The position numbers were made by a program, and so were the translations under genes. Under the pieces are notes generated by a model. It saw only the letters and a list, made by a program, of their open reading frames with translations. It made no database searches and was not told where the DNA came from. This document shows positions 1-42,002 of a DNA stretch of 42,002 bases, one piece after another; the first letter of the stretch is position 1; every line of letters starts with the position of its first letter. This stretch comes from Verrucomicrobiota bacterium (GTDB taxonomy: Bacteria > Verrucomicrobiota > Verrucomicrobiia > Limisphaerales > UBA9464): assembly GCA_947471985.1 (NCBI GenBank), contig CANIZL010000059.1, positions 1-42,002 of the forward strand, read 5' to 3'.

Positions 1-528
1 TCGCACGGGGTTCAGATCAATGTACGCCGCCAACGTCTGCACCGACGTTGGGGCGTCCTCCACCAGAAGACTCGTAAAACGTTCGGCCCACAGGGTACCG
101 AAGCGGTCGTTCCGTTCGTTGTACCACCGACTGAAGCTTTGCTTGAACTCCTTCATGAAGGCCGAGACATCCCCTTGGCGGGCTTCCACCGACGCCCGGA
201 TGGTTGCATCGATCTTCCCCGTCTTTTTCAAGCCTTCCTGCGCCAGCACGGTCCAGACGCCCTGCGGGCCGTAGAACGCCGTCAGCTTCTCCTGCAGGGC
301 CTCCTCGGAGAGTTCGGTCGGTGGGGGAATCCGTACCAGCAGGTGGAAGTGGTTGGACATCATGCAGTAAGTCAGCACCTCCACCCCGCAGAAGCGGGCT
401 AGGGGCCAGAGTAGCTGCACCAACTTCTCCTTCCCCAGGTCATCCAACAGCTTCTGCCCGCCCACAATCCGTGAAAGGCAGTGATACACGGCCGTCTCCC
501 CCACCGGTTTGATCCGCTTCAGTCTCAT
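1..528 (-). CDS. REP-associated tyrosine transposase (Y1_Tnp family), 3' end cut by window edge
   Basis: The frame is open from an ATG at 528 to the window edge, giving 176 residues with no stop. The protein begins MRLKRIKPVGETAVYH and carries the HUH metal-binding motif in MSNHFHLLV (His60 and His62). SFSRWYNERND follows, with Tyr136 a likely nucleophile, then GTLWAERF and YIDLNPVR near the edge, a layout typical of REP-associated transposases (RAYTs). Such enzymes make single-strand nicks at REP-type hairpins and are usually single-copy chromosomal genes rather than classic insertion sequences. The domain order appears intact. The region just upstream of the start (622-771) holds a cluster of degenerate repeats that could be its substrate. 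The missing C-terminus prevents a check of the full length (inference: about 60-150 more residues). Confidence 0.85.
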   Translation of the reverse strand, partial: MRLKRIKPVGETAVYHCLSRIVGGQKLLDDLGKEKLVQLLWPLARFCGVEVLTYCMMSNHFHLLVRIPPPTELSEEALQEKLTAFYGPQGVWTVLAQEGLKKTGKIDATIRASVEARQGDVSAFMKEFKQSFSRWYNERNDRFGTLWAERFTSLLVEDAPTSVQTLAAYIDLNPVR

Positions 529-1004
529 GTTGTTCTCCGTGATGTTTGCGGACCCCACCCAACGGGGCGGGGTTCCACGCCCTGCTACGAAGAATTCGGG
601 ACGGAGTTACAGACTTTTTTACAGGGGGCCTGCCACGATCGCCGGAGGACGGCCGGGGATAGGGAGCCTGGCACGCTGTCCGGCGCACGGGGGAATAGGG
701 AGCGTGGCACCACTTTCAGGCGACAGTGAACCTGGCCCGGTGTTGGTGGAGGTGGACTTTGAACCTGGTACTTTTAGGGGCGTTCGGGACACCTCGATCC
801 GAGATTCAGAATTGAATTGCAACGAAAGTTCGTCGCGCCGAACGGTCGGTGCTCCGCAGCAATCCAAGGAGACCCCTTCCTTAGCTTCTAGAGTGCGCAG
901 CGCATGCAACTCCTCACCACAATACCCAAATCCGGCCTCAACTTCAGCCCGCTTTGCAAACTTGCCCGGCAGAGGTAAGTGTGATGTTGTATCGGTAATC
1001 ATTC
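529..1004. other. Gene-free interval between the transposase and the DUF1549 gene
   Basis: Apart from the repeat cluster at 622-771 I see no gene here. Short open frames in this stretch have no recognisable motifs and stay open because of high GC. The part from 780 to 1004 is more AT-rich and must hold the promoter for the following gene, but I could not pick a convincing -35/-10 pair. Confidence 0.5.
622..771 (-). repeat. Cluster of five degenerate GTGCCAGG-type repeats beside the transposase
   Basis: Five copies of a short motif lie at 622-636, 656-674, 691-710, 727-738 and 758-771, about 28-38 bases apart. Read on the minus strand they fall into two variants. One is GTGCCAGGCTCCCTATCCCC (656-674 is the best copy), the other GTGCCAGGTTCA-like (727-738 and 758-771). 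Each copy has diverged. The same two variants recur on the plus strand at 19197-19424. Their position right upstream of a RAYT gene suggests REP-like elements, which is an inference. Confidence 0.55.
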
Positions 1005-3179
1005 ATGGACCAACGATGCCCTCCTAGGCCGCACTGTTCGGCACGACGATCGGCCATTTCATGGGTCCGTATCGTTCTGCCCTGGTTGGCCTTCAGTCTG
1101 GCATTGGTGGAATCTGCCGCCGCCGCCCGGGAAATCCCACGTGTCGCCGACCTCTGGTCCTTGCAGCCGGTGGTGAGGTCACCCATCCCGGCGGGCTTTA
1201 CGGATTCAACAAACGCCGTAGACGCGTTCATCGCGGAAGCTTGCCATAAGCGGGGATTGTCCGCCCTACCGGCCGCTGATCCGCTGGTTTGGCTTCGTCG
1301 GGTTTCCTTGGACCTCACCGGCCTGCCCCCCACACCGGCAGAACAGGACCAATTCCTACGCGACACCTCGGCAACCGGGCGCGAACAAGTCGTGGAACGT
1401 CTGCTCGCCAGCGAGCAATATGGGGTCCGTTACGGGCGCCATTGGCTGGATGTTCTGCGGTACGCCGATGTCGATAACGATATGCCCGCCGGTCCGGGGA
1501 TCCACCTGTGGCGAGATTGGATCATCACCGCCCTGAACCATGATCTGCCTTACGACGCGTTCGTGCGCGCCCAGATTTCGGGGAACCGCGCGGCCCGGCG
1601 ACGGATCATCTCACCTGAAGGACATCTGAGCACCGTCGGTCCACGACCCGAGGATCTCTTCGCGCTGGGATTTCTCGCCCGCGGCGCAGTGTCCCGCGAG
1701 AACGCCGATCATCAGCTCGCCTTTTCTGCAGTGGAGACCCTTTCCACAGCCTTTCTCGGCATGACGATCGGTTGCGCCCGCTGCCATGATCACTTTTTCG
1801 ATCCGCTCAAGCAGGCCGACTTCTATTCCTTGAAGGCGGTATTCGATCCACTGGTGCTGCGTCCCGTGGAACTGGCAACGTCAGCGGAACGTTTTGCCCA
1901 AGGTCGAGCGGTGGAAGAACACGACGCCCGCGTGCAGGAAGTCGTAACCGCCATGCGCGAGTACATCGCTCCCTACCACACCCGACTCTATGAAGAACGC
2001 CTGAGCGCACTGCCCGCCGACGCCCAGGCCGCCATCCGCAAACCGGCGGCCCAACGCACCGCCGCCGAACAAAAGGTCGCCGACGACTACCATCCCATCC
2101 TCCGCATAGATCCGAGCAAAATCAAAGCGGTGATGCCGCCCGAGCGAATACCGCGGTACGATGAATTTCTGAAGCAGATCGGCGCCCTCAAAGCCCCGCC
2201 CCCACTGCCGGTGTTCTGGACCGTGGCCGATGACCCGAAACGCGCAGCTGAGAAGAGCTATGTCCTAACCACCGGCGATCCAGCCCGCCCAAAACTCAGC
2301 CAGGAAGTAACTCCAGGGTTCCCCTTCATCACGAGCCAACCGGAATTTCGCGACGGCCGGCGGGAAACCCTGGGCGACTGGCTTACCTCGCCCACAAATT
2401 CCCTTTTTGCCCGCGTCGTCGTGAACCGAATCTGGCAATGGCACTTCGGAACCGGCTTGCATCCGTCAGCCAATGACTTTGGCGCCCTCGGAGGAAAACC
2501 CAGCCACCCCCGACTGCTGGACTGGCTCGCGGCGGAATTCGTGGCGCAGAAGTACAGCATGAAATGGCTGCACCGGCTGATCGTAACGTCCGAGACCTAT
2601 CGACGGGCCTCCGCCAGCCATCGTGAACAGGACGCCGCCAATCATCGGATCGATCCGGATAACACGTATCTCTGGCGCTTCCCGTTAAATCGCCTCGACG
2701 CGGAGTCGCTCCGCGACAGCCTGCTCCAGATCGCTGGAGCTCTGGACCTGACGGCGGGCGGAAAATCCATTGAGGCCAGCACCAACACCCTGGTTCCCCA
2801 ACGTCGCACGGCCTACGTCCGCCGGGGTTACCAGGCCTCCCGGGAAGTGATGTCCCCGTATCTGCAAACCTTCGACGTCGAGGACGGACGCACCGTCTGC
2901 CCCCGCCGCACCCAGACGGTCACCGCCCCACAGGCCCTCTTCCTGATGAACAGTCAACTGGTGGACAACGTCGCCGGACAACTCGCTGAGCGATGGAGGC
3001 AAACCGGTACCAACGATTTGGCAGCCCGAATGACCCTGGCGTTTCGCACGGTCTTGGGTCGTCCGCCATCCGAGTCGGAACAAGCAACGGCCCGGGCCTA
3101 CCTGCAGGACGAAACCGGCACCGAAAAGAACCTCGCTTGGTTGATCCTGAATTTGGATGAATTTCTCTATGTCCCATAA
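1005..3179 (+). CDS. DUF1549/DUF1553 domain secreted protein (Planctomycetes/Verrucomicrobia type)
   Basis: This 724-residue protein starts with a hydrophobic signal segment (about residues 21-40, ending ESAAAA). The DUF1549 region follows (VDAFIAEACHKRGL, WLRRVSLDLTGLPPTPAEQDQFL, YGVRYGRHWLDVLRYAD), including the family CxxCH motif in GCARCHDHFFDPLKQADFYSL. The C-terminal DUF1553 half has FARVVVNRIWQWHFGTGL and APQALFLMNSQLV. It lacks the N-terminal PSCyt1 haem-binding domain found in its paralogue at 22923-25628. The family is exported and its biochemical role is not established; it is often linked to polysaccharide or sulfated glycan use in PVC bacteria. The stop overlaps the start of the next gene, a DUF1501 protein, so the two are a translationally coupled pair. 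Confidence 0.9.
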   Translation: MDQRCPPRPHCSARRSAISWVRIVLPWLAFSLALVESAAAAREIPRVADLWSLQPVVRSPIPAGFTDSTNAVDAFIAEACHKRGLSALPAADPLVWLRRVSLDLTGLPPTPAEQDQFLRDTSATGREQVVERLLASEQYGVRYGRHWLDVLRYADVDNDMPAGPGIHLWRDWIITALNHDLPYDAFVRAQISGNRAARRRIISPEGHLSTVGPRPEDLFALGFLARGAVSRENADHQLAFSAVETLSTAFLGMTIGCARCHDHFFDPLKQADFYSLKAVFDPLVLRPVELATSAERFAQGRAVEEHDARVQEVVTAMREYIAPYHTRLYEERLSALPADAQAAIRKPAAQRTAAEQKVADDYHPILRIDPSKIKAVMPPERIPRYDEFLKQIGALKAPPPLPVFWTVADDPKRAAEKSYVLTTGDPARPKLSQEVTPGFPFITSQPEFRDGRRETLGDWLTSPTNSLFARVVVNRIWQWHFGTGLHPSANDFGALGGKPSHPRLLDWLAAEFVAQKYSMKWLHRLIVTSETYRRASASHREQDAANHRIDPDNTYLWRFPLNRLDAESLRDSLLQIAGALDLTAGGKSIEASTNTLVPQRRTAYVRRGYQASREVMSPYLQTFDVEDGRTVCPRRTQTVTAPQALFLMNSQLVDNVAGQLAERWRQTGTNDLAARMTLAFRTVLGRPPSESEQATARAYLQDETGTEKNLAWLILNLDEFLYVP

Positions 3180-4584
3180 CCTCGTCGGTCGCAGCCACGA
3201 TGCCGGGGCATTCTCCGGTCATTCCCGGCGGCAATTCCTTTTCCAGACCACTGCTGGATTTTTCGGCGCAGCCTTGGGATCCTTGTGGGCTCAGGACGGG
3301 CGCATCGCCGGAGCGCGCATCACGCCCGAACTGCCGCCCCGGGCCAAATCCGTCATCTTCCTGTTCATGTGCGGCGGCGTCAGCCACATCGACACGTTCG
3401 ATCCCAAGGACAACAAGTGGGCAGGGAAGTTGATCGATGCGATCGGCTTCGGGGATAATCTCGCGGAGATGAAACGGCCGGTGATTCCGTGTCGCCGAAC
3501 CTTCACCCGCTACGGCGAATCCGGGATACCCGTTTCGGATTGGTTTCCGAATTTGGGTGGCGTGGTGGATGAACTCGCCATCGTGCGCTCCATGTGGTGT
3601 CACGAGACGAATCACTTTCCTGCGGTCACGGAAATGGCCACCGGGCACCGTGATCGCGTCGTGGAACACGCGTCGCTGGGCAGCTGGGTGAATTACGCGC
3701 TGGGCTCGGAAAACCAGAACCTGCCGGCCTTCGTCAATCTGGGCCGCCCCTCGTCACCGATCCAACTGAGCGGTGGCTATCTGGGAGCCGCGTTTGCCGC
3801 CACACCCTTTCAGCCTGGTCCGGTTCCGATTCCCGATCTGCAACCACCACCCGGCACGTCTTCTGTTGATCGTGAACGCCGGCTGCGGACCCTCGCAGAA
3901 CTGAACCGGGGGTTCCGGGAGCAGCATGAAATTCACTCCGCGATCGCCGCACGCACGCGGGCGTATGAACTCGCCGCCCGCATGCAGCTTTCCGCGCCGG
4001 AAGCCGTCGACTTCGGCACCGAACCGGAAGCCGTGAAGCGGCTCTACGGGATCGGGGCGAAGGAAACCGATGAATTTGGCAAACGGTTGCTGCTGGCCCG
4101 CCGGCTGGTTGAACGCGGAGTGCGTTTCATCCAGGTGTGCCACGCCGGCAACGGCGGTAATGGCGGCTGGGATTCGCACGACGACATGGAAGGCCACGCA
4201 CCATTGTGCCGGCAGACGGATCTACCGATTGCCGGGCTCATCCGCGATCTCAAACAGCGCGGCTTGCTCGAGGACACCCTGGTGGTCTGGACCAGCGAAT
4301 TCGGACGCACCCCGTGGTCGCAGAACACCACGGGACGGGATCACAACCCCAAGGGCTTCACCTCATGGCTCGCAGGAGCCGGCGTCCGCGGCGGGACCAT
4401 CCTCGGGGCCACGGATGACGTCGGGTACCGGGCGGTGGAGTCACCCGTCTACATCAACGATCTCCAGGCGACGATTGTGAATCGCCTCGGCTTGGATCAC
4501 CGCAAGCTGGAGGTCGCCATTAACGGGCGCCCGGTACGCCTGATTGAAGAAGGCTCCAAGCCGGTTCAGGCGATTCTCGACTGA
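3169..4584 (+). CDS. DUF1501 domain protein (sulfatase-like fold), Tat-exported
   Basis: Partner of the upstream DUF1549 gene, overlapping its end by 11 bases. I prefer the ATG at 3169 because GGATGA lies 8 bases upstream; an in-frame ATG at 3157 would add four residues. A twin-arginine motif (SRRQFLF, residues 19-25) precedes a hydrophobic stretch, indicating Tat export. DUF1501 hallmarks follow: FLFMCGGVSHIDTFDPK (residues 64-80), LVVWTSEFGRTPW and GRDHNPKGFTSWLAGAGVRGG near the C-terminus. DUF1501 belongs to the alkaline phosphatase/sulfatase-like superfamily, but substrates are unknown. At 471 residues it is normal for the family. The pair has a paralogue on the other strand at 21419-25628. 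Confidence 0.9.
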   Translation: MSHNLVGRSHDAGAFSGHSRRQFLFQTTAGFFGAALGSLWAQDGRIAGARITPELPPRAKSVIFLFMCGGVSHIDTFDPKDNKWAGKLIDAIGFGDNLAEMKRPVIPCRRTFTRYGESGIPVSDWFPNLGGVVDELAIVRSMWCHETNHFPAVTEMATGHRDRVVEHASLGSWVNYALGSENQNLPAFVNLGRPSSPIQLSGGYLGAAFAATPFQPGPVPIPDLQPPPGTSSVDRERRLRTLAELNRGFREQHEIHSAIAARTRAYELAARMQLSAPEAVDFGTEPEAVKRLYGIGAKETDEFGKRLLLARRLVERGVRFIQVCHAGNGGNGGWDSHDDMEGHAPLCRQTDLPIAGLIRDLKQRGLLEDTLVVWTSEFGRTPWSQNTTGRDHNPKGFTSWLAGAGVRGGTILGATDDVGYRAVESPVYINDLQATIVNRLGLDHRKLEVAINGRPVRLIEEGSKPVQAILD

Positions 4585-4640
4585 ACCCGAAGCACAACGG
4601 CGGGCAACCTTGGAGCGCCATCGCCGACCGGGGCCGTCCT

Positions 4641-4680
4641 GACAAAAACAACATCCCGGGGAAGCAACCCTCCCCGGGAT
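4641..4680 (-). terminator. Rho-independent terminator of the acetolactate synthase small-subunit gene
   Basis: A perfect 10-bp inverted repeat (ATCCCGGGGA at 4653-4662 and TCCCCGGGAT at 4671-4680) with an 8-base loop. On the minus strand it is followed directly by GTTGTTTTTGTC, a good U-tract. It lies 42 bases past the minus-strand stop at 4723. It may also stop the convergent plus-strand DUF1501 transcript, though no T-run follows on that strand. Confidence 0.75.
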
Positions 4681-4722
4681 ATACGTCGGCGGACAGAACG
4701 ACCGCCGCACTCCGAGTGCGAA

Positions 4723-5205
4723 TTAATTCCGGGGCAGTGCGACCTGGCCCGTGCGGGTGAGATCCAGAATTCCGAAATCCTTCAGCAGCATCAGAAACTT
4801 CTCGATCTTCGATTCACCCCCCGTGAGTTCGATGGTCAGGCTCGCGGGCTGCACGTCCACGACCTTCGCCCGGAACAACTCCGCCATCTGGCAGATCTCC
4901 GCGCGGTTCTGGCCATTGGCCGCCACCCTCACCAGCACCAGTTCGCGATCAATGTAATCGCCCTGGCGGTAATCGATGACCTTGGCGACGTCGATCAGCT
5001 TGCTGAGTTGCTTGCAGATCTGTTCCACCGTGGCGTCGTCACCCCGGGTTACGATCGTCATGCGGCTCAGGCTGGGATCGTGGGTGGGGCCGACGTTCAG
5101 GGTGTCGATATTGTATCCGCGGCCGGAGAACAGACCGGCAACGCGGGTGAGCACGCCGAACTTGTTTTCGACCAGGACCGAAATGGTGTGTCGCTGCTGT
5201 TGCAT
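4723..5205 (-). CDS. ilvN: Acetolactate synthase small (regulatory) subunit
   Basis: A 160-residue protein beginning MQQQRHTISVLVENKFGVLTR, an ACT domain followed by the ALS small-subunit C-terminal domain. Diagnostic stretches are AGLFSGRGYNIDTLNVGPT, LSKLIDVAKVIDY and RAKVVDVQPASLTIELTG. It would confer valine feedback control on the large subunit in branched-chain amino acid synthesis in the cytoplasm. I chose the ATG at 5205 because known homologues start right before the ACT strand; a GTG at 5241 would add 12 untypical residues. The large subunit gene is not in the window, so here the small subunit is a separate transcription unit with its own terminator. The ilvH name would be equally valid. 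Confidence 0.92.
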   Translation of the reverse strand: MQQQRHTISVLVENKFGVLTRVAGLFSGRGYNIDTLNVGPTHDPSLSRMTIVTRGDDATVEQICKQLSKLIDVAKVIDYRQGDYIDRELVLVRVAANGQNRAEICQMAELFRAKVVDVQPASLTIELTGGESKIEKFLMLLKDFGILDLTRTGQVALPRN

Positions 5206-5579
5206 GTGACGAATCTTGCTGACTTTTGACTGCACTTTCACCGGCTGGGAACGATCCCCAAGGACTGCCGGCCCGCTCCCCCGCCCGCCTGCCGGAATGG
5301 ACTCCCGGGCAAACGAAACCCCGCGTCCGCGCTACAGGCGGGGATCGCGGGGCGACCTGGGAGCCAACTGGCAACGCCGCAGGCCGCACCTAGGTGCGTA
5401 CTACTTTGTCGTTGACGGCCGGTTTCACGAGACCCTGACCGTATCGGGCGGGTCCTGCCGGGGCAACGGGTTTTTCCGTGAGGATGCGGACCGCTGGACC
5501 GCCAGGCCGTCCGACCTCTCCCCCGACCGCGGCGCCACTTCGGTTTCACAGCCTTCGGGTTCTGTTCCAGTCTCGTTGG
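5206..5579. other. Divergent intergenic region between ilvN and cutC
   Basis: 374 bases without a convincing gene; it must contain both divergent promoters, but I see no strong -35/-10 pair. Its most notable content is the nested inverted repeat at 5319-5352, listed separately. A plus-strand frame runs from before the cutC start, but its translation up to 5579 has no family resemblance. Confidence 0.45.
5319..5352. repeat. Nested inverted repeat (strong hairpin) upstream of ilvN
   Basis: Outer arms CCCCGCG (5319-5325) and CGCGGGG (5346-5352) enclose inner arms CCGC (5327-5330) and GCGG (5338-5341) with a 7-base loop GCTACAG. It lies about 115 bases upstream of the ilvN start, so on the minus strand it could fold in the leader. 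No U-tract follows on either strand. It may be a leader structure or a dispersed repeat unit. Confidence 0.45.
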
Positions 5580-6323
5580 ATGCAACGCGTGACACTCGAA
5601 GTTTTGGTGGACTCCGTCGAGGCGGCCCAAGCGGCCCAAGTGGGAGGGGCGGATCGTTTGGAGCTTTGCCAGAATCTGTTCGAAGGCGGCACGACCCCCA
5701 GCGCGGGTCTCATCGAGGCGGTGATCGCCGCCGTGCCCTTGCCCGTCAATGTCATGCTGCGACCCCGCGGCGGTGACTTCTGTTATTCCGACGCCGAATT
5801 CGAAGTGATGCAACGCGACCTGGCATTCATCGCCCGGAGCGGAGCGGCCGGAGTGGTGTTCGGCATTCTGCAGCCGGACGGCGCCGTTGATCAACCCCGG
5901 TGCGCGAAGGTTTTGGCCGCCGCCCGCCCGCTGAGCGTGACCTTCCATCGCGCCTTCGACGTGGCCCGGGATCCCTTCACCGCCTTGGAGGATTTGATCA
6001 AACTGGGTGTTGACCGTGTCCTGACGTCCGGGCAGGAAGCCACGGTGTTTGAAGGGGCGGAAGTTATCGCCGAACTGGTTCGCCGTGCCGCCGGGCGGAT
6101 CGTGGTGATGCCCGGAGGCGGCATCCGCGAACGCAATGTCGCCCGCATCCTGCAGCAGACCGGTGCCCGGGAAATCCACGTTTCCGCCAGTGGCCCCGTG
6201 AACAGTCGGATGGACTACCGCAACAGCCGGGTTCCCATGGGCCGCGAACTGCGGGCCCCGGAGTTCAGTTGGAATTCGGTCGATACCGCGCGGGTGCGGT
6301 CCTATCGGAAGTTGGTCGACTGA
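5580..6323 (+). CDS. cutC: CutC family protein (TIM-barrel, copper homeostasis annotation)
   Basis: The 247-residue protein starts MQRVTLEVLVDSVEAAQA, followed by GGADRLELCQNLFEGGTTPS, MLRPRGGDFCYSD, TFHRAFDVARDP, VDRVLTSGQEATVFEGA, VMPGGGIRERNV and EIHVSASGPVNSRMDYRN. This is the complete CutC pattern at its usual length of about 250 residues. CutC is named for copper tolerance in E. coli, but its catalytic role remains unclear. The frame is open far upstream; the ATG at 5580 fits the family start. The gene stands alone, divergent from ilvN and convergent with the O-antigen ligase-like gene 42 bases downstream. Confidence 0.92.
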   Translation: MQRVTLEVLVDSVEAAQAAQVGGADRLELCQNLFEGGTTPSAGLIEAVIAAVPLPVNVMLRPRGGDFCYSDAEFEVMQRDLAFIARSGAAGVVFGILQPDGAVDQPRCAKVLAAARPLSVTFHRAFDVARDPFTALEDLIKLGVDRVLTSGQEATVFEGAEVIAELVRRAAGRIVVMPGGGIRERNVARILQQTGAREIHVSASGPVNSRMDYRNSRVPMGRELRAPEFSWNSVDTARVRSYRKLVD

Positions 6324-6365
6324 TTCGAACGACCCAACCCGTCCCGCACCAACTTCCCTGACCGC

Positions 6366-7769
6366 TCAGCGTGCCCGGCGGGTTTCCGCTTCGCCCAACA
6401 GCATCCCCGCCAGCAGGAAGGCCAGCCAGGCCAGCGCTGGGATATAGAGCGTGAACTCGGCAAAACTCTGCAGGAACCAGCCCAGCAGCCCCAGCCAGAT
6501 CGCGAGCGGGAGCGGATCCCAGACCCCGTCTTCGTTCGTCCGCCCCCGACGCGCATAGAACCGTCCCAGGGTCCCCAACAACAACCCCACCCAGCTCAGG
6601 TAAAACACCGCCGCCGGCCACCCGGCATCACTGGCCTGTTCCAAGTAATCATTGTGCACCATGCGGGCCATCTCCTGGTCCGCCGATTTCATGGCGGCAT
6701 AAGGACGTTGAAAGGTGCCTGGCCCCGTACCGAACCAGGGATGGGCGACTGCCGTGCGCCACGCCGCATTCCAGTAATCGAGACGCGCACTGGCACTCGT
6801 CGCGCCCTGCTGAAAATAGCCCGCGTGTCGGACAAAAAAGATCCCCAACCCCACCACCAGAACACCTCCCACGGTAAGCCAGCGCGTGCGCACGTTGGCG
6901 ACCCGGCAAAGCAGCGCCACACCCAAAACCAACAACGCCACCAACCAACCGGCCTTGGAGCCAGTCAGATAAAAACTCGACGCCCCGAGCGCCGCCAACA
7001 GGCCGAAGACCAACTGTCGCAACGGTGGGCGTAAACTTTCCGTGCGCGTCCAAGCCAACACCAACGCGGCCGGCATCAGCAGGAGCAATCCCGCTGCCAG
7101 CGCATTCGGATAGACCAGCGTGCCGAACACCCGCCGCTTTTCCAGTTTGCGCAAAATGACCGGGTTCGTGTACGGCACCCCGTTCGTCTCAAAAACCAGA
7201 TTCACCCGACGCAATTCCGCCAGATCCTTCGGCGTCGCATTGGTCCAACCCATCCGGTCACTCTCCCGGTACTCCGCCAGACTGCGGGGAAATTCAAACG
7301 CGTATTGATTCGTGGCCCGCACCAGACAATAGACCAGGGCCGCCAACAACCCGGGCCACAGCCAGCGACTGACCCCGGGATCGCGCAGCAGAAAGTAACC
7401 CAGGAAAAACGCGGCCACGGTCGCCGTGAAATGAGGCAGCACCAGTCCGGTGAGGACCGCATCGACGGAAGTCTGACCGGACAGGAACTGCCAGCCCAAC
7501 CACGCCAGTGGCAGGCCGAGCAGCCACCACCGCCCCGGGACCCCAGGCAGGCGCAAACAGGTGGCCGGACGGGTCAGGGCAAACCCGGCAATCGCCACCG
7601 GCAGAAACGCGGCAAAAGCCCAACGCAATGGCCACGGCCATTCGGCGAAATCCGCCACGCTCTGGGGCGCATCAAGGTTCCCGTCGAGAACCACGGGATT
7701 GCCGAACTTGACCCAGGCCAACCCCAGGAAACATCCGAGCAGCAGTACATAGGCACTACGCAACGACAC
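6366..7769 (-). CDS. O-antigen ligase family (Wzy_C) polytopic membrane protein
   Basis: A 467-residue protein with roughly ten or more hydrophobic segments from residue 5 to the C-terminus. The Wzy_C region is recognisable from YPNALAAGLLLLMPAAL, FYLTGSKAGWLVALLVLG, the RLDYWNAAWRTAVAHPWFGTG motif and HNDYLEQASDAGWPA, which form the periplasmic loop and following helix of O-antigen ligases and bacterial oligosaccharyltransferases. The likely role is transfer or polymerisation of a lipid-linked glycan at the periplasmic face of the inner membrane. It is not within an O-antigen gene cluster, so WaaL, polymerase and protein O-glycosylase functions are all possible. It is divergent from the PhoH gene. 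Confidence 0.85.
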   Translation of the reverse strand: MSLRSAYVLLLGCFLGLAWVKFGNPVVLDGNLDAPQSVADFAEWPWPLRWAFAAFLPVAIAGFALTRPATCLRLPGVPGRWWLLGLPLAWLGWQFLSGQTSVDAVLTGLVLPHFTATVAAFFLGYFLLRDPGVSRWLWPGLLAALVYCLVRATNQYAFEFPRSLAEYRESDRMGWTNATPKDLAELRRVNLVFETNGVPYTNPVILRKLEKRRVFGTLVYPNALAAGLLLLMPAALVLAWTRTESLRPPLRQLVFGLLAALGASSFYLTGSKAGWLVALLVLGVALLCRVANVRTRWLTVGGVLVVGLGIFFVRHAGYFQQGATSASARLDYWNAAWRTAVAHPWFGTGPGTFQRPYAAMKSADQEMARMVHNDYLEQASDAGWPAAVFYLSWVGLLLGTLGRFYARRGRTNEDGVWDPLPLAIWLGLLGWFLQSFAEFTLYIPALAWLAFLLAGMLLGEAETRRAR

Positions 7770-7929
7770 CCGCCCGAATAAGCCGTATGCCCGGCCGCGA
7801 ACAACAATGGAACCGGGAAACTATCTTGCCCGTTGCCCCTTTAGCGTGCCTGTCCCCAAAAAAATGCGCCTCGAAAGCCGGCCACATTCCCGGACATTTT
7901 AACTTGAGCATTTCGACTGACACCACAAG

Positions 7930-9396
7930 ATGTTGTGCGTGCTCGACATAGTTGATCCCACTAATGGGGCTTCCTCGTCCGAAGCGACCCCCACCCAACG
8001 CAACCCCCGACGCCGCTCCTCCGCTCGAAATTCGCCCGCTGCTGAAGCGCGAATTCCCGCGGAGACGGTGTCTGCCAGTAAGGTGAAGAATTATGTTCTG
8101 GATACCAACGTCCTACTCCACGACCCCAATGCCCTCCTGAATTTCCAGGACAACCACGTCCTGGTACCGATCGAAGTCATCGAAGAGGTGGATAAATTCA
8201 AGCGCGAAACCAGTGACCGGGGCCAGAATGCCCGCACAGTTTCCCGCCGTCTGGATGCCTTACGCACCCAGGGATCCCTCTCCACCGGGGTGCCCCTGCC
8301 CAACGGGGGGCAACTGCGCATCCTGTTCGGTCAGGAAATCACCGTCGGCTCCCGGGCCGCAGCCGTGGCGAATGGTTCGGTCGATTCCCGCATTCTGGCC
8401 CATGCGCTGGCCCTCCACGACACGGATCCGCGCCTGCGCACGGTCCTCGTCACCAAGGACATCAATCTTCGTCTCAAAGCCGACGCCTGGGGGGTGCCGG
8501 CCGAGGATTACGAGACCGATCAGATCAACCTGCAGGATCTCTATACCGGTCATTTCGAAGTAACGGTCACGGCGTCGCAACTCGCGGAATTCAAGCTGCG
8601 CGGCGAACTTCCCTTGCCGGCCAATTCCCGCCTGCGTCATCCCAACGAATATTGCACCCTGCACGAGGAGGGGCCGACCAAGCGGGCCGTGCTGGCCAAG
8701 GTGGATGCCTCGGGCAAAAAACTCATTCCGCTGCAGGACTGCCAGAATGTCTGGGGGATCAAACCCAAGAATCGCGAGCAGCACTTCGCCCTCGACGCCC
8801 TGCTCGACGAGCGGGTCAAGCTCGTCACGCTCATGGGCAAGGCCGGCACCGGCAAAACCCTGCTGGCGCTGGCGGCCGGTTTGAAACGCACCGTGAGCGA
8901 CCGCGAATTCCGTCGCCTCATGGTGGCGCGTCCGACGGTTTCGATGGGCAAAGAACTGGGATTTCTGCCGGGCTCACTCGACGAGAAACTCAGCCCCTGG
9001 ATGCAGCCCATTCACGATGCCTTGGAATTGCTGGGCGATCTGAACATGGGACGCGACCACGGTCGGACGAGCGATCTGCTCCGGAATGGCACCATTGTGG
9101 TGGAGGCCCTGAGTTACATCCGCGGCCGCAGCATCGCCCATCAATTCATGATTGTGGACGAGGCCCAAAACCTCACGCCACTGGAGGCCAAGACCATCCT
9201 GACCCGCGTGGGACACGGCACGAAAATCATTCTGACGGGCGATCCCTACCAGATCGACAACCCGTACGTGGACGTCTCCAGCAACGGCTTCAACTACGTC
9301 ATCAGCCGCTTCCGCGACCAGGCCCTGGCCGCCCACATCGAGTTGTCACGGGGTGAACGCAGTGAACTCGCGGAGCTCGCAGCGAATGTGTTGTAG
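7930..9396 (+). CDS. PIN-PhoH ATPase (PhoH2/YlaK-like)
   Basis: A two-domain cytoplasmic protein of 488 residues. The N-terminal PIN nuclease-like domain begins near residue 54 (KNYVLDTNVLLHDP, Asp58) and includes VLVPIEVIEEVDKFK and LVTKDINLRLKA. The C-terminal PhoH domain has Walker A GKAGTGKT (residues 303-310) and Walker B VDEAQN (residues 409-414), then ILTGDPYQIDNPYVD. PhoH2 proteins are sequence-selective RNA helicase/RNases in characterised actinobacterial cases and are often part of stress systems. Residues 1-50 are low-complexity (RRRSSARNSP), so translation might begin later, for example at the GTG at 8083 just before the PIN strand. The next gene follows 55 bases downstream. Confidence 0.9.
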   Translation: MLCVLDIVDPTNGASSSEATPTQRNPRRRSSARNSPAAEARIPAETVSASKVKNYVLDTNVLLHDPNALLNFQDNHVLVPIEVIEEVDKFKRETSDRGQNARTVSRRLDALRTQGSLSTGVPLPNGGQLRILFGQEITVGSRAAAVANGSVDSRILAHALALHDTDPRLRTVLVTKDINLRLKADAWGVPAEDYETDQINLQDLYTGHFEVTVTASQLAEFKLRGELPLPANSRLRHPNEYCTLHEEGPTKRAVLAKVDASGKKLIPLQDCQNVWGIKPKNREQHFALDALLDERVKLVTLMGKAGTGKTLLALAAGLKRTVSDREFRRLMVARPTVSMGKELGFLPGSLDEKLSPWMQPIHDALELLGDLNMGRDHGRTSDLLRNGTIVVEALSYIRGRSIAHQFMIVDEAQNLTPLEAKTILTRVGHGTKIILTGDPYQIDNPYVDVSSNGFNYVISRFRDQALAAHIELSRGERSELAELAANVL

Positions 9397-9451
9397 GATT
9401 ACCGGCTCCCCGTTGAAACCACTGCGTAGGGCGCGGTCTTAAGCCCAGCTC

Positions 9452-10222
9452 ATGACCGCGCCCGAGTCTTCCCCCGCCAGCGCACCCCGTCGTTCGTATC
9501 GCGAACTGAACGGGGCCGAGATCATTGCGACGGCGGAGCAACTGCAAGCCCGAATCCTCGAGCGCTTTCCCGATTCCAGCCTGGCCGGCGTCTGCGGCGA
9601 ATTGCGGCAAACGCTCACGGATGTTGGTGAACTCGCCGCCTGGATCCGGCGTCCACACTATGTGATTCGCATCCTGACGGCAGCGCTGATGTTGATGCTG
9701 TTGGCGGCGATCATCGGCGGCATCTCCCGGGTTCATGTGAAGTTTTCCATCCAGACGGCCGCCGAACTCCTGGCGGCCCTGGAGTCCGGAGTGAACGACG
9801 TGGTCTTCATCGGGCTGGGCGCCTTCTTTCTGGGCGGGTGGGAGAATCGCCGCAAGCGGGCCCGGGCCCTGCAGTCACTCCACCAATTGCGATCGCTCGC
9901 CCACGTGGTGGACATGCACCAGCTCACCAAGGATCCCGAACGCGTAACCCGCTCGGGCGGCGACACCCGTTCGAGTCCCAAGCGGGTGATGACTCCCTTC
10001 GAATTGACCCGGTACCTGGACTACTGTTCCGAAACGCTCTCGCTCATCAGCAAGGCGGCGGCCCTGCACGTCCAGGGCTATCAGGATTCCGAAACCCTGG
10101 CGGCCGTCGAGCAAATCGAGGATCTCACCAATGGGTTGAGTCGGAAAATATGGCAGAAGATTATGATCCTGGATCGAATGATCGCCCCGGACAAGGTACC
10201 CGCCCCGGTGCCCGAGCCCTGA
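9452..10222 (+). CDS. Conserved hypothetical protein with two membrane helices
   Basis: A 256-residue protein I do not recognise. Residues 1-70 are soluble and helical (ELNGAEIIATAEQLQARILERF). A strong transmembrane helix spans about 71-92 (VIRILTAALMLMLLAAIIGG), and a second hydrophobic stretch spans about 115-130 (DVVFIGLGAFFLGGW) followed by the positive patch ENRRKRARA. The C-terminal half is again helical (TRYLDYCSETLSLISKAAALHVQGYQD) and ends in a proline-rich tail. Having both long domains on the same side of a helical hairpin suggests an inner-membrane signalling or scaffold protein. It is in the same direction as the PhoH gene, 55 bases away, so they may be co-transcribed. A hairpin follows the stop. 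Confidence 0.75.
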   Translation: MTAPESSPASAPRRSYRELNGAEIIATAEQLQARILERFPDSSLAGVCGELRQTLTDVGELAAWIRRPHYVIRILTAALMLMLLAAIIGGISRVHVKFSIQTAAELLAALESGVNDVVFIGLGAFFLGGWENRRKRARALQSLHQLRSLAHVVDMHQLTKDPERVTRSGGDTRSSPKRVMTPFELTRYLDYCSETLSLISKAAALHVQGYQDSETLAAVEQIEDLTNGLSRKIWQKIMILDRMIAPDKVPAPVPEP

Positions 10223-10269
10223 TTCTTCACCGATCCCGGATGGCATCCACGGTTTACCTGCGAATAGAT

Positions 10270-10288
10270 TTTGCGCCAGCGGCGCAAA
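10270..10288 (+). terminator. Hairpin after the two-helix membrane protein gene, possible terminator
   Basis: A perfect 8-bp inverted repeat (TTTGCGCC at 10270-10277 and GGCGCAAA at 10281-10288) with a 3-base loop, 48 bases after the stop at 10222. The downstream sequence CTCCTTTGTTT is only moderately T-rich, so intrinsic termination is plausible but not certain. Confidence 0.45.
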
Positions 10289-10467
10289 CTCCTTTGTTTG
10301 AACCATGGTGGCTCGGTTTTTAGGGGGTCTGCAACCGCGGGTCACGCGGCAGCCCCTGCGGTCGGACGTGTCCGGGGTTGGGGTCTCAAGTGGGCGCCTG
10401 GGGCGCGAGATCGGCGCTTCCATTTCCCCCGGTTCAACGGCCATCAACGAGTAAAAGCGCGCGGATC

Positions 10468-12429
10468 ATGAATACCTCTATCACCGGCACCCGCCGGCTC
10501 CGGTCAACCCGCACTCTGGTGGCGGCGTCCCGTCGGCGCACTGCCGGCCCTTTGTTGGGGCTCGGCGTTCTGGCCTCGCTCGCCCTGACACCCACCACCG
10601 GCACCGCGGCGGAAAGCCACACCACTCCGCAGGTTGCCGCAGCGGTCGGTGGGGAGGAAATCGTCCTCCCCCAGTTTACGTCGGACCCGCTGGAACCGGC
10701 GAACCGCGTGGTCTGGGGAGTGAACCGCGGCATCCTGACCGGAGTGGTCAAGCCCACGGCCACCTTCTATCGGGCCCTGCTCCCGACGCCGGTCCGCAAA
10801 TCCATCAGCCATCTCGGGCACAACGTGCAATTCCCCGGGCGTCTGCTGAACAATCTGCTCCAGGGCAACTGGAACGGCGCGGGAGTGGAATCCGAACGCT
10901 TCCTGTGCAACACCGTCGTGGGTGGCGGTGGGCTTTTTGACGTGGCCACACGGTTCAAAATCGGCCGTTCCCCAGCGGATTTCGGCCGGACTTTCGCCCA
11001 CTGGGGTTGGCAGCCCAACTGGTACCTGATGCTGCCCGTCTTTGGTCCCAGCAACGAACGCGACGGGCTCGGACTGGTGGGCGATTCGTTGGCAAATCCC
11101 CTGACCTATTTCAATCCGTACTCCTACGCCAATTACGGGTTCAGCTACAACAAGCTGAGCGATTCGGTCGATTCCGCCGTGCGCTTCGCCCAATCGGAGA
11201 ACGATCCGTATTATTTCCTGCGTTACGCGGCGAGCTTCACCAGCGACCACCGGGCGGTGGACTTCGAAGTACACGGCGATCAGGACCCCGCCTCCCTGCA
11301 AACGCTCGGGGCGGTCTTCTTTTCGGTGACGGACGTGGATTTTCCCGCCCGGGGCACCACCCGTTCGGTGTTGATACCCACCACCGGCAAGCGCCTGAAG
11401 TTCACATTCTGGCTGCAACCGAAGAAGTCTCCGGTGGTTTACCTGGTGCCCGGACTGGGAGCGCACCGACTGAACGGCCCCGTGCAAGCGCTGGCGGAAC
11501 TGCTGTACCAGCACGGCTACGGCGTGGTCTGTGTCAGCAGCGCCTTCCACCCGGAGTTCATCGAACACGCCTCGACCGCGGCGCTGCCCGCGTATGCACC
11601 CGTCGACGCGCATGACCTGCACGTGGCCCTGACGGCGATCGACCAGCGATTGCGCCGCTACCACGCTGATCAGATGGGCTCCCGCGCGTTAATGGGTTAT
11701 TCCATGGGGGCGTTTCACTCGCTCTTCATCGCCGCCGGAGCGGCCGCAACCGGGAGCGATACCGCACCCCTGATTGATTTCGACCGCTATGTGGCCATTG
11801 ATCCGCCGGTACGCCTGCTGCACGGCCTGGAACAATTGGACAGCTGCTTTCAAGCACCGCTGGGATGGCCCTCCGCGGAGCGTACCGAGAAGATCCGCAA
11901 TTCCTTCCTGAAGGTGGCGGCGCTCGCACAAATGGAGAGCAAGCCGACCGGCGCGCCCCCGTTCAGCGCCATGGAATCCCGCTTCCTGATCGGCGGCGCC
12001 TTCCGCCTCGTCCTGCGGGACACCATCTACAGCAGCCAACGACGCACCAATCTGCATGTCCTGTCCAAGCCCCTTGCGATCTGGAACCGGCAGGAAATTT
12101 ATCAGGAGATCATGCAGCTCTCCTACCACGACTACTACTCCCGACTGGCGGCGCCGTACTACCTGTCCCGCGGCATCGATCTCACCGTGGGTGAGGCCCA
12201 GACCCGGGCCACCGATCTGCGTACCTACGGGGCGACGTTAAAGCGCGATCCGCGGGTCCGCGTCGTTGCGAATCGCAACGACATCCTGCTGGCCGGCGAA
12301 GACGTATCGTGGATGGAGCAAACGTTTACCCCGGACCGATTGACGTTGTTCGACCAGGGCGGCCACCTGGGCAATCTGGCGCAGCCCACCGTTCAGGAAG
12401 CGGTCGTGCGTGCCCTCGACGGATTGTAA
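10468..12429 (+). CDS. MlaA (VacJ)-alpha/beta hydrolase fusion protein, exported
   Basis: A 653-residue protein from the ATG at 10468, with a signal region ending near TGTAAES (residues 44-50) and no lipobox cysteine. Residues about 73-240 match MlaA/VacJ: DPLEPANRVVWGVNRGI, VRKSISHLGHNVQFPGRLLN, DFGRTFAHWGW, LPVFGPSNERDGLG and NPLTYFNPYS. From about residue 300 an alpha/beta hydrolase follows: VYLVPGLGAHRLNG near the oxyanion region, the nucleophile elbow MGYSMGAF (Ser412), RNDILL (Asp605) and DQGGHLGNL (His633), a plausible complete catalytic triad. MlaA normally is an outer-membrane lipoprotein that extracts misplaced phospholipid for the Mla pathway. Joining it to a possible lipase or esterase suggests coupled removal and hydrolysis of lipids. 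No mlaBCDEF gene is present here. An alternative start at 10378 would put 30 unlikely residues before the signal peptide. Confidence 0.88.
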   Translation: MNTSITGTRRLRSTRTLVAASRRRTAGPLLGLGVLASLALTPTTGTAAESHTTPQVAAAVGGEEIVLPQFTSDPLEPANRVVWGVNRGILTGVVKPTATFYRALLPTPVRKSISHLGHNVQFPGRLLNNLLQGNWNGAGVESERFLCNTVVGGGGLFDVATRFKIGRSPADFGRTFAHWGWQPNWYLMLPVFGPSNERDGLGLVGDSLANPLTYFNPYSYANYGFSYNKLSDSVDSAVRFAQSENDPYYFLRYAASFTSDHRAVDFEVHGDQDPASLQTLGAVFFSVTDVDFPARGTTRSVLIPTTGKRLKFTFWLQPKKSPVVYLVPGLGAHRLNGPVQALAELLYQHGYGVVCVSSAFHPEFIEHASTAALPAYAPVDAHDLHVALTAIDQRLRRYHADQMGSRALMGYSMGAFHSLFIAAGAAATGSDTAPLIDFDRYVAIDPPVRLLHGLEQLDSCFQAPLGWPSAERTEKIRNSFLKVAALAQMESKPTGAPPFSAMESRFLIGGAFRLVLRDTIYSSQRRTNLHVLSKPLAIWNRQEIYQEIMQLSYHDYYSRLAAPYYLSRGIDLTVGEAQTRATDLRTYGATLKRDPRVRVVANRNDILLAGEDVSWMEQTFTPDRLTLFDQGGHLGNLAQPTVQEAVVRALDGL

Positions 12430-12447
12430 CCGGCGCCCTCCCGGAAC

Positions 12448-15400
12448 CTATCGGGACTCCACCACGCCTTTCGGCGAAACCACGATCTCGCGGGCCCCCG
12501 GCGGCAGCGCGTACGCATTCGTACCGCCACCCGGCCACTGCACGTGCAGTTCCCGCGCCGCCTGCGGCAGTGCCAGGACCGTGACCGCACTGTCCACGCT
12601 CCAATACCCGGCACCGGAGTGCAGCTCGCGCGCCGGTCCCTGGGTTCCATCCGCATACGTCAGTCGCAGAATCGCACCGCAACCCCGCGGATTCTGCTCC
12701 GGTCCGTTCAAACGGACCCGCAATCCCGGCTTCGCACCCGCATTCCGATACAAGCGCGTCGCGGCACTGTTTTGGCCCACCACCAGATCCGGACGGCCAT
12801 CGCGATCAAAATCCGCCGTCGCCGCACCCCGACCGTCCCCATAAATCTGCAAACCGCTTTGCTCGCCGGGCACCGCTGTAAAGCCCCCGCGACCATCCCC
12901 CCGCAGCCAAACGGATCGCCCGGCGTCGTGGCGCATTTCCTCCGGATCGTTCGCGGTGAAATTCTGGGCCAAAAACAAATCCTCCCGGCCGTCGCCGTCG
13001 AAATCGGCGACCACCAAACCAAACACCGGCGAAACCTGCGCTTCCAGCGGCAGCGGTCGCAGCTCAAAGCGATCACCCCGATTCAGCAGCACGACGGAAT
13101 CAAACCAGGCCGCTTCGCCCAGGATCGGCGCCCGGCCCGCGGTGCCGGTGATTTGTTCGATATCCGCTGCCCCGAAGGCCTCCCGCGTCGGAAACGCATC
13201 ACGCAACGCGGGAAACGCCGCCACCAGCCCGTCCCACTTTCGCGTCGGCACCTCCCGACCGTCGACGTCACGAAAACTTACCAGGGGATCCGGTAGTCCA
13301 TCGCCATTGAGATCGCCGCCCCGTATGCGGAGCGGTCGGCGTGAGGCCTCTCCCGCAAAAAAATGGTTCCGTCCCCAGTTGCCCGCCGCCAAATCCATCC
13401 GGCCGTCGCCATCGAAATCTCCGGCCACGATCGAATTCCACCATCCGGTCAACGCTGAGAGAGGGCGGGGGGATCCCTCGGCCCCGGGGAGGACCACGAG
13501 CGGATCCCAGGGCTGCAACTGACCTTCCCGCTGACGGAGGATCTTCAAGGGCCCCCATTCCGTGGCCAGCGCTAGCTCCGGTCGACCATCGCCATCCAGA
13601 TCCGTGAAGCACGCTCCGCTCACCAAGCCCAGCGCGGGGAAATTCTGCCGTGGCGTTAGCCGCCCCCCATTGATCTGGAGGAGCACGGACCCCGCCGGCT
13701 CCGGATACCGACCCGGTATGGCCCGGCCTCCGAGGAAAACTTCCAACGAGCCCTTCCCGTCCACATCCGCCAAGGCGACCGGACCAACACTGAAAGGCGG
13801 GTGCAGGACCAACTCACCACTCACGTTGCGATCCAAATCGACGATCCGAATCGCACCGCCATTGGTGCCGCCGTCTTCGTAGTTGGCGGAGCCGGCCAGT
13901 AGCGTTCGGTTGAAATACAAAAGTGTCGTCAAATCCCGGGCCAGCGGTCGCGCGAGGACGGCGTTGGTGAGGGGGGTGAACTTTCCCGTTCCGTCGCCCC
14001 GCCAGACCGCCACGCGCCCACCGGTTCCACCGCCCACCAGCAAGTCGTCCACACCATCTCCGTCTACGTCAGCCCACGTCACCCCCGGACCGAGATAAGC
14101 CAGACTGCGCGGCAACGAAGGCTGCCGGCTGAAATCATCAAACACCTCGTCGTGGTGGACATGTCCACCCAGCGCCGCGGTCACGTCACTGAAGTGAGCG
14201 ACCACCGGCGGCGGCGCCGCGAGGCGCGGCGGCGCGGCAACCGCGGGTTCCGTCAATTCCAACAACGGACCGGAGGCGGGATTTTCGTGACGCGTCACTC
14301 GACCGGACGGCCAGCGCACCTCGACAACCACTGCCGGATCCTTTTTCCCCGCCGCCAACCAACTCGGACTCACCGCGAACGTTCGTTCCGCCGCATCCCC
14401 GCTCAAGTAGCGGCCGCCCGCGACCAGTTGCTGGCTTTGTACGAGGCCGTCGCCCACTTGAACGGATATTCGCGCGCCAATGGCCCGGGTATTGGGGGCA
14501 GCGGACTTCAATCGGACCCGCAGACGCCGGGCGGTCGCCTCGTTGCGGTACAGCAATGCCGGTCCATTGAGGCAGTTGGCCACCACGTCCAGATCTCCAT
14601 CGCCATCCAAATCGGCCGCCGCCAGACCATGAGCGACACTCGCCACATCAAATCCCCAGGCGTGACTGACATCCTCGAAGGTAAAATCGCCGCGATTGCG
14701 GAAGGCGGCATTGGGGGCGTCAAACCGATGAAATTTCAAGCGCATCTCCAGCAGCTCCCGCGGGGACATCTTCCGACGGGCCTTCTCGCGCTCCACCTGA
14801 TCGCTCAGGTCCGCATCCATCATTTCCAACTCATGTCCATTCGAAACCAGCAGATCTTCATAGCCGTCCAAATCCACATCCAGAAACACCGGCGACCAGG
14901 ACCATTCGCTCGCACTCAATCCCGCCAACCGCCCGATCTCGGCGAAGGTTCCGTCGCCACGATGGCGAAACACGGTGTTATGGGAGAACTGCGGCAGAAA
15001 ATCCAGCGCCCCCGGCGACCCCACATTCGGCGGCAGGCCGGCGACTTGGAGATTGCGCCGGCGATGGCTGCGGGAAAGCATGTCGAGCACCAGGAAATCA
15101 TCCTGCCCATCCCGGTCGAGGTCGGCGACATCGACGCCCATGCTGAAGGCGGAAAAATGCCGCACCGCGGGCGATCCGACCGCCCGGAAGCGCAACGGTC
15201 CGCCCGGCGGGGTTTCGTTCAGCCAGAAACGATCCGGGGTTTCAAAGTCATTGCAGACATACAAATCCGGCCGGCCGTCGCCATTGAAGTCCCTTAAAAC
15301 AGCGCTCAACCCCCAATCGTAGGGCGCCGTCGTCAGCACCTTGCCCGTGGCGTCGAGAAACGCACCCCCGGTCCAATCGACCGGAGCCAATCCCCCCTTG

Positions 15401-16116
15401 CCGTCATTGAGATACAAGACATCGGGTTCGCCATTCTCCTTAACCCCGGCTGGCCCCAGAAAGAAGCGGCCGATCAAATCCGGTTCCGAAGTATTGCGGC
15501 CGTTGTAAGCCACCACTCGTTGCCGCCCACCCTCGTCACGAATCCGGAAGGTGGCACCAGGATCGTCGCGAATCGACGACAGCCGATAGTTGACGACATA
15601 GAGATCAAGGTCTCCGTCGCCATCGACGTCGGCGAGGGTCAGCGACATTCCAGCGCGCCCGGGATTCAGGCGAGCCGTTTCCCGAAAATGGGCGAGGCCA
15701 TCGTTGTGAAAGACGCGGGTTCCCTCGCCCAGCGTGTTGACGATCAGATCCAGGTGCCCGTCTCCGTCCAGATCCACCGCCACGCAACCGGTGGCATCGA
15801 ATTTCAAGCCCCCCGGAAAGGCCGTCGCCGTGATCCGCTCAAAACGCCATTCCCCCAGATTGCGAAACAAGGCCGAACCGCCCTCGAGCCCGGCCAGAAA
15901 AATATCGATCCGGCCATCGCCATCAAAATCCCCCAGCGCCACTCCGGAGCCGTTGAGCGGAATCTGGTTGGTCAAATAACGGGCGGGAGCGATTGCATTC
16001 GTGAACCACAGGCCGGTCGTGGCCCCGGGCAGGGACGTGAATCCAACGGCGCCGGCGAGAGCGGATCCCGCCAGAATTCCGAACCAACAGCACAGCTGCC
16101 AGAGACGATTTACCAC
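12448..16116 (-). CDS. Secreted FG-GAP/VCBS repeat protein with two ASPIC/UnbV modules
   Basis: A 1222-residue protein starting at a GTG (16116) with a signal peptide (WFGILAGSALAGA). Many calcium-binding FG-GAP/VCBS motifs of the form DxDGDGxxD are visible: ALGDFDGDGRIDIF, AVDLDGDGHLDLIV, LADVDGDGDLDLYVV, WADVDGDGVDDLLV and VADFDGDGREDLFL. These predict a beta-propeller surface domain. Two UnbV/ASPIC modules occur, one in the middle at about residues 525-610 (RRLRVRLKSAAPNTRAIGAR, then WPSGRVTRH) and one at the C-terminus (GLRVRLNGPEQNPRGCGA, then VQWPGGGTNAY). The protein therefore looks like two tandem propeller-UnbV units. Such CRTAC1-like proteins are common in PVC bacteria and are thought to bind surfaces or polysaccharide. 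Its stop is 18 bases from the convergent MlaA-fusion stop. Confidence 0.9.
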   Translation of the reverse strand: MVNRLWQLCCWFGILAGSALAGAVGFTSLPGATTGLWFTNAIAPARYLTNQIPLNGSGVALGDFDGDGRIDIFLAGLEGGSALFRNLGEWRFERITATAFPGGLKFDATGCVAVDLDGDGHLDLIVNTLGEGTRVFHNDGLAHFRETARLNPGRAGMSLTLADVDGDGDLDLYVVNYRLSSIRDDPGATFRIRDEGGRQRVVAYNGRNTSEPDLIGRFFLGPAGVKENGEPDVLYLNDGKGGLAPVDWTGGAFLDATGKVLTTAPYDWGLSAVLRDFNGDGRPDLYVCNDFETPDRFWLNETPPGGPLRFRAVGSPAVRHFSAFSMGVDVADLDRDGQDDFLVLDMLSRSHRRRNLQVAGLPPNVGSPGALDFLPQFSHNTVFRHRGDGTFAEIGRLAGLSASEWSWSPVFLDVDLDGYEDLLVSNGHELEMMDADLSDQVEREKARRKMSPRELLEMRLKFHRFDAPNAAFRNRGDFTFEDVSHAWGFDVASVAHGLAAADLDGDGDLDVVANCLNGPALLYRNEATARRLRVRLKSAAPNTRAIGARISVQVGDGLVQSQQLVAGGRYLSGDAAERTFAVSPSWLAAGKKDPAVVVEVRWPSGRVTRHENPASGPLLELTEPAVAAPPRLAAPPPVVAHFSDVTAALGGHVHHDEVFDDFSRQPSLPRSLAYLGPGVTWADVDGDGVDDLLVGGGTGGRVAVWRGDGTGKFTPLTNAVLARPLARDLTTLLYFNRTLLAGSANYEDGGTNGGAIRIVDLDRNVSGELVLHPPFSVGPVALADVDGKGSLEVFLGGRAIPGRYPEPAGSVLLQINGGRLTPRQNFPALGLVSGACFTDLDGDGRPELALATEWGPLKILRQREGQLQPWDPLVVLPGAEGSPRPLSALTGWWNSIVAGDFDGDGRMDLAAGNWGRNHFFAGEASRRPLRIRGGDLNGDGLPDPLVSFRDVDGREVPTRKWDGLVAAFPALRDAFPTREAFGAADIEQITGTAGRAPILGEAAWFDSVVLLNRGDRFELRPLPLEAQVSPVFGLVVADFDGDGREDLFLAQNFTANDPEEMRHDAGRSVWLRGDGRGGFTAVPGEQSGLQIYGDGRGAATADFDRDGRPDLVVGQNSAATRLYRNAGAKPGLRVRLNGPEQNPRGCGAILRLTYADGTQGPARELHSGAGYWSVDSAVTVLALPQAARELHVQWPGGGTNAYALPPGAREIVVSPKGVVESR

Positions 16117-16215
16117 TCCGCAAATTCGCAGGTCCGGAGCCGCTGCGCGACCGCGATTTATTGAAAAAGGCGGTAGGGATTCGGGCGTGACCGTGCCACC
16201 GGCCAGAAGCCCGGA

Positions 16216-17313
16216 TCAGGCGGCCGCAGACCGGGGAAAGCAGGCGGTGATCCCGGCGCCGAAGGCTTCGATACGACGGCGAGCGGCGAAGGCCCCCGCC
16301 CACGCATGGCGTCGTCCCGCTTCGCCCTGGAGGCGAATGTGCTCCAGCGCCCCCCAGATCGCCCTCTCCGAAGCCTCCTTGACCGGCACCAACTGACGTT
16401 CCATCCCCAAGCTCAACGCAAAATCATCCGCCTTGTCCATGTACCCCAGTTGCAACAACGAAATCCCCCACGCCGTCGCCAGCACTGCGCCGTGGAGCCG
16501 CATCGAAATCGCCAACCCGCATCCCCCCAGATACGGCTTCAACTCCCGGTGATGCGCTGCCAGATAAACCGGCGTCTCCGGCACGCCCGCAGCGGCCATA
16601 AGTTCCGCCGTTGCCGCCTGATCTCCCGGCAGCATCGCAAACGGCCGAAACCGGCATCCCGTCGCACCCAGCCGCCGCACGGTCTGCACCAAACCGGCCA
16701 AATGCCGGGTCTGCCAGTCCTGCTCGTTCGGCACGGGATTCGGAGCGATCACATTGAGCGCCACCACCCGGGGATCCCCGGCCGCCGGGAGTGCATCCGG
16801 GGTAAACACCAGAGCCGTATCACCCAGCACCGTCGCTCCCGCATAGCCGGCCGCCTCCAGCCTGGTCACCGAGATCGGGCCCCGCACCGCCACGGTCTCA
16901 CACTGCGGCAACAACGTCCGCCACTCCGACATGTCCGGCTCTTCCAGCAGTTGGTACGAACCTCGCCCCGCGCCCGTCCCCATGATCCACACCGGCAGGC
17001 CTTGCTGACGCGCCATCCGCACCGGACGCAGGGCCATGTCATTCAGCAGCGTCCCCCCACCCACCACCACCCCGTCAAACAGCCGGCGCCCCGACAATCC
17101 CAGACGCCCCAGCCACCGCTCCTTTGGCAGATAAAGGTACGGCTCCAACCGGCACCCGGGCAGCGCCTGCACCAGCGCCGACGCCAAAGCGCTGTCGCCC
17201 AGGTTGCCATGGTGCCCCAGCACCACGCCCAAAGTGGGTCCAACATGCCGGGTTGCACGCACGCGTATGCGGCGCCACAGCCAAGCGAGATTCGAAGGGG
17301 GGGGCCTTTGCAT
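16216..17313 (-). CDS. Polysaccharide pyruvyl transferase family protein
   Basis: A 365-residue cytoplasmic protein with the family pattern: VVLGHHGNLGDSALASALV near the N-terminus, DGVVVGGGTLLND, VWIMGTGAG, VAVRGPISVTRLEAAGY, GDTALVF, and late in the sequence LAISMRLHGAVLATAWGI. That last RLHG motif is characteristic of CsaB/WcaK-type enzymes, which transfer pyruvate from phosphoenolpyruvate to form ketals on cell-surface sugars. Family members are loosely defined, so the donor and acceptor cannot be told from sequence alone. The gene lies 99 bases upstream of the FG-GAP protein gene in the same direction. Its own upstream region is AT-rich. Confidence 0.82.
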   Translation of the reverse strand: MQRPPPSNLAWLWRRIRVRATRHVGPTLGVVLGHHGNLGDSALASALVQALPGCRLEPYLYLPKERWLGRLGLSGRRLFDGVVVGGGTLLNDMALRPVRMARQQGLPVWIMGTGAGRGSYQLLEEPDMSEWRTLLPQCETVAVRGPISVTRLEAAGYAGATVLGDTALVFTPDALPAAGDPRVVALNVIAPNPVPNEQDWQTRHLAGLVQTVRRLGATGCRFRPFAMLPGDQAATAELMAAAGVPETPVYLAAHHRELKPYLGGCGLAISMRLHGAVLATAWGISLLQLGYMDKADDFALSLGMERQLVPVKEASERAIWGALEHIRLQGEAGRRHAWAGAFAARRRIEAFGAGITACFPRSAAA

Positions 17314-17740
17314 CTCGAATTAATTTAAACTTTAGACAACAGCCCAAATTGCCATCGGAGGCACAATTACCGCAATTTGTTTTACTAAATTTTTCCCTTA
17401 TCAAATGCGGAATGTGTGGAATTTAGCGCCCTCTGGGCACTCACATGCTCCGTCTTCGTAGCCACCTAAACATCCACCTGAGGCCACACCCAAAACTAGA
17501 ACCAATAACTGGTAAATCCGGCCTGATGGAGGAAATGGATCGACCTCGACTTCTCTGCAGCTCTGCCCGGATCACCGACAATTCCAAATCAGCGCGGCCA
17601 TGAACTGGATGGAAGTGACCGGTACCGGGATCCGGCGATCCAGCGGGAACGCGAGCCGTTGACCGCATTCACCGGGCGGCTGGGAATACTTTCCATTGCC
17701 ACGCGGGCCGCTGGGGGTCTAAATGCGGCGTTCACGTTAC
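17314..17740. other. Gene-free divergent region with an AT-rich block
   Basis: 427 bases between the pyruvyl transferase and the hypothetical protein gene. The stretch 17318-17415 is strikingly AT-rich for this GC-rich DNA (AATTAATTTAAAC and TTTTACTAAATTTTTCCC occur) and is the likely promoter zone, mainly for the minus-strand gene. The remainder, to 17740, shows no gene, tRNA or repeat I can support. Confidence 0.45.
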
Positions 17741-18316
17741 ATGCTTGAATGGAACATTCAGTCCCGCGCACACCAGTGCCAGCTCACCGGCAAGTCCTTT
17801 GCCGAGGGCGAGGCCTTTCACACCGTGCTGCTGGATGCCAAAATCGGTTTTGAGCGGCTGGACCTGAGCACTCACGCCTGGCAGGAGCACGGAGCGGAAA
17901 TCAATCAACGACCCAACTTCATTTCCCATTGGGTCGGCACCTATGAACCGCCCCCGGCCGTCACACCCGATGCCATCCTCAAGGACGATGCGGAATCCCT
18001 CCTGCGCCGTCTGCTCGCCCAGAAGGACGAACGTTACGCCCCGTCGATCTTCATCCTGGCGGTGATGCTCGAGCGCAAGAAGATGCTTCGGGTCAAAAGT
18101 CAGGTGCGCGAGCACAAGCGCCGGGTGATCGTATACGAACACGTCAAAACGGGGGACATTCTGTTGATCAACGACCCCGACCTGCAGCTCGCCCAATTGG
18201 AAACGGTGCAGCGCGACGTCGCCTATCTTTTGGAAAACGGGCTGCCCGCGACGGGTACGCCCACCGAGGAACCCTTTAATCCCCCCAGTGAAAACACCAC
18301 CCTGACACCGGCTTGA
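17741..18316 (+). CDS. Conserved hypothetical protein preceding rnc
   Basis: A 191-residue soluble protein I do not recognise as a named family. From the ATG at 17741 it reads MLEWNIQSRAHQCQLTGKSF, then a GE-containing turn, a pattern (C, TG, F, GE) seen at the start of small zinc-ribbon-like or wedge folds, though only one cysteine is present. The middle holds a charged helical region (SLLRRLLAQKDERYAPSIFI, AVMLERKKMLRVK), then a short beta region (RVIVYEHVKTGDILLINDPD) and a proline/threonine-rich tail. An alternative ATG at 17723 would add six residues. It is 71 bases upstream of rnc in the same direction with a strong hairpin in between, so the linkage may not be a simple operon. Confidence 0.7.
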   Translation: MLEWNIQSRAHQCQLTGKSFAEGEAFHTVLLDAKIGFERLDLSTHAWQEHGAEINQRPNFISHWVGTYEPPPAVTPDAILKDDAESLLRRLLAQKDERYAPSIFILAVMLERKKMLRVKSQVREHKRRVIVYEHVKTGDILLINDPDLQLAQLETVQRDVAYLLENGLPATGTPTEEPFNPPSENTTLTPA

Positions 18317-18332
18317 GTCCTCGATGACGGAC

Positions 18333-18359
18333 GGCCGCGCGCGCTGATCGCGGGCGGCC
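18333..18359 (+). terminator. Strong hairpin between the hypothetical gene and rnc, possible terminator
   Basis: Arms GGCCGC (18333-18338) and GCGGCC (18354-18359) plus inner CGCG/CGCG pairs (18340-18343 with 18349-18352) around a 5-base loop. It starts 17 bases after the stop at 18316 and is followed by TTCGG, so the U-tract is poor. It could be a terminator, or an RNase III processing site given that rnc follows; the latter is speculation. Confidence 0.4.
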
Positions 18360-18387
18360 TTCGGTGATCGGGACGGGCCACCGTTCC

Positions 18388-19104
18388 ATGACGACCTCAC
18401 CTGCTCCCGTGGCGGAGTTGGAGGCGGCTATGAGTCACACGTTTCGTGACCCCGCGCTGCTTCGACTCGCCCTGACCCACCCCTCCCTGGCCCACGAGCT
18501 GGGCGGCGGACAAAGCCACAATCAGCGCCTCGAATTTCTGGGCGATGCCGTCCTGCAGCTCGCCATCACGACCGAGTTGTATCAAAAGTTCCCCCAACAC
18601 GGTGAAGGCGCCCTGACTCAAGCCCGGGCCCAACTGGTTAATCGAGGCACTCTGGCCGAACAGGGTCGCCGCCTCAATCTGGGCCAGCACCTCATCCTGT
18701 CGCGCGGCGAGGAAACCTGTGGTGGCCGCACGCGAGGCTCCACGATTGCCGATGCCTTCGAGGCGATTCTCGGGGCCGTTTTTTTGGACGCCGGCTACGA
18801 CGCCGCCCGCAATCTGATCCTCCACCTTTACCAGGAGACTCTGGTGGAGCTGGAGGTCGTGCCCAGCCAGGAGAATCCCAAAGGCGAACTACAGGAGCTG
18901 TTGCAGGCGGCCAGCCCGGAGCCACCGCGTTACGACTTATTGTCGGCCACAGGCCCCGACCACAGCCGGCACTTCGAATGCGCCGTCTTCCATGCCGGCC
19001 AGGAACTCGGGCGGGGTGGAGGGCGCAGCAAGAAGCTGGCGGAAAGCGCCGCCGCCGCCGCCGCCCTCGGCCGGGTCCGGGAACGCGGCCAGAACCCCAG
19101 CTAG
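18388..19104 (+). CDS. rnc: Ribonuclease III
   Basis: A 238-residue protein with an N-terminal RNase III domain and a C-terminal dsRNA-binding domain. Motifs are LALTHPSLAHE, the signature NQRLEFLGDAVL (residues 45-56) with Glu49 and Asp53, and IADAFEAILGAVFLDAGY with Asp122 and Glu125. These equal the E. coli catalytic residues E41, D45, D114 and E117. The position matching E. coli E38 is Gln46, a substitution at a non-essential site. The dsRBD shows NPKGELQELLQA and GGGRSKKLAESAAAAAALG. It processes rRNA and cleaves structured RNAs in the cytoplasm. I chose the ATG at 18388; one at 18364 would add eight residues. Confidence 0.95.
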   Translation: MTTSPAPVAELEAAMSHTFRDPALLRLALTHPSLAHELGGGQSHNQRLEFLGDAVLQLAITTELYQKFPQHGEGALTQARAQLVNRGTLAEQGRRLNLGQHLILSRGEETCGGRTRGSTIADAFEAILGAVFLDAGYDAARNLILHLYQETLVELEVVPSQENPKGELQELLQAASPEPPRYDLLSATGPDHSRHFECAVFHAGQELGRGGGRSKKLAESAAAAAALGRVRERGQNPS

Positions 19105-20046
19105 GCACGCGCCACCCCGGGCGGGCGGCCACTCACGGGGGGGCTTCCACCGTCATCCACCCTCGCGACCAACGGTCCCGCAGGCACCCCCAACCCGGTG
19201 CCAGGTTCACGTTTCCGACCCATTCCAATCCGGTGCCAGACTCGCTATCATACTTAACAGTAGGTCGTTATGTGCCAATCTCGGCATTCGGTTCACCCAG
19301 TGGCGAAATCGGACCAGGCTCCCTGTACTTGCCGCGGCCGGCTGCCGAAATGGGGTGCCAGGTTCAGTGTTTGGGAGGATCCAACCGCCCGCGGTCTGAG
19401 GTCCGCGCCAGATTCCCTATCCCGTACGGCGCAGCGCGGGGAATGGCGGAATCCCACCCCGGCTGACGCCTTCGATCCCCACCCAGGGCTACGAACCCAA
19501 GTCAAGGTCAGACCATTCCCCCGATCCAAGCCGATACTGCCGGATCTCCGGGTGATCTCCTCTCCGGCCCTTCAACCGGATCGCCCAAGGGGGTGGATCG
19601 GCTGCCCCCAAAACCTCAGCCACCGTCCAGGACACCCCTCCCGAGGTGGTATCCGCCGGTTTGCTTCGTCGCGATTACCACAACCCTTCGTCGCCATCTC
19701 TAAATTCATTCCCGGACAGACTGGATACACCCCGCGACACCCCAGCCTCGCCCGGCTACCGAGCCACGCCTTGATCCTTTCCAGCGCGCCATCATTCCCT
19801 CCCATGGCGTCACCGACCACCTCTGCGCGGGCTAGATAGAGTACCCGGCCGCCCGTCGCTTCACGTCCCAGATTGGCGCTCGAAATGTTCCCCCACCGAT
19901 CCATCCCCCTTGTCTGAAATAGGTGACGAGGTAGCTCCGGACCGTTGGCCGGAGGGTGAGCGGGTGGACAGCTTGCGACCCACCTCGGGCCGGCAGTGAA
20001 AATGCCACCCGATAAATCAAACCAACCAACGCCACGCAAAAGCGTT
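19105..20046. other. Gene-poor kilobase between rnc and the ArsR cassette
   Basis: No coding region here is supported. Open frames on both strands, including a 207-codon minus-strand frame at 19572-20195 that overlaps the arsR promoter and start, show no family motif and are rich in Gly, Arg and Pro as expected from GC-driven openness. The identifiable content is the degenerate repeat cluster at 19197-19424 and, at the right end, the arsR promoter. It may be eroded former coding or mobile DNA. Confidence 0.5.
19197..19424 (+). repeat. Orphan cluster of degenerate GTGCCAGG-type repeats
   Basis: About six diverged copies occur, starting near 19197, 19232, 19271, 19313, 19354 and 19405, with intervals of roughly 35-51 bases. 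The best copies are GGTGCCAGGTTCAC at 19197-19210 and GGTGCCAGGTTCAG at 19353-19366. The CTCCCTAT-type variant shows at 19232-19248 and 19405-19424 (GCGCCAGATTCCCTATCCCG). The same two variants occur on the opposite strand beside the transposase at 622-771. No transposase is nearby here. Confidence 0.5.
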
Positions 20047-20075
20047 TTGCCTTCCGTGGAATCGCCAGATATTAT
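20047..20075 (+). promoter_or_regulatory. Sigma-70-type promoter of the ArsR cassette
   Basis: TTGCCT at 20047-20052 and TATTAT at 20070-20075 are separated by exactly 17 bases. A start about seven bases after the -10 falls at 20082-20083, immediately before the ATG at 20084. The transcript would be leaderless or nearly so, and no ribosome-binding site is visible, which agrees. Confidence 0.6.
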
Positions 20076-20094
20076 TAAACCATATGGTTGAATA
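20073..20094. promoter_or_regulatory. Palindromic operator overlapping the arsR start codon
   Basis: A 22-bp palindrome with 10 of 11 pairs matched is centred between 20083 and 20084; its core is AACCATATGGTT. The start ATG sits inside the right arm and the left arm touches the -10 element. ArsR-type regulators of this subfamily often autoregulate through a site of this kind, so binding by the encoded ArsR would block its own transcription. Confidence 0.6.
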
Positions 20095-20443
20095 TAACTC
20101 CAAAGTTTTGGACCGGACGTTCGGAGCCCTGGCGGATCCGACCCGACGGCGGATTCTGGCGCAACTGGCGAAAGGCGACCGGTGTGTGACCGCACTGGCG
20201 AAGCCGCATGCGATGTCGCTGGCGGCGGTGTCGAAGCACCTGACCGTGCTGGAAAGGGCGGGCTTGGTCCGGCGGCGGCGCCAGGGGCGGGTGCATTCCC
20301 TCGCGTTGGAGGCGAAGCCGATGCAGGAGGCGCAGGCGTGGATCGATCGGTATCGGAAATTCTGGGAGGGCAATCTGGATCAATTCGAAAACTATTTGGA
20401 CCAACTACAAAAACCGAAGGGTGCTCATGAAGACGGGAAATAA
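20084..20443 (+). CDS. ArsR-family transcriptional repressor (SRPBCC-linked type)
   Basis: A 119-residue winged-helix protein beginning MVEYNSKVLDRTFGALADPT. The RRRILAQLAKGDRCVTALA, MSLAAVSKHLTVLERAGLV and RRRRQGRVHSLAL segments form the DNA-binding domain. No metal-binding cysteine box (ELCVCDL) is present, so it is not a classical arsenic sensor. It belongs to the group that pairs with SRPBCC (AHSA1) genes. It overlaps the next gene by 17 bases. The promoter and a palindromic operator lie at its start codon, which supports autoregulation of the cassette. The inducing signal is unknown. Confidence 0.9.
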   Translation: MVEYNSKVLDRTFGALADPTRRRILAQLAKGDRCVTALAKPHAMSLAAVSKHLTVLERAGLVRRRRQGRVHSLALEAKPMQEAQAWIDRYRKFWEGNLDQFENYLDQLQKPKGAHEDGK

Positions 20444-20918
20444 TGAACTACAGAAGCCGGATGACGCGACACTGATCCTGCGACGGATGTTGAATGCGCC
20501 GCCCGAGCTGGCCTTCAAGGCCTGGACGACAGCGGAACATATCCAACAATGGATGCGCCCGGAACCGGGGATGATAATTCCGCTCGCGATCATGGATTTA
20601 CGCGTCGGCGGAAAATTCCGCATCCAGATGCAGAAACCGGACGGGGAGTTTTTCACCGCCGTGGGGGAGTTCCGCGAGGTCCGGGCGCCGGAGCGTCTGG
20701 TTTATACCTGGGATTGGGAGAAGGACGGCTCCGGATCAGAGTTTGGTGAAGTGGAAGGCAAACCGTCCTTGATCACCGTGGAATTTCTGAAGCGGGGCGA
20801 GCGGACGGAGTTCGTGATGACCCACACCCGATTCGCCACACCAGCGAGCCGGGACAATCACGCTATGGGTTGGAGCCGGGCGGTGGAAAGCTTCGCGAAT
20901 TTGGCCGAGCACCAATAA
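20427..20918 (+). CDS. SRPBCC domain protein (AHSA1/START-like)
   Basis: A 163-residue protein starting MKTGNNELQKPDDATLILRR, with AHSA1 family features: LNAPPELAFKAWTTAEHIQQWM, DLRVGGKFRIQM, GEFREVRAPERLVYTWDWE, SLITVEFLKRGERTEFVMTH and the C-terminal helix GWSRAVESFANLAEH. The fold makes a hydrophobic ligand cavity; no ligand can be inferred. The ATG at 20427 has GAAGG six bases upstream and lies inside the end of arsR, so the two are translationally coupled. ArsR-SRPBCC pairs are widespread and generally of unknown physiological role. Confidence 0.88.
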   Translation: MKTGNNELQKPDDATLILRRMLNAPPELAFKAWTTAEHIQQWMRPEPGMIIPLAIMDLRVGGKFRIQMQKPDGEFFTAVGEFREVRAPERLVYTWDWEKDGSGSEFGEVEGKPSLITVEFLKRGERTEFVMTHTRFATPASRDNHAMGWSRAVESFANLAEHQ

Positions 20919-20941
20919 TCCCATCGATACCGCAATACCCC

Positions 20942-21373
20942 ATGACCCAAGTAACCACTCCGTTCGGCGGCGGCTGCGCCTGTGGCGCGATTCGCTATGA
21001 AGGCACGGCTGAGCCGCTGCTGGTGCTGAACTGCCACTGCCGGGATTGCCAGCAATCCAGCGGCGGTCCGTTCTCATCGTTCGTCGTCCTGCCCGCGAAC
21101 GCCTTCAAATGCGTGCAAGGCACCCTGCGTTTTCATGCCTCTCCCAGTGAAATGGGCGGCCAGACCCGTCGGGGCTTTTGCGCGGAATGCGGTTCGCCCA
21201 TCCTCGGAAAACCGGACGCGGCCCCGCATATCATTGCCCTCCGCGCGGGAAGCCTGGACGATCCCAGCCGGTTCAAACCGCAGATGGATGTTTGGACCTC
21301 CGATGCACATCCGTGGACCCGGTGGTCACCCGGCTTGCCCGCGTTCGCCAAGTACCCGCCGATGGGTGATTAA
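20942..21373 (+). CDS. GFA/CENP-V domain zinc protein
   Basis: A 143-residue protein from the ATG at 20942 with the Cys pattern of the GFA family: GGCACGAIRYEG (Cys12, Cys14), NCHCRDCQQSSG (Cys31, Cys33, Cys36) and GFCAECGSPIL (Cys80, Cys83). These bind two zinc ions. The founding member was called glutathione-dependent formaldehyde-activating enzyme, but that activity is disputed and most relatives have unknown function. It follows the SRPBCC gene by 23 bases and probably belongs to the same transcript. An upstream in-frame ATG at 20870 lies within the previous gene and is unlikely. Confidence 0.88.
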   Translation: MTQVTTPFGGGCACGAIRYEGTAEPLLVLNCHCRDCQQSSGGPFSSFVVLPANAFKCVQGTLRFHASPSEMGGQTRRGFCAECGSPILGKPDAAPHIIALRAGSLDDPSRFKPQMDVWTSDAHPWTRWSPGLPAFAKYPPMGD

Positions 21374-21418
21374 GCGCACTCGGCCACGGGCGATGCCAGC
21401 GCGGGCTTACACCCCGTC

Positions 21419-22903
21419 TCACGCCAGGATTTCCCGAACGATCTGTGCGGGGTTGACTCCGGTCAGCTTCTCCTGCAGGCCGTTTCGTTCGAGGAAAAGC
21501 TCCTCGTGATTCAAGCCCAGCAGGTGCAGGATCGTGGCGTGCCAGTCGGGCACACTGACACGCCCCTCCACCGCGGTCATTCCCAGTTCGTCGGTGGCAC
21601 CGTGCACGATCCCGCGCCGCACCCCACCCCCGGCCATCCAGGTGGTGAAGGCGTTCTTGTTGTGATCCCGCCCGGCGTTCTGCTCGTTGCGATCCTCACT
21701 CAACTGGGCAATGGGCAGCCGGCCAAATTCCCCGCCCCAGACCACCAGTGTGGAATCCAGCAGCCCGCGCCGCTTCAAATCCGTCAGCAGTGCGGCGATC
21801 GGTTGATCCGTCTTCCGACACGCGGTTTTCAAGCCCGCTTCAATCGCCGTGTGATGATCCCAGATCTGGCCGTTGATGAAGATCTGCACAAATCGGACCC
21901 CGCGCTCCACCAGACGCCGCGCAATCAAACAGCGACGGCCGTAGGAATCCGTGGCCGCCTGCCCGATGCCGTACAGTTCCCGGGTCGCCGCGTCCTCGCC
22001 AGTGACATCCAGCGCGTCGCCCGCGGCCAGTTGCATCCGACCCGCGAGTTCATAACTGGAAATGCGCGCCTCCAAGGCCGACTGATGCGGTCGCGCAGCG
22101 AGATGACGGCGATCGAACCGGGCGAGAAAATCCTGCGCCGCCTGCGCCACCCGCGGCGGGTCCGCCGGATTGGGCCGCAGATTCAACACCGGGACACCCT
22201 GCGATCGAAACCGAGTTCCTTGACAAACCGGCGGCAGAAATCCCGCGGTCCAATTTTCAATCCCGTTGACCGGTAATCCCTCGGGATCGTCCAGCACCAC
22301 ATAGGCCGGCAGATTCCGATTTTCCGAACCCAGCCCGTACACGATCCAGGAGCCCATCACGGGATAACCGGTGCGCATTTGTCCGGACTGAATGATATTT
22401 AACGCGGGCTCGTGCGTGAGGTTCGTGGTGTACATCCCGCGGAGCACTGCCAACTCATCCGCACACCGCGCGAGATGCGGATAAAGTTCACTGACCCAGA
22501 GCCCGGATTCGCCGTGCTGACGAAACTGGAACGGGCTGCGCAAGATGGCGCCGGCCGAGGCAATGTTCTCCACCTCGCCGGCAATCTTGTTGAAGTAGGA
22601 TTGGCCGTGACGTCGGGTGAGTTCCGGTTTGGGATCCAGCAAGTCCATCTGGCTGGGTCCGCCGTTCATGAACAACTGGATCACCGACCGGGCCCGGGGC
22701 GGGAAATGCGTCGACCGCGGTGCCAGTCGATCCCCTTCTCCGGCGCCCGCGCCAGCCATACCCGAGGGGCTCGCCGCCCGCAGTAAATCGGCACCCAAAA
22801 GCTCGGCCAACGCCGCACCATAGACGCCCCCGGCGACGCTCTGAAACCACGCCCGTCGGGTCGACCTGAGGCCGAGCGCTTTCGGGTTACCAATGGGAGT
22901 CAT
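21419..22903 (-). CDS. DUF1501 domain protein, second copy, Tat-exported
   Basis: A 494-residue protein with a Tat-like N-terminus (STRRAWFQSVAGGVYGAAL). DUF1501 motifs are VIQLFMNGGPSQMDLLDPKP, YPVMGSWIVYGLGSENRNLP, RRLVERGVRFVQIF, LVVWGGEFGRLP and GRDHNKNAFTTWMAGGGVRRG. It is a paralogue of the protein at 3169-4584, but diverged enough that the pairs are not a recent duplication. It follows the DUF1549 gene by 19 bases on the same strand and is its functional partner by context. It converges with the GFA gene. Confidence 0.92.
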   Translation of the reverse strand: MTPIGNPKALGLRSTRRAWFQSVAGGVYGAALAELLGADLLRAASPSGMAGAGAGEGDRLAPRSTHFPPRARSVIQLFMNGGPSQMDLLDPKPELTRRHGQSYFNKIAGEVENIASAGAILRSPFQFRQHGESGLWVSELYPHLARCADELAVLRGMYTTNLTHEPALNIIQSGQMRTGYPVMGSWIVYGLGSENRNLPAYVVLDDPEGLPVNGIENWTAGFLPPVCQGTRFRSQGVPVLNLRPNPADPPRVAQAAQDFLARFDRRHLAARPHQSALEARISSYELAGRMQLAAGDALDVTGEDAATRELYGIGQAATDSYGRRCLIARRLVERGVRFVQIFINGQIWDHHTAIEAGLKTACRKTDQPIAALLTDLKRRGLLDSTLVVWGGEFGRLPIAQLSEDRNEQNAGRDHNKNAFTTWMAGGGVRRGIVHGATDELGMTAVEGRVSVPDWHATILHLLGLNHEELFLERNGLQEKLTGVNPAQIVREILA

Positions 22904-22922
22904 GTGCCTAATTCCGCCCCTT

Positions 22923-25628
22923 TCAATCGAGATAAAGGAACTCGGCGGAGTTCATCAACAAGTGGCACAGCGTCGTGAGCGCCAGTGATTCCGCTGCGGC
23001 CGGCCCACCCGAAGAAGCCGCCACGCACTCCCGCCAGAGCCGCACGCTCTCCGCCATCTCTTCCGGCCGCGGCTCCCGGGCAAACGCCACCTGAAAAGCC
23101 CGGGTGACCCGCGCCTCCATCGTGCCGCCCGCCTCCCGTTCCACCCGCCGGGCAAAGCGCCCCGCCAACTCGCGCAGCAGCGGATCGTTCAACAATTGCA
23201 GCGCCTGTGTGGCGACGTTGGATTCACCCCGTTGCACACAATTGGGATTCATCGGCGGCAGATCGAACACCTCCAGTAGCGTTGGAATTTCCTTCCGCGT
23301 CTGCTGGCCATAAATGCTGCGTCGCCAGCGATCCCCGCGTCGACCCGGGGCGATTGATCCGTCCGGACGGGATTCCACCGGTATCGCCGGTCCGGAGGCC
23401 GCATCGTCACGGGCATCCGCCACCGCCACGCACGCGTCCCACAACGCCTCCGCATCCAATCGCAACATCGGCCGCCGGGAGAACAGTGCGTTGTCCGGAT
23501 CCGCGCGCAGGGTTTCGGCCGGGGCTTCGGAGACCTGCCGATACGTGGTGGAGGTCACGAGCAATCGGTGCAGGGGCTTCATCCGCCAATGGCCCGCCAC
23601 GAATTCTCCCGCCAGCCAGTCGAGCAACTGCGGGTGCGTCGGCGCGGCTCCCGTGCGGCCGAAATTATCCAGGGTGCGAACCAAGCCACGCCCAAAGTGA
23701 TGACGCCAGAGGCGATTCACCATCACGCGGCTCGTCAGCGGATGATCCGGACGCGTGAGCCAGCGGGCGAAGGCCAGACGGCGGCCGGTTTGAACGGCTC
23801 CGGGCCAGGGAGGCACGGGTTCAAAGCGCTCGCCTGAATCCGTTAAGACCGCCGGCACTCCCGCCGTCACCCGCGCCCCGGGACGTTGGTAATCGCCGCG
23901 TACGTAAATGTAGGTCGGCGACGGCTGCCCGCGATCCCACAAGGCCGCCACCCGCGGCTCGGGCGGGCGCGAGGATTCCAAACCGGCCAGCTCATCGCAG
24001 TGTTTCCGAAACCCGGCATCCCAATCCTTCAGCCGATTGCGCGCGGCATTCCACCAGGATTCGTATTTCGCCGCGAGTTCCCGCTGCGCCGCTGTGCGCG
24101 CCGATTCCGCCACGGCAAAAACCGCACGCACGAGGTCGCGCTCGGTCGCCGACACTTTGGCCAATTCAGCTTCACGAAATCTTGCCCGAACGGATTCCTC
24201 TTCCACCGCGAGTGACCGGGTCGCGGCAGCACTACGGGCCTCGTGTTGCTCGCGCTCGGTCTGCCAGGCGAGGCGCTCGGAAGTGCTCACGTAGGGCAGC
24301 GTCCGTTCCGAAAGATGGCCACTGTTCCCCGCCCCGCCGTAGGGACGCAGATCCGGCTTCATCCAATTGTACTCGTCCAGGGCGCCCTTGAAGATGTCGG
24401 TCAGCCGAAAATAATCGCGCTGCGGCAACGGATCGAACTTGTGATCGTGGCAGCGGGCACATTTCAGCGTGAGCCCCAGCACACCCGACCCCAGCACGTC
24501 CAGGGCATCGCCCATCACATCCAATCGATCCGGCACAAAGCCCGTGATATTGGCCCAGGTGGGGTCCGGTCCCTGACGCAGAAAGGCCGTCGCCACCAGA
24601 TTGTCCGCCAGGGCCGGTGTGATTTCCGCGGCCCCCGCCACATCCGCCAATTCATCACCGGCAAGCTGTTCGAGCAGGAATCGGTCGTAGGGCTTGTCGG
24701 CGTTGAACGACCGGATGACGTAATCGCGGTAGCGATACATATGGGGTCGGGGCAGATGCTGCTCCCGCTTGCCCTCAACATCCGAGTATCCCGCCACATC
24801 CAGCCAGTAGCGCCCCCAGCGTTCGCCGTAGTGCGGGGAAGCCAGCAGCCGGTCCACGAGATTTTCGTAGGCGTCGGGCGAAGAATCCGCGATGAAGGCC
24901 GCGGTCTCCTCCGGCGTGGGTGGCAGGCCAAGCAGATCGAAATAGAGCCGGCGCACGAGCACGGATCTGGGTGCTTCAGGAGCGAAATCGAGGTGACGCT
25001 CGATCAGCTTTTCCAAAATAAAGGCGTCCACCGGATTGCGCAGCCGGCGCCGATCCAACACCGCCGGCGGAGTCACCGGGCGCAGTCGTTGGAAAGACCA
25101 GAAATCCCGCTCGTTGTCTTTGACCAGCGGATCTGCCCGAGTGCCGGCGACATCGGAAACCGGTGACTCCTCGAGGGCGCCGTCGCGAATCCAAGCGGTG
25201 AGTTTCTCCAACGAGGTGGCGGGCACCGGTTTTACGTTCGCCTCGACCAATCGTTTATTGGGCGGGCATTCGCCATCCCGGATCCGCCGCAGGAGCAAAC
25301 TCTCCTCGGGGTTTCCCGGAATGATCGACGGCCCGGATCGCCCGCCTTTTCGGAGCGTGGCCATCGTCCGCAGATCCAATCCTCCTTCCTGGGCGCTGCC
25401 CCCATGGCAGGCCCAGCAATGCTGCATCAGAATTGGCGTGGGCTGGTGAAAGCGGGGATTCGCGGGCACCGGGGCGGGCACGGCGGCGGCGGAAGCGGCA
25501 CCGAGACTTCCCAGACCGACAGCGAGCAGGAGCGAAAGAGCCAGCAACGGGAGCGCCTTTCGGCGCGTCGAACCGGAAACCAGGTGACGTCGCCGATCCG
25601 ATTCCGCGTGGCCCAACCGTCGGATCAT
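22923..25628 (-). CDS. PSCyt1-DUF1549-DUF1553 protein with haem-binding motif
   Basis: A 901-residue exported protein from the ATG at 25628 (signal helix ALPLLALSLLLAVGLGSLG). An N-terminal PSCyt1 domain contains the c-type haem motif CWACH (residues 71-75) and GLDLRTMATLRKGGRSGP and PGNPEESLLLRRIRDG. DUF1549 follows (VDAFILEKLIERHLDF, YFDLLGLPPTPEETAAFI, YGERWGRYWLDVAGYSD, LKCARCHDHKFDPLPQRDYF), then DUF1553 (SRVMVNRLWRHHFGRGLVRT, ATQALQLLNDPLLRELA). Unlike its paralogue at 1005-3179, it carries the cytochrome domain, suggesting electron transfer in the periplasm. A frame reaching to 25814 would overlap ribBA and is not supported. Family function is unknown. Confidence 0.9.
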   Translation of the reverse strand: MIRRLGHAESDRRRHLVSGSTRRKALPLLALSLLLAVGLGSLGAASAAAVPAPVPANPRFHQPTPILMQHCWACHGGSAQEGGLDLRTMATLRKGGRSGPSIIPGNPEESLLLRRIRDGECPPNKRLVEANVKPVPATSLEKLTAWIRDGALEESPVSDVAGTRADPLVKDNERDFWSFQRLRPVTPPAVLDRRRLRNPVDAFILEKLIERHLDFAPEAPRSVLVRRLYFDLLGLPPTPEETAAFIADSSPDAYENLVDRLLASPHYGERWGRYWLDVAGYSDVEGKREQHLPRPHMYRYRDYVIRSFNADKPYDRFLLEQLAGDELADVAGAAEITPALADNLVATAFLRQGPDPTWANITGFVPDRLDVMGDALDVLGSGVLGLTLKCARCHDHKFDPLPQRDYFRLTDIFKGALDEYNWMKPDLRPYGGAGNSGHLSERTLPYVSTSERLAWQTEREQHEARSAAATRSLAVEEESVRARFREAELAKVSATERDLVRAVFAVAESARTAAQRELAAKYESWWNAARNRLKDWDAGFRKHCDELAGLESSRPPEPRVAALWDRGQPSPTYIYVRGDYQRPGARVTAGVPAVLTDSGERFEPVPPWPGAVQTGRRLAFARWLTRPDHPLTSRVMVNRLWRHHFGRGLVRTLDNFGRTGAAPTHPQLLDWLAGEFVAGHWRMKPLHRLLVTSTTYRQVSEAPAETLRADPDNALFSRRPMLRLDAEALWDACVAVADARDDAASGPAIPVESRPDGSIAPGRRGDRWRRSIYGQQTRKEIPTLLEVFDLPPMNPNCVQRGESNVATQALQLLNDPLLRELAGRFARRVEREAGGTMEARVTRAFQVAFAREPRPEEMAESVRLWRECVAASSGGPAAAESLALTTLCHLLMNSAEFLYLD

Positions 25629-25725
25629 CGAACGCGAGCGGTAAGCCCGGGAGCGACGGACAGCAACGGGCAAATCAGTCGACCCACCCGCGCACCCGCC
25701 GGATACCGGCCCTGGGCGGTCCGCG

Positions 25726-26940
25726 CTACAGGGAATGCCCCATGCGTTTCCGCTTGGTTGCGAGGTATTTCGCGTTGTGCGGATTGGCGGCGATACGGAT
25801 CGGTATTTGCTCAACCACCTCGAGACCGTGCCCCTGGAGACCCACCAGCTTCTTCGGATTATTCGTCAGCAGGCGAATCGATTTGAGGCCCAGATCGCAC
25901 AACATCTGGGCGCCGATTCCGTAATCCCGAAGATCCATGGGAAAGCCAAGTTTCAGATTCGCATCAATGGTATCGAGGCCCTGTTCCTGCAGCTTGTAGG
26001 CCGCAATCTTCGGTCCCAGGCCGATGCCGCGCCCTTCCTGGCGCATGTAGAGAATCACACCCCGGCCCTCGGTTTCGATGCGCTTCATGGCGGCATGCAA
26101 TTGCGGGCCGCAGTCACAGCGGCGCGAGCCAAAAACGTCGCCGGTCAGGCACTCGCTGTGCACCCGGACCAGGACCTTTTCGTGCCCCGTCACCTCGCCC
26201 TTCACCAGCGCGAGATGATCCGCCCCGTCAGCCTTCGAACGATAATGGTGCAGCGTGAAAACCCCGTAATCCGTAGGCAATTGGATCGTCTCCACCCGAT
26301 CCACCAGTCGCTCGCGGGTACGACGGTACTGAATGAGGTCCGCGATCGAGATGAGTTTCAGCTTGTGTTTCCGCGAGAATTTCCGCAATTCCGGCAGCCG
26401 CGCCATGGTGCCGTCATCCGCCATGATCTCACAAATCACCCCCACGGGACGAAATCCCGCGAGGACCGCGAGATCCACGGACGCCTCGGTGTGCCCCGCC
26501 CGGCGCAGCACGCCGCCGGGCTTGGCGCGCAGGGGGAAAATGTGTCCGGGCTTGCGCAGATCCGCGGCAATGGATCGGGGATCGGAGAGCACCCGGATGG
26601 TTTCCGCCCGATCCGCCGCGGAGATCCCCGTGGTCACCTTGCGGGCGGCGTCCACACTGACCTGGAAATCCGTCTTAAAACTGTCCTCGTTCTGCGCCAC
26701 CATCTGTTCGATGCCGAGCTGAACCAGGCGCTCTCCGGTGGTGGGAACGCAGATCAAACCCCGACCAAAGCGCGCCATAAAATTGATGGCGGCCGGCGTG
26801 ACCTTCTCGCCGCACATCACCAGGTCCCCTTCGTTTTCGCGATCCTCGTCGTCGACGACGACGACCATCCGCCCACGCCGCAGATCGGCGAGACCGGCCT
26901 CGATGGAATCGAACGGAAGAGCAGCACGGGACTTGCGCAT
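25726..26940 (-). CDS. ribBA: Bifunctional DHBP synthase/GTP cyclohydrolase II
   Basis: A 404-residue fusion that makes the two riboflavin precursors. The N-terminal half is DHBP synthase ([69 protein letters not shown]). The C-terminal half is GTP cyclohydrolase II, with the zinc-binding segment [27 protein letters not shown] and [19 protein letters not shown]. All catalytic segments look intact. I prefer the ATG at 26940 ([16 protein letters not shown]), since the residues before it are untypical. It lies downstream of a flavin reductase gene in the same direction, a flavin-related pairing, and upstream of the DUF1549 gene by 97 bases. Confidence 0.95.
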
Positions 26941-27005
26941 GTCGCTTTGGTTTAAGGGAAAAATGGACTGGGGGCTAGGGACGAGACACTGGGACGTCCA
27001 TTCCA

Positions 27006-27614
27006 CTATTCCGGGCGGCTCAGGCGGATCAATTCGCCCAGGCTCGCATAGAGATCGCCACCGAGCCGAGCCAGGGGCGCAAAACTGCGAACATCGACCT
27101 GTCCCTCCGCATTGAGGATCTCATCCCGGACATGCATCCGAACGATGGTTCCGAACACGGCATTGCCGGCAATCGGCCCCTCACCGAATCGGATGATGCG
27201 ATCCAGTCGGCACTCAAACGCCACCGGCGAAGCCGCCACCCGCGGGGGACGCACCACGACACTCGGCGTGGACGCAATGCCGAACCGCTCAAACTCACTC
27301 TCACCATACGGCAGGGTGGCGGACGTGGCGTTCATCAATTCTCCGAGCGATTCACTCACGAGATTGACCACAAACTCGCCCGTGGCTTTCACATTGCGCA
27401 GGGTGTCCTTGGGTTGACCAAACCGATCATTGGCCGGACCAAACATCAGGGTGGGCGGGCGCGCACAAACGCCGGCGAAGAAACTAAAGGGCGCCAGATT
27501 CGTCGCCCCGGCCGCATTCACGGTCGAGACCCAGGCGATGGGACGCGGCAGGATGGTCTGCACCATCCACTGATACATCTCCCGCGGCTTCAGGTTTTCC
27601 GGATTCAACTCCAT
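27006..27614 (-). CDS. Flavin reductase-like (FMN-binding split barrel) protein
   Basis: A 202-residue protein with flavin reductase-like domain features: [23 protein letters not shown] near the N-terminus, [52 protein letters not shown], and [13 protein letters not shown]. These proteins bind FMN and use NAD(P)H to deliver reduced flavin, or act as oxidoreductases with unknown acceptors. It sits between alaS and ribBA, all minus strand, so it may share regulation with riboflavin synthesis. Two hairpins lie between it and alaS. Confidence 0.88.
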
Positions 27615-27642
27615 ACACCGAAGCTAGCGTCATTCCATTGCC

Positions 27643-27698
27643 CGTCGCGCGGGGATTTCCGCGCGACGGCCGGGCGAACGCCGGCGCTAAACGCCGGC
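27643..27698 (-). repeat. Two successive hairpins between alaS and the flavin reductase gene
   Basis: The first in transcription order has arms GCCGGCG and CGCCGGC around a 5-base loop (27680-27698). The second has perfect 10-bp arms CGTCGCGCGG (27643-27652) and CCGCGCGACG (27659-27668) with a 6-base loop. They begin 34 bases after the alaS stop. Neither is followed by a U-tract on the minus strand, so they may protect the 3' end, act as REP-like elements, or slow transcription. Confidence 0.5.
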
Positions 27699-27731
27699 AT
27701 CTGAAACCCTTTCGCCGTCGATCCCGAAGGA

Positions 27732-30479
27732 TCAGCCCAGCAGGCTCGCCACCTTGGCCAGCGCCTCGCCCAGGCGGGCGCCGTCCTTGCCACCGCCACG
27801 GGCGTTGTCCGGCCGACCGCCGCCCTTGCCCCCGACGATGGGAGCGATGGCCTGGATGAGTTTGCCAGCCTGGGCCTTGGCGGTGAAATCGGGCGTCACC
27901 GCGGCCACCAACGCAACGGCGCCGGCGCTTTGGCCGCCGAGCACGATGACTCCGCGGAAGTTGGCCTTCAGCGCGTCCGCGATGATCTGCAGCGTGTCGC
28001 CGTCGGCCTCGCCGCAGTCAGCAATGACCGCGGGAATCCCGTTGAAAGTCTTGGCCTGCGCGACCAGATCGCGCGCACGCCCGGAGGCCTCGCGTTGGGC
28101 GGCGGCTTTCAGCTGTTTCTCGAGTTCCTTTTGCTGGGCGATCAAGGTATCCAGCTTGTGCTCCAGTTCTGCCACCGGCGTGTTCACCTTGCCCGCCAGC
28201 GTCCGAATGAGTTCGCTCTGCTCGCGCGCCAACTGGTAGGCGTTCAGGCCCGCCACCGCCTCGATCCGGCGAACGCCTGCCGACACCGCGCTCTCGCTGA
28301 GCAACCGGAACAAGCCGATCTGTCCCGTGGCCCGCACGTGCGTCCCACCGCAGAGTTCCATGTCATAGCCATCCAACTGTCCGGACCGGCCACCGATCTG
28401 CACCACGCGGACCGTCTCGCCGTATTTGTCGCCGAAGAACTGCATCACGTCGGAACGCGCCTTGATCGCGGCGTACGGCACTTCGGACCAGCTCACACCG
28501 GCGTTCTCAACGATGCGCTCATTCACCAGTCGCTCAATGTCCACAATCTGACCCGGGGTCAGCGCCGCACTGTTGAAGTCGAAGGTCAACTTCTCGGGCG
28601 AAACCGCGGAACCTTTCTGGGAAGCCTCGCGGCTCACCACCTCATGCAGGGCCCAGTGCAGCAAATGCGTGACCGTATGATGCCGCTCAATGGCCCGCCG
28701 CCGGGACCCATCCAGCCGGACCGTCACCGCCTGCCCCACCGCCGGCGCCTCGCCGCCTTCGATGAAATGCAGCCAGGTGTTGCCCGACTTCTGAGTGTTC
28801 GCCACGCGCCACAATTGACCGCCCGCGTCCAATTCACCCGTGTCACCCACCTGGCCACCCATCTCGGCATAACACACCGAGTCATTCAGCACGACCACGG
28901 TCTTGTCTTTGAGCTGAACCACTTCCTTCACCTCCGCGGTGGTTTGCTCGAGATCGTACCCGAGGAACCGCGTGGGAATCTGGGTTTCGATCTGGGACAA
29001 CTCGATGACCGTCTTCTTTTGCGCGGCCTTGGCCTTCTTCTTCTGCTCGTCCATCAGCGCATCGAAGCCCTGGGTGTCGACGCCCAGTCCCCGTTCCCGC
29101 GCCAGCAATCCGGTCAGATCGAGTGGGAAGCCGTAGGTATCGTACAGTTTGAAGGCGAAATCACCGGACAGGGTTTTGCCACCGAGCCGCTCGACCTCGG
29201 TGTTGAAGAGCGTCAGGCCATTGTTCAACGTGCGGTTGAACGCCTCCTCCTCCAGCAGCAGCACCTCTTCCACGTACTTCTGTTTCGTGCGGATCTCCGG
29301 AAAGACCTCGCCCATGGTGCGGCTCAACACGCCGACGAGTTTGTAGAAAAACGGCTGCTCAAAACCGAGCGTCCGTCCGTACTTCACCGCACGGCGCAGG
29401 ATGCGCCGCAACACGTAGTTGCGATCCGTGTTGCCGGGCCGGATGCCGTCCGCCACCGCAAAGCTCAGGGTGCGGATATGATCGGCGATCACCCGGAACG
29501 CGACGTCAACCTTCTCCTGCTCGGTGTCGCCGGTGCTGCCCGCCTTCGGGAGAGTGGAGCCGTACTTGCGGCCGCTCAGCTTCTCGAGTTCGTCAAAGAT
29601 CGGGCGAAAGATGTCCGTCTCGTAATTGGAAATCTTCGCGTTCTGGAAATCCGACAAACCCTGCGTGCCCTGGATGATGCTCGTGACGCGCTCGAAACCC
29701 ATGCCGGTGTCGACATGTTGCGCGGGCAACGGAGAGAACGTGCCGTCGGCATTGGCGTTGTACTGAATGAAGACGTTGTTCCAGATTTCAATGCACCGCG
29801 CGTCGGAGCCATTGACCAGTCCCGCTCCCGACTGTTGCGCCTCCACATCCGTCGCCCGCGGCCCCGGACGGAGGTCGACGTGAATCTCCGTACACGGACC
29901 GCAGGGGCCGGTCTCGCCCATCATCCAAAAGTTGTCCTTCTTGTTGCCGTTGACGATGTGGATGGCGGGATCGAGGTCGACCGACCGGAACTTCGCGGCC
30001 CACAAATTCCAGGCCTCCTCATCCCGTTCGGCGGGATCGCCCTTCGAGCGGTCGGGATTGTAGATGGTGGCGTAGATGCGCTGCGGCGGGAACTTCCACA
30101 CTTCGATCACGAGTTCCCACGCCCAATCGATCGCCTCCTTTTTGAAGTAGTCACCGAAGGACCAGTTCCCGAGCATCTCGAAAAAGGTGTGGTGATACGT
30201 ATCGAGCCCGACGTCTTCGAGGTCGTTGTGTTTGCCGCCGGCCCGGATGCATTTCTGGGTGTCCGCGGCCCGGGTGTCGAGACTGGGCACCGCCCCGGCC
30301 CACTTGCTGACGTCGGCGGGTTTCTGCCCGAGGAAAATCGGCACGAACTGATTCATGCCGGCATTCGTGAACAGGAGGTTCGGGCTGTCCGGCATCAGGC
30401 TGGAACTGGGAACGAGGGTGTGCTGCTTGGATCGGAAGAAATCCAGGAAGCTCTGGCGAATCTGCGCACTGGTCATCAT
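27732..30479 (-). CDS. alaS: Alanyl-tRNA synthetase
   Basis: A 915-residue cytoplasmic enzyme with all AlaRS regions: the class II core (SFLDFFRSKQHTLVPSSSL, LLFTNAGMNQFVPIFLG, HHTFFEMLGNWSFGDYFKKE, HVDTGMGFERVTSIIQG, RNYVLRRILRRAVKYGR). The editing domain zinc ligands are in RHHTVTHLLHWAL (about residue 600) and ELCGGTHVRATGQIG (about residue 708). The C-Ala region ends with GRPDNARGGGKDG. It charges tRNA-Ala. Two ATGs occur at the start (30479 and 30476). It is slightly longer than the usual 875 residues, through an insertion around the DLRPGPRATDVEAQQSG segment. The UreF-like gene lies upstream in the same direction, 114 bases away. Confidence 0.97.
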   Translation of the reverse strand: MMTSAQIRQSFLDFFRSKQHTLVPSSSLMPDSPNLLFTNAGMNQFVPIFLGQKPADVSKWAGAVPSLDTRAADTQKCIRAGGKHNDLEDVGLDTYHHTFFEMLGNWSFGDYFKKEAIDWAWELVIEVWKFPPQRIYATIYNPDRSKGDPAERDEEAWNLWAAKFRSVDLDPAIHIVNGNKKDNFWMMGETGPCGPCTEIHVDLRPGPRATDVEAQQSGAGLVNGSDARCIEIWNNVFIQYNANADGTFSPLPAQHVDTGMGFERVTSIIQGTQGLSDFQNAKISNYETDIFRPIFDELEKLSGRKYGSTLPKAGSTGDTEQEKVDVAFRVIADHIRTLSFAVADGIRPGNTDRNYVLRRILRRAVKYGRTLGFEQPFFYKLVGVLSRTMGEVFPEIRTKQKYVEEVLLLEEEAFNRTLNNGLTLFNTEVERLGGKTLSGDFAFKLYDTYGFPLDLTGLLARERGLGVDTQGFDALMDEQKKKAKAAQKKTVIELSQIETQIPTRFLGYDLEQTTAEVKEVVQLKDKTVVVLNDSVCYAEMGGQVGDTGELDAGGQLWRVANTQKSGNTWLHFIEGGEAPAVGQAVTVRLDGSRRRAIERHHTVTHLLHWALHEVVSREASQKGSAVSPEKLTFDFNSAALTPGQIVDIERLVNERIVENAGVSWSEVPYAAIKARSDVMQFFGDKYGETVRVVQIGGRSGQLDGYDMELCGGTHVRATGQIGLFRLLSESAVSAGVRRIEAVAGLNAYQLAREQSELIRTLAGKVNTPVAELEHKLDTLIAQQKELEKQLKAAAQREASGRARDLVAQAKTFNGIPAVIADCGEADGDTLQIIADALKANFRGVIVLGGQSAGAVALVAAVTPDFTAKAQAGKLIQAIAPIVGGKGGGRPDNARGGGKDGARLGEALAKVASLLG

Positions 30480-30593
30480 GGCCGTAAAATCGCTTAAAAA
30501 ATGAGGGCGGACCGTAGGCAGATGTCGACGGGTGCGGTAGGGGAATTACACGGGGGTCGTTTTCGTCCCGGGACACCGGCCGGCTGCCGCGAC

Positions 30594-31259
30594 TCAAACC
30601 ACCACCAACGGCGTCGCCGGCAGCAGACGGGAAACCGCGGCAGCCAGGGTCCGATCCGTTTCGCTGATCAATTCATCGCGAGCCACTTCCGTCAGGGATG
30701 TCGCCAACGGCGTGCTGGCGAAAAAACCCGCGGCCGTCTGCCGACCGTACCGCAGGAGTCCCTGCCGGACCGGCAGGGCAAAAATCCCCAGGACCACCCC
30801 ATACACCAACGGGTGCCAGCCGTGCGCGTCGCCGGCGGCAATGGCAGCGAGGTAGCGCGGCACGAGCCGCTGATCCCGCAAGGGCAGAAGCCGGTTCAAT
30901 TGATGCTGGCCCACCCGGAAACTGGCGTCGGTCAGGGAAGGCAGCTCCACCGGCAAAGTCGCTCGGAGACGTCCCCAGGCCTGATCCAGCGCGACCAGTT
31001 CACGAGCGTGACCCGAGCGGGCGAACTCCTGCGCCTGGAGCACCAAGGGCCATTCCTGGCTCACCACCACCGCATGAAATTCCTCGTCCAGAAACTTCCG
31101 CCAGGCGGTCACCGTGGTCAGCGTCAAAAGCCGTGAGGACGCCGGTGCGCCCACCTGCCCGATCGCGCCCGACTCCCCGAGGGTCGACGCCAAAGCGCGG
31201 ACCTCACCGAGCATCTCCTCGGCGTGGGCAGCGGTCGGCACTGGAATCGCCCGGCTCAT
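30594..31259 (-). CDS. UreF-like alpha-helical protein (tentative)
   Basis: A 221-residue, helix-rich protein from the ATG at 31259 (MSRAIPVPTAAHAEE). The arrangement resembles the urease accessory protein UreF: an early segment EEFHAVVVSQEWPLVLQAQE, a middle RVGQHQLNRLLPLRDQ, and a late HPLVYGVVLGIFALPVRQGL followed by YGRQTAAGFFASTPLATS and a conserved-looking C-terminus. UreF acts with UreD and UreG in nickel insertion, but no other urease gene is present here, and the similarity is weak by eye. It may be an unrelated conserved PVC protein. A start at 31343 would add 28 atypical residues. Confidence 0.55.
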   Translation of the reverse strand: MSRAIPVPTAAHAEEMLGEVRALASTLGESGAIGQVGAPASSRLLTLTTVTAWRKFLDEEFHAVVVSQEWPLVLQAQEFARSGHARELVALDQAWGRLRATLPVELPSLTDASFRVGQHQLNRLLPLRDQRLVPRYLAAIAAGDAHGWHPLVYGVVLGIFALPVRQGLLRYGRQTAAGFFASTPLATSLTEVARDELISETDRTLAAAVSRLLPATPLVVV

Positions 31260-31417
31260 CGTCGGGCAGGATACGGGGATTCTGGAAATTCGCGAGACGG
31301 AATCCGGGCCGGGTGGGCGGGAGGCCCCGGCGGTTGGGCACATTTCCCCAACACCGACTCCACCGCAGCGCGTTTTGCGGAGGGGCGGATGCCCGTTTAC
31401 AGCTTTGAAGAAAGCTG

Positions 31418-32128
31418 ATGGCGACCATCGTTTGCATGAAGTGGGGCACGAAGTACGGCCCCGAATACGTCCGCCGCCTCCGGGCGATGGTCCAACGCCA
31501 ACTCGTCCGGCCGCACCGCTTCGTTTGCTTTACCGATCAGGCCGCCGGGCTCGGTGACGGCGTGGAAGTACGCCCGCTGCCCGCGGTGAAATTTCCGCCA
31601 GGCCCCGAACGGGGATGGCTGAAACTCGGCGTCTTCTCGCCGGAAGCCGGGCTGAGCGGGCCGACGTTGTTTCTGGACCTGGATCTGGTCGTCATGGGCC
31701 CATTGGATCCCTTTTTCGAGCATCCCGGAAAGTTCTGCATCATTCGCGACTGGCTCCGGGGGGATCGCGGCGTGGGCAATTCCTCGGTGTTTCGGTTCGA
31801 AGGCGGTCAACACGAAAACGTCCTGCGACAATTTGAAGCGGATCCTGCGGCGGTGATGGGCCGGGTGCGCAACGAGCAGGAGTATCTTTCGGAGGCCGCC
31901 GCACCGGTGACCTTCTGGCCGGGCACCTGGTGCTGCAGCTTCAAACGGCATTGTCTGCCGAAGTTTCCCCGCTGTTACTGGCAAACTCCCCAGGCTCCCG
32001 CCGACGCCAAAATCGTGGTTTTTCACGGCTTCCCGAAGCCCGAGGAAGCCGTGCGCGGAGCCTCCCACAAGTTCGGGCTCCGACACACCAAACCCACCCC
32101 CTGGATCGCCACCCATTGGCGCGAGTAA
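31418..32128 (+). CDS. Glycosyltransferase-like protein (GT-A fold, DxD)
   Basis: A 236-residue cytoplasmic protein starting MATIVCMKWGTKYGPEYVRR, with RPHRFVCFTDQ, RGWLKLGVFSPE and the metal-binding DxD in TLFLDLDLVVMGPLDPFF (Asp87, Asp89). NSSVFRF and the later QEYLSE and KIVVFHGFPKPEEA resemble GT8/GT32-like nucleotide-sugar transferases. The reaction is probably sugar transfer from a nucleotide donor to a cell-surface glycan; donor and acceptor cannot be told. A purine-rich GAAGAAAG lies 7 bases ahead of the ATG. The FkbM methyltransferase gene follows 57 bases later, so they may modify the same glycan. Confidence 0.82.
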   Translation: MATIVCMKWGTKYGPEYVRRLRAMVQRQLVRPHRFVCFTDQAAGLGDGVEVRPLPAVKFPPGPERGWLKLGVFSPEAGLSGPTLFLDLDLVVMGPLDPFFEHPGKFCIIRDWLRGDRGVGNSSVFRFEGGQHENVLRQFEADPAAVMGRVRNEQEYLSEAAAPVTFWPGTWCCSFKRHCLPKFPRCYWQTPQAPADAKIVVFHGFPKPEEAVRGASHKFGLRHTKPTPWIATHWRE

Positions 32129-32185
32129 CGAAGCCACTCCTCCGCCAGAAGCTCCAGCCCGTCCTGACACCCACGCACCTTTTCC

Positions 32186-33043
32186 ATGGCCCAAGTTTCC
32201 CGAATCCTCCGTCGACTGGTCCTGCGATCCCTGCCCGCCGGTCCCCGCGCCCGCCTGCTCGCCCGGTCACCCAACTGGCGCAAAGCCGCCCCTTACGGCC
32301 TGCGTTTCAGTTATGACCAGTATCTGGGTGACGTGCGAGTCGAACTCGACACCACGTTCCTGATCGATCGCCTGATGTGGTCCGGGGAATTTGAACCCTA
32401 CCTGATGGCTTTGATCGCCCGGCACGTGAGTCCGGGCGATACCTGCCTCGACATTGGCGCGAACATCGGGGCCTCGGTGTTGGCGCTGGCCAAGGCCGTC
32501 GGAGACGCAGGGCGGGTTCACGCCTTTGAACCAGCTCCCCCCAATCTGCAACGGCTGCGCCGAAATCTCTCCCTCAACCCGACCCTCGAGCGGCGCGTGG
32601 TGATTCACCCCACCGGACTTTCGGATGAAGCCGGCCGACTCTTCTGGCGCAATGAGCCCGGCAATCCCGGCAACGGGTTCCTGGGCGAAACCGGCGAACA
32701 CGAGGTGCCGGTGGCCACCCTGGACGATTGCCTCGCCCGCGCCGCGGTGACGCGGGCGGACTTCATGAAGGTCGACGTCGAGGGCATGGAATTGAAGGTG
32801 TTCAAGGGTGCCACACGCACGCTGAAAACACTCCGCCCGTGTTTGTATTTCGAAACGCTGTCGCGTTTCGAACGTTCCGCCGGCGGGGGACTGTTTTCCG
32901 AGACCGAAACCTATCTGCGCGGTTTGGATTACGAACTTTACCGCATTGAGTCGGACGGTTCGGTGGCTCCGGCGTCGGCGGACAACTGGTCCAGTTACGC
33001 CTGGGCGGTGCCGAAGGAAAAGACGGATCGATTTGGCCGTTGA
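32186..33043 (+). CDS. FkbM family SAM-dependent methyltransferase
   Basis: A 285-residue protein with the SAM-binding motif I TCLDIGANIGASVLALAKAVG (Asp89), motif II HAFEPAPPNLQRLRRN, and the FkbM hallmark FMKVDVEGMELKVFKGA (residues 193-209), then YFETLSRFERS. FkbM enzymes O-methylate sugars or other hydroxyls, commonly in surface polysaccharides. The ATG at 32186 has no obvious ribosome-binding site. Adjacent to a glycosyltransferase gene, it probably decorates an exported glycan. The lysS gene begins 89 bases later. Confidence 0.9.
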   Translation: MAQVSRILRRLVLRSLPAGPRARLLARSPNWRKAAPYGLRFSYDQYLGDVRVELDTTFLIDRLMWSGEFEPYLMALIARHVSPGDTCLDIGANIGASVLALAKAVGDAGRVHAFEPAPPNLQRLRRNLSLNPTLERRVVIHPTGLSDEAGRLFWRNEPGNPGNGFLGETGEHEVPVATLDDCLARAAVTRADFMKVDVEGMELKVFKGATRTLKTLRPCLYFETLSRFERSAGGGLFSETETYLRGLDYELYRIESDGSVAPASADNWSSYAWAVPKEKTDRFGR

Positions 33044-33132
33044 GGTCGGACGAGGCGCGGGTGCGCCTTTCCGGTTCGCCTTTCTCCCTGCTTGCCCCGG
33101 CCCGCGCCATCCTGTCCACTCCGCGGCCGGTT

Positions 33133-34611
33133 ATGGATGAGACGAACGCATTGATCGAGCAACGGAAAGCCAAGCTCGCCGCCCTCCGCAGTCAGGGGAT
33201 CAACCCCTTCATGAACAAGTTCACGCCCACGCACGGTTGCGGCGCGGCGCGGGCCAAGTTCGAGGATGGCACCTTTCCCGAAGGCACGCCCGTGGCCGTC
33301 GCCGGCCGCATGACCGCGCATCGCGACATGGGCAAGAGCCAGTTCATGGATCTCAAGGATGTCACCGGCCGGCTGCAGGTGTTCGCGCAGAAGCAGGCGC
33401 TCGGCGATGCCCAGTTCGAAATCTTCAAACACCTCGACCTCGCGGATTTCGTCGGTGCCGAAGGCACGCTGTTCCGCACCAAGACCGGTGAACCCAGCCT
33501 CAAGCTCGAGCGCTTCACGGTGCTCGCCAAGGCGCTGCGGCCGCCGCCCGGCAAATGGCACGGCCTCGAAGACACCGAGACCCGCTACCGGCAACGCTAT
33601 CTGGACCTGATTTCCAACGACAGCGTGAAGGCGACGTTCCTCCAACGCTCGGCCATCATCCGCGAAATCCGGAACTTCTTCCACGAACGCGGCTATGTGG
33701 AGGTCGAGACCCCGATGATGCAGGCCATCCCCGGCGGCGCCGCGGCCCAGCCCTTCAAGACCTACCACAATGCCCTCGGGTGCGAATTCTTCCTGCGCAT
33801 CGCCCTCGAGCTCTACCTGAAGCGCCTGCTGGTCGGCGGCATCGACAAGGTTTTTGAAATCGGCCGCAACTTCCGCAACGAAGGTCTTTCCCGCCGGCAC
33901 AATCCCGAGTTCACGATGCTCGAGGCCTACGAGGCTTACGGCGACTACGCCACCATGATGGAGACCGTGGAATCGCTGGTGAAACACGTCGCCCAGCGCG
34001 TTCTCGGCACCCTGGTGATTGAATCGCGCGACGAGGCGGGCGCGGTCACCAAGAGCATCGATCTCCGCACCTGGCGCCGGGCCCGCTACAAGGACTTGGT
34101 TCGCGAAAAGGCGGGAGCCGACTGGTTTGACGTCACCCCGGAGGAGCGACGCCGGCGGGCGATCGAGGATCTGAAGCTCGCGGGCGACATCGCGGCGGGT
34201 TACGAGGATTTCGAGGTCACCGGTGCGGTGTTCGAGAAGCTCATCGAACCCACGCTCATCCAGCCCACGTTCGTGACCCATCTGCCGCGGCAACTCGTGC
34301 CGTTGGCCAAGTTGTCACCGGACGATCCGGAAACCGTGGAGGTCTTCGAGTGCTGCATCAACGGCCAGGAAATCTCACCCGGTTACACCGAACAAAATGA
34401 CCCGGTGCAACAGCGCGAAAGCCTCGAGCATCAGGCGGGCGGCGAGCAGCAGAAGTTGGATGAGGATTTCCTCGCGGCTCTGGAACACGGCATGCCCCCG
34501 GCGGGCGGCATCGGCATCGGCATCGACCGACTCTGCATGATGTTGCTCGGCCAGGAGTCGATCCGCGACGTCATCCTATTTCCCCAGCTCAAGCCCAAGG
34601 GCGCGGCGTAA
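33133..34611 (+). CDS. lysS: Lysyl-tRNA synthetase, class II
   Basis: A 492-residue cytoplasmic enzyme that charges tRNA-Lys. From the ATG at 33133 (MDETNALIEQRKAKLAALR) it has the OB-fold anticodon domain (VAVAGRMTAHRDMGKSQFMD) and the class II core: RQRYLDLISNDSVK, FFHERGYVEVETPMMQAIPG, FEIGRNFRNEGLSRRHNPEF, TMLEAYEAYGDY and the motif 3 GIGIGIDRLCMMLLGQESIR. Length and motifs are normal. An in-frame TTG at 33040 would add 31 residues unlike the family. A stable hairpin follows the stop. Confidence 0.96.
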   Translation: MDETNALIEQRKAKLAALRSQGINPFMNKFTPTHGCGAARAKFEDGTFPEGTPVAVAGRMTAHRDMGKSQFMDLKDVTGRLQVFAQKQALGDAQFEIFKHLDLADFVGAEGTLFRTKTGEPSLKLERFTVLAKALRPPPGKWHGLEDTETRYRQRYLDLISNDSVKATFLQRSAIIREIRNFFHERGYVEVETPMMQAIPGGAAAQPFKTYHNALGCEFFLRIALELYLKRLLVGGIDKVFEIGRNFRNEGLSRRHNPEFTMLEAYEAYGDYATMMETVESLVKHVAQRVLGTLVIESRDEAGAVTKSIDLRTWRRARYKDLVREKAGADWFDVTPEERRRRAIEDLKLAGDIAAGYEDFEVTGAVFEKLIEPTLIQPTFVTHLPRQLVPLAKLSPDDPETVEVFECCINGQEISPGYTEQNDPVQQRESLEHQAGGEQQKLDEDFLAALEHGMPPAGGIGIGIDRLCMMLLGQESIRDVILFPQLKPKGAA

Positions 34612-34617
34612 GCAGCC

Positions 34618-34656
34618 GGACGGGCCAGCGCGACTCCCAGCTGCGCACGCCCGTCC
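34618..34656 (+). terminator. Long hairpin after lysS, possible terminator
   Basis: Outer arms GGACGGGC (34618-34625) and GCCCGTCC (34649-34656), with an inner GCGC/GCGC stem, begin six bases after the lysS stop. No U-tract follows, so it is either a Rho-dependent stop, a 3' end protector or both. Confidence 0.4.
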
Positions 34657-34744
34657 GCGAACGCACGACAAATTGCCCGCGCCGAGTCCGGTGCCGTCCC
34701 AAACCCATTTGCCTCGGCCAAGGGCGGGGCTTAATCGGACCGGC

Positions 34745-34972
34745 ATGAAGTTGAACTCGAACTCCGCGGGCGTGCGACTGGTCTTGGGTGCGGTCTGTGC
34801 CCTGAGTGTTGGTTTGCTCTCCGGCTGCATTTCCTACCGGAGCACGGGGGCGGTTCCCGCGCCGCAGCCCGTGAAGGTGGAGCCGGCCACCGAGCACGCG
34901 TCCGTTCTCCGATCGTCCGCCCGGACGACGGAAGTCGCGAGCGCCGGCCTCACCGGACTGGCGCCGCTTTGA
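34745..34972 (+). CDS. Small putative lipoprotein
   Basis: A 75-residue protein from the ATG at 34745: MKLNSNSAGV, then a hydrophobic stretch VRLVLGAVCALSVGLLSGC with lipobox LLSGC (Cys28). The mature part would be about 48 residues, with no known domain (ISYRSTGAVPAPQPVKVEPA, then a Ser/Thr/Ala-rich end). Its signal peptide is convincing and the function is unknown. The stop at 34970-34972 is immediately followed by the stop of the convergent YihY gene. Confidence 0.65.
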   Translation: MKLNSNSAGVRLVLGAVCALSVGLLSGCISYRSTGAVPAPQPVKVEPATEHASVLRSSARTTEVASAGLTGLAPL

Positions 34973-36442
34973 CTAGTGGGCGGGCGGTAATTTCTGAATC
35001 AATTCCGCGAGCGTCGCGGTACGTCCGCGCGCTTCCGCCGCCGCGATCAAGGCGTTGAGTTCCGCCTGAGCCGACTGCGCCAGGGGATCCTCCGGCGTGG
35101 CGAGATTCCCGCCCGGACGCCCCCGCACTGCCTGCCAAACCTCCGCGAGGGTGATCCGGGTCAGCGGCCTCGCCGGAGTGTAGCGCGGTTCGTCGGGAGC
35201 GTGCTTGGCGATTCCCTTCCGTGCGACCGGAGAGGGACTGACTTCATTGACCAATCCCCGGGCCCGCAGGGAAGCCACCACCCGCTGGGTCAGGCGCAGC
35301 GGAATCCCCAAGCCCGCCGCGAGCCGATCGAGATCCGGCCCGGGAAGTCCCGCCGCAAAGCAGCGACCAATCTCGAACATGATGCGCACTGCCGCCAATT
35401 CGCGGCCGGTCTGATCCACCTGGTCGGCGCGCTGGTCCTCGAGATAACCCTGGCGATGCTGGAAAACATAGGCCGTCTGCGCCCCGAGCAGGAGGATCAA
35501 CCACGAAAGGTAGAGCCCGGCGAGGAACAGCGGCAGAATTCCCAGGGAGCCATAGATCTTCGAGTACATGACCACCTTGGAATTGTAGAGGTTAGCCGCC
35601 TGATTATTAAGCCACCAGAGACCGGCGGCCACCGCCGCGCCGACGAGCGCGGCCGACCAACGGACCCGCGTATTGGGCATCAGGCGATACAAACTGGCGA
35701 AGGTACCGGTGAGCAGAATCAGCGGCACCACACTCGAATCGAGCAACAAGGCATAGCCCGGGCTTTGTTTGAGACCGTCCGTTGCCCAACCGAACGCACG
35801 GACGTAGCCCAATGATTTCACAATCACCAACAGCAACGGCCCCAGAGTGATGGCCGCCCAATAGAGCACGATGCTCTGGAACCAGCCGCGCCCCTGGGTG
35901 ACACCCCAGATGTCATTGAGGGCGGCCTCGATGGTCCGCAGCAGGGAGATCGCGACAAAGATCAACCCCGCGGCCGCCGTCATGCCGATGGACGTGAAAT
36001 TGATATTCCCGACGTAGGCGAGGATGCTGTTCGCCACTTCCGCCCGGCGCACGCTTCCGCGCGCCTCCGCCGCGGCGACCGGTCCGACGCCCACGGAAGC
36101 CGGCGTCGCCGTCTCCACATCCTCCAGGCCTAGCGACGGCGCCACGGACCGAACCACCTGCTCGATGCCTTCGTTGAGCTTTTGCCGGTTCTCCGCTTTG
36201 GTGACATCGAACAGCAGGGACGCCACGGCAATGGAAACGGCGAGCAACGGAACGATGGCCAGCAGCGTCGTGTACGCCAGACCCGCGGCCCGGACCTGGC
36301 AACGGTTCCGCCAGAATTCACGGAACACGTGCACCCAGAAACTCAACCAGCGCGGCACTCGACCCGAGGAACCGTCGCCGGACCACTCCGCCAACAGCCC
36401 CGACTGCAGCCGTCGCAAGCGAATCACCCAGGAACCGTTCAT
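34973..36442 (-). CDS. YihY/UPF0761 family inner-membrane protein with C-terminal winged-helix-like part
   Basis: A 489-residue protein starting MNGSWVIRLRRLQSG. The YihY core spans roughly residues 35-330: RAAGLAYTTLLAIVPLLAVSI, GLIFVAISLLRTIEAALNDIWG, WAAITLGPLLLVIVKSLGY, LLLDSSVVPLILLTGTF, MPNTRVRWSAALVGAAVAAG and YGSLGILPLFLAGLYLSW, about six membrane helices. After the last helix comes a soluble region (RELAAVRIMFEIGRCFAAGLPGP, LAAGLGIPLRLTQRVVASLR, GLVNEVSP) that looks like a winged helix. The family was once called ribonuclease BN; that label is wrong and the function is unknown. A charged insertion near residues 95-130 is atypical. It follows the LysR gene in the same direction by 60 bases. 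Confidence 0.88.
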   Translation of the reverse strand: MNGSWVIRLRRLQSGLLAEWSGDGSSGRVPRWLSFWVHVFREFWRNRCQVRAAGLAYTTLLAIVPLLAVSIAVASLLFDVTKAENRQKLNEGIEQVVRSVAPSLGLEDVETATPASVGVGPVAAAEARGSVRRAEVANSILAYVGNINFTSIGMTAAAGLIFVAISLLRTIEAALNDIWGVTQGRGWFQSIVLYWAAITLGPLLLVIVKSLGYVRAFGWATDGLKQSPGYALLLDSSVVPLILLTGTFASLYRLMPNTRVRWSAALVGAAVAAGLWWLNNQAANLYNSKVVMYSKIYGSLGILPLFLAGLYLSWLILLLGAQTAYVFQHRQGYLEDQRADQVDQTGRELAAVRIMFEIGRCFAAGLPGPDLDRLAAGLGIPLRLTQRVVASLRARGLVNEVSPSPVARKGIAKHAPDEPRYTPARPLTRITLAEVWQAVRGRPGGNLATPEDPLAQSAQAELNALIAAAEARGRTATLAELIQKLPPAH

Positions 36443-36502
36443 GCCGCAAGCTAGGCGTGAGCGCACCGGAGGGACAGCAATCCCGCAGCCGGGCGCTGTC
36501 GG

Positions 36503-37426
36503 CTACTTCGGAGCCGCACTCCCCATCAGCGCGGGCCCCACCTCGCGCGCCAGGCGGATGAAGGTCTCCTCCGCCAAGGACCGTCGACGGGCCCGCCAGG
36601 TCAGGACACCCCAGGTGCGGCGGAGTTTGCGGCGTCCCAAGGGCACCGTGACGATGGTTCCGCGGGCGATTTCATCCACGGCCACCCACGGGGCGACAAT
36701 GGCCACGCCGAGGTTCAGTTTCACCAGTTCCCGGATGCCTTCCATGCTGCCCAACTGAATGGGCGTATTGAGCACCACATCATCCTCCCGGAAATAGGCT
36801 TCGATCAAGCGGTTGGTCTGACTGCCAGGCGTGTAATTAATCAGGGTCTCGCGGGGCACGTCCGCCCGGGGAGCACTACCCGCCTTGGCCCAGGGATGCT
36901 GCGGGGCCACGATGAACACCAGTTCGTCGACAAAGAGCGGGAGAAAATCAAAGCGCTCGTCGGGTTTCGATTCCAGCGCCAGGGCCAAATCCACCCGCCC
37001 GCGTTCCAGAAGATCCGGTACATCCGCCGCATCGCCGGGCTCGATGGCGATCAGACTCTGGGGAAAGCTCTGTTTGAAGGCGTTGAGAATTGGCGGCAGC
37101 AGGCGCACGCACAAGGTCGCCGGCGCCGCCAGACGAAGCCGCCCGCGCCCCCACCGGGCCATCTGCTCCAAACCGGTCCGGGCGACCTCCATTTCCTTCA
37201 GGACTTTTTCGGCGTGTTGCAGGAGATGCTCACCCGCCTGGGTCAGAATCACCTTTTTACCCACCCTGTCCAAAAGCCGACACCCAACGTCATTCTCCAA
37301 AGCCCTCATGGAATGACTGACGGCGCTTTGCGTCAGAAACATTTCCCGGGCCGTTTGTGTAAAGCTGCCCGTTCTCGCAAGGATGAGGAACGCCTGCAGC
37401 TGCCGACTATCGAGAGGACCTTTCAT
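36503..37426 (-). CDS. LysR-type transcriptional regulator of the nitrate operon (inferred)
   Basis: A 307-residue protein with an N-terminal LysR helix-turn-helix (LQAFLILARTGSFTQTAREM, LTQSAVSHSMRALENDVGC, LLDRVGKKVILTQAGEHLL) and a LysR substrate-binding domain (GRLRLAAPATLCVRLLPPIL, LFVDELVFIVAPQHPWA, LVKLNLGVAIVAPW). Divergent from a nitrate-type ABC operon, the gene is most likely its regulator, like NtcB or Cbl in other bacteria; that is an inference from position. The 183-base divergent region has palindromes described separately. The YihY gene lies downstream by 60 bases. Confidence 0.9.
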   Translation of the reverse strand: MKGPLDSRQLQAFLILARTGSFTQTAREMFLTQSAVSHSMRALENDVGCRLLDRVGKKVILTQAGEHLLQHAEKVLKEMEVARTGLEQMARWGRGRLRLAAPATLCVRLLPPILNAFKQSFPQSLIAIEPGDAADVPDLLERGRVDLALALESKPDERFDFLPLFVDELVFIVAPQHPWAKAGSAPRADVPRETLINYTPGSQTNRLIEAYFREDDVVLNTPIQLGSMEGIRELVKLNLGVAIVAPWVAVDEIARGTIVTVPLGRRKLRRTWGVLTWRARRRSLAEETFIRLAREVGPALMGSAAPK

Positions 37427-37436
37427 GTATTAATAA

Positions 37437-37451
37437 GGTTCACTGGGAACC
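37437..37451. promoter_or_regulatory. Short inverted repeat near the LysR gene start, possible operator
   Basis: GGTTC (37437-37441) and GAACC (37447-37451) form a 15-bp inverted repeat with a 5-base spacer, 11 bases upstream of the LysR start. Its size fits a LysR-family site, but the T-N11-A pattern is absent. It is placed for LysR autoregulation. Confidence 0.35.
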
Positions 37452-37474
37452 GTACTATCTCCACAAGCACCCGG

Positions 37475-37500
37475 AGTGCCGAGTTGCGGCAATCGGCACT
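37475..37500. promoter_or_regulatory. 26-base palindrome in the nitrate operon promoter region
   Basis: AGTGCCGA (37475-37482) and TCGGCACT (37493-37500) are perfect 8-bp arms. A further TTG/CAA match lies inside, so the whole is a near-perfect palindrome with one bulged base. It may be an operator or an RNA hairpin. No U-tract follows. Confidence 0.5.
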
Positions 37501-37509
37501 GATTTCGCT
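37494..37509 (+). promoter_or_regulatory. Sigma-54-like -24/-12 promoter candidate for nrtA
   Basis: CGGCACTGATTTCGCT contains GG at 37495-37496 and GC at 37507-37508 with exactly 10 bases between, and CAC after GG, a close match to the consensus TGGCAC-N5-TTGC. It would start transcription near 37520, about 90 bases before the nrtA start. It overlaps the right arm of the palindrome. Confidence 0.4.
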
Positions 37510-37609
37510 ATTTGGGATCCCAGTTGAAGATCCAATTCACGTCGCACCTCGCCTTTCCGCCCATCGGATCGGTTTTCGTGTCGTGGCTTGGTCTCTAGAA
37601 ATCCAATTC

Positions 37610-38887
37610 ATGAATCCATCTTCGCCCCAACCCAAGTCCAGCCTCCGTACCACTCGCCGACGCTTCGTCCAACAGACGGCCATCGGCAGCTTGCTGGCGG
37701 GCCTGCCCTCCACGTGGGGCGGTCGGGTCTTTGCCGATGACTCCCCGGAAACCCCCGCCGTGCGTTTCGGCATCATCGCCCTCACGGATTGCTCACCCAT
37801 CGTCATCGCCCACGAGAAAGGATTCTTCAAAAAGCACGGCATCAATTCCAGCATCTCCAAGGAAGCCAGTTGGGCGGTGATCCGCGACAAACTCCAGACC
37901 GGCGGCAACCAGGCCACCCACATGCTTATCGGCATGCCCCTGGCCTCCACCATGGGGCTGCTCGGTTCTCCGAAGAAGCCCATGTGCTATCCTTGGATGC
38001 TCAACCGCAACGGTCAGGCCATCACCCTCAAGTCGGATTGGATCGGCAAGGTCAAAGACGATCCCAAGGCCTTGAAGCCCTTTGTGGAGCAAGCCAAGAA
38101 GCTGGGCGAACCCCTCACGTTCGCCATGACCTTCCCGCCCGGCACCCACGCGCTCTGGATGCGCTATTACCTCGCCGCCGGCGGCATCCACCCGGACAAG
38201 GACGTCAATCTCATTACCATCCCGCCGCCCCAGATGGTGGCCAACATGAAGGTCGGCAAAATGGACGGCTTCTGCGTCGGCGAGCCGTGGAATGCCCGGG
38301 CCGTGAGCGACAAAATCGGCTTCACCAGCATCACCACCCAGCAACTCTGGAAGGATCATCCGGAAAAGGTCTGCGCCTTCCTCAGCGAATTTGCCGACCG
38401 CAATCCGAAGACGGTCAAGGCCGCCTGTCGCGCCCTGCATGAGGCCTCCGTCTGGCTCGATGACCTCGGCAATCGGCCCGAGCAATGCGATATCATCAGC
38501 CGCCCCAGTTACGTGAATTGTCCGAAGGAAACCATCCTCGGCCGCCTGCTTGGAGATTACGACCACGGCGACGGACGGAAGTACAAGGACGAAAACTACA
38601 TGATCTTCAGCCAACGCAACTGCAACTATCCGCAGCCCAAGTACCTCGCTTGGTGGCTGACCCAGTTCCGTCGCTGGGGCATGGTGACCGGCGCGCCGGA
38701 TTACGCGGGGATTCCGGGCAAGGTCGCCCGGACCGATCTCTATGAAGAAGCCATGAAAGAGATCGGTTACAAGCACGGCGGCCGAAATGACGACCCGGAA
38801 ACCCTGTTTGATGGCGTTAAATTCGATCCGAAGGGCGATCTGGAAGCCTACGCCAAGGGCTTCGCAGTGCATGGCCTCAAGGGTTGA
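37610..38887 (+). CDS. nrtA: Nitrate-type ABC transporter substrate-binding protein
   Basis: A 425-residue exported protein from the ATG at 37610. A Tat signal (TTRRRFVQQTAIGSLLAGL) is followed by the NrtA/CmpA core: VRFGIIALTDCSPIVIAHEK, GFFKKHGI, SWAVIRDKLQTGGNQATHML, FPPGTHALWMRYYLAAGGI, PPPQMVANMKVGKMDGFCVG, EPWNARAVSDKIGFT and HPEKVCAFLSEFADRNPKTVKA. It would capture nitrate or nitrite in the periplasm; bicarbonate (CmpA-like) cannot be excluded by eye. It is the first gene of an operon with the permease and two ATPases, its stop overlapping the next start by one base. Confidence 0.92.
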   Translation: MNPSSPQPKSSLRTTRRRFVQQTAIGSLLAGLPSTWGGRVFADDSPETPAVRFGIIALTDCSPIVIAHEKGFFKKHGINSSISKEASWAVIRDKLQTGGNQATHMLIGMPLASTMGLLGSPKKPMCYPWMLNRNGQAITLKSDWIGKVKDDPKALKPFVEQAKKLGEPLTFAMTFPPGTHALWMRYYLAAGGIHPDKDVNLITIPPPQMVANMKVGKMDGFCVGEPWNARAVSDKIGFTSITTQQLWKDHPEKVCAFLSEFADRNPKTVKAACRALHEASVWLDDLGNRPEQCDIISRPSYVNCPKETILGRLLGDYDHGDGRKYKDENYMIFSQRNCNYPQPKYLAWWLTQFRRWGMVTGAPDYAGIPGKVARTDLYEEAMKEIGYKHGGRNDDPETLFDGVKFDPKGDLEAYAKGFAVHGLKG

Positions 38888-39780
38888 TGCGCCGAACGCC
38901 CTCCCACCACCGCACCCATTCAGCCGTTCTCCTCCCGTATATGCGTTCCAAAAAGCTCATCGATCTCCTCGTCCTCCCCTTGTTCGGGATCGGGCTCAGT
39001 CTGCTGATCTGGCACCTGATCTCCGGCGCCACGGTGAGTCGCGTGCTGCCCGACGGCACCACCGAGGAGATCAAGACCGGCTTGGTCAAAGATCTGCCCG
39101 GGCCGCTCATGACGTGGGAAAAGACCCGCAAATACGTAGTGGAACCCTTCGCCAAGCGCGAAGACCTGGATCAGGGGATCTTGCGCTTCACTTGGTATTC
39201 GCTGGTGATCGTCGCCAAGGGTTACCTGATCGCGCTGCTGTTGGGTACGCCCATCGGCTTCCTGCTGGGCCTGTCCCCGCTCTTCACCAAGCTGTTCGAT
39301 CCCATCATCCAAATCCTGCGCCCCGTATCGCCGCTGGCGTGGATGCCTCTGGGCGTGGTGCTTTTTGCCGGAACCGGCAAGGCCGCCAATGAACTCGGCG
39401 CGTTGTTCACCATCGCGATCTGCGCCATGTGGCCCACCGTGTTGAATACCGCCGTGGGTGTGCGCGCCATTCCCCAGGATTATCTCAACGTCGCCCGGGT
39501 GCTGAAACTCTCCCGGACCCAGACACTGTTCAAGATCCTCGTACCGGCAACCCTGCCCTATATGTTCACCGGCTACCGGCTCAGCCTCGGTATTGCCTGG
39601 CTGGTGATCGTCGCCGTCGAAATGCTGACCGGTCGGATCGGCATCGGAAACTTCCTGTGGAACGAATATAACAACGGTCTCTACACGAGCATCATCCTGA
39701 GCATTCTCACCATCGGCGTGGTGGGCTTCCTGCTCGATCGGGCCATGAGCCTGTTGGAACGACGGTTCAAAACCGCGTGA
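38887..39780 (+). CDS. nrtB: Nitrate-type ABC transporter permease
   Basis: A 297-residue inner-membrane protein with about six helices. It has a long periplasmic segment (residues 45-95), then the permease core YSLVIVAKGYLIALLLGTPI, LRPVSPLAWMPLGVVLFAG, and the ATPase-contacting EAA-like loop LNVARVLKLSRTQTLFKILV, then WLVIVAVEMLTGRIGIGNFL. The ATG at 38887 shares its A with the nrtA stop and has AAGGG a few bases upstream, indicating translational coupling. An alternative start at 38941 would remove 18 residues. Confidence 0.9.
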   Translation: MRRTPSHHRTHSAVLLPYMRSKKLIDLLVLPLFGIGLSLLIWHLISGATVSRVLPDGTTEEIKTGLVKDLPGPLMTWEKTRKYVVEPFAKREDLDQGILRFTWYSLVIVAKGYLIALLLGTPIGFLLGLSPLFTKLFDPIIQILRPVSPLAWMPLGVVLFAGTGKAANELGALFTIAICAMWPTVLNTAVGVRAIPQDYLNVARVLKLSRTQTLFKILVPATLPYMFTGYRLSLGIAWLVIVAVEMLTGRIGIGNFLWNEYNNGLYTSIILSILTIGVVGFLLDRAMSLLERRFKTA

Positions 39781-39800
39781 TCCGGACACCCAATCCCATC

Positions 39801-40703
39801 ATGTCATTCCTGGAACTGAAGGGCGTCACCAAGAGTTTTGGCAGCAATGTGGTGCTGCGGGATATCAACCTATCGATCGCCCGCGGGGAGGTTGCCGCCA
39901 TCGTCGGCTACTCCGGCGCCGGCAAAACCACCCTCATCAATCTCATCGCCGGATTGACCCGTCCCGATACCGGCACGGTGAGCATGAACGGGAAGATCAT
40001 CACCGAGCCGGGCCCCGACCGCGGGCTGGTCTTCCAGAATTACAGCCTGTTGCCGTGGCTCACGGTCCGGGAGAATATCGAACTCGCCATCCAAGCGGTT
40101 TTCCCGGCGTGGACCGCCGACCAACGGGCCGCCTCCGTGGAAAAACACATCCGCATGGTGGGCCTCGGGCACGCTGCCCATCGCCGTCCGGTGGAACTAT
40201 CCGGCGGCATGCGCCAACGCGTGAGTCTGGCGCGAACCCTGGCGATCGATCCCGAGGTCCTGTTGCTGGACGAACCGCTCGGCGCGCTCGACGCCCTCAC
40301 GCGCGCCACGTTGCAGGACGAAATCAGCCGCATCACCCAGGAATCCGGCAAGACAGTGCTGCTCATCACCAATGATCCGGATGAAGCCATCTATCTGGCG
40401 GATCGGATCATTCCCTTAAGCGCCGGACCGGGCGCGACCTTGGGCCCCGACTTTCCCGTCACCCTTGCCCGGCCCCGGGATCGCCGCGCCATGAATCACG
40501 ATCCGGACTTCAAACGCCTTCGCAATCAGATCGTCAACTGGCTGCTCGGTCCCGGCGGACGCGTCGTGCAAAGCGTCAGCAAGCGCCTGATCCTGCCCGA
40601 TCTGCTCCCCGAGGATTTGGATGAGCCCCGCACCCTTTTCGGCACGTCCCGCCAACCCCGTCGTCGCTCGGAGCAAAAGCGCGAAGTCGTGGAAATCCGC
40701 TAA
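39801..40703 (+). CDS. nrtC: Nitrate-type ABC transporter ATPase (first)
   Basis: A 300-residue ATP-binding protein starting [18 protein letters not shown]. Walker A is GYSGAGKTT (residues 36-44), the signature [15 protein letters not shown], and Walker [14 protein letters not shown]. It lacks the C-terminal NrtA-like domain that cyanobacterial NrtC carries, ending instead in a basic tail ([12 protein letters not shown]). With the second ATPase it probably forms the heterodimeric motor for NrtB. Which of the two equals NrtC or NrtD is uncertain. It begins 20 bases after the permease stop. Confidence 0.88.
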
Positions 40704-40722
40704 ACCCAACCGAGCGACCATC

Positions 40723-41622
40723 ATGTCCGATCACGTCGAACTCTCCAACCTCACCAAGACCTATACCACGCCCAAGGGCCCGGTGGTCATCGTGAAGGAT
40801 TTCAACCTGCGGATTGCCGACGGCGAATTCGTCACGCTCATCGGCCATTCCGGCTGTGGAAAATCCACGGTTCTCTCGATGCTGGCGGGTCTGAATCCGA
40901 TCACCAGCGGCGGAATCGTGCTGGGCAGTCGCGAACTCACCGGGCCGGGGCCGGACCGCGGCGTGGTCTTCCAATCGCCCAACCTCCTGCCGTGGTTCAC
41001 GGCGCTGGAGAATGTCCAACTCGGGGTGGACCAGGTCTTTTACACGGCCTCCCGGGAGGAGCGCCGACAAATTGCCGAATATTATCTGACCGTGGTCGGG
41101 CTGGGGGACTGCCTGCACAAACGCCCCACCGAATTGAGCCAGGGCATGCGCCAACGCGTGGGCATCGCCCGGGCGTTCGCCTTGTCGCCCAAAATGCTGC
41201 TGCTGGATGAACCCTTCGGCATGCTGGATTCCCTCACCCGCTTCGAACTCCAGGGCGTGCTGATGGAACTCTGGACCCGCAATCACATCACGGCCCTCAT
41301 GGTCACCCACGACGTCGACGAAGCCCTCTATCTGTCGGATCGCATCGTCATGATGACGAACGGACCCGAGGCGTTCGTCGGGGAAATCATGACGGTTCCG
41401 TGGAGTCGGCCCCGGGATCGCAAGTCGATCATGGAACATCCCGATTACTACCGCATGCGCGAGGAGTTGATCGAATTCCTTAATGTCCGGGCCTACACCT
41501 TAAAAGGCCAGGAACCCCACGGTAGTCACGCCGCCCCACCCAGCGCCCCCGCCAAGGCGATGTCGCCCGTCCCATCCCCGGCCAATTCATCGCGAGCTCC
41601 CGATCTGGCCTCCGTGGCCTGA
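40723..41622 (+). CDS. nrtD: Nitrate-type ABC transporter ATPase (second)
   Basis: A 299-residue ATP-binding protein starting [20 protein letters not shown]. Walker A is GHSGCGKST (residues 41-49) and Walker [18 protein letters not shown]. The signature reads [15 protein letters not shown], with Gln in place of the usual second Gly, so its ATP site may differ from the partner's. A Pro/Ala/Ser-rich tail follows residue 265 ([18 protein letters not shown]). The start lies 19 bases after the preceding stop. Confidence 0.9.
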
Positions 41623-41681
41623 TCTCCAGCAATTCCCGCACCCTTTCCTTAATCATCGACCGAACCTCGAGTTAACCCATC

Positions 41682-42002
41682 ATGAGACGCCCGCTGTTTC
41701 CCTCCGCAATGCTGCTGTCCCTCGCCGCCACCCCCGTGGCGTGGGCCCAATACACCCCGCCGCCGCCCCTGGCGCCGTTTCCGGGATATATCAACCAGTA
41801 CCTCCGGAATCAGGATCCTTACCTCGCCAACTGGGATATCGGGGGCAGCGTCCGCCTCCGCTACGAGGTTCGCGAAAACGCCCTGGGTATCCCGCCGGCC
41901 AACGACTTCAAAGCCGGCGTGGCCAACGACAACAGCTATTTCTCCACCAAACTCCTCTTCCGCGTGGCCCACACCGAAAAGTGGTGGAACATCACCGCCG
42001 AA
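41682..42002 (+). CDS. Outer-membrane porin-like protein (alginate-export-like), 5' part only
   Basis: An open frame of 107 codons from the ATG at 41682 to the window edge. A signal peptide (MRRPLFPSAMLLSLAATPVAWA) is followed by a proline-rich stretch (YTPPPPLAPFPGY), then IGGSVRLRYEVRENA and SYFSTKLLFRVAHTEKWWNIT, amphipathic strands typical of outer-membrane beta-barrels. Family assignment is tentative. It is 59 bases after the second ATPase gene and may be part of the same operon, giving the uptake system an outer-membrane channel. Confidence 0.6.
   Translation, partial: MRRPLFPSAMLLSLAATPVAWAQYTPPPPLAPFPGYINQYLRNQDPYLANWDIGGSVRLRYEVRENALGIPPANDFKAGVANDNSYFSTKLLFRVAHTEKWWNITAE

Follow-up and report, generated by a model that had tools for sequence, protein, structure and literature searches.

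P0001, the product of a single open frame of 653 amino acids (10468-12429, + strand) in the window, by which we mean the whole stretch of 42,002 nucleotides analysed here, is confirmed to be an exported MlaA domain and an alpha/beta hydrolase joined in one protein. MlaA is the extractor of stray outer-membrane phospholipids and MlaC the usual lipid shuttle. The linkage between MlaA and a hydrolase recurs across the phylum, as one fused frame or as two adjacent genes, and the sampled genomes that bear the hydrolase have almost no MlaC and no PldA. We consider it moderately probable that the protein is an outer-membrane "extract and cut" enzyme, in which the hydrolase would replace MlaC as the acceptor and deacylate the phospholipid delivered by MlaA.

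Results

Two domains in one protein

The fusion of MlaA with an alpha/beta hydrolase proposed in the preliminary description is borne out by domain searches and by confident structure models (Table 1). PF04333 (MlaA) matched P0001 with an E-value of 1.3e-50 and 172 bits (cut-off 25) over profile positions 2-187 of 195, a genome-wide profile search placed it at the same coordinates (E 2.7e-51), and crystallized MlaA was matched by sequence (E 9e-20). The AlphaFold2 model of residues 47-653 (pLDDT 87.7, pTM 0.87) aligned in its MlaA half with 5nuo (chain 5nuo_F; Z 19.2, rmsd 2.4, 190 residues aligned) and in its hydrolase half with 7d78 (Z 21.4, rmsd 3.1, 240 residues aligned). A model of the hydrolase half alone (m88c7500af8fc; pLDDT 90.4, pTM 0.90) found 7d78 in a fold search of the PDB (Z 21.0, rmsd 3.1, 242 aligned), and both of the folds proposed were recovered. 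Searched against Pfam at E-values up to 1, P0001 on its own gave only MlaA and, in the C-terminal half, a weak match to Esterase (E 0.25), with no match to PF02253; among 29 aligned members of the family, 14 matched Abhydrolase_1 (best 4e-7) and 10 matched Abhydrolase_6, in both cases at E-values up to 0.1.

Table 1. Parts of P0001, with their positions in the window and the evidence for each
Feature	Residues	Positions	Strand	Evidence
Putative export signal, N-terminal	about 1-47	10468..10608	+	by eye: translation, 56 N-termini
MlaA domain	72-254	10681..11229	+	PF04333; structure match to 5nuo
Interdomain linker	255-284	11230..11319	+	position after the Pfam MlaA match and before the aligned hydrolase half; border approximate
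Alpha/beta-hydrolase domain	285-653	11320..12426	+	Pfam matches of the family; model; fold match to 7d78
PGLGxHR motif, after an early strand	328-334	11449..11469	+	G329, H333 and R334 in 56/56 rows
Nucleophile elbow GYSMG, with Ser412	410-414	11695..11709	+	conservation; model
Largely helical insert before the last two strands	about 450-593 (~145 residues)	11815..12246	+	model helices 175-318
Predicted catalytic acid	Asp605	12280..12282	+	56/56 rows; after model strand 322-327
Predicted catalytic base, in GGHLGNL	His633	12364..12366	+	56/56 rows; after model strand 350-353

Conservation was read from an alignment of 56 rows (also A4), made of the window and 55 of the 60 loci found in the scan of GTDB genomes described below; the rows omitted were L058 and L093 (5' cut), L098 (3' cut), and L097 and L099 (broken frames). 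Because these 55 further loci retain the sequence with an identity of 39-58%, P0001 cannot be a product of chance. Further alignments had 15 rows (A1), 29 rows (A2, the window and 28 of the 29 loci L003-L031, omitting L029 with its broken frame), 9 rows (A3), and the window with 51 of the 60 loci (A5, omitting L064, L081, L083, L084, L086, L093, L097, L098 and L099). Ser412, Asp605 and His633, which the preliminary description had picked out as a catalytic triad, are each invariant in the 56 rows, as are G410, S412, M413 and G414 of the elbow. In the model of the hydrolase half, strand 128-136 is followed by Ser137 (Ser412 of P0001) and by helix 138-152, which forms a strand-turn-helix elbow, and the model sets all three residues just after strands (for Asp605 and His633, the last two), at the places usual for the triad of this superfamily. 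The predicted structure thus has both the GxSxG elbow fold and the Ser-Asp-His triad of alpha/beta hydrolases. From its position, the PGLGxHR motif is probably the oxyanion-hole loop, and the helical insert is probably a cap or lid. The elbow reaches well beyond these rows, as GxSxG is present in all 31 of the phylum-wide fusions outside the close relatives, where 25 cases have GGHxG as the histidine motif, five have GSH or GAH, and one (L156) has lost it at a contig end.

What the hydrolase acts upon is less sharply indicated by its structural relatives. Foldseek ranked 6i8w second for the hydrolase model, a membrane phospholipase A (E 9e-9, TM 0.49/0.58, 16% identity) which we take to be PlaF of Pseudomonas aeruginosa; the same structure fell outside the best 50 rows of VIA-align, which excludes nothing. 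The hydrolase half also has a weak sequence match to phospholipase A1 4qnn (E 0.007 and 0.011), and sequence searches of the PDB gave weak matches only, the best in one of them being aminoacrylate hydrolase 3v48 (E 0.0012). By fold, too, the matches are generic, with esterases, thioesterases and dehalogenases scoring as high as phospholipases.

Export and lipidation

The exported N-terminus described earlier agrees with what can be read by eye in P0001, namely a basic n-region, a hydrophobic stretch and small residues, with a likely cut near TGTAA. No cysteine is seen by eye in this N-terminal region and thus no lipobox was found. The absence of a lipobox noted in the preliminary description therefore stands for P0001 and fails as a trait of the family: lipobox-like strings occur in seven of the 56 rows near the window, three of them convincing by eye (L052, L071, L096), and a loose pattern finds one in 19 of the 31 fusions of the wider phylum. 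To judge from these N-termini, most of the window's order seems to have lost lipidation, and the membrane helices of MlaA alone may hold P0001 in place. On its sequence, P0001 is classed as an MlaA-domain protein and not as a canonical MlaA lipoprotein.

Spread of the fusion and the two-gene forms

P0001 was matched in 32 of the 145 genomes of the window's order, its own genome counted, and an MlaA match was found in 31 of them. As the other 114 have no such match, the function must be dispensable. The fusion was not seen in two of the 31, one having a stand-alone MlaA (G084) and the other a cut at a contig end (G107), and in a further genome (G004) it is present with a broken frame. The scan of GTDB genomes, whose reach was near relatives only, gave 60 loci with the hydrolase half; 58 of these have the MlaA half too and the remaining two are cut at contig ends. 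Their titles are mostly Verrucomicrobia, Verrucomicrobiales, Limisphaerales or Pedosphaera, together with three Akkermansia, one Planctomycetota (L096) and one given as "bacterium" (L097).

The fusion is not a one-off in the phylum as a whole either. Out of 387 genomes sampled there, 153 matched the family profile, 106 of them with the hydrolase part and 47 with MlaA and no hydrolase, a split that rests on the listed matches and on a second search of 39 genomes with unlisted or unclear matches. An MlaA match is listed alongside the hydrolase in 80 of the 106; for 25 of the remaining 26, the frame that encodes the hydrolase has 643-881 amino acids, room enough for both parts, and for the last (G300) it has 316. 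The two parts are separate adjacent genes on one strand, with MlaA always first, in 10 genomes (G184, G196, G199, G276, G341, G357, G362, G422, G513 and G528), where both proteins show signal-like N-termini by eye; an overlap of the stop and start codons of the pair is seen, for instance, in L182 and L190. The existence of these 10 pairs means that the linkage of MlaA and hydrolase is not just the result of one fused frame, and the signal-like N-termini suggest that the hydrolase most likely acts outside the cytoplasm.

In an unrooted tree built from 84 MlaA domains, 42 fusions, including that of the window, fall in one group (support 100/99), all 10 pairs with eight more fusions in a second (98/82), and 24 stand-alone MlaA in a third (99/93). 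Its rows were picked by hand (16 of the 60 GTDB loci, the window, L030, L031, G084, and the fusions, pairs and stand-alone proteins of the phylum), omitting L195, which is cut, and L157, L158, L160 and L161, which occupy the same places as L188-L191. The branch of L192 is very long.

MlaC, PldA and the remaining Mla genes

The preliminary description held that the Mla ABC pathway has no genes here. This is so within the window; the genome itself gave four matches to MlaE and four to MlaD/MCE, and on two contigs (C1, C6) MlaE lies less than 2 kb from an MCE match and is adjoined by an open reading frame of ATPase size (264 and 248 amino acids). What is missing is MlaC, since PF05494 was not found by profile search of this genome (96% complete), with E. 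coli and Caulobacter controls positive. The further suggestion that the fusion replaces or bypasses the Mla ABC pathway must be narrowed in the same way: the MlaE/MlaD transporter is still present, and as the genome keeps it without MlaC, the hydrolase may act in place of the shuttle.

The same separation runs through the phylum. MlaC was found in 47 of the 387 genomes (46 over the cut-off), and in 44 of these 47 it has an MlaA at 1 kb or less on the same strand. Among genomes with the hydrolase it is present in one of 106, against 44 of the 47 with MlaA and no hydrolase; the exception (G316) carries, in addition to the fusion, a second, stand-alone MlaA that adjoins MlaC. By Fisher's test this contrast has a p-value of 1e-33, or 1e-34 without G412, one of the three genomes with MlaA and no MlaC, in which the match reaches the contig end and a hydrolase may have been cut off. 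Taken over all 387 genomes, the contrast is one of 106 against 46 of 281 (p 3e-6). The smaller p-value of 1e-33 overstates the case because the contrast is mostly one event on the MlaA tree, where the stand-alone type is one side of a branch; it is mainly a contrast between MlaA lineages, not one of 150 independent cases. The pattern holds among closer kin too, in the mixed groups formed by families f63 and f100 and the window's order, where the only one of 145 genomes with MlaC is G084, next to its stand-alone MlaA.

PldA (PF02253) shows a parallel distribution. It was found in 28 of the 387 genomes, 20 of them in one family, and these are none of the 106 with the hydrolase and 28 of the 281 others (p 1e-4); E. 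coli, used as the control of this search, matched over the cut-off. A profile search of the window's own genome did not find PF02253.

Neighbouring genes

A spinster-type transporter gene, closest to SPNS2 (E 6e-47) and SPNS1 (2e-43), comes after the fusion, in the same orientation, in seven of 61 loci (the window and the 60 of the GTDB scan, some of them short). These loci are spread over several branches of only one part of the order, and the cluster of the transporter had no member among 40 regions taken across the phylum. Five loci have an Aas-type acyltransferase/acyl-ACP synthetase gene near the fusion (that of L063 matches NF005959 with an E-value of 2e-178, under the cut-off of that family); as a specific partner Aas was rejected, since all 145 relatives have matches, whether or not they carry the fusion. 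Clustering of the neighbours in the 40 regions, which span 12-18 kb and in two of which (L232, L240) the caller of open reading frames missed the fusion itself, found none widely common to the phylum beyond MlaA and the hydrolase, and no conserved phylum-wide operon. A loose single-linkage cluster is present near the fusion in 26 loci, and those members that were read resemble, to the eye, kinases and response regulators; two-component regulators were rejected as partners of the fusion, the link not being phylum-wide.

Discussion

On the reading that we prefer, the MlaA half would be placed in the outer membrane, where mislocalised phospholipid of the outer leaflet would pass through the MlaA channel. 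The hydrolase would extend from the periplasmic C-terminal end of MlaA, the side on which MlaC docks in the known system, accept the lipid there and strip it of one or more acyl chains by means of Ser412, Asp605 and His633. Lysophospholipid and fatty acid (or a glycerophosphodiester) would then leave without MlaC and could be recovered at the inner membrane, where they would be imported and reacylated. We assign the role of acceptor to the hydrolase because a lipase-like enzyme continues the C-terminal end of MlaA and MlaC is missing. That extraction is coupled to degradation, as put forward in the preliminary description, remains the best reading, with the lipase activity itself, the phospholipid substrate, the outer-membrane site and the direction of lipid flow all presumed. 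In E. coli, according to PMC10719372, MlaC docks at the periplasmic base of MlaA and is recruited by the C-terminal tail of that protein. Stand-alone MlaA proteins of the phylum mostly end soon after the DPY motif too, which makes the tail unusable as a sequence signature for MlaC, and since they are mostly short as well, the idea that the hydrolase replaces an MlaC-recruiting tail is not supported by sequence.

A different explanation would be that the MlaA fold only tethers to the outer membrane an enzyme, esterase or lipase, whose substrates are external or periplasmic (plant esters, polymer esters or storage lipids) and are not delivered by MlaA. The presence of feruloyl and other environmental esterases among the fold matches of the hydrolase, with Z of 18-20, and the patchy occurrence of MlaA in the order (31 of 145) are in keeping with such a role, but the fusions of the order mostly retain almost the full Pfam MlaA profile, an anchor would not require that a separate exported hydrolase should still adjoin MlaA in 10 genomes, and anchoring gives no reason for the MlaC contrast. 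We regard this explanation, and the substrates that go with it, as unlikely. The enzyme might instead move an acyl chain from an outer-leaflet phospholipid to lipid A, another phospholipid, a lipoprotein or a glycan. Outer-leaflet phospholipid is the donor used by PagP, the fold covers acyltransferases (2vat, at Foldseek rank 10), and the large helical stretch that the model places by the active site might hold a second substrate. Sequence cannot tell transfer from hydrolysis, but no acceptor-related gene was linked to the fusion phylum-wide among the clustered neighbours, few of which were identified, and transfer in place of the hydrolysis that we presume appears quite improbable.

It could also be argued that MlaA works here in the ordinary way and passes whole phospholipid to MlaE/MlaD, directly or by another shuttle, and that the hydrolase trims or regulates. 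The four MlaE and four MlaD/MCE matches of the genome would fit, as would the statement in PMC10665443 that Mla systems with a long MlaD and no MlaC are common. The same paper describes the MlaD of the PVC group as being without a beta-barrel, while allowing for small multi-chain barrels, and it is because of this missing barrel that a direct MlaD bridge is less likely here. An incidental role for the hydrolase also sits poorly with a triad invariant in 56 of 56 rows and a hydrolase part found in 106 of the 153 genomes with a match to the family profile, so that we hold ordinary MlaA function to be very improbable.

Compared with MlaA/VacJ (PF04333) of the proteobacterial OmpC-MlaA complex, P0001 has the same domain at nearly full length and with the same fold, but it adds a C-terminal hydrolase, has no lipobox, comes from a genome without an MlaC match and belongs to an MlaA group apart from the stand-alone type linked to MlaC. 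The task of PldA, the outer-membrane phospholipase A, is the breakdown of mislocalised outer-leaflet phospholipid. The task that we propose for the fusion is alike, but the protein is of another family and fold, an alpha/beta hydrolase on MlaA with no match to PF02253. With PlaF (6i8w), which degrades membrane phospholipid according to PMC9132575, the fusion has the alpha/beta hydrolase in common; at 16% identity the shared fold is no proof of a shared substrate, and the MlaA part of P0001 is without a known counterpart in PlaF. No fusion of MlaA with a hydrolase was found in print in a search of an open-access library, and the word "fused" is absent from the main text of PMC10665443. The conserved MlaA type with a hydrolase thus appears to be undescribed in the open-access literature searched.

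The products of the reaction that we propose are those that known salvage systems would handle. LplT and Aas perform lysophospholipid salvage in E. coli (PMC11416262), and SPNS1 is described in PMC12404768 as a lysophospholipid carrier of lysosomes. By analogy, import and reacylation may serve to salvage the products of the fusion, although its gene linkage to such functions is limited to one part of the order and Aas-type genes are present in all 145 relatives.

A broader proposal, which we advance tentatively, is that of a second, MlaC-free route to lipid asymmetry, in which MlaA would pass the lipid straight to an attached or operon-linked lipase and the return cargo would be lysophospholipid and fatty acid. 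If this were true, the route would be widespread in the phylum and of early origin there, and the Mla and PldA routes, which are separate in E. coli, would be merged in one protein. The broad survey in PMC10665443 finds MlaABC mostly in Proteobacteria and MlaEFD to be the ancestral core. How outer-membrane lipid asymmetry is kept outside Proteobacteria is an open question, to which the exchange of MlaC for a lipase-like enzyme would be a concrete and testable alternative. The direction in which Mla moves lipid is debated, and on this too it would have a bearing, because the simplest view of a lipid cleaved at the outer membrane is that it is leaving that membrane. The two-gene forms, whose separate hydrolases have both the elbow and the histidine motif in all 10 cases, offer a natural dissection of the parts of the fusion.

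Variation among the fusions

The distance between the two domains varies across the fusions of MlaA and alpha/beta hydrolase domains. In those of the first tree group, to which the protein encoded in the window belongs, often just 2-25 residues lie between the MlaA and hydrolase matches; in the fusions of the second tree group (loci L148, L159, L192 and L196-L200) the two matches are separated by 56-106 residues. The MlaA half itself is also variable in length, since most of the close relatives compared (e.g., L005) carry about 14 additional residues at the position of residues 209-214 of the window's protein, an addition that is absent from the latter and from L030 and L031. This addition looks like a duplicated PLTYxxPY stretch.

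The fusions of L053, L060 and L064, whose records are titled Akkermansia muciniphila, cluster with Limisphaerales-type sequences, and this label is probably wrong for the genomes concerned.

The reading frame of the fusion is broken at L029 (genome G004) and at L099 (a Lake Baikal Pedosphaera genome), by either decay or assembly error. As each of these loci lies on a 36501-base contig, they are probably one and the same record. Two single genomes, G373 (L226 and L227) and G261 (L228 and L229), hold two copies of the fusion each.

Genomic neighbourhood

The PhoH-like ATPase gene upstream of the fusion in the window is ordinary, and the ORF immediately 5' of the fusion had no match in Pfam or NCBIfam at E <= 0.001.

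Genes flanking the fusion in the window
Feature	Position	Strand	Domain matches
PhoH-like ATPase, N-terminal PIN domain	7930-9396	+	PF02562 (E 4e-50), PF13638 (E 4e-31)
256-aa ORF immediately 5' of the fusion, probable membrane stretch	9452-10222	+	
FG-GAP / ASPIC-UnbV repeat protein, 1222 aa, convergent with the fusion	12448-16116	-	

Among the relatives, six loci (L045, L046, L070, L073, L074 and L091) have a gene 3' of the fusion for a membrane-type protein that is about 245 aa long; the one scanned, that of L073, gave no Pfam or NCBIfam match. In some members of family f99 (L208, L209 and L212), the fusion has two further ORFs close by, which encode about 504 and 429 aa and occur in conserved order.
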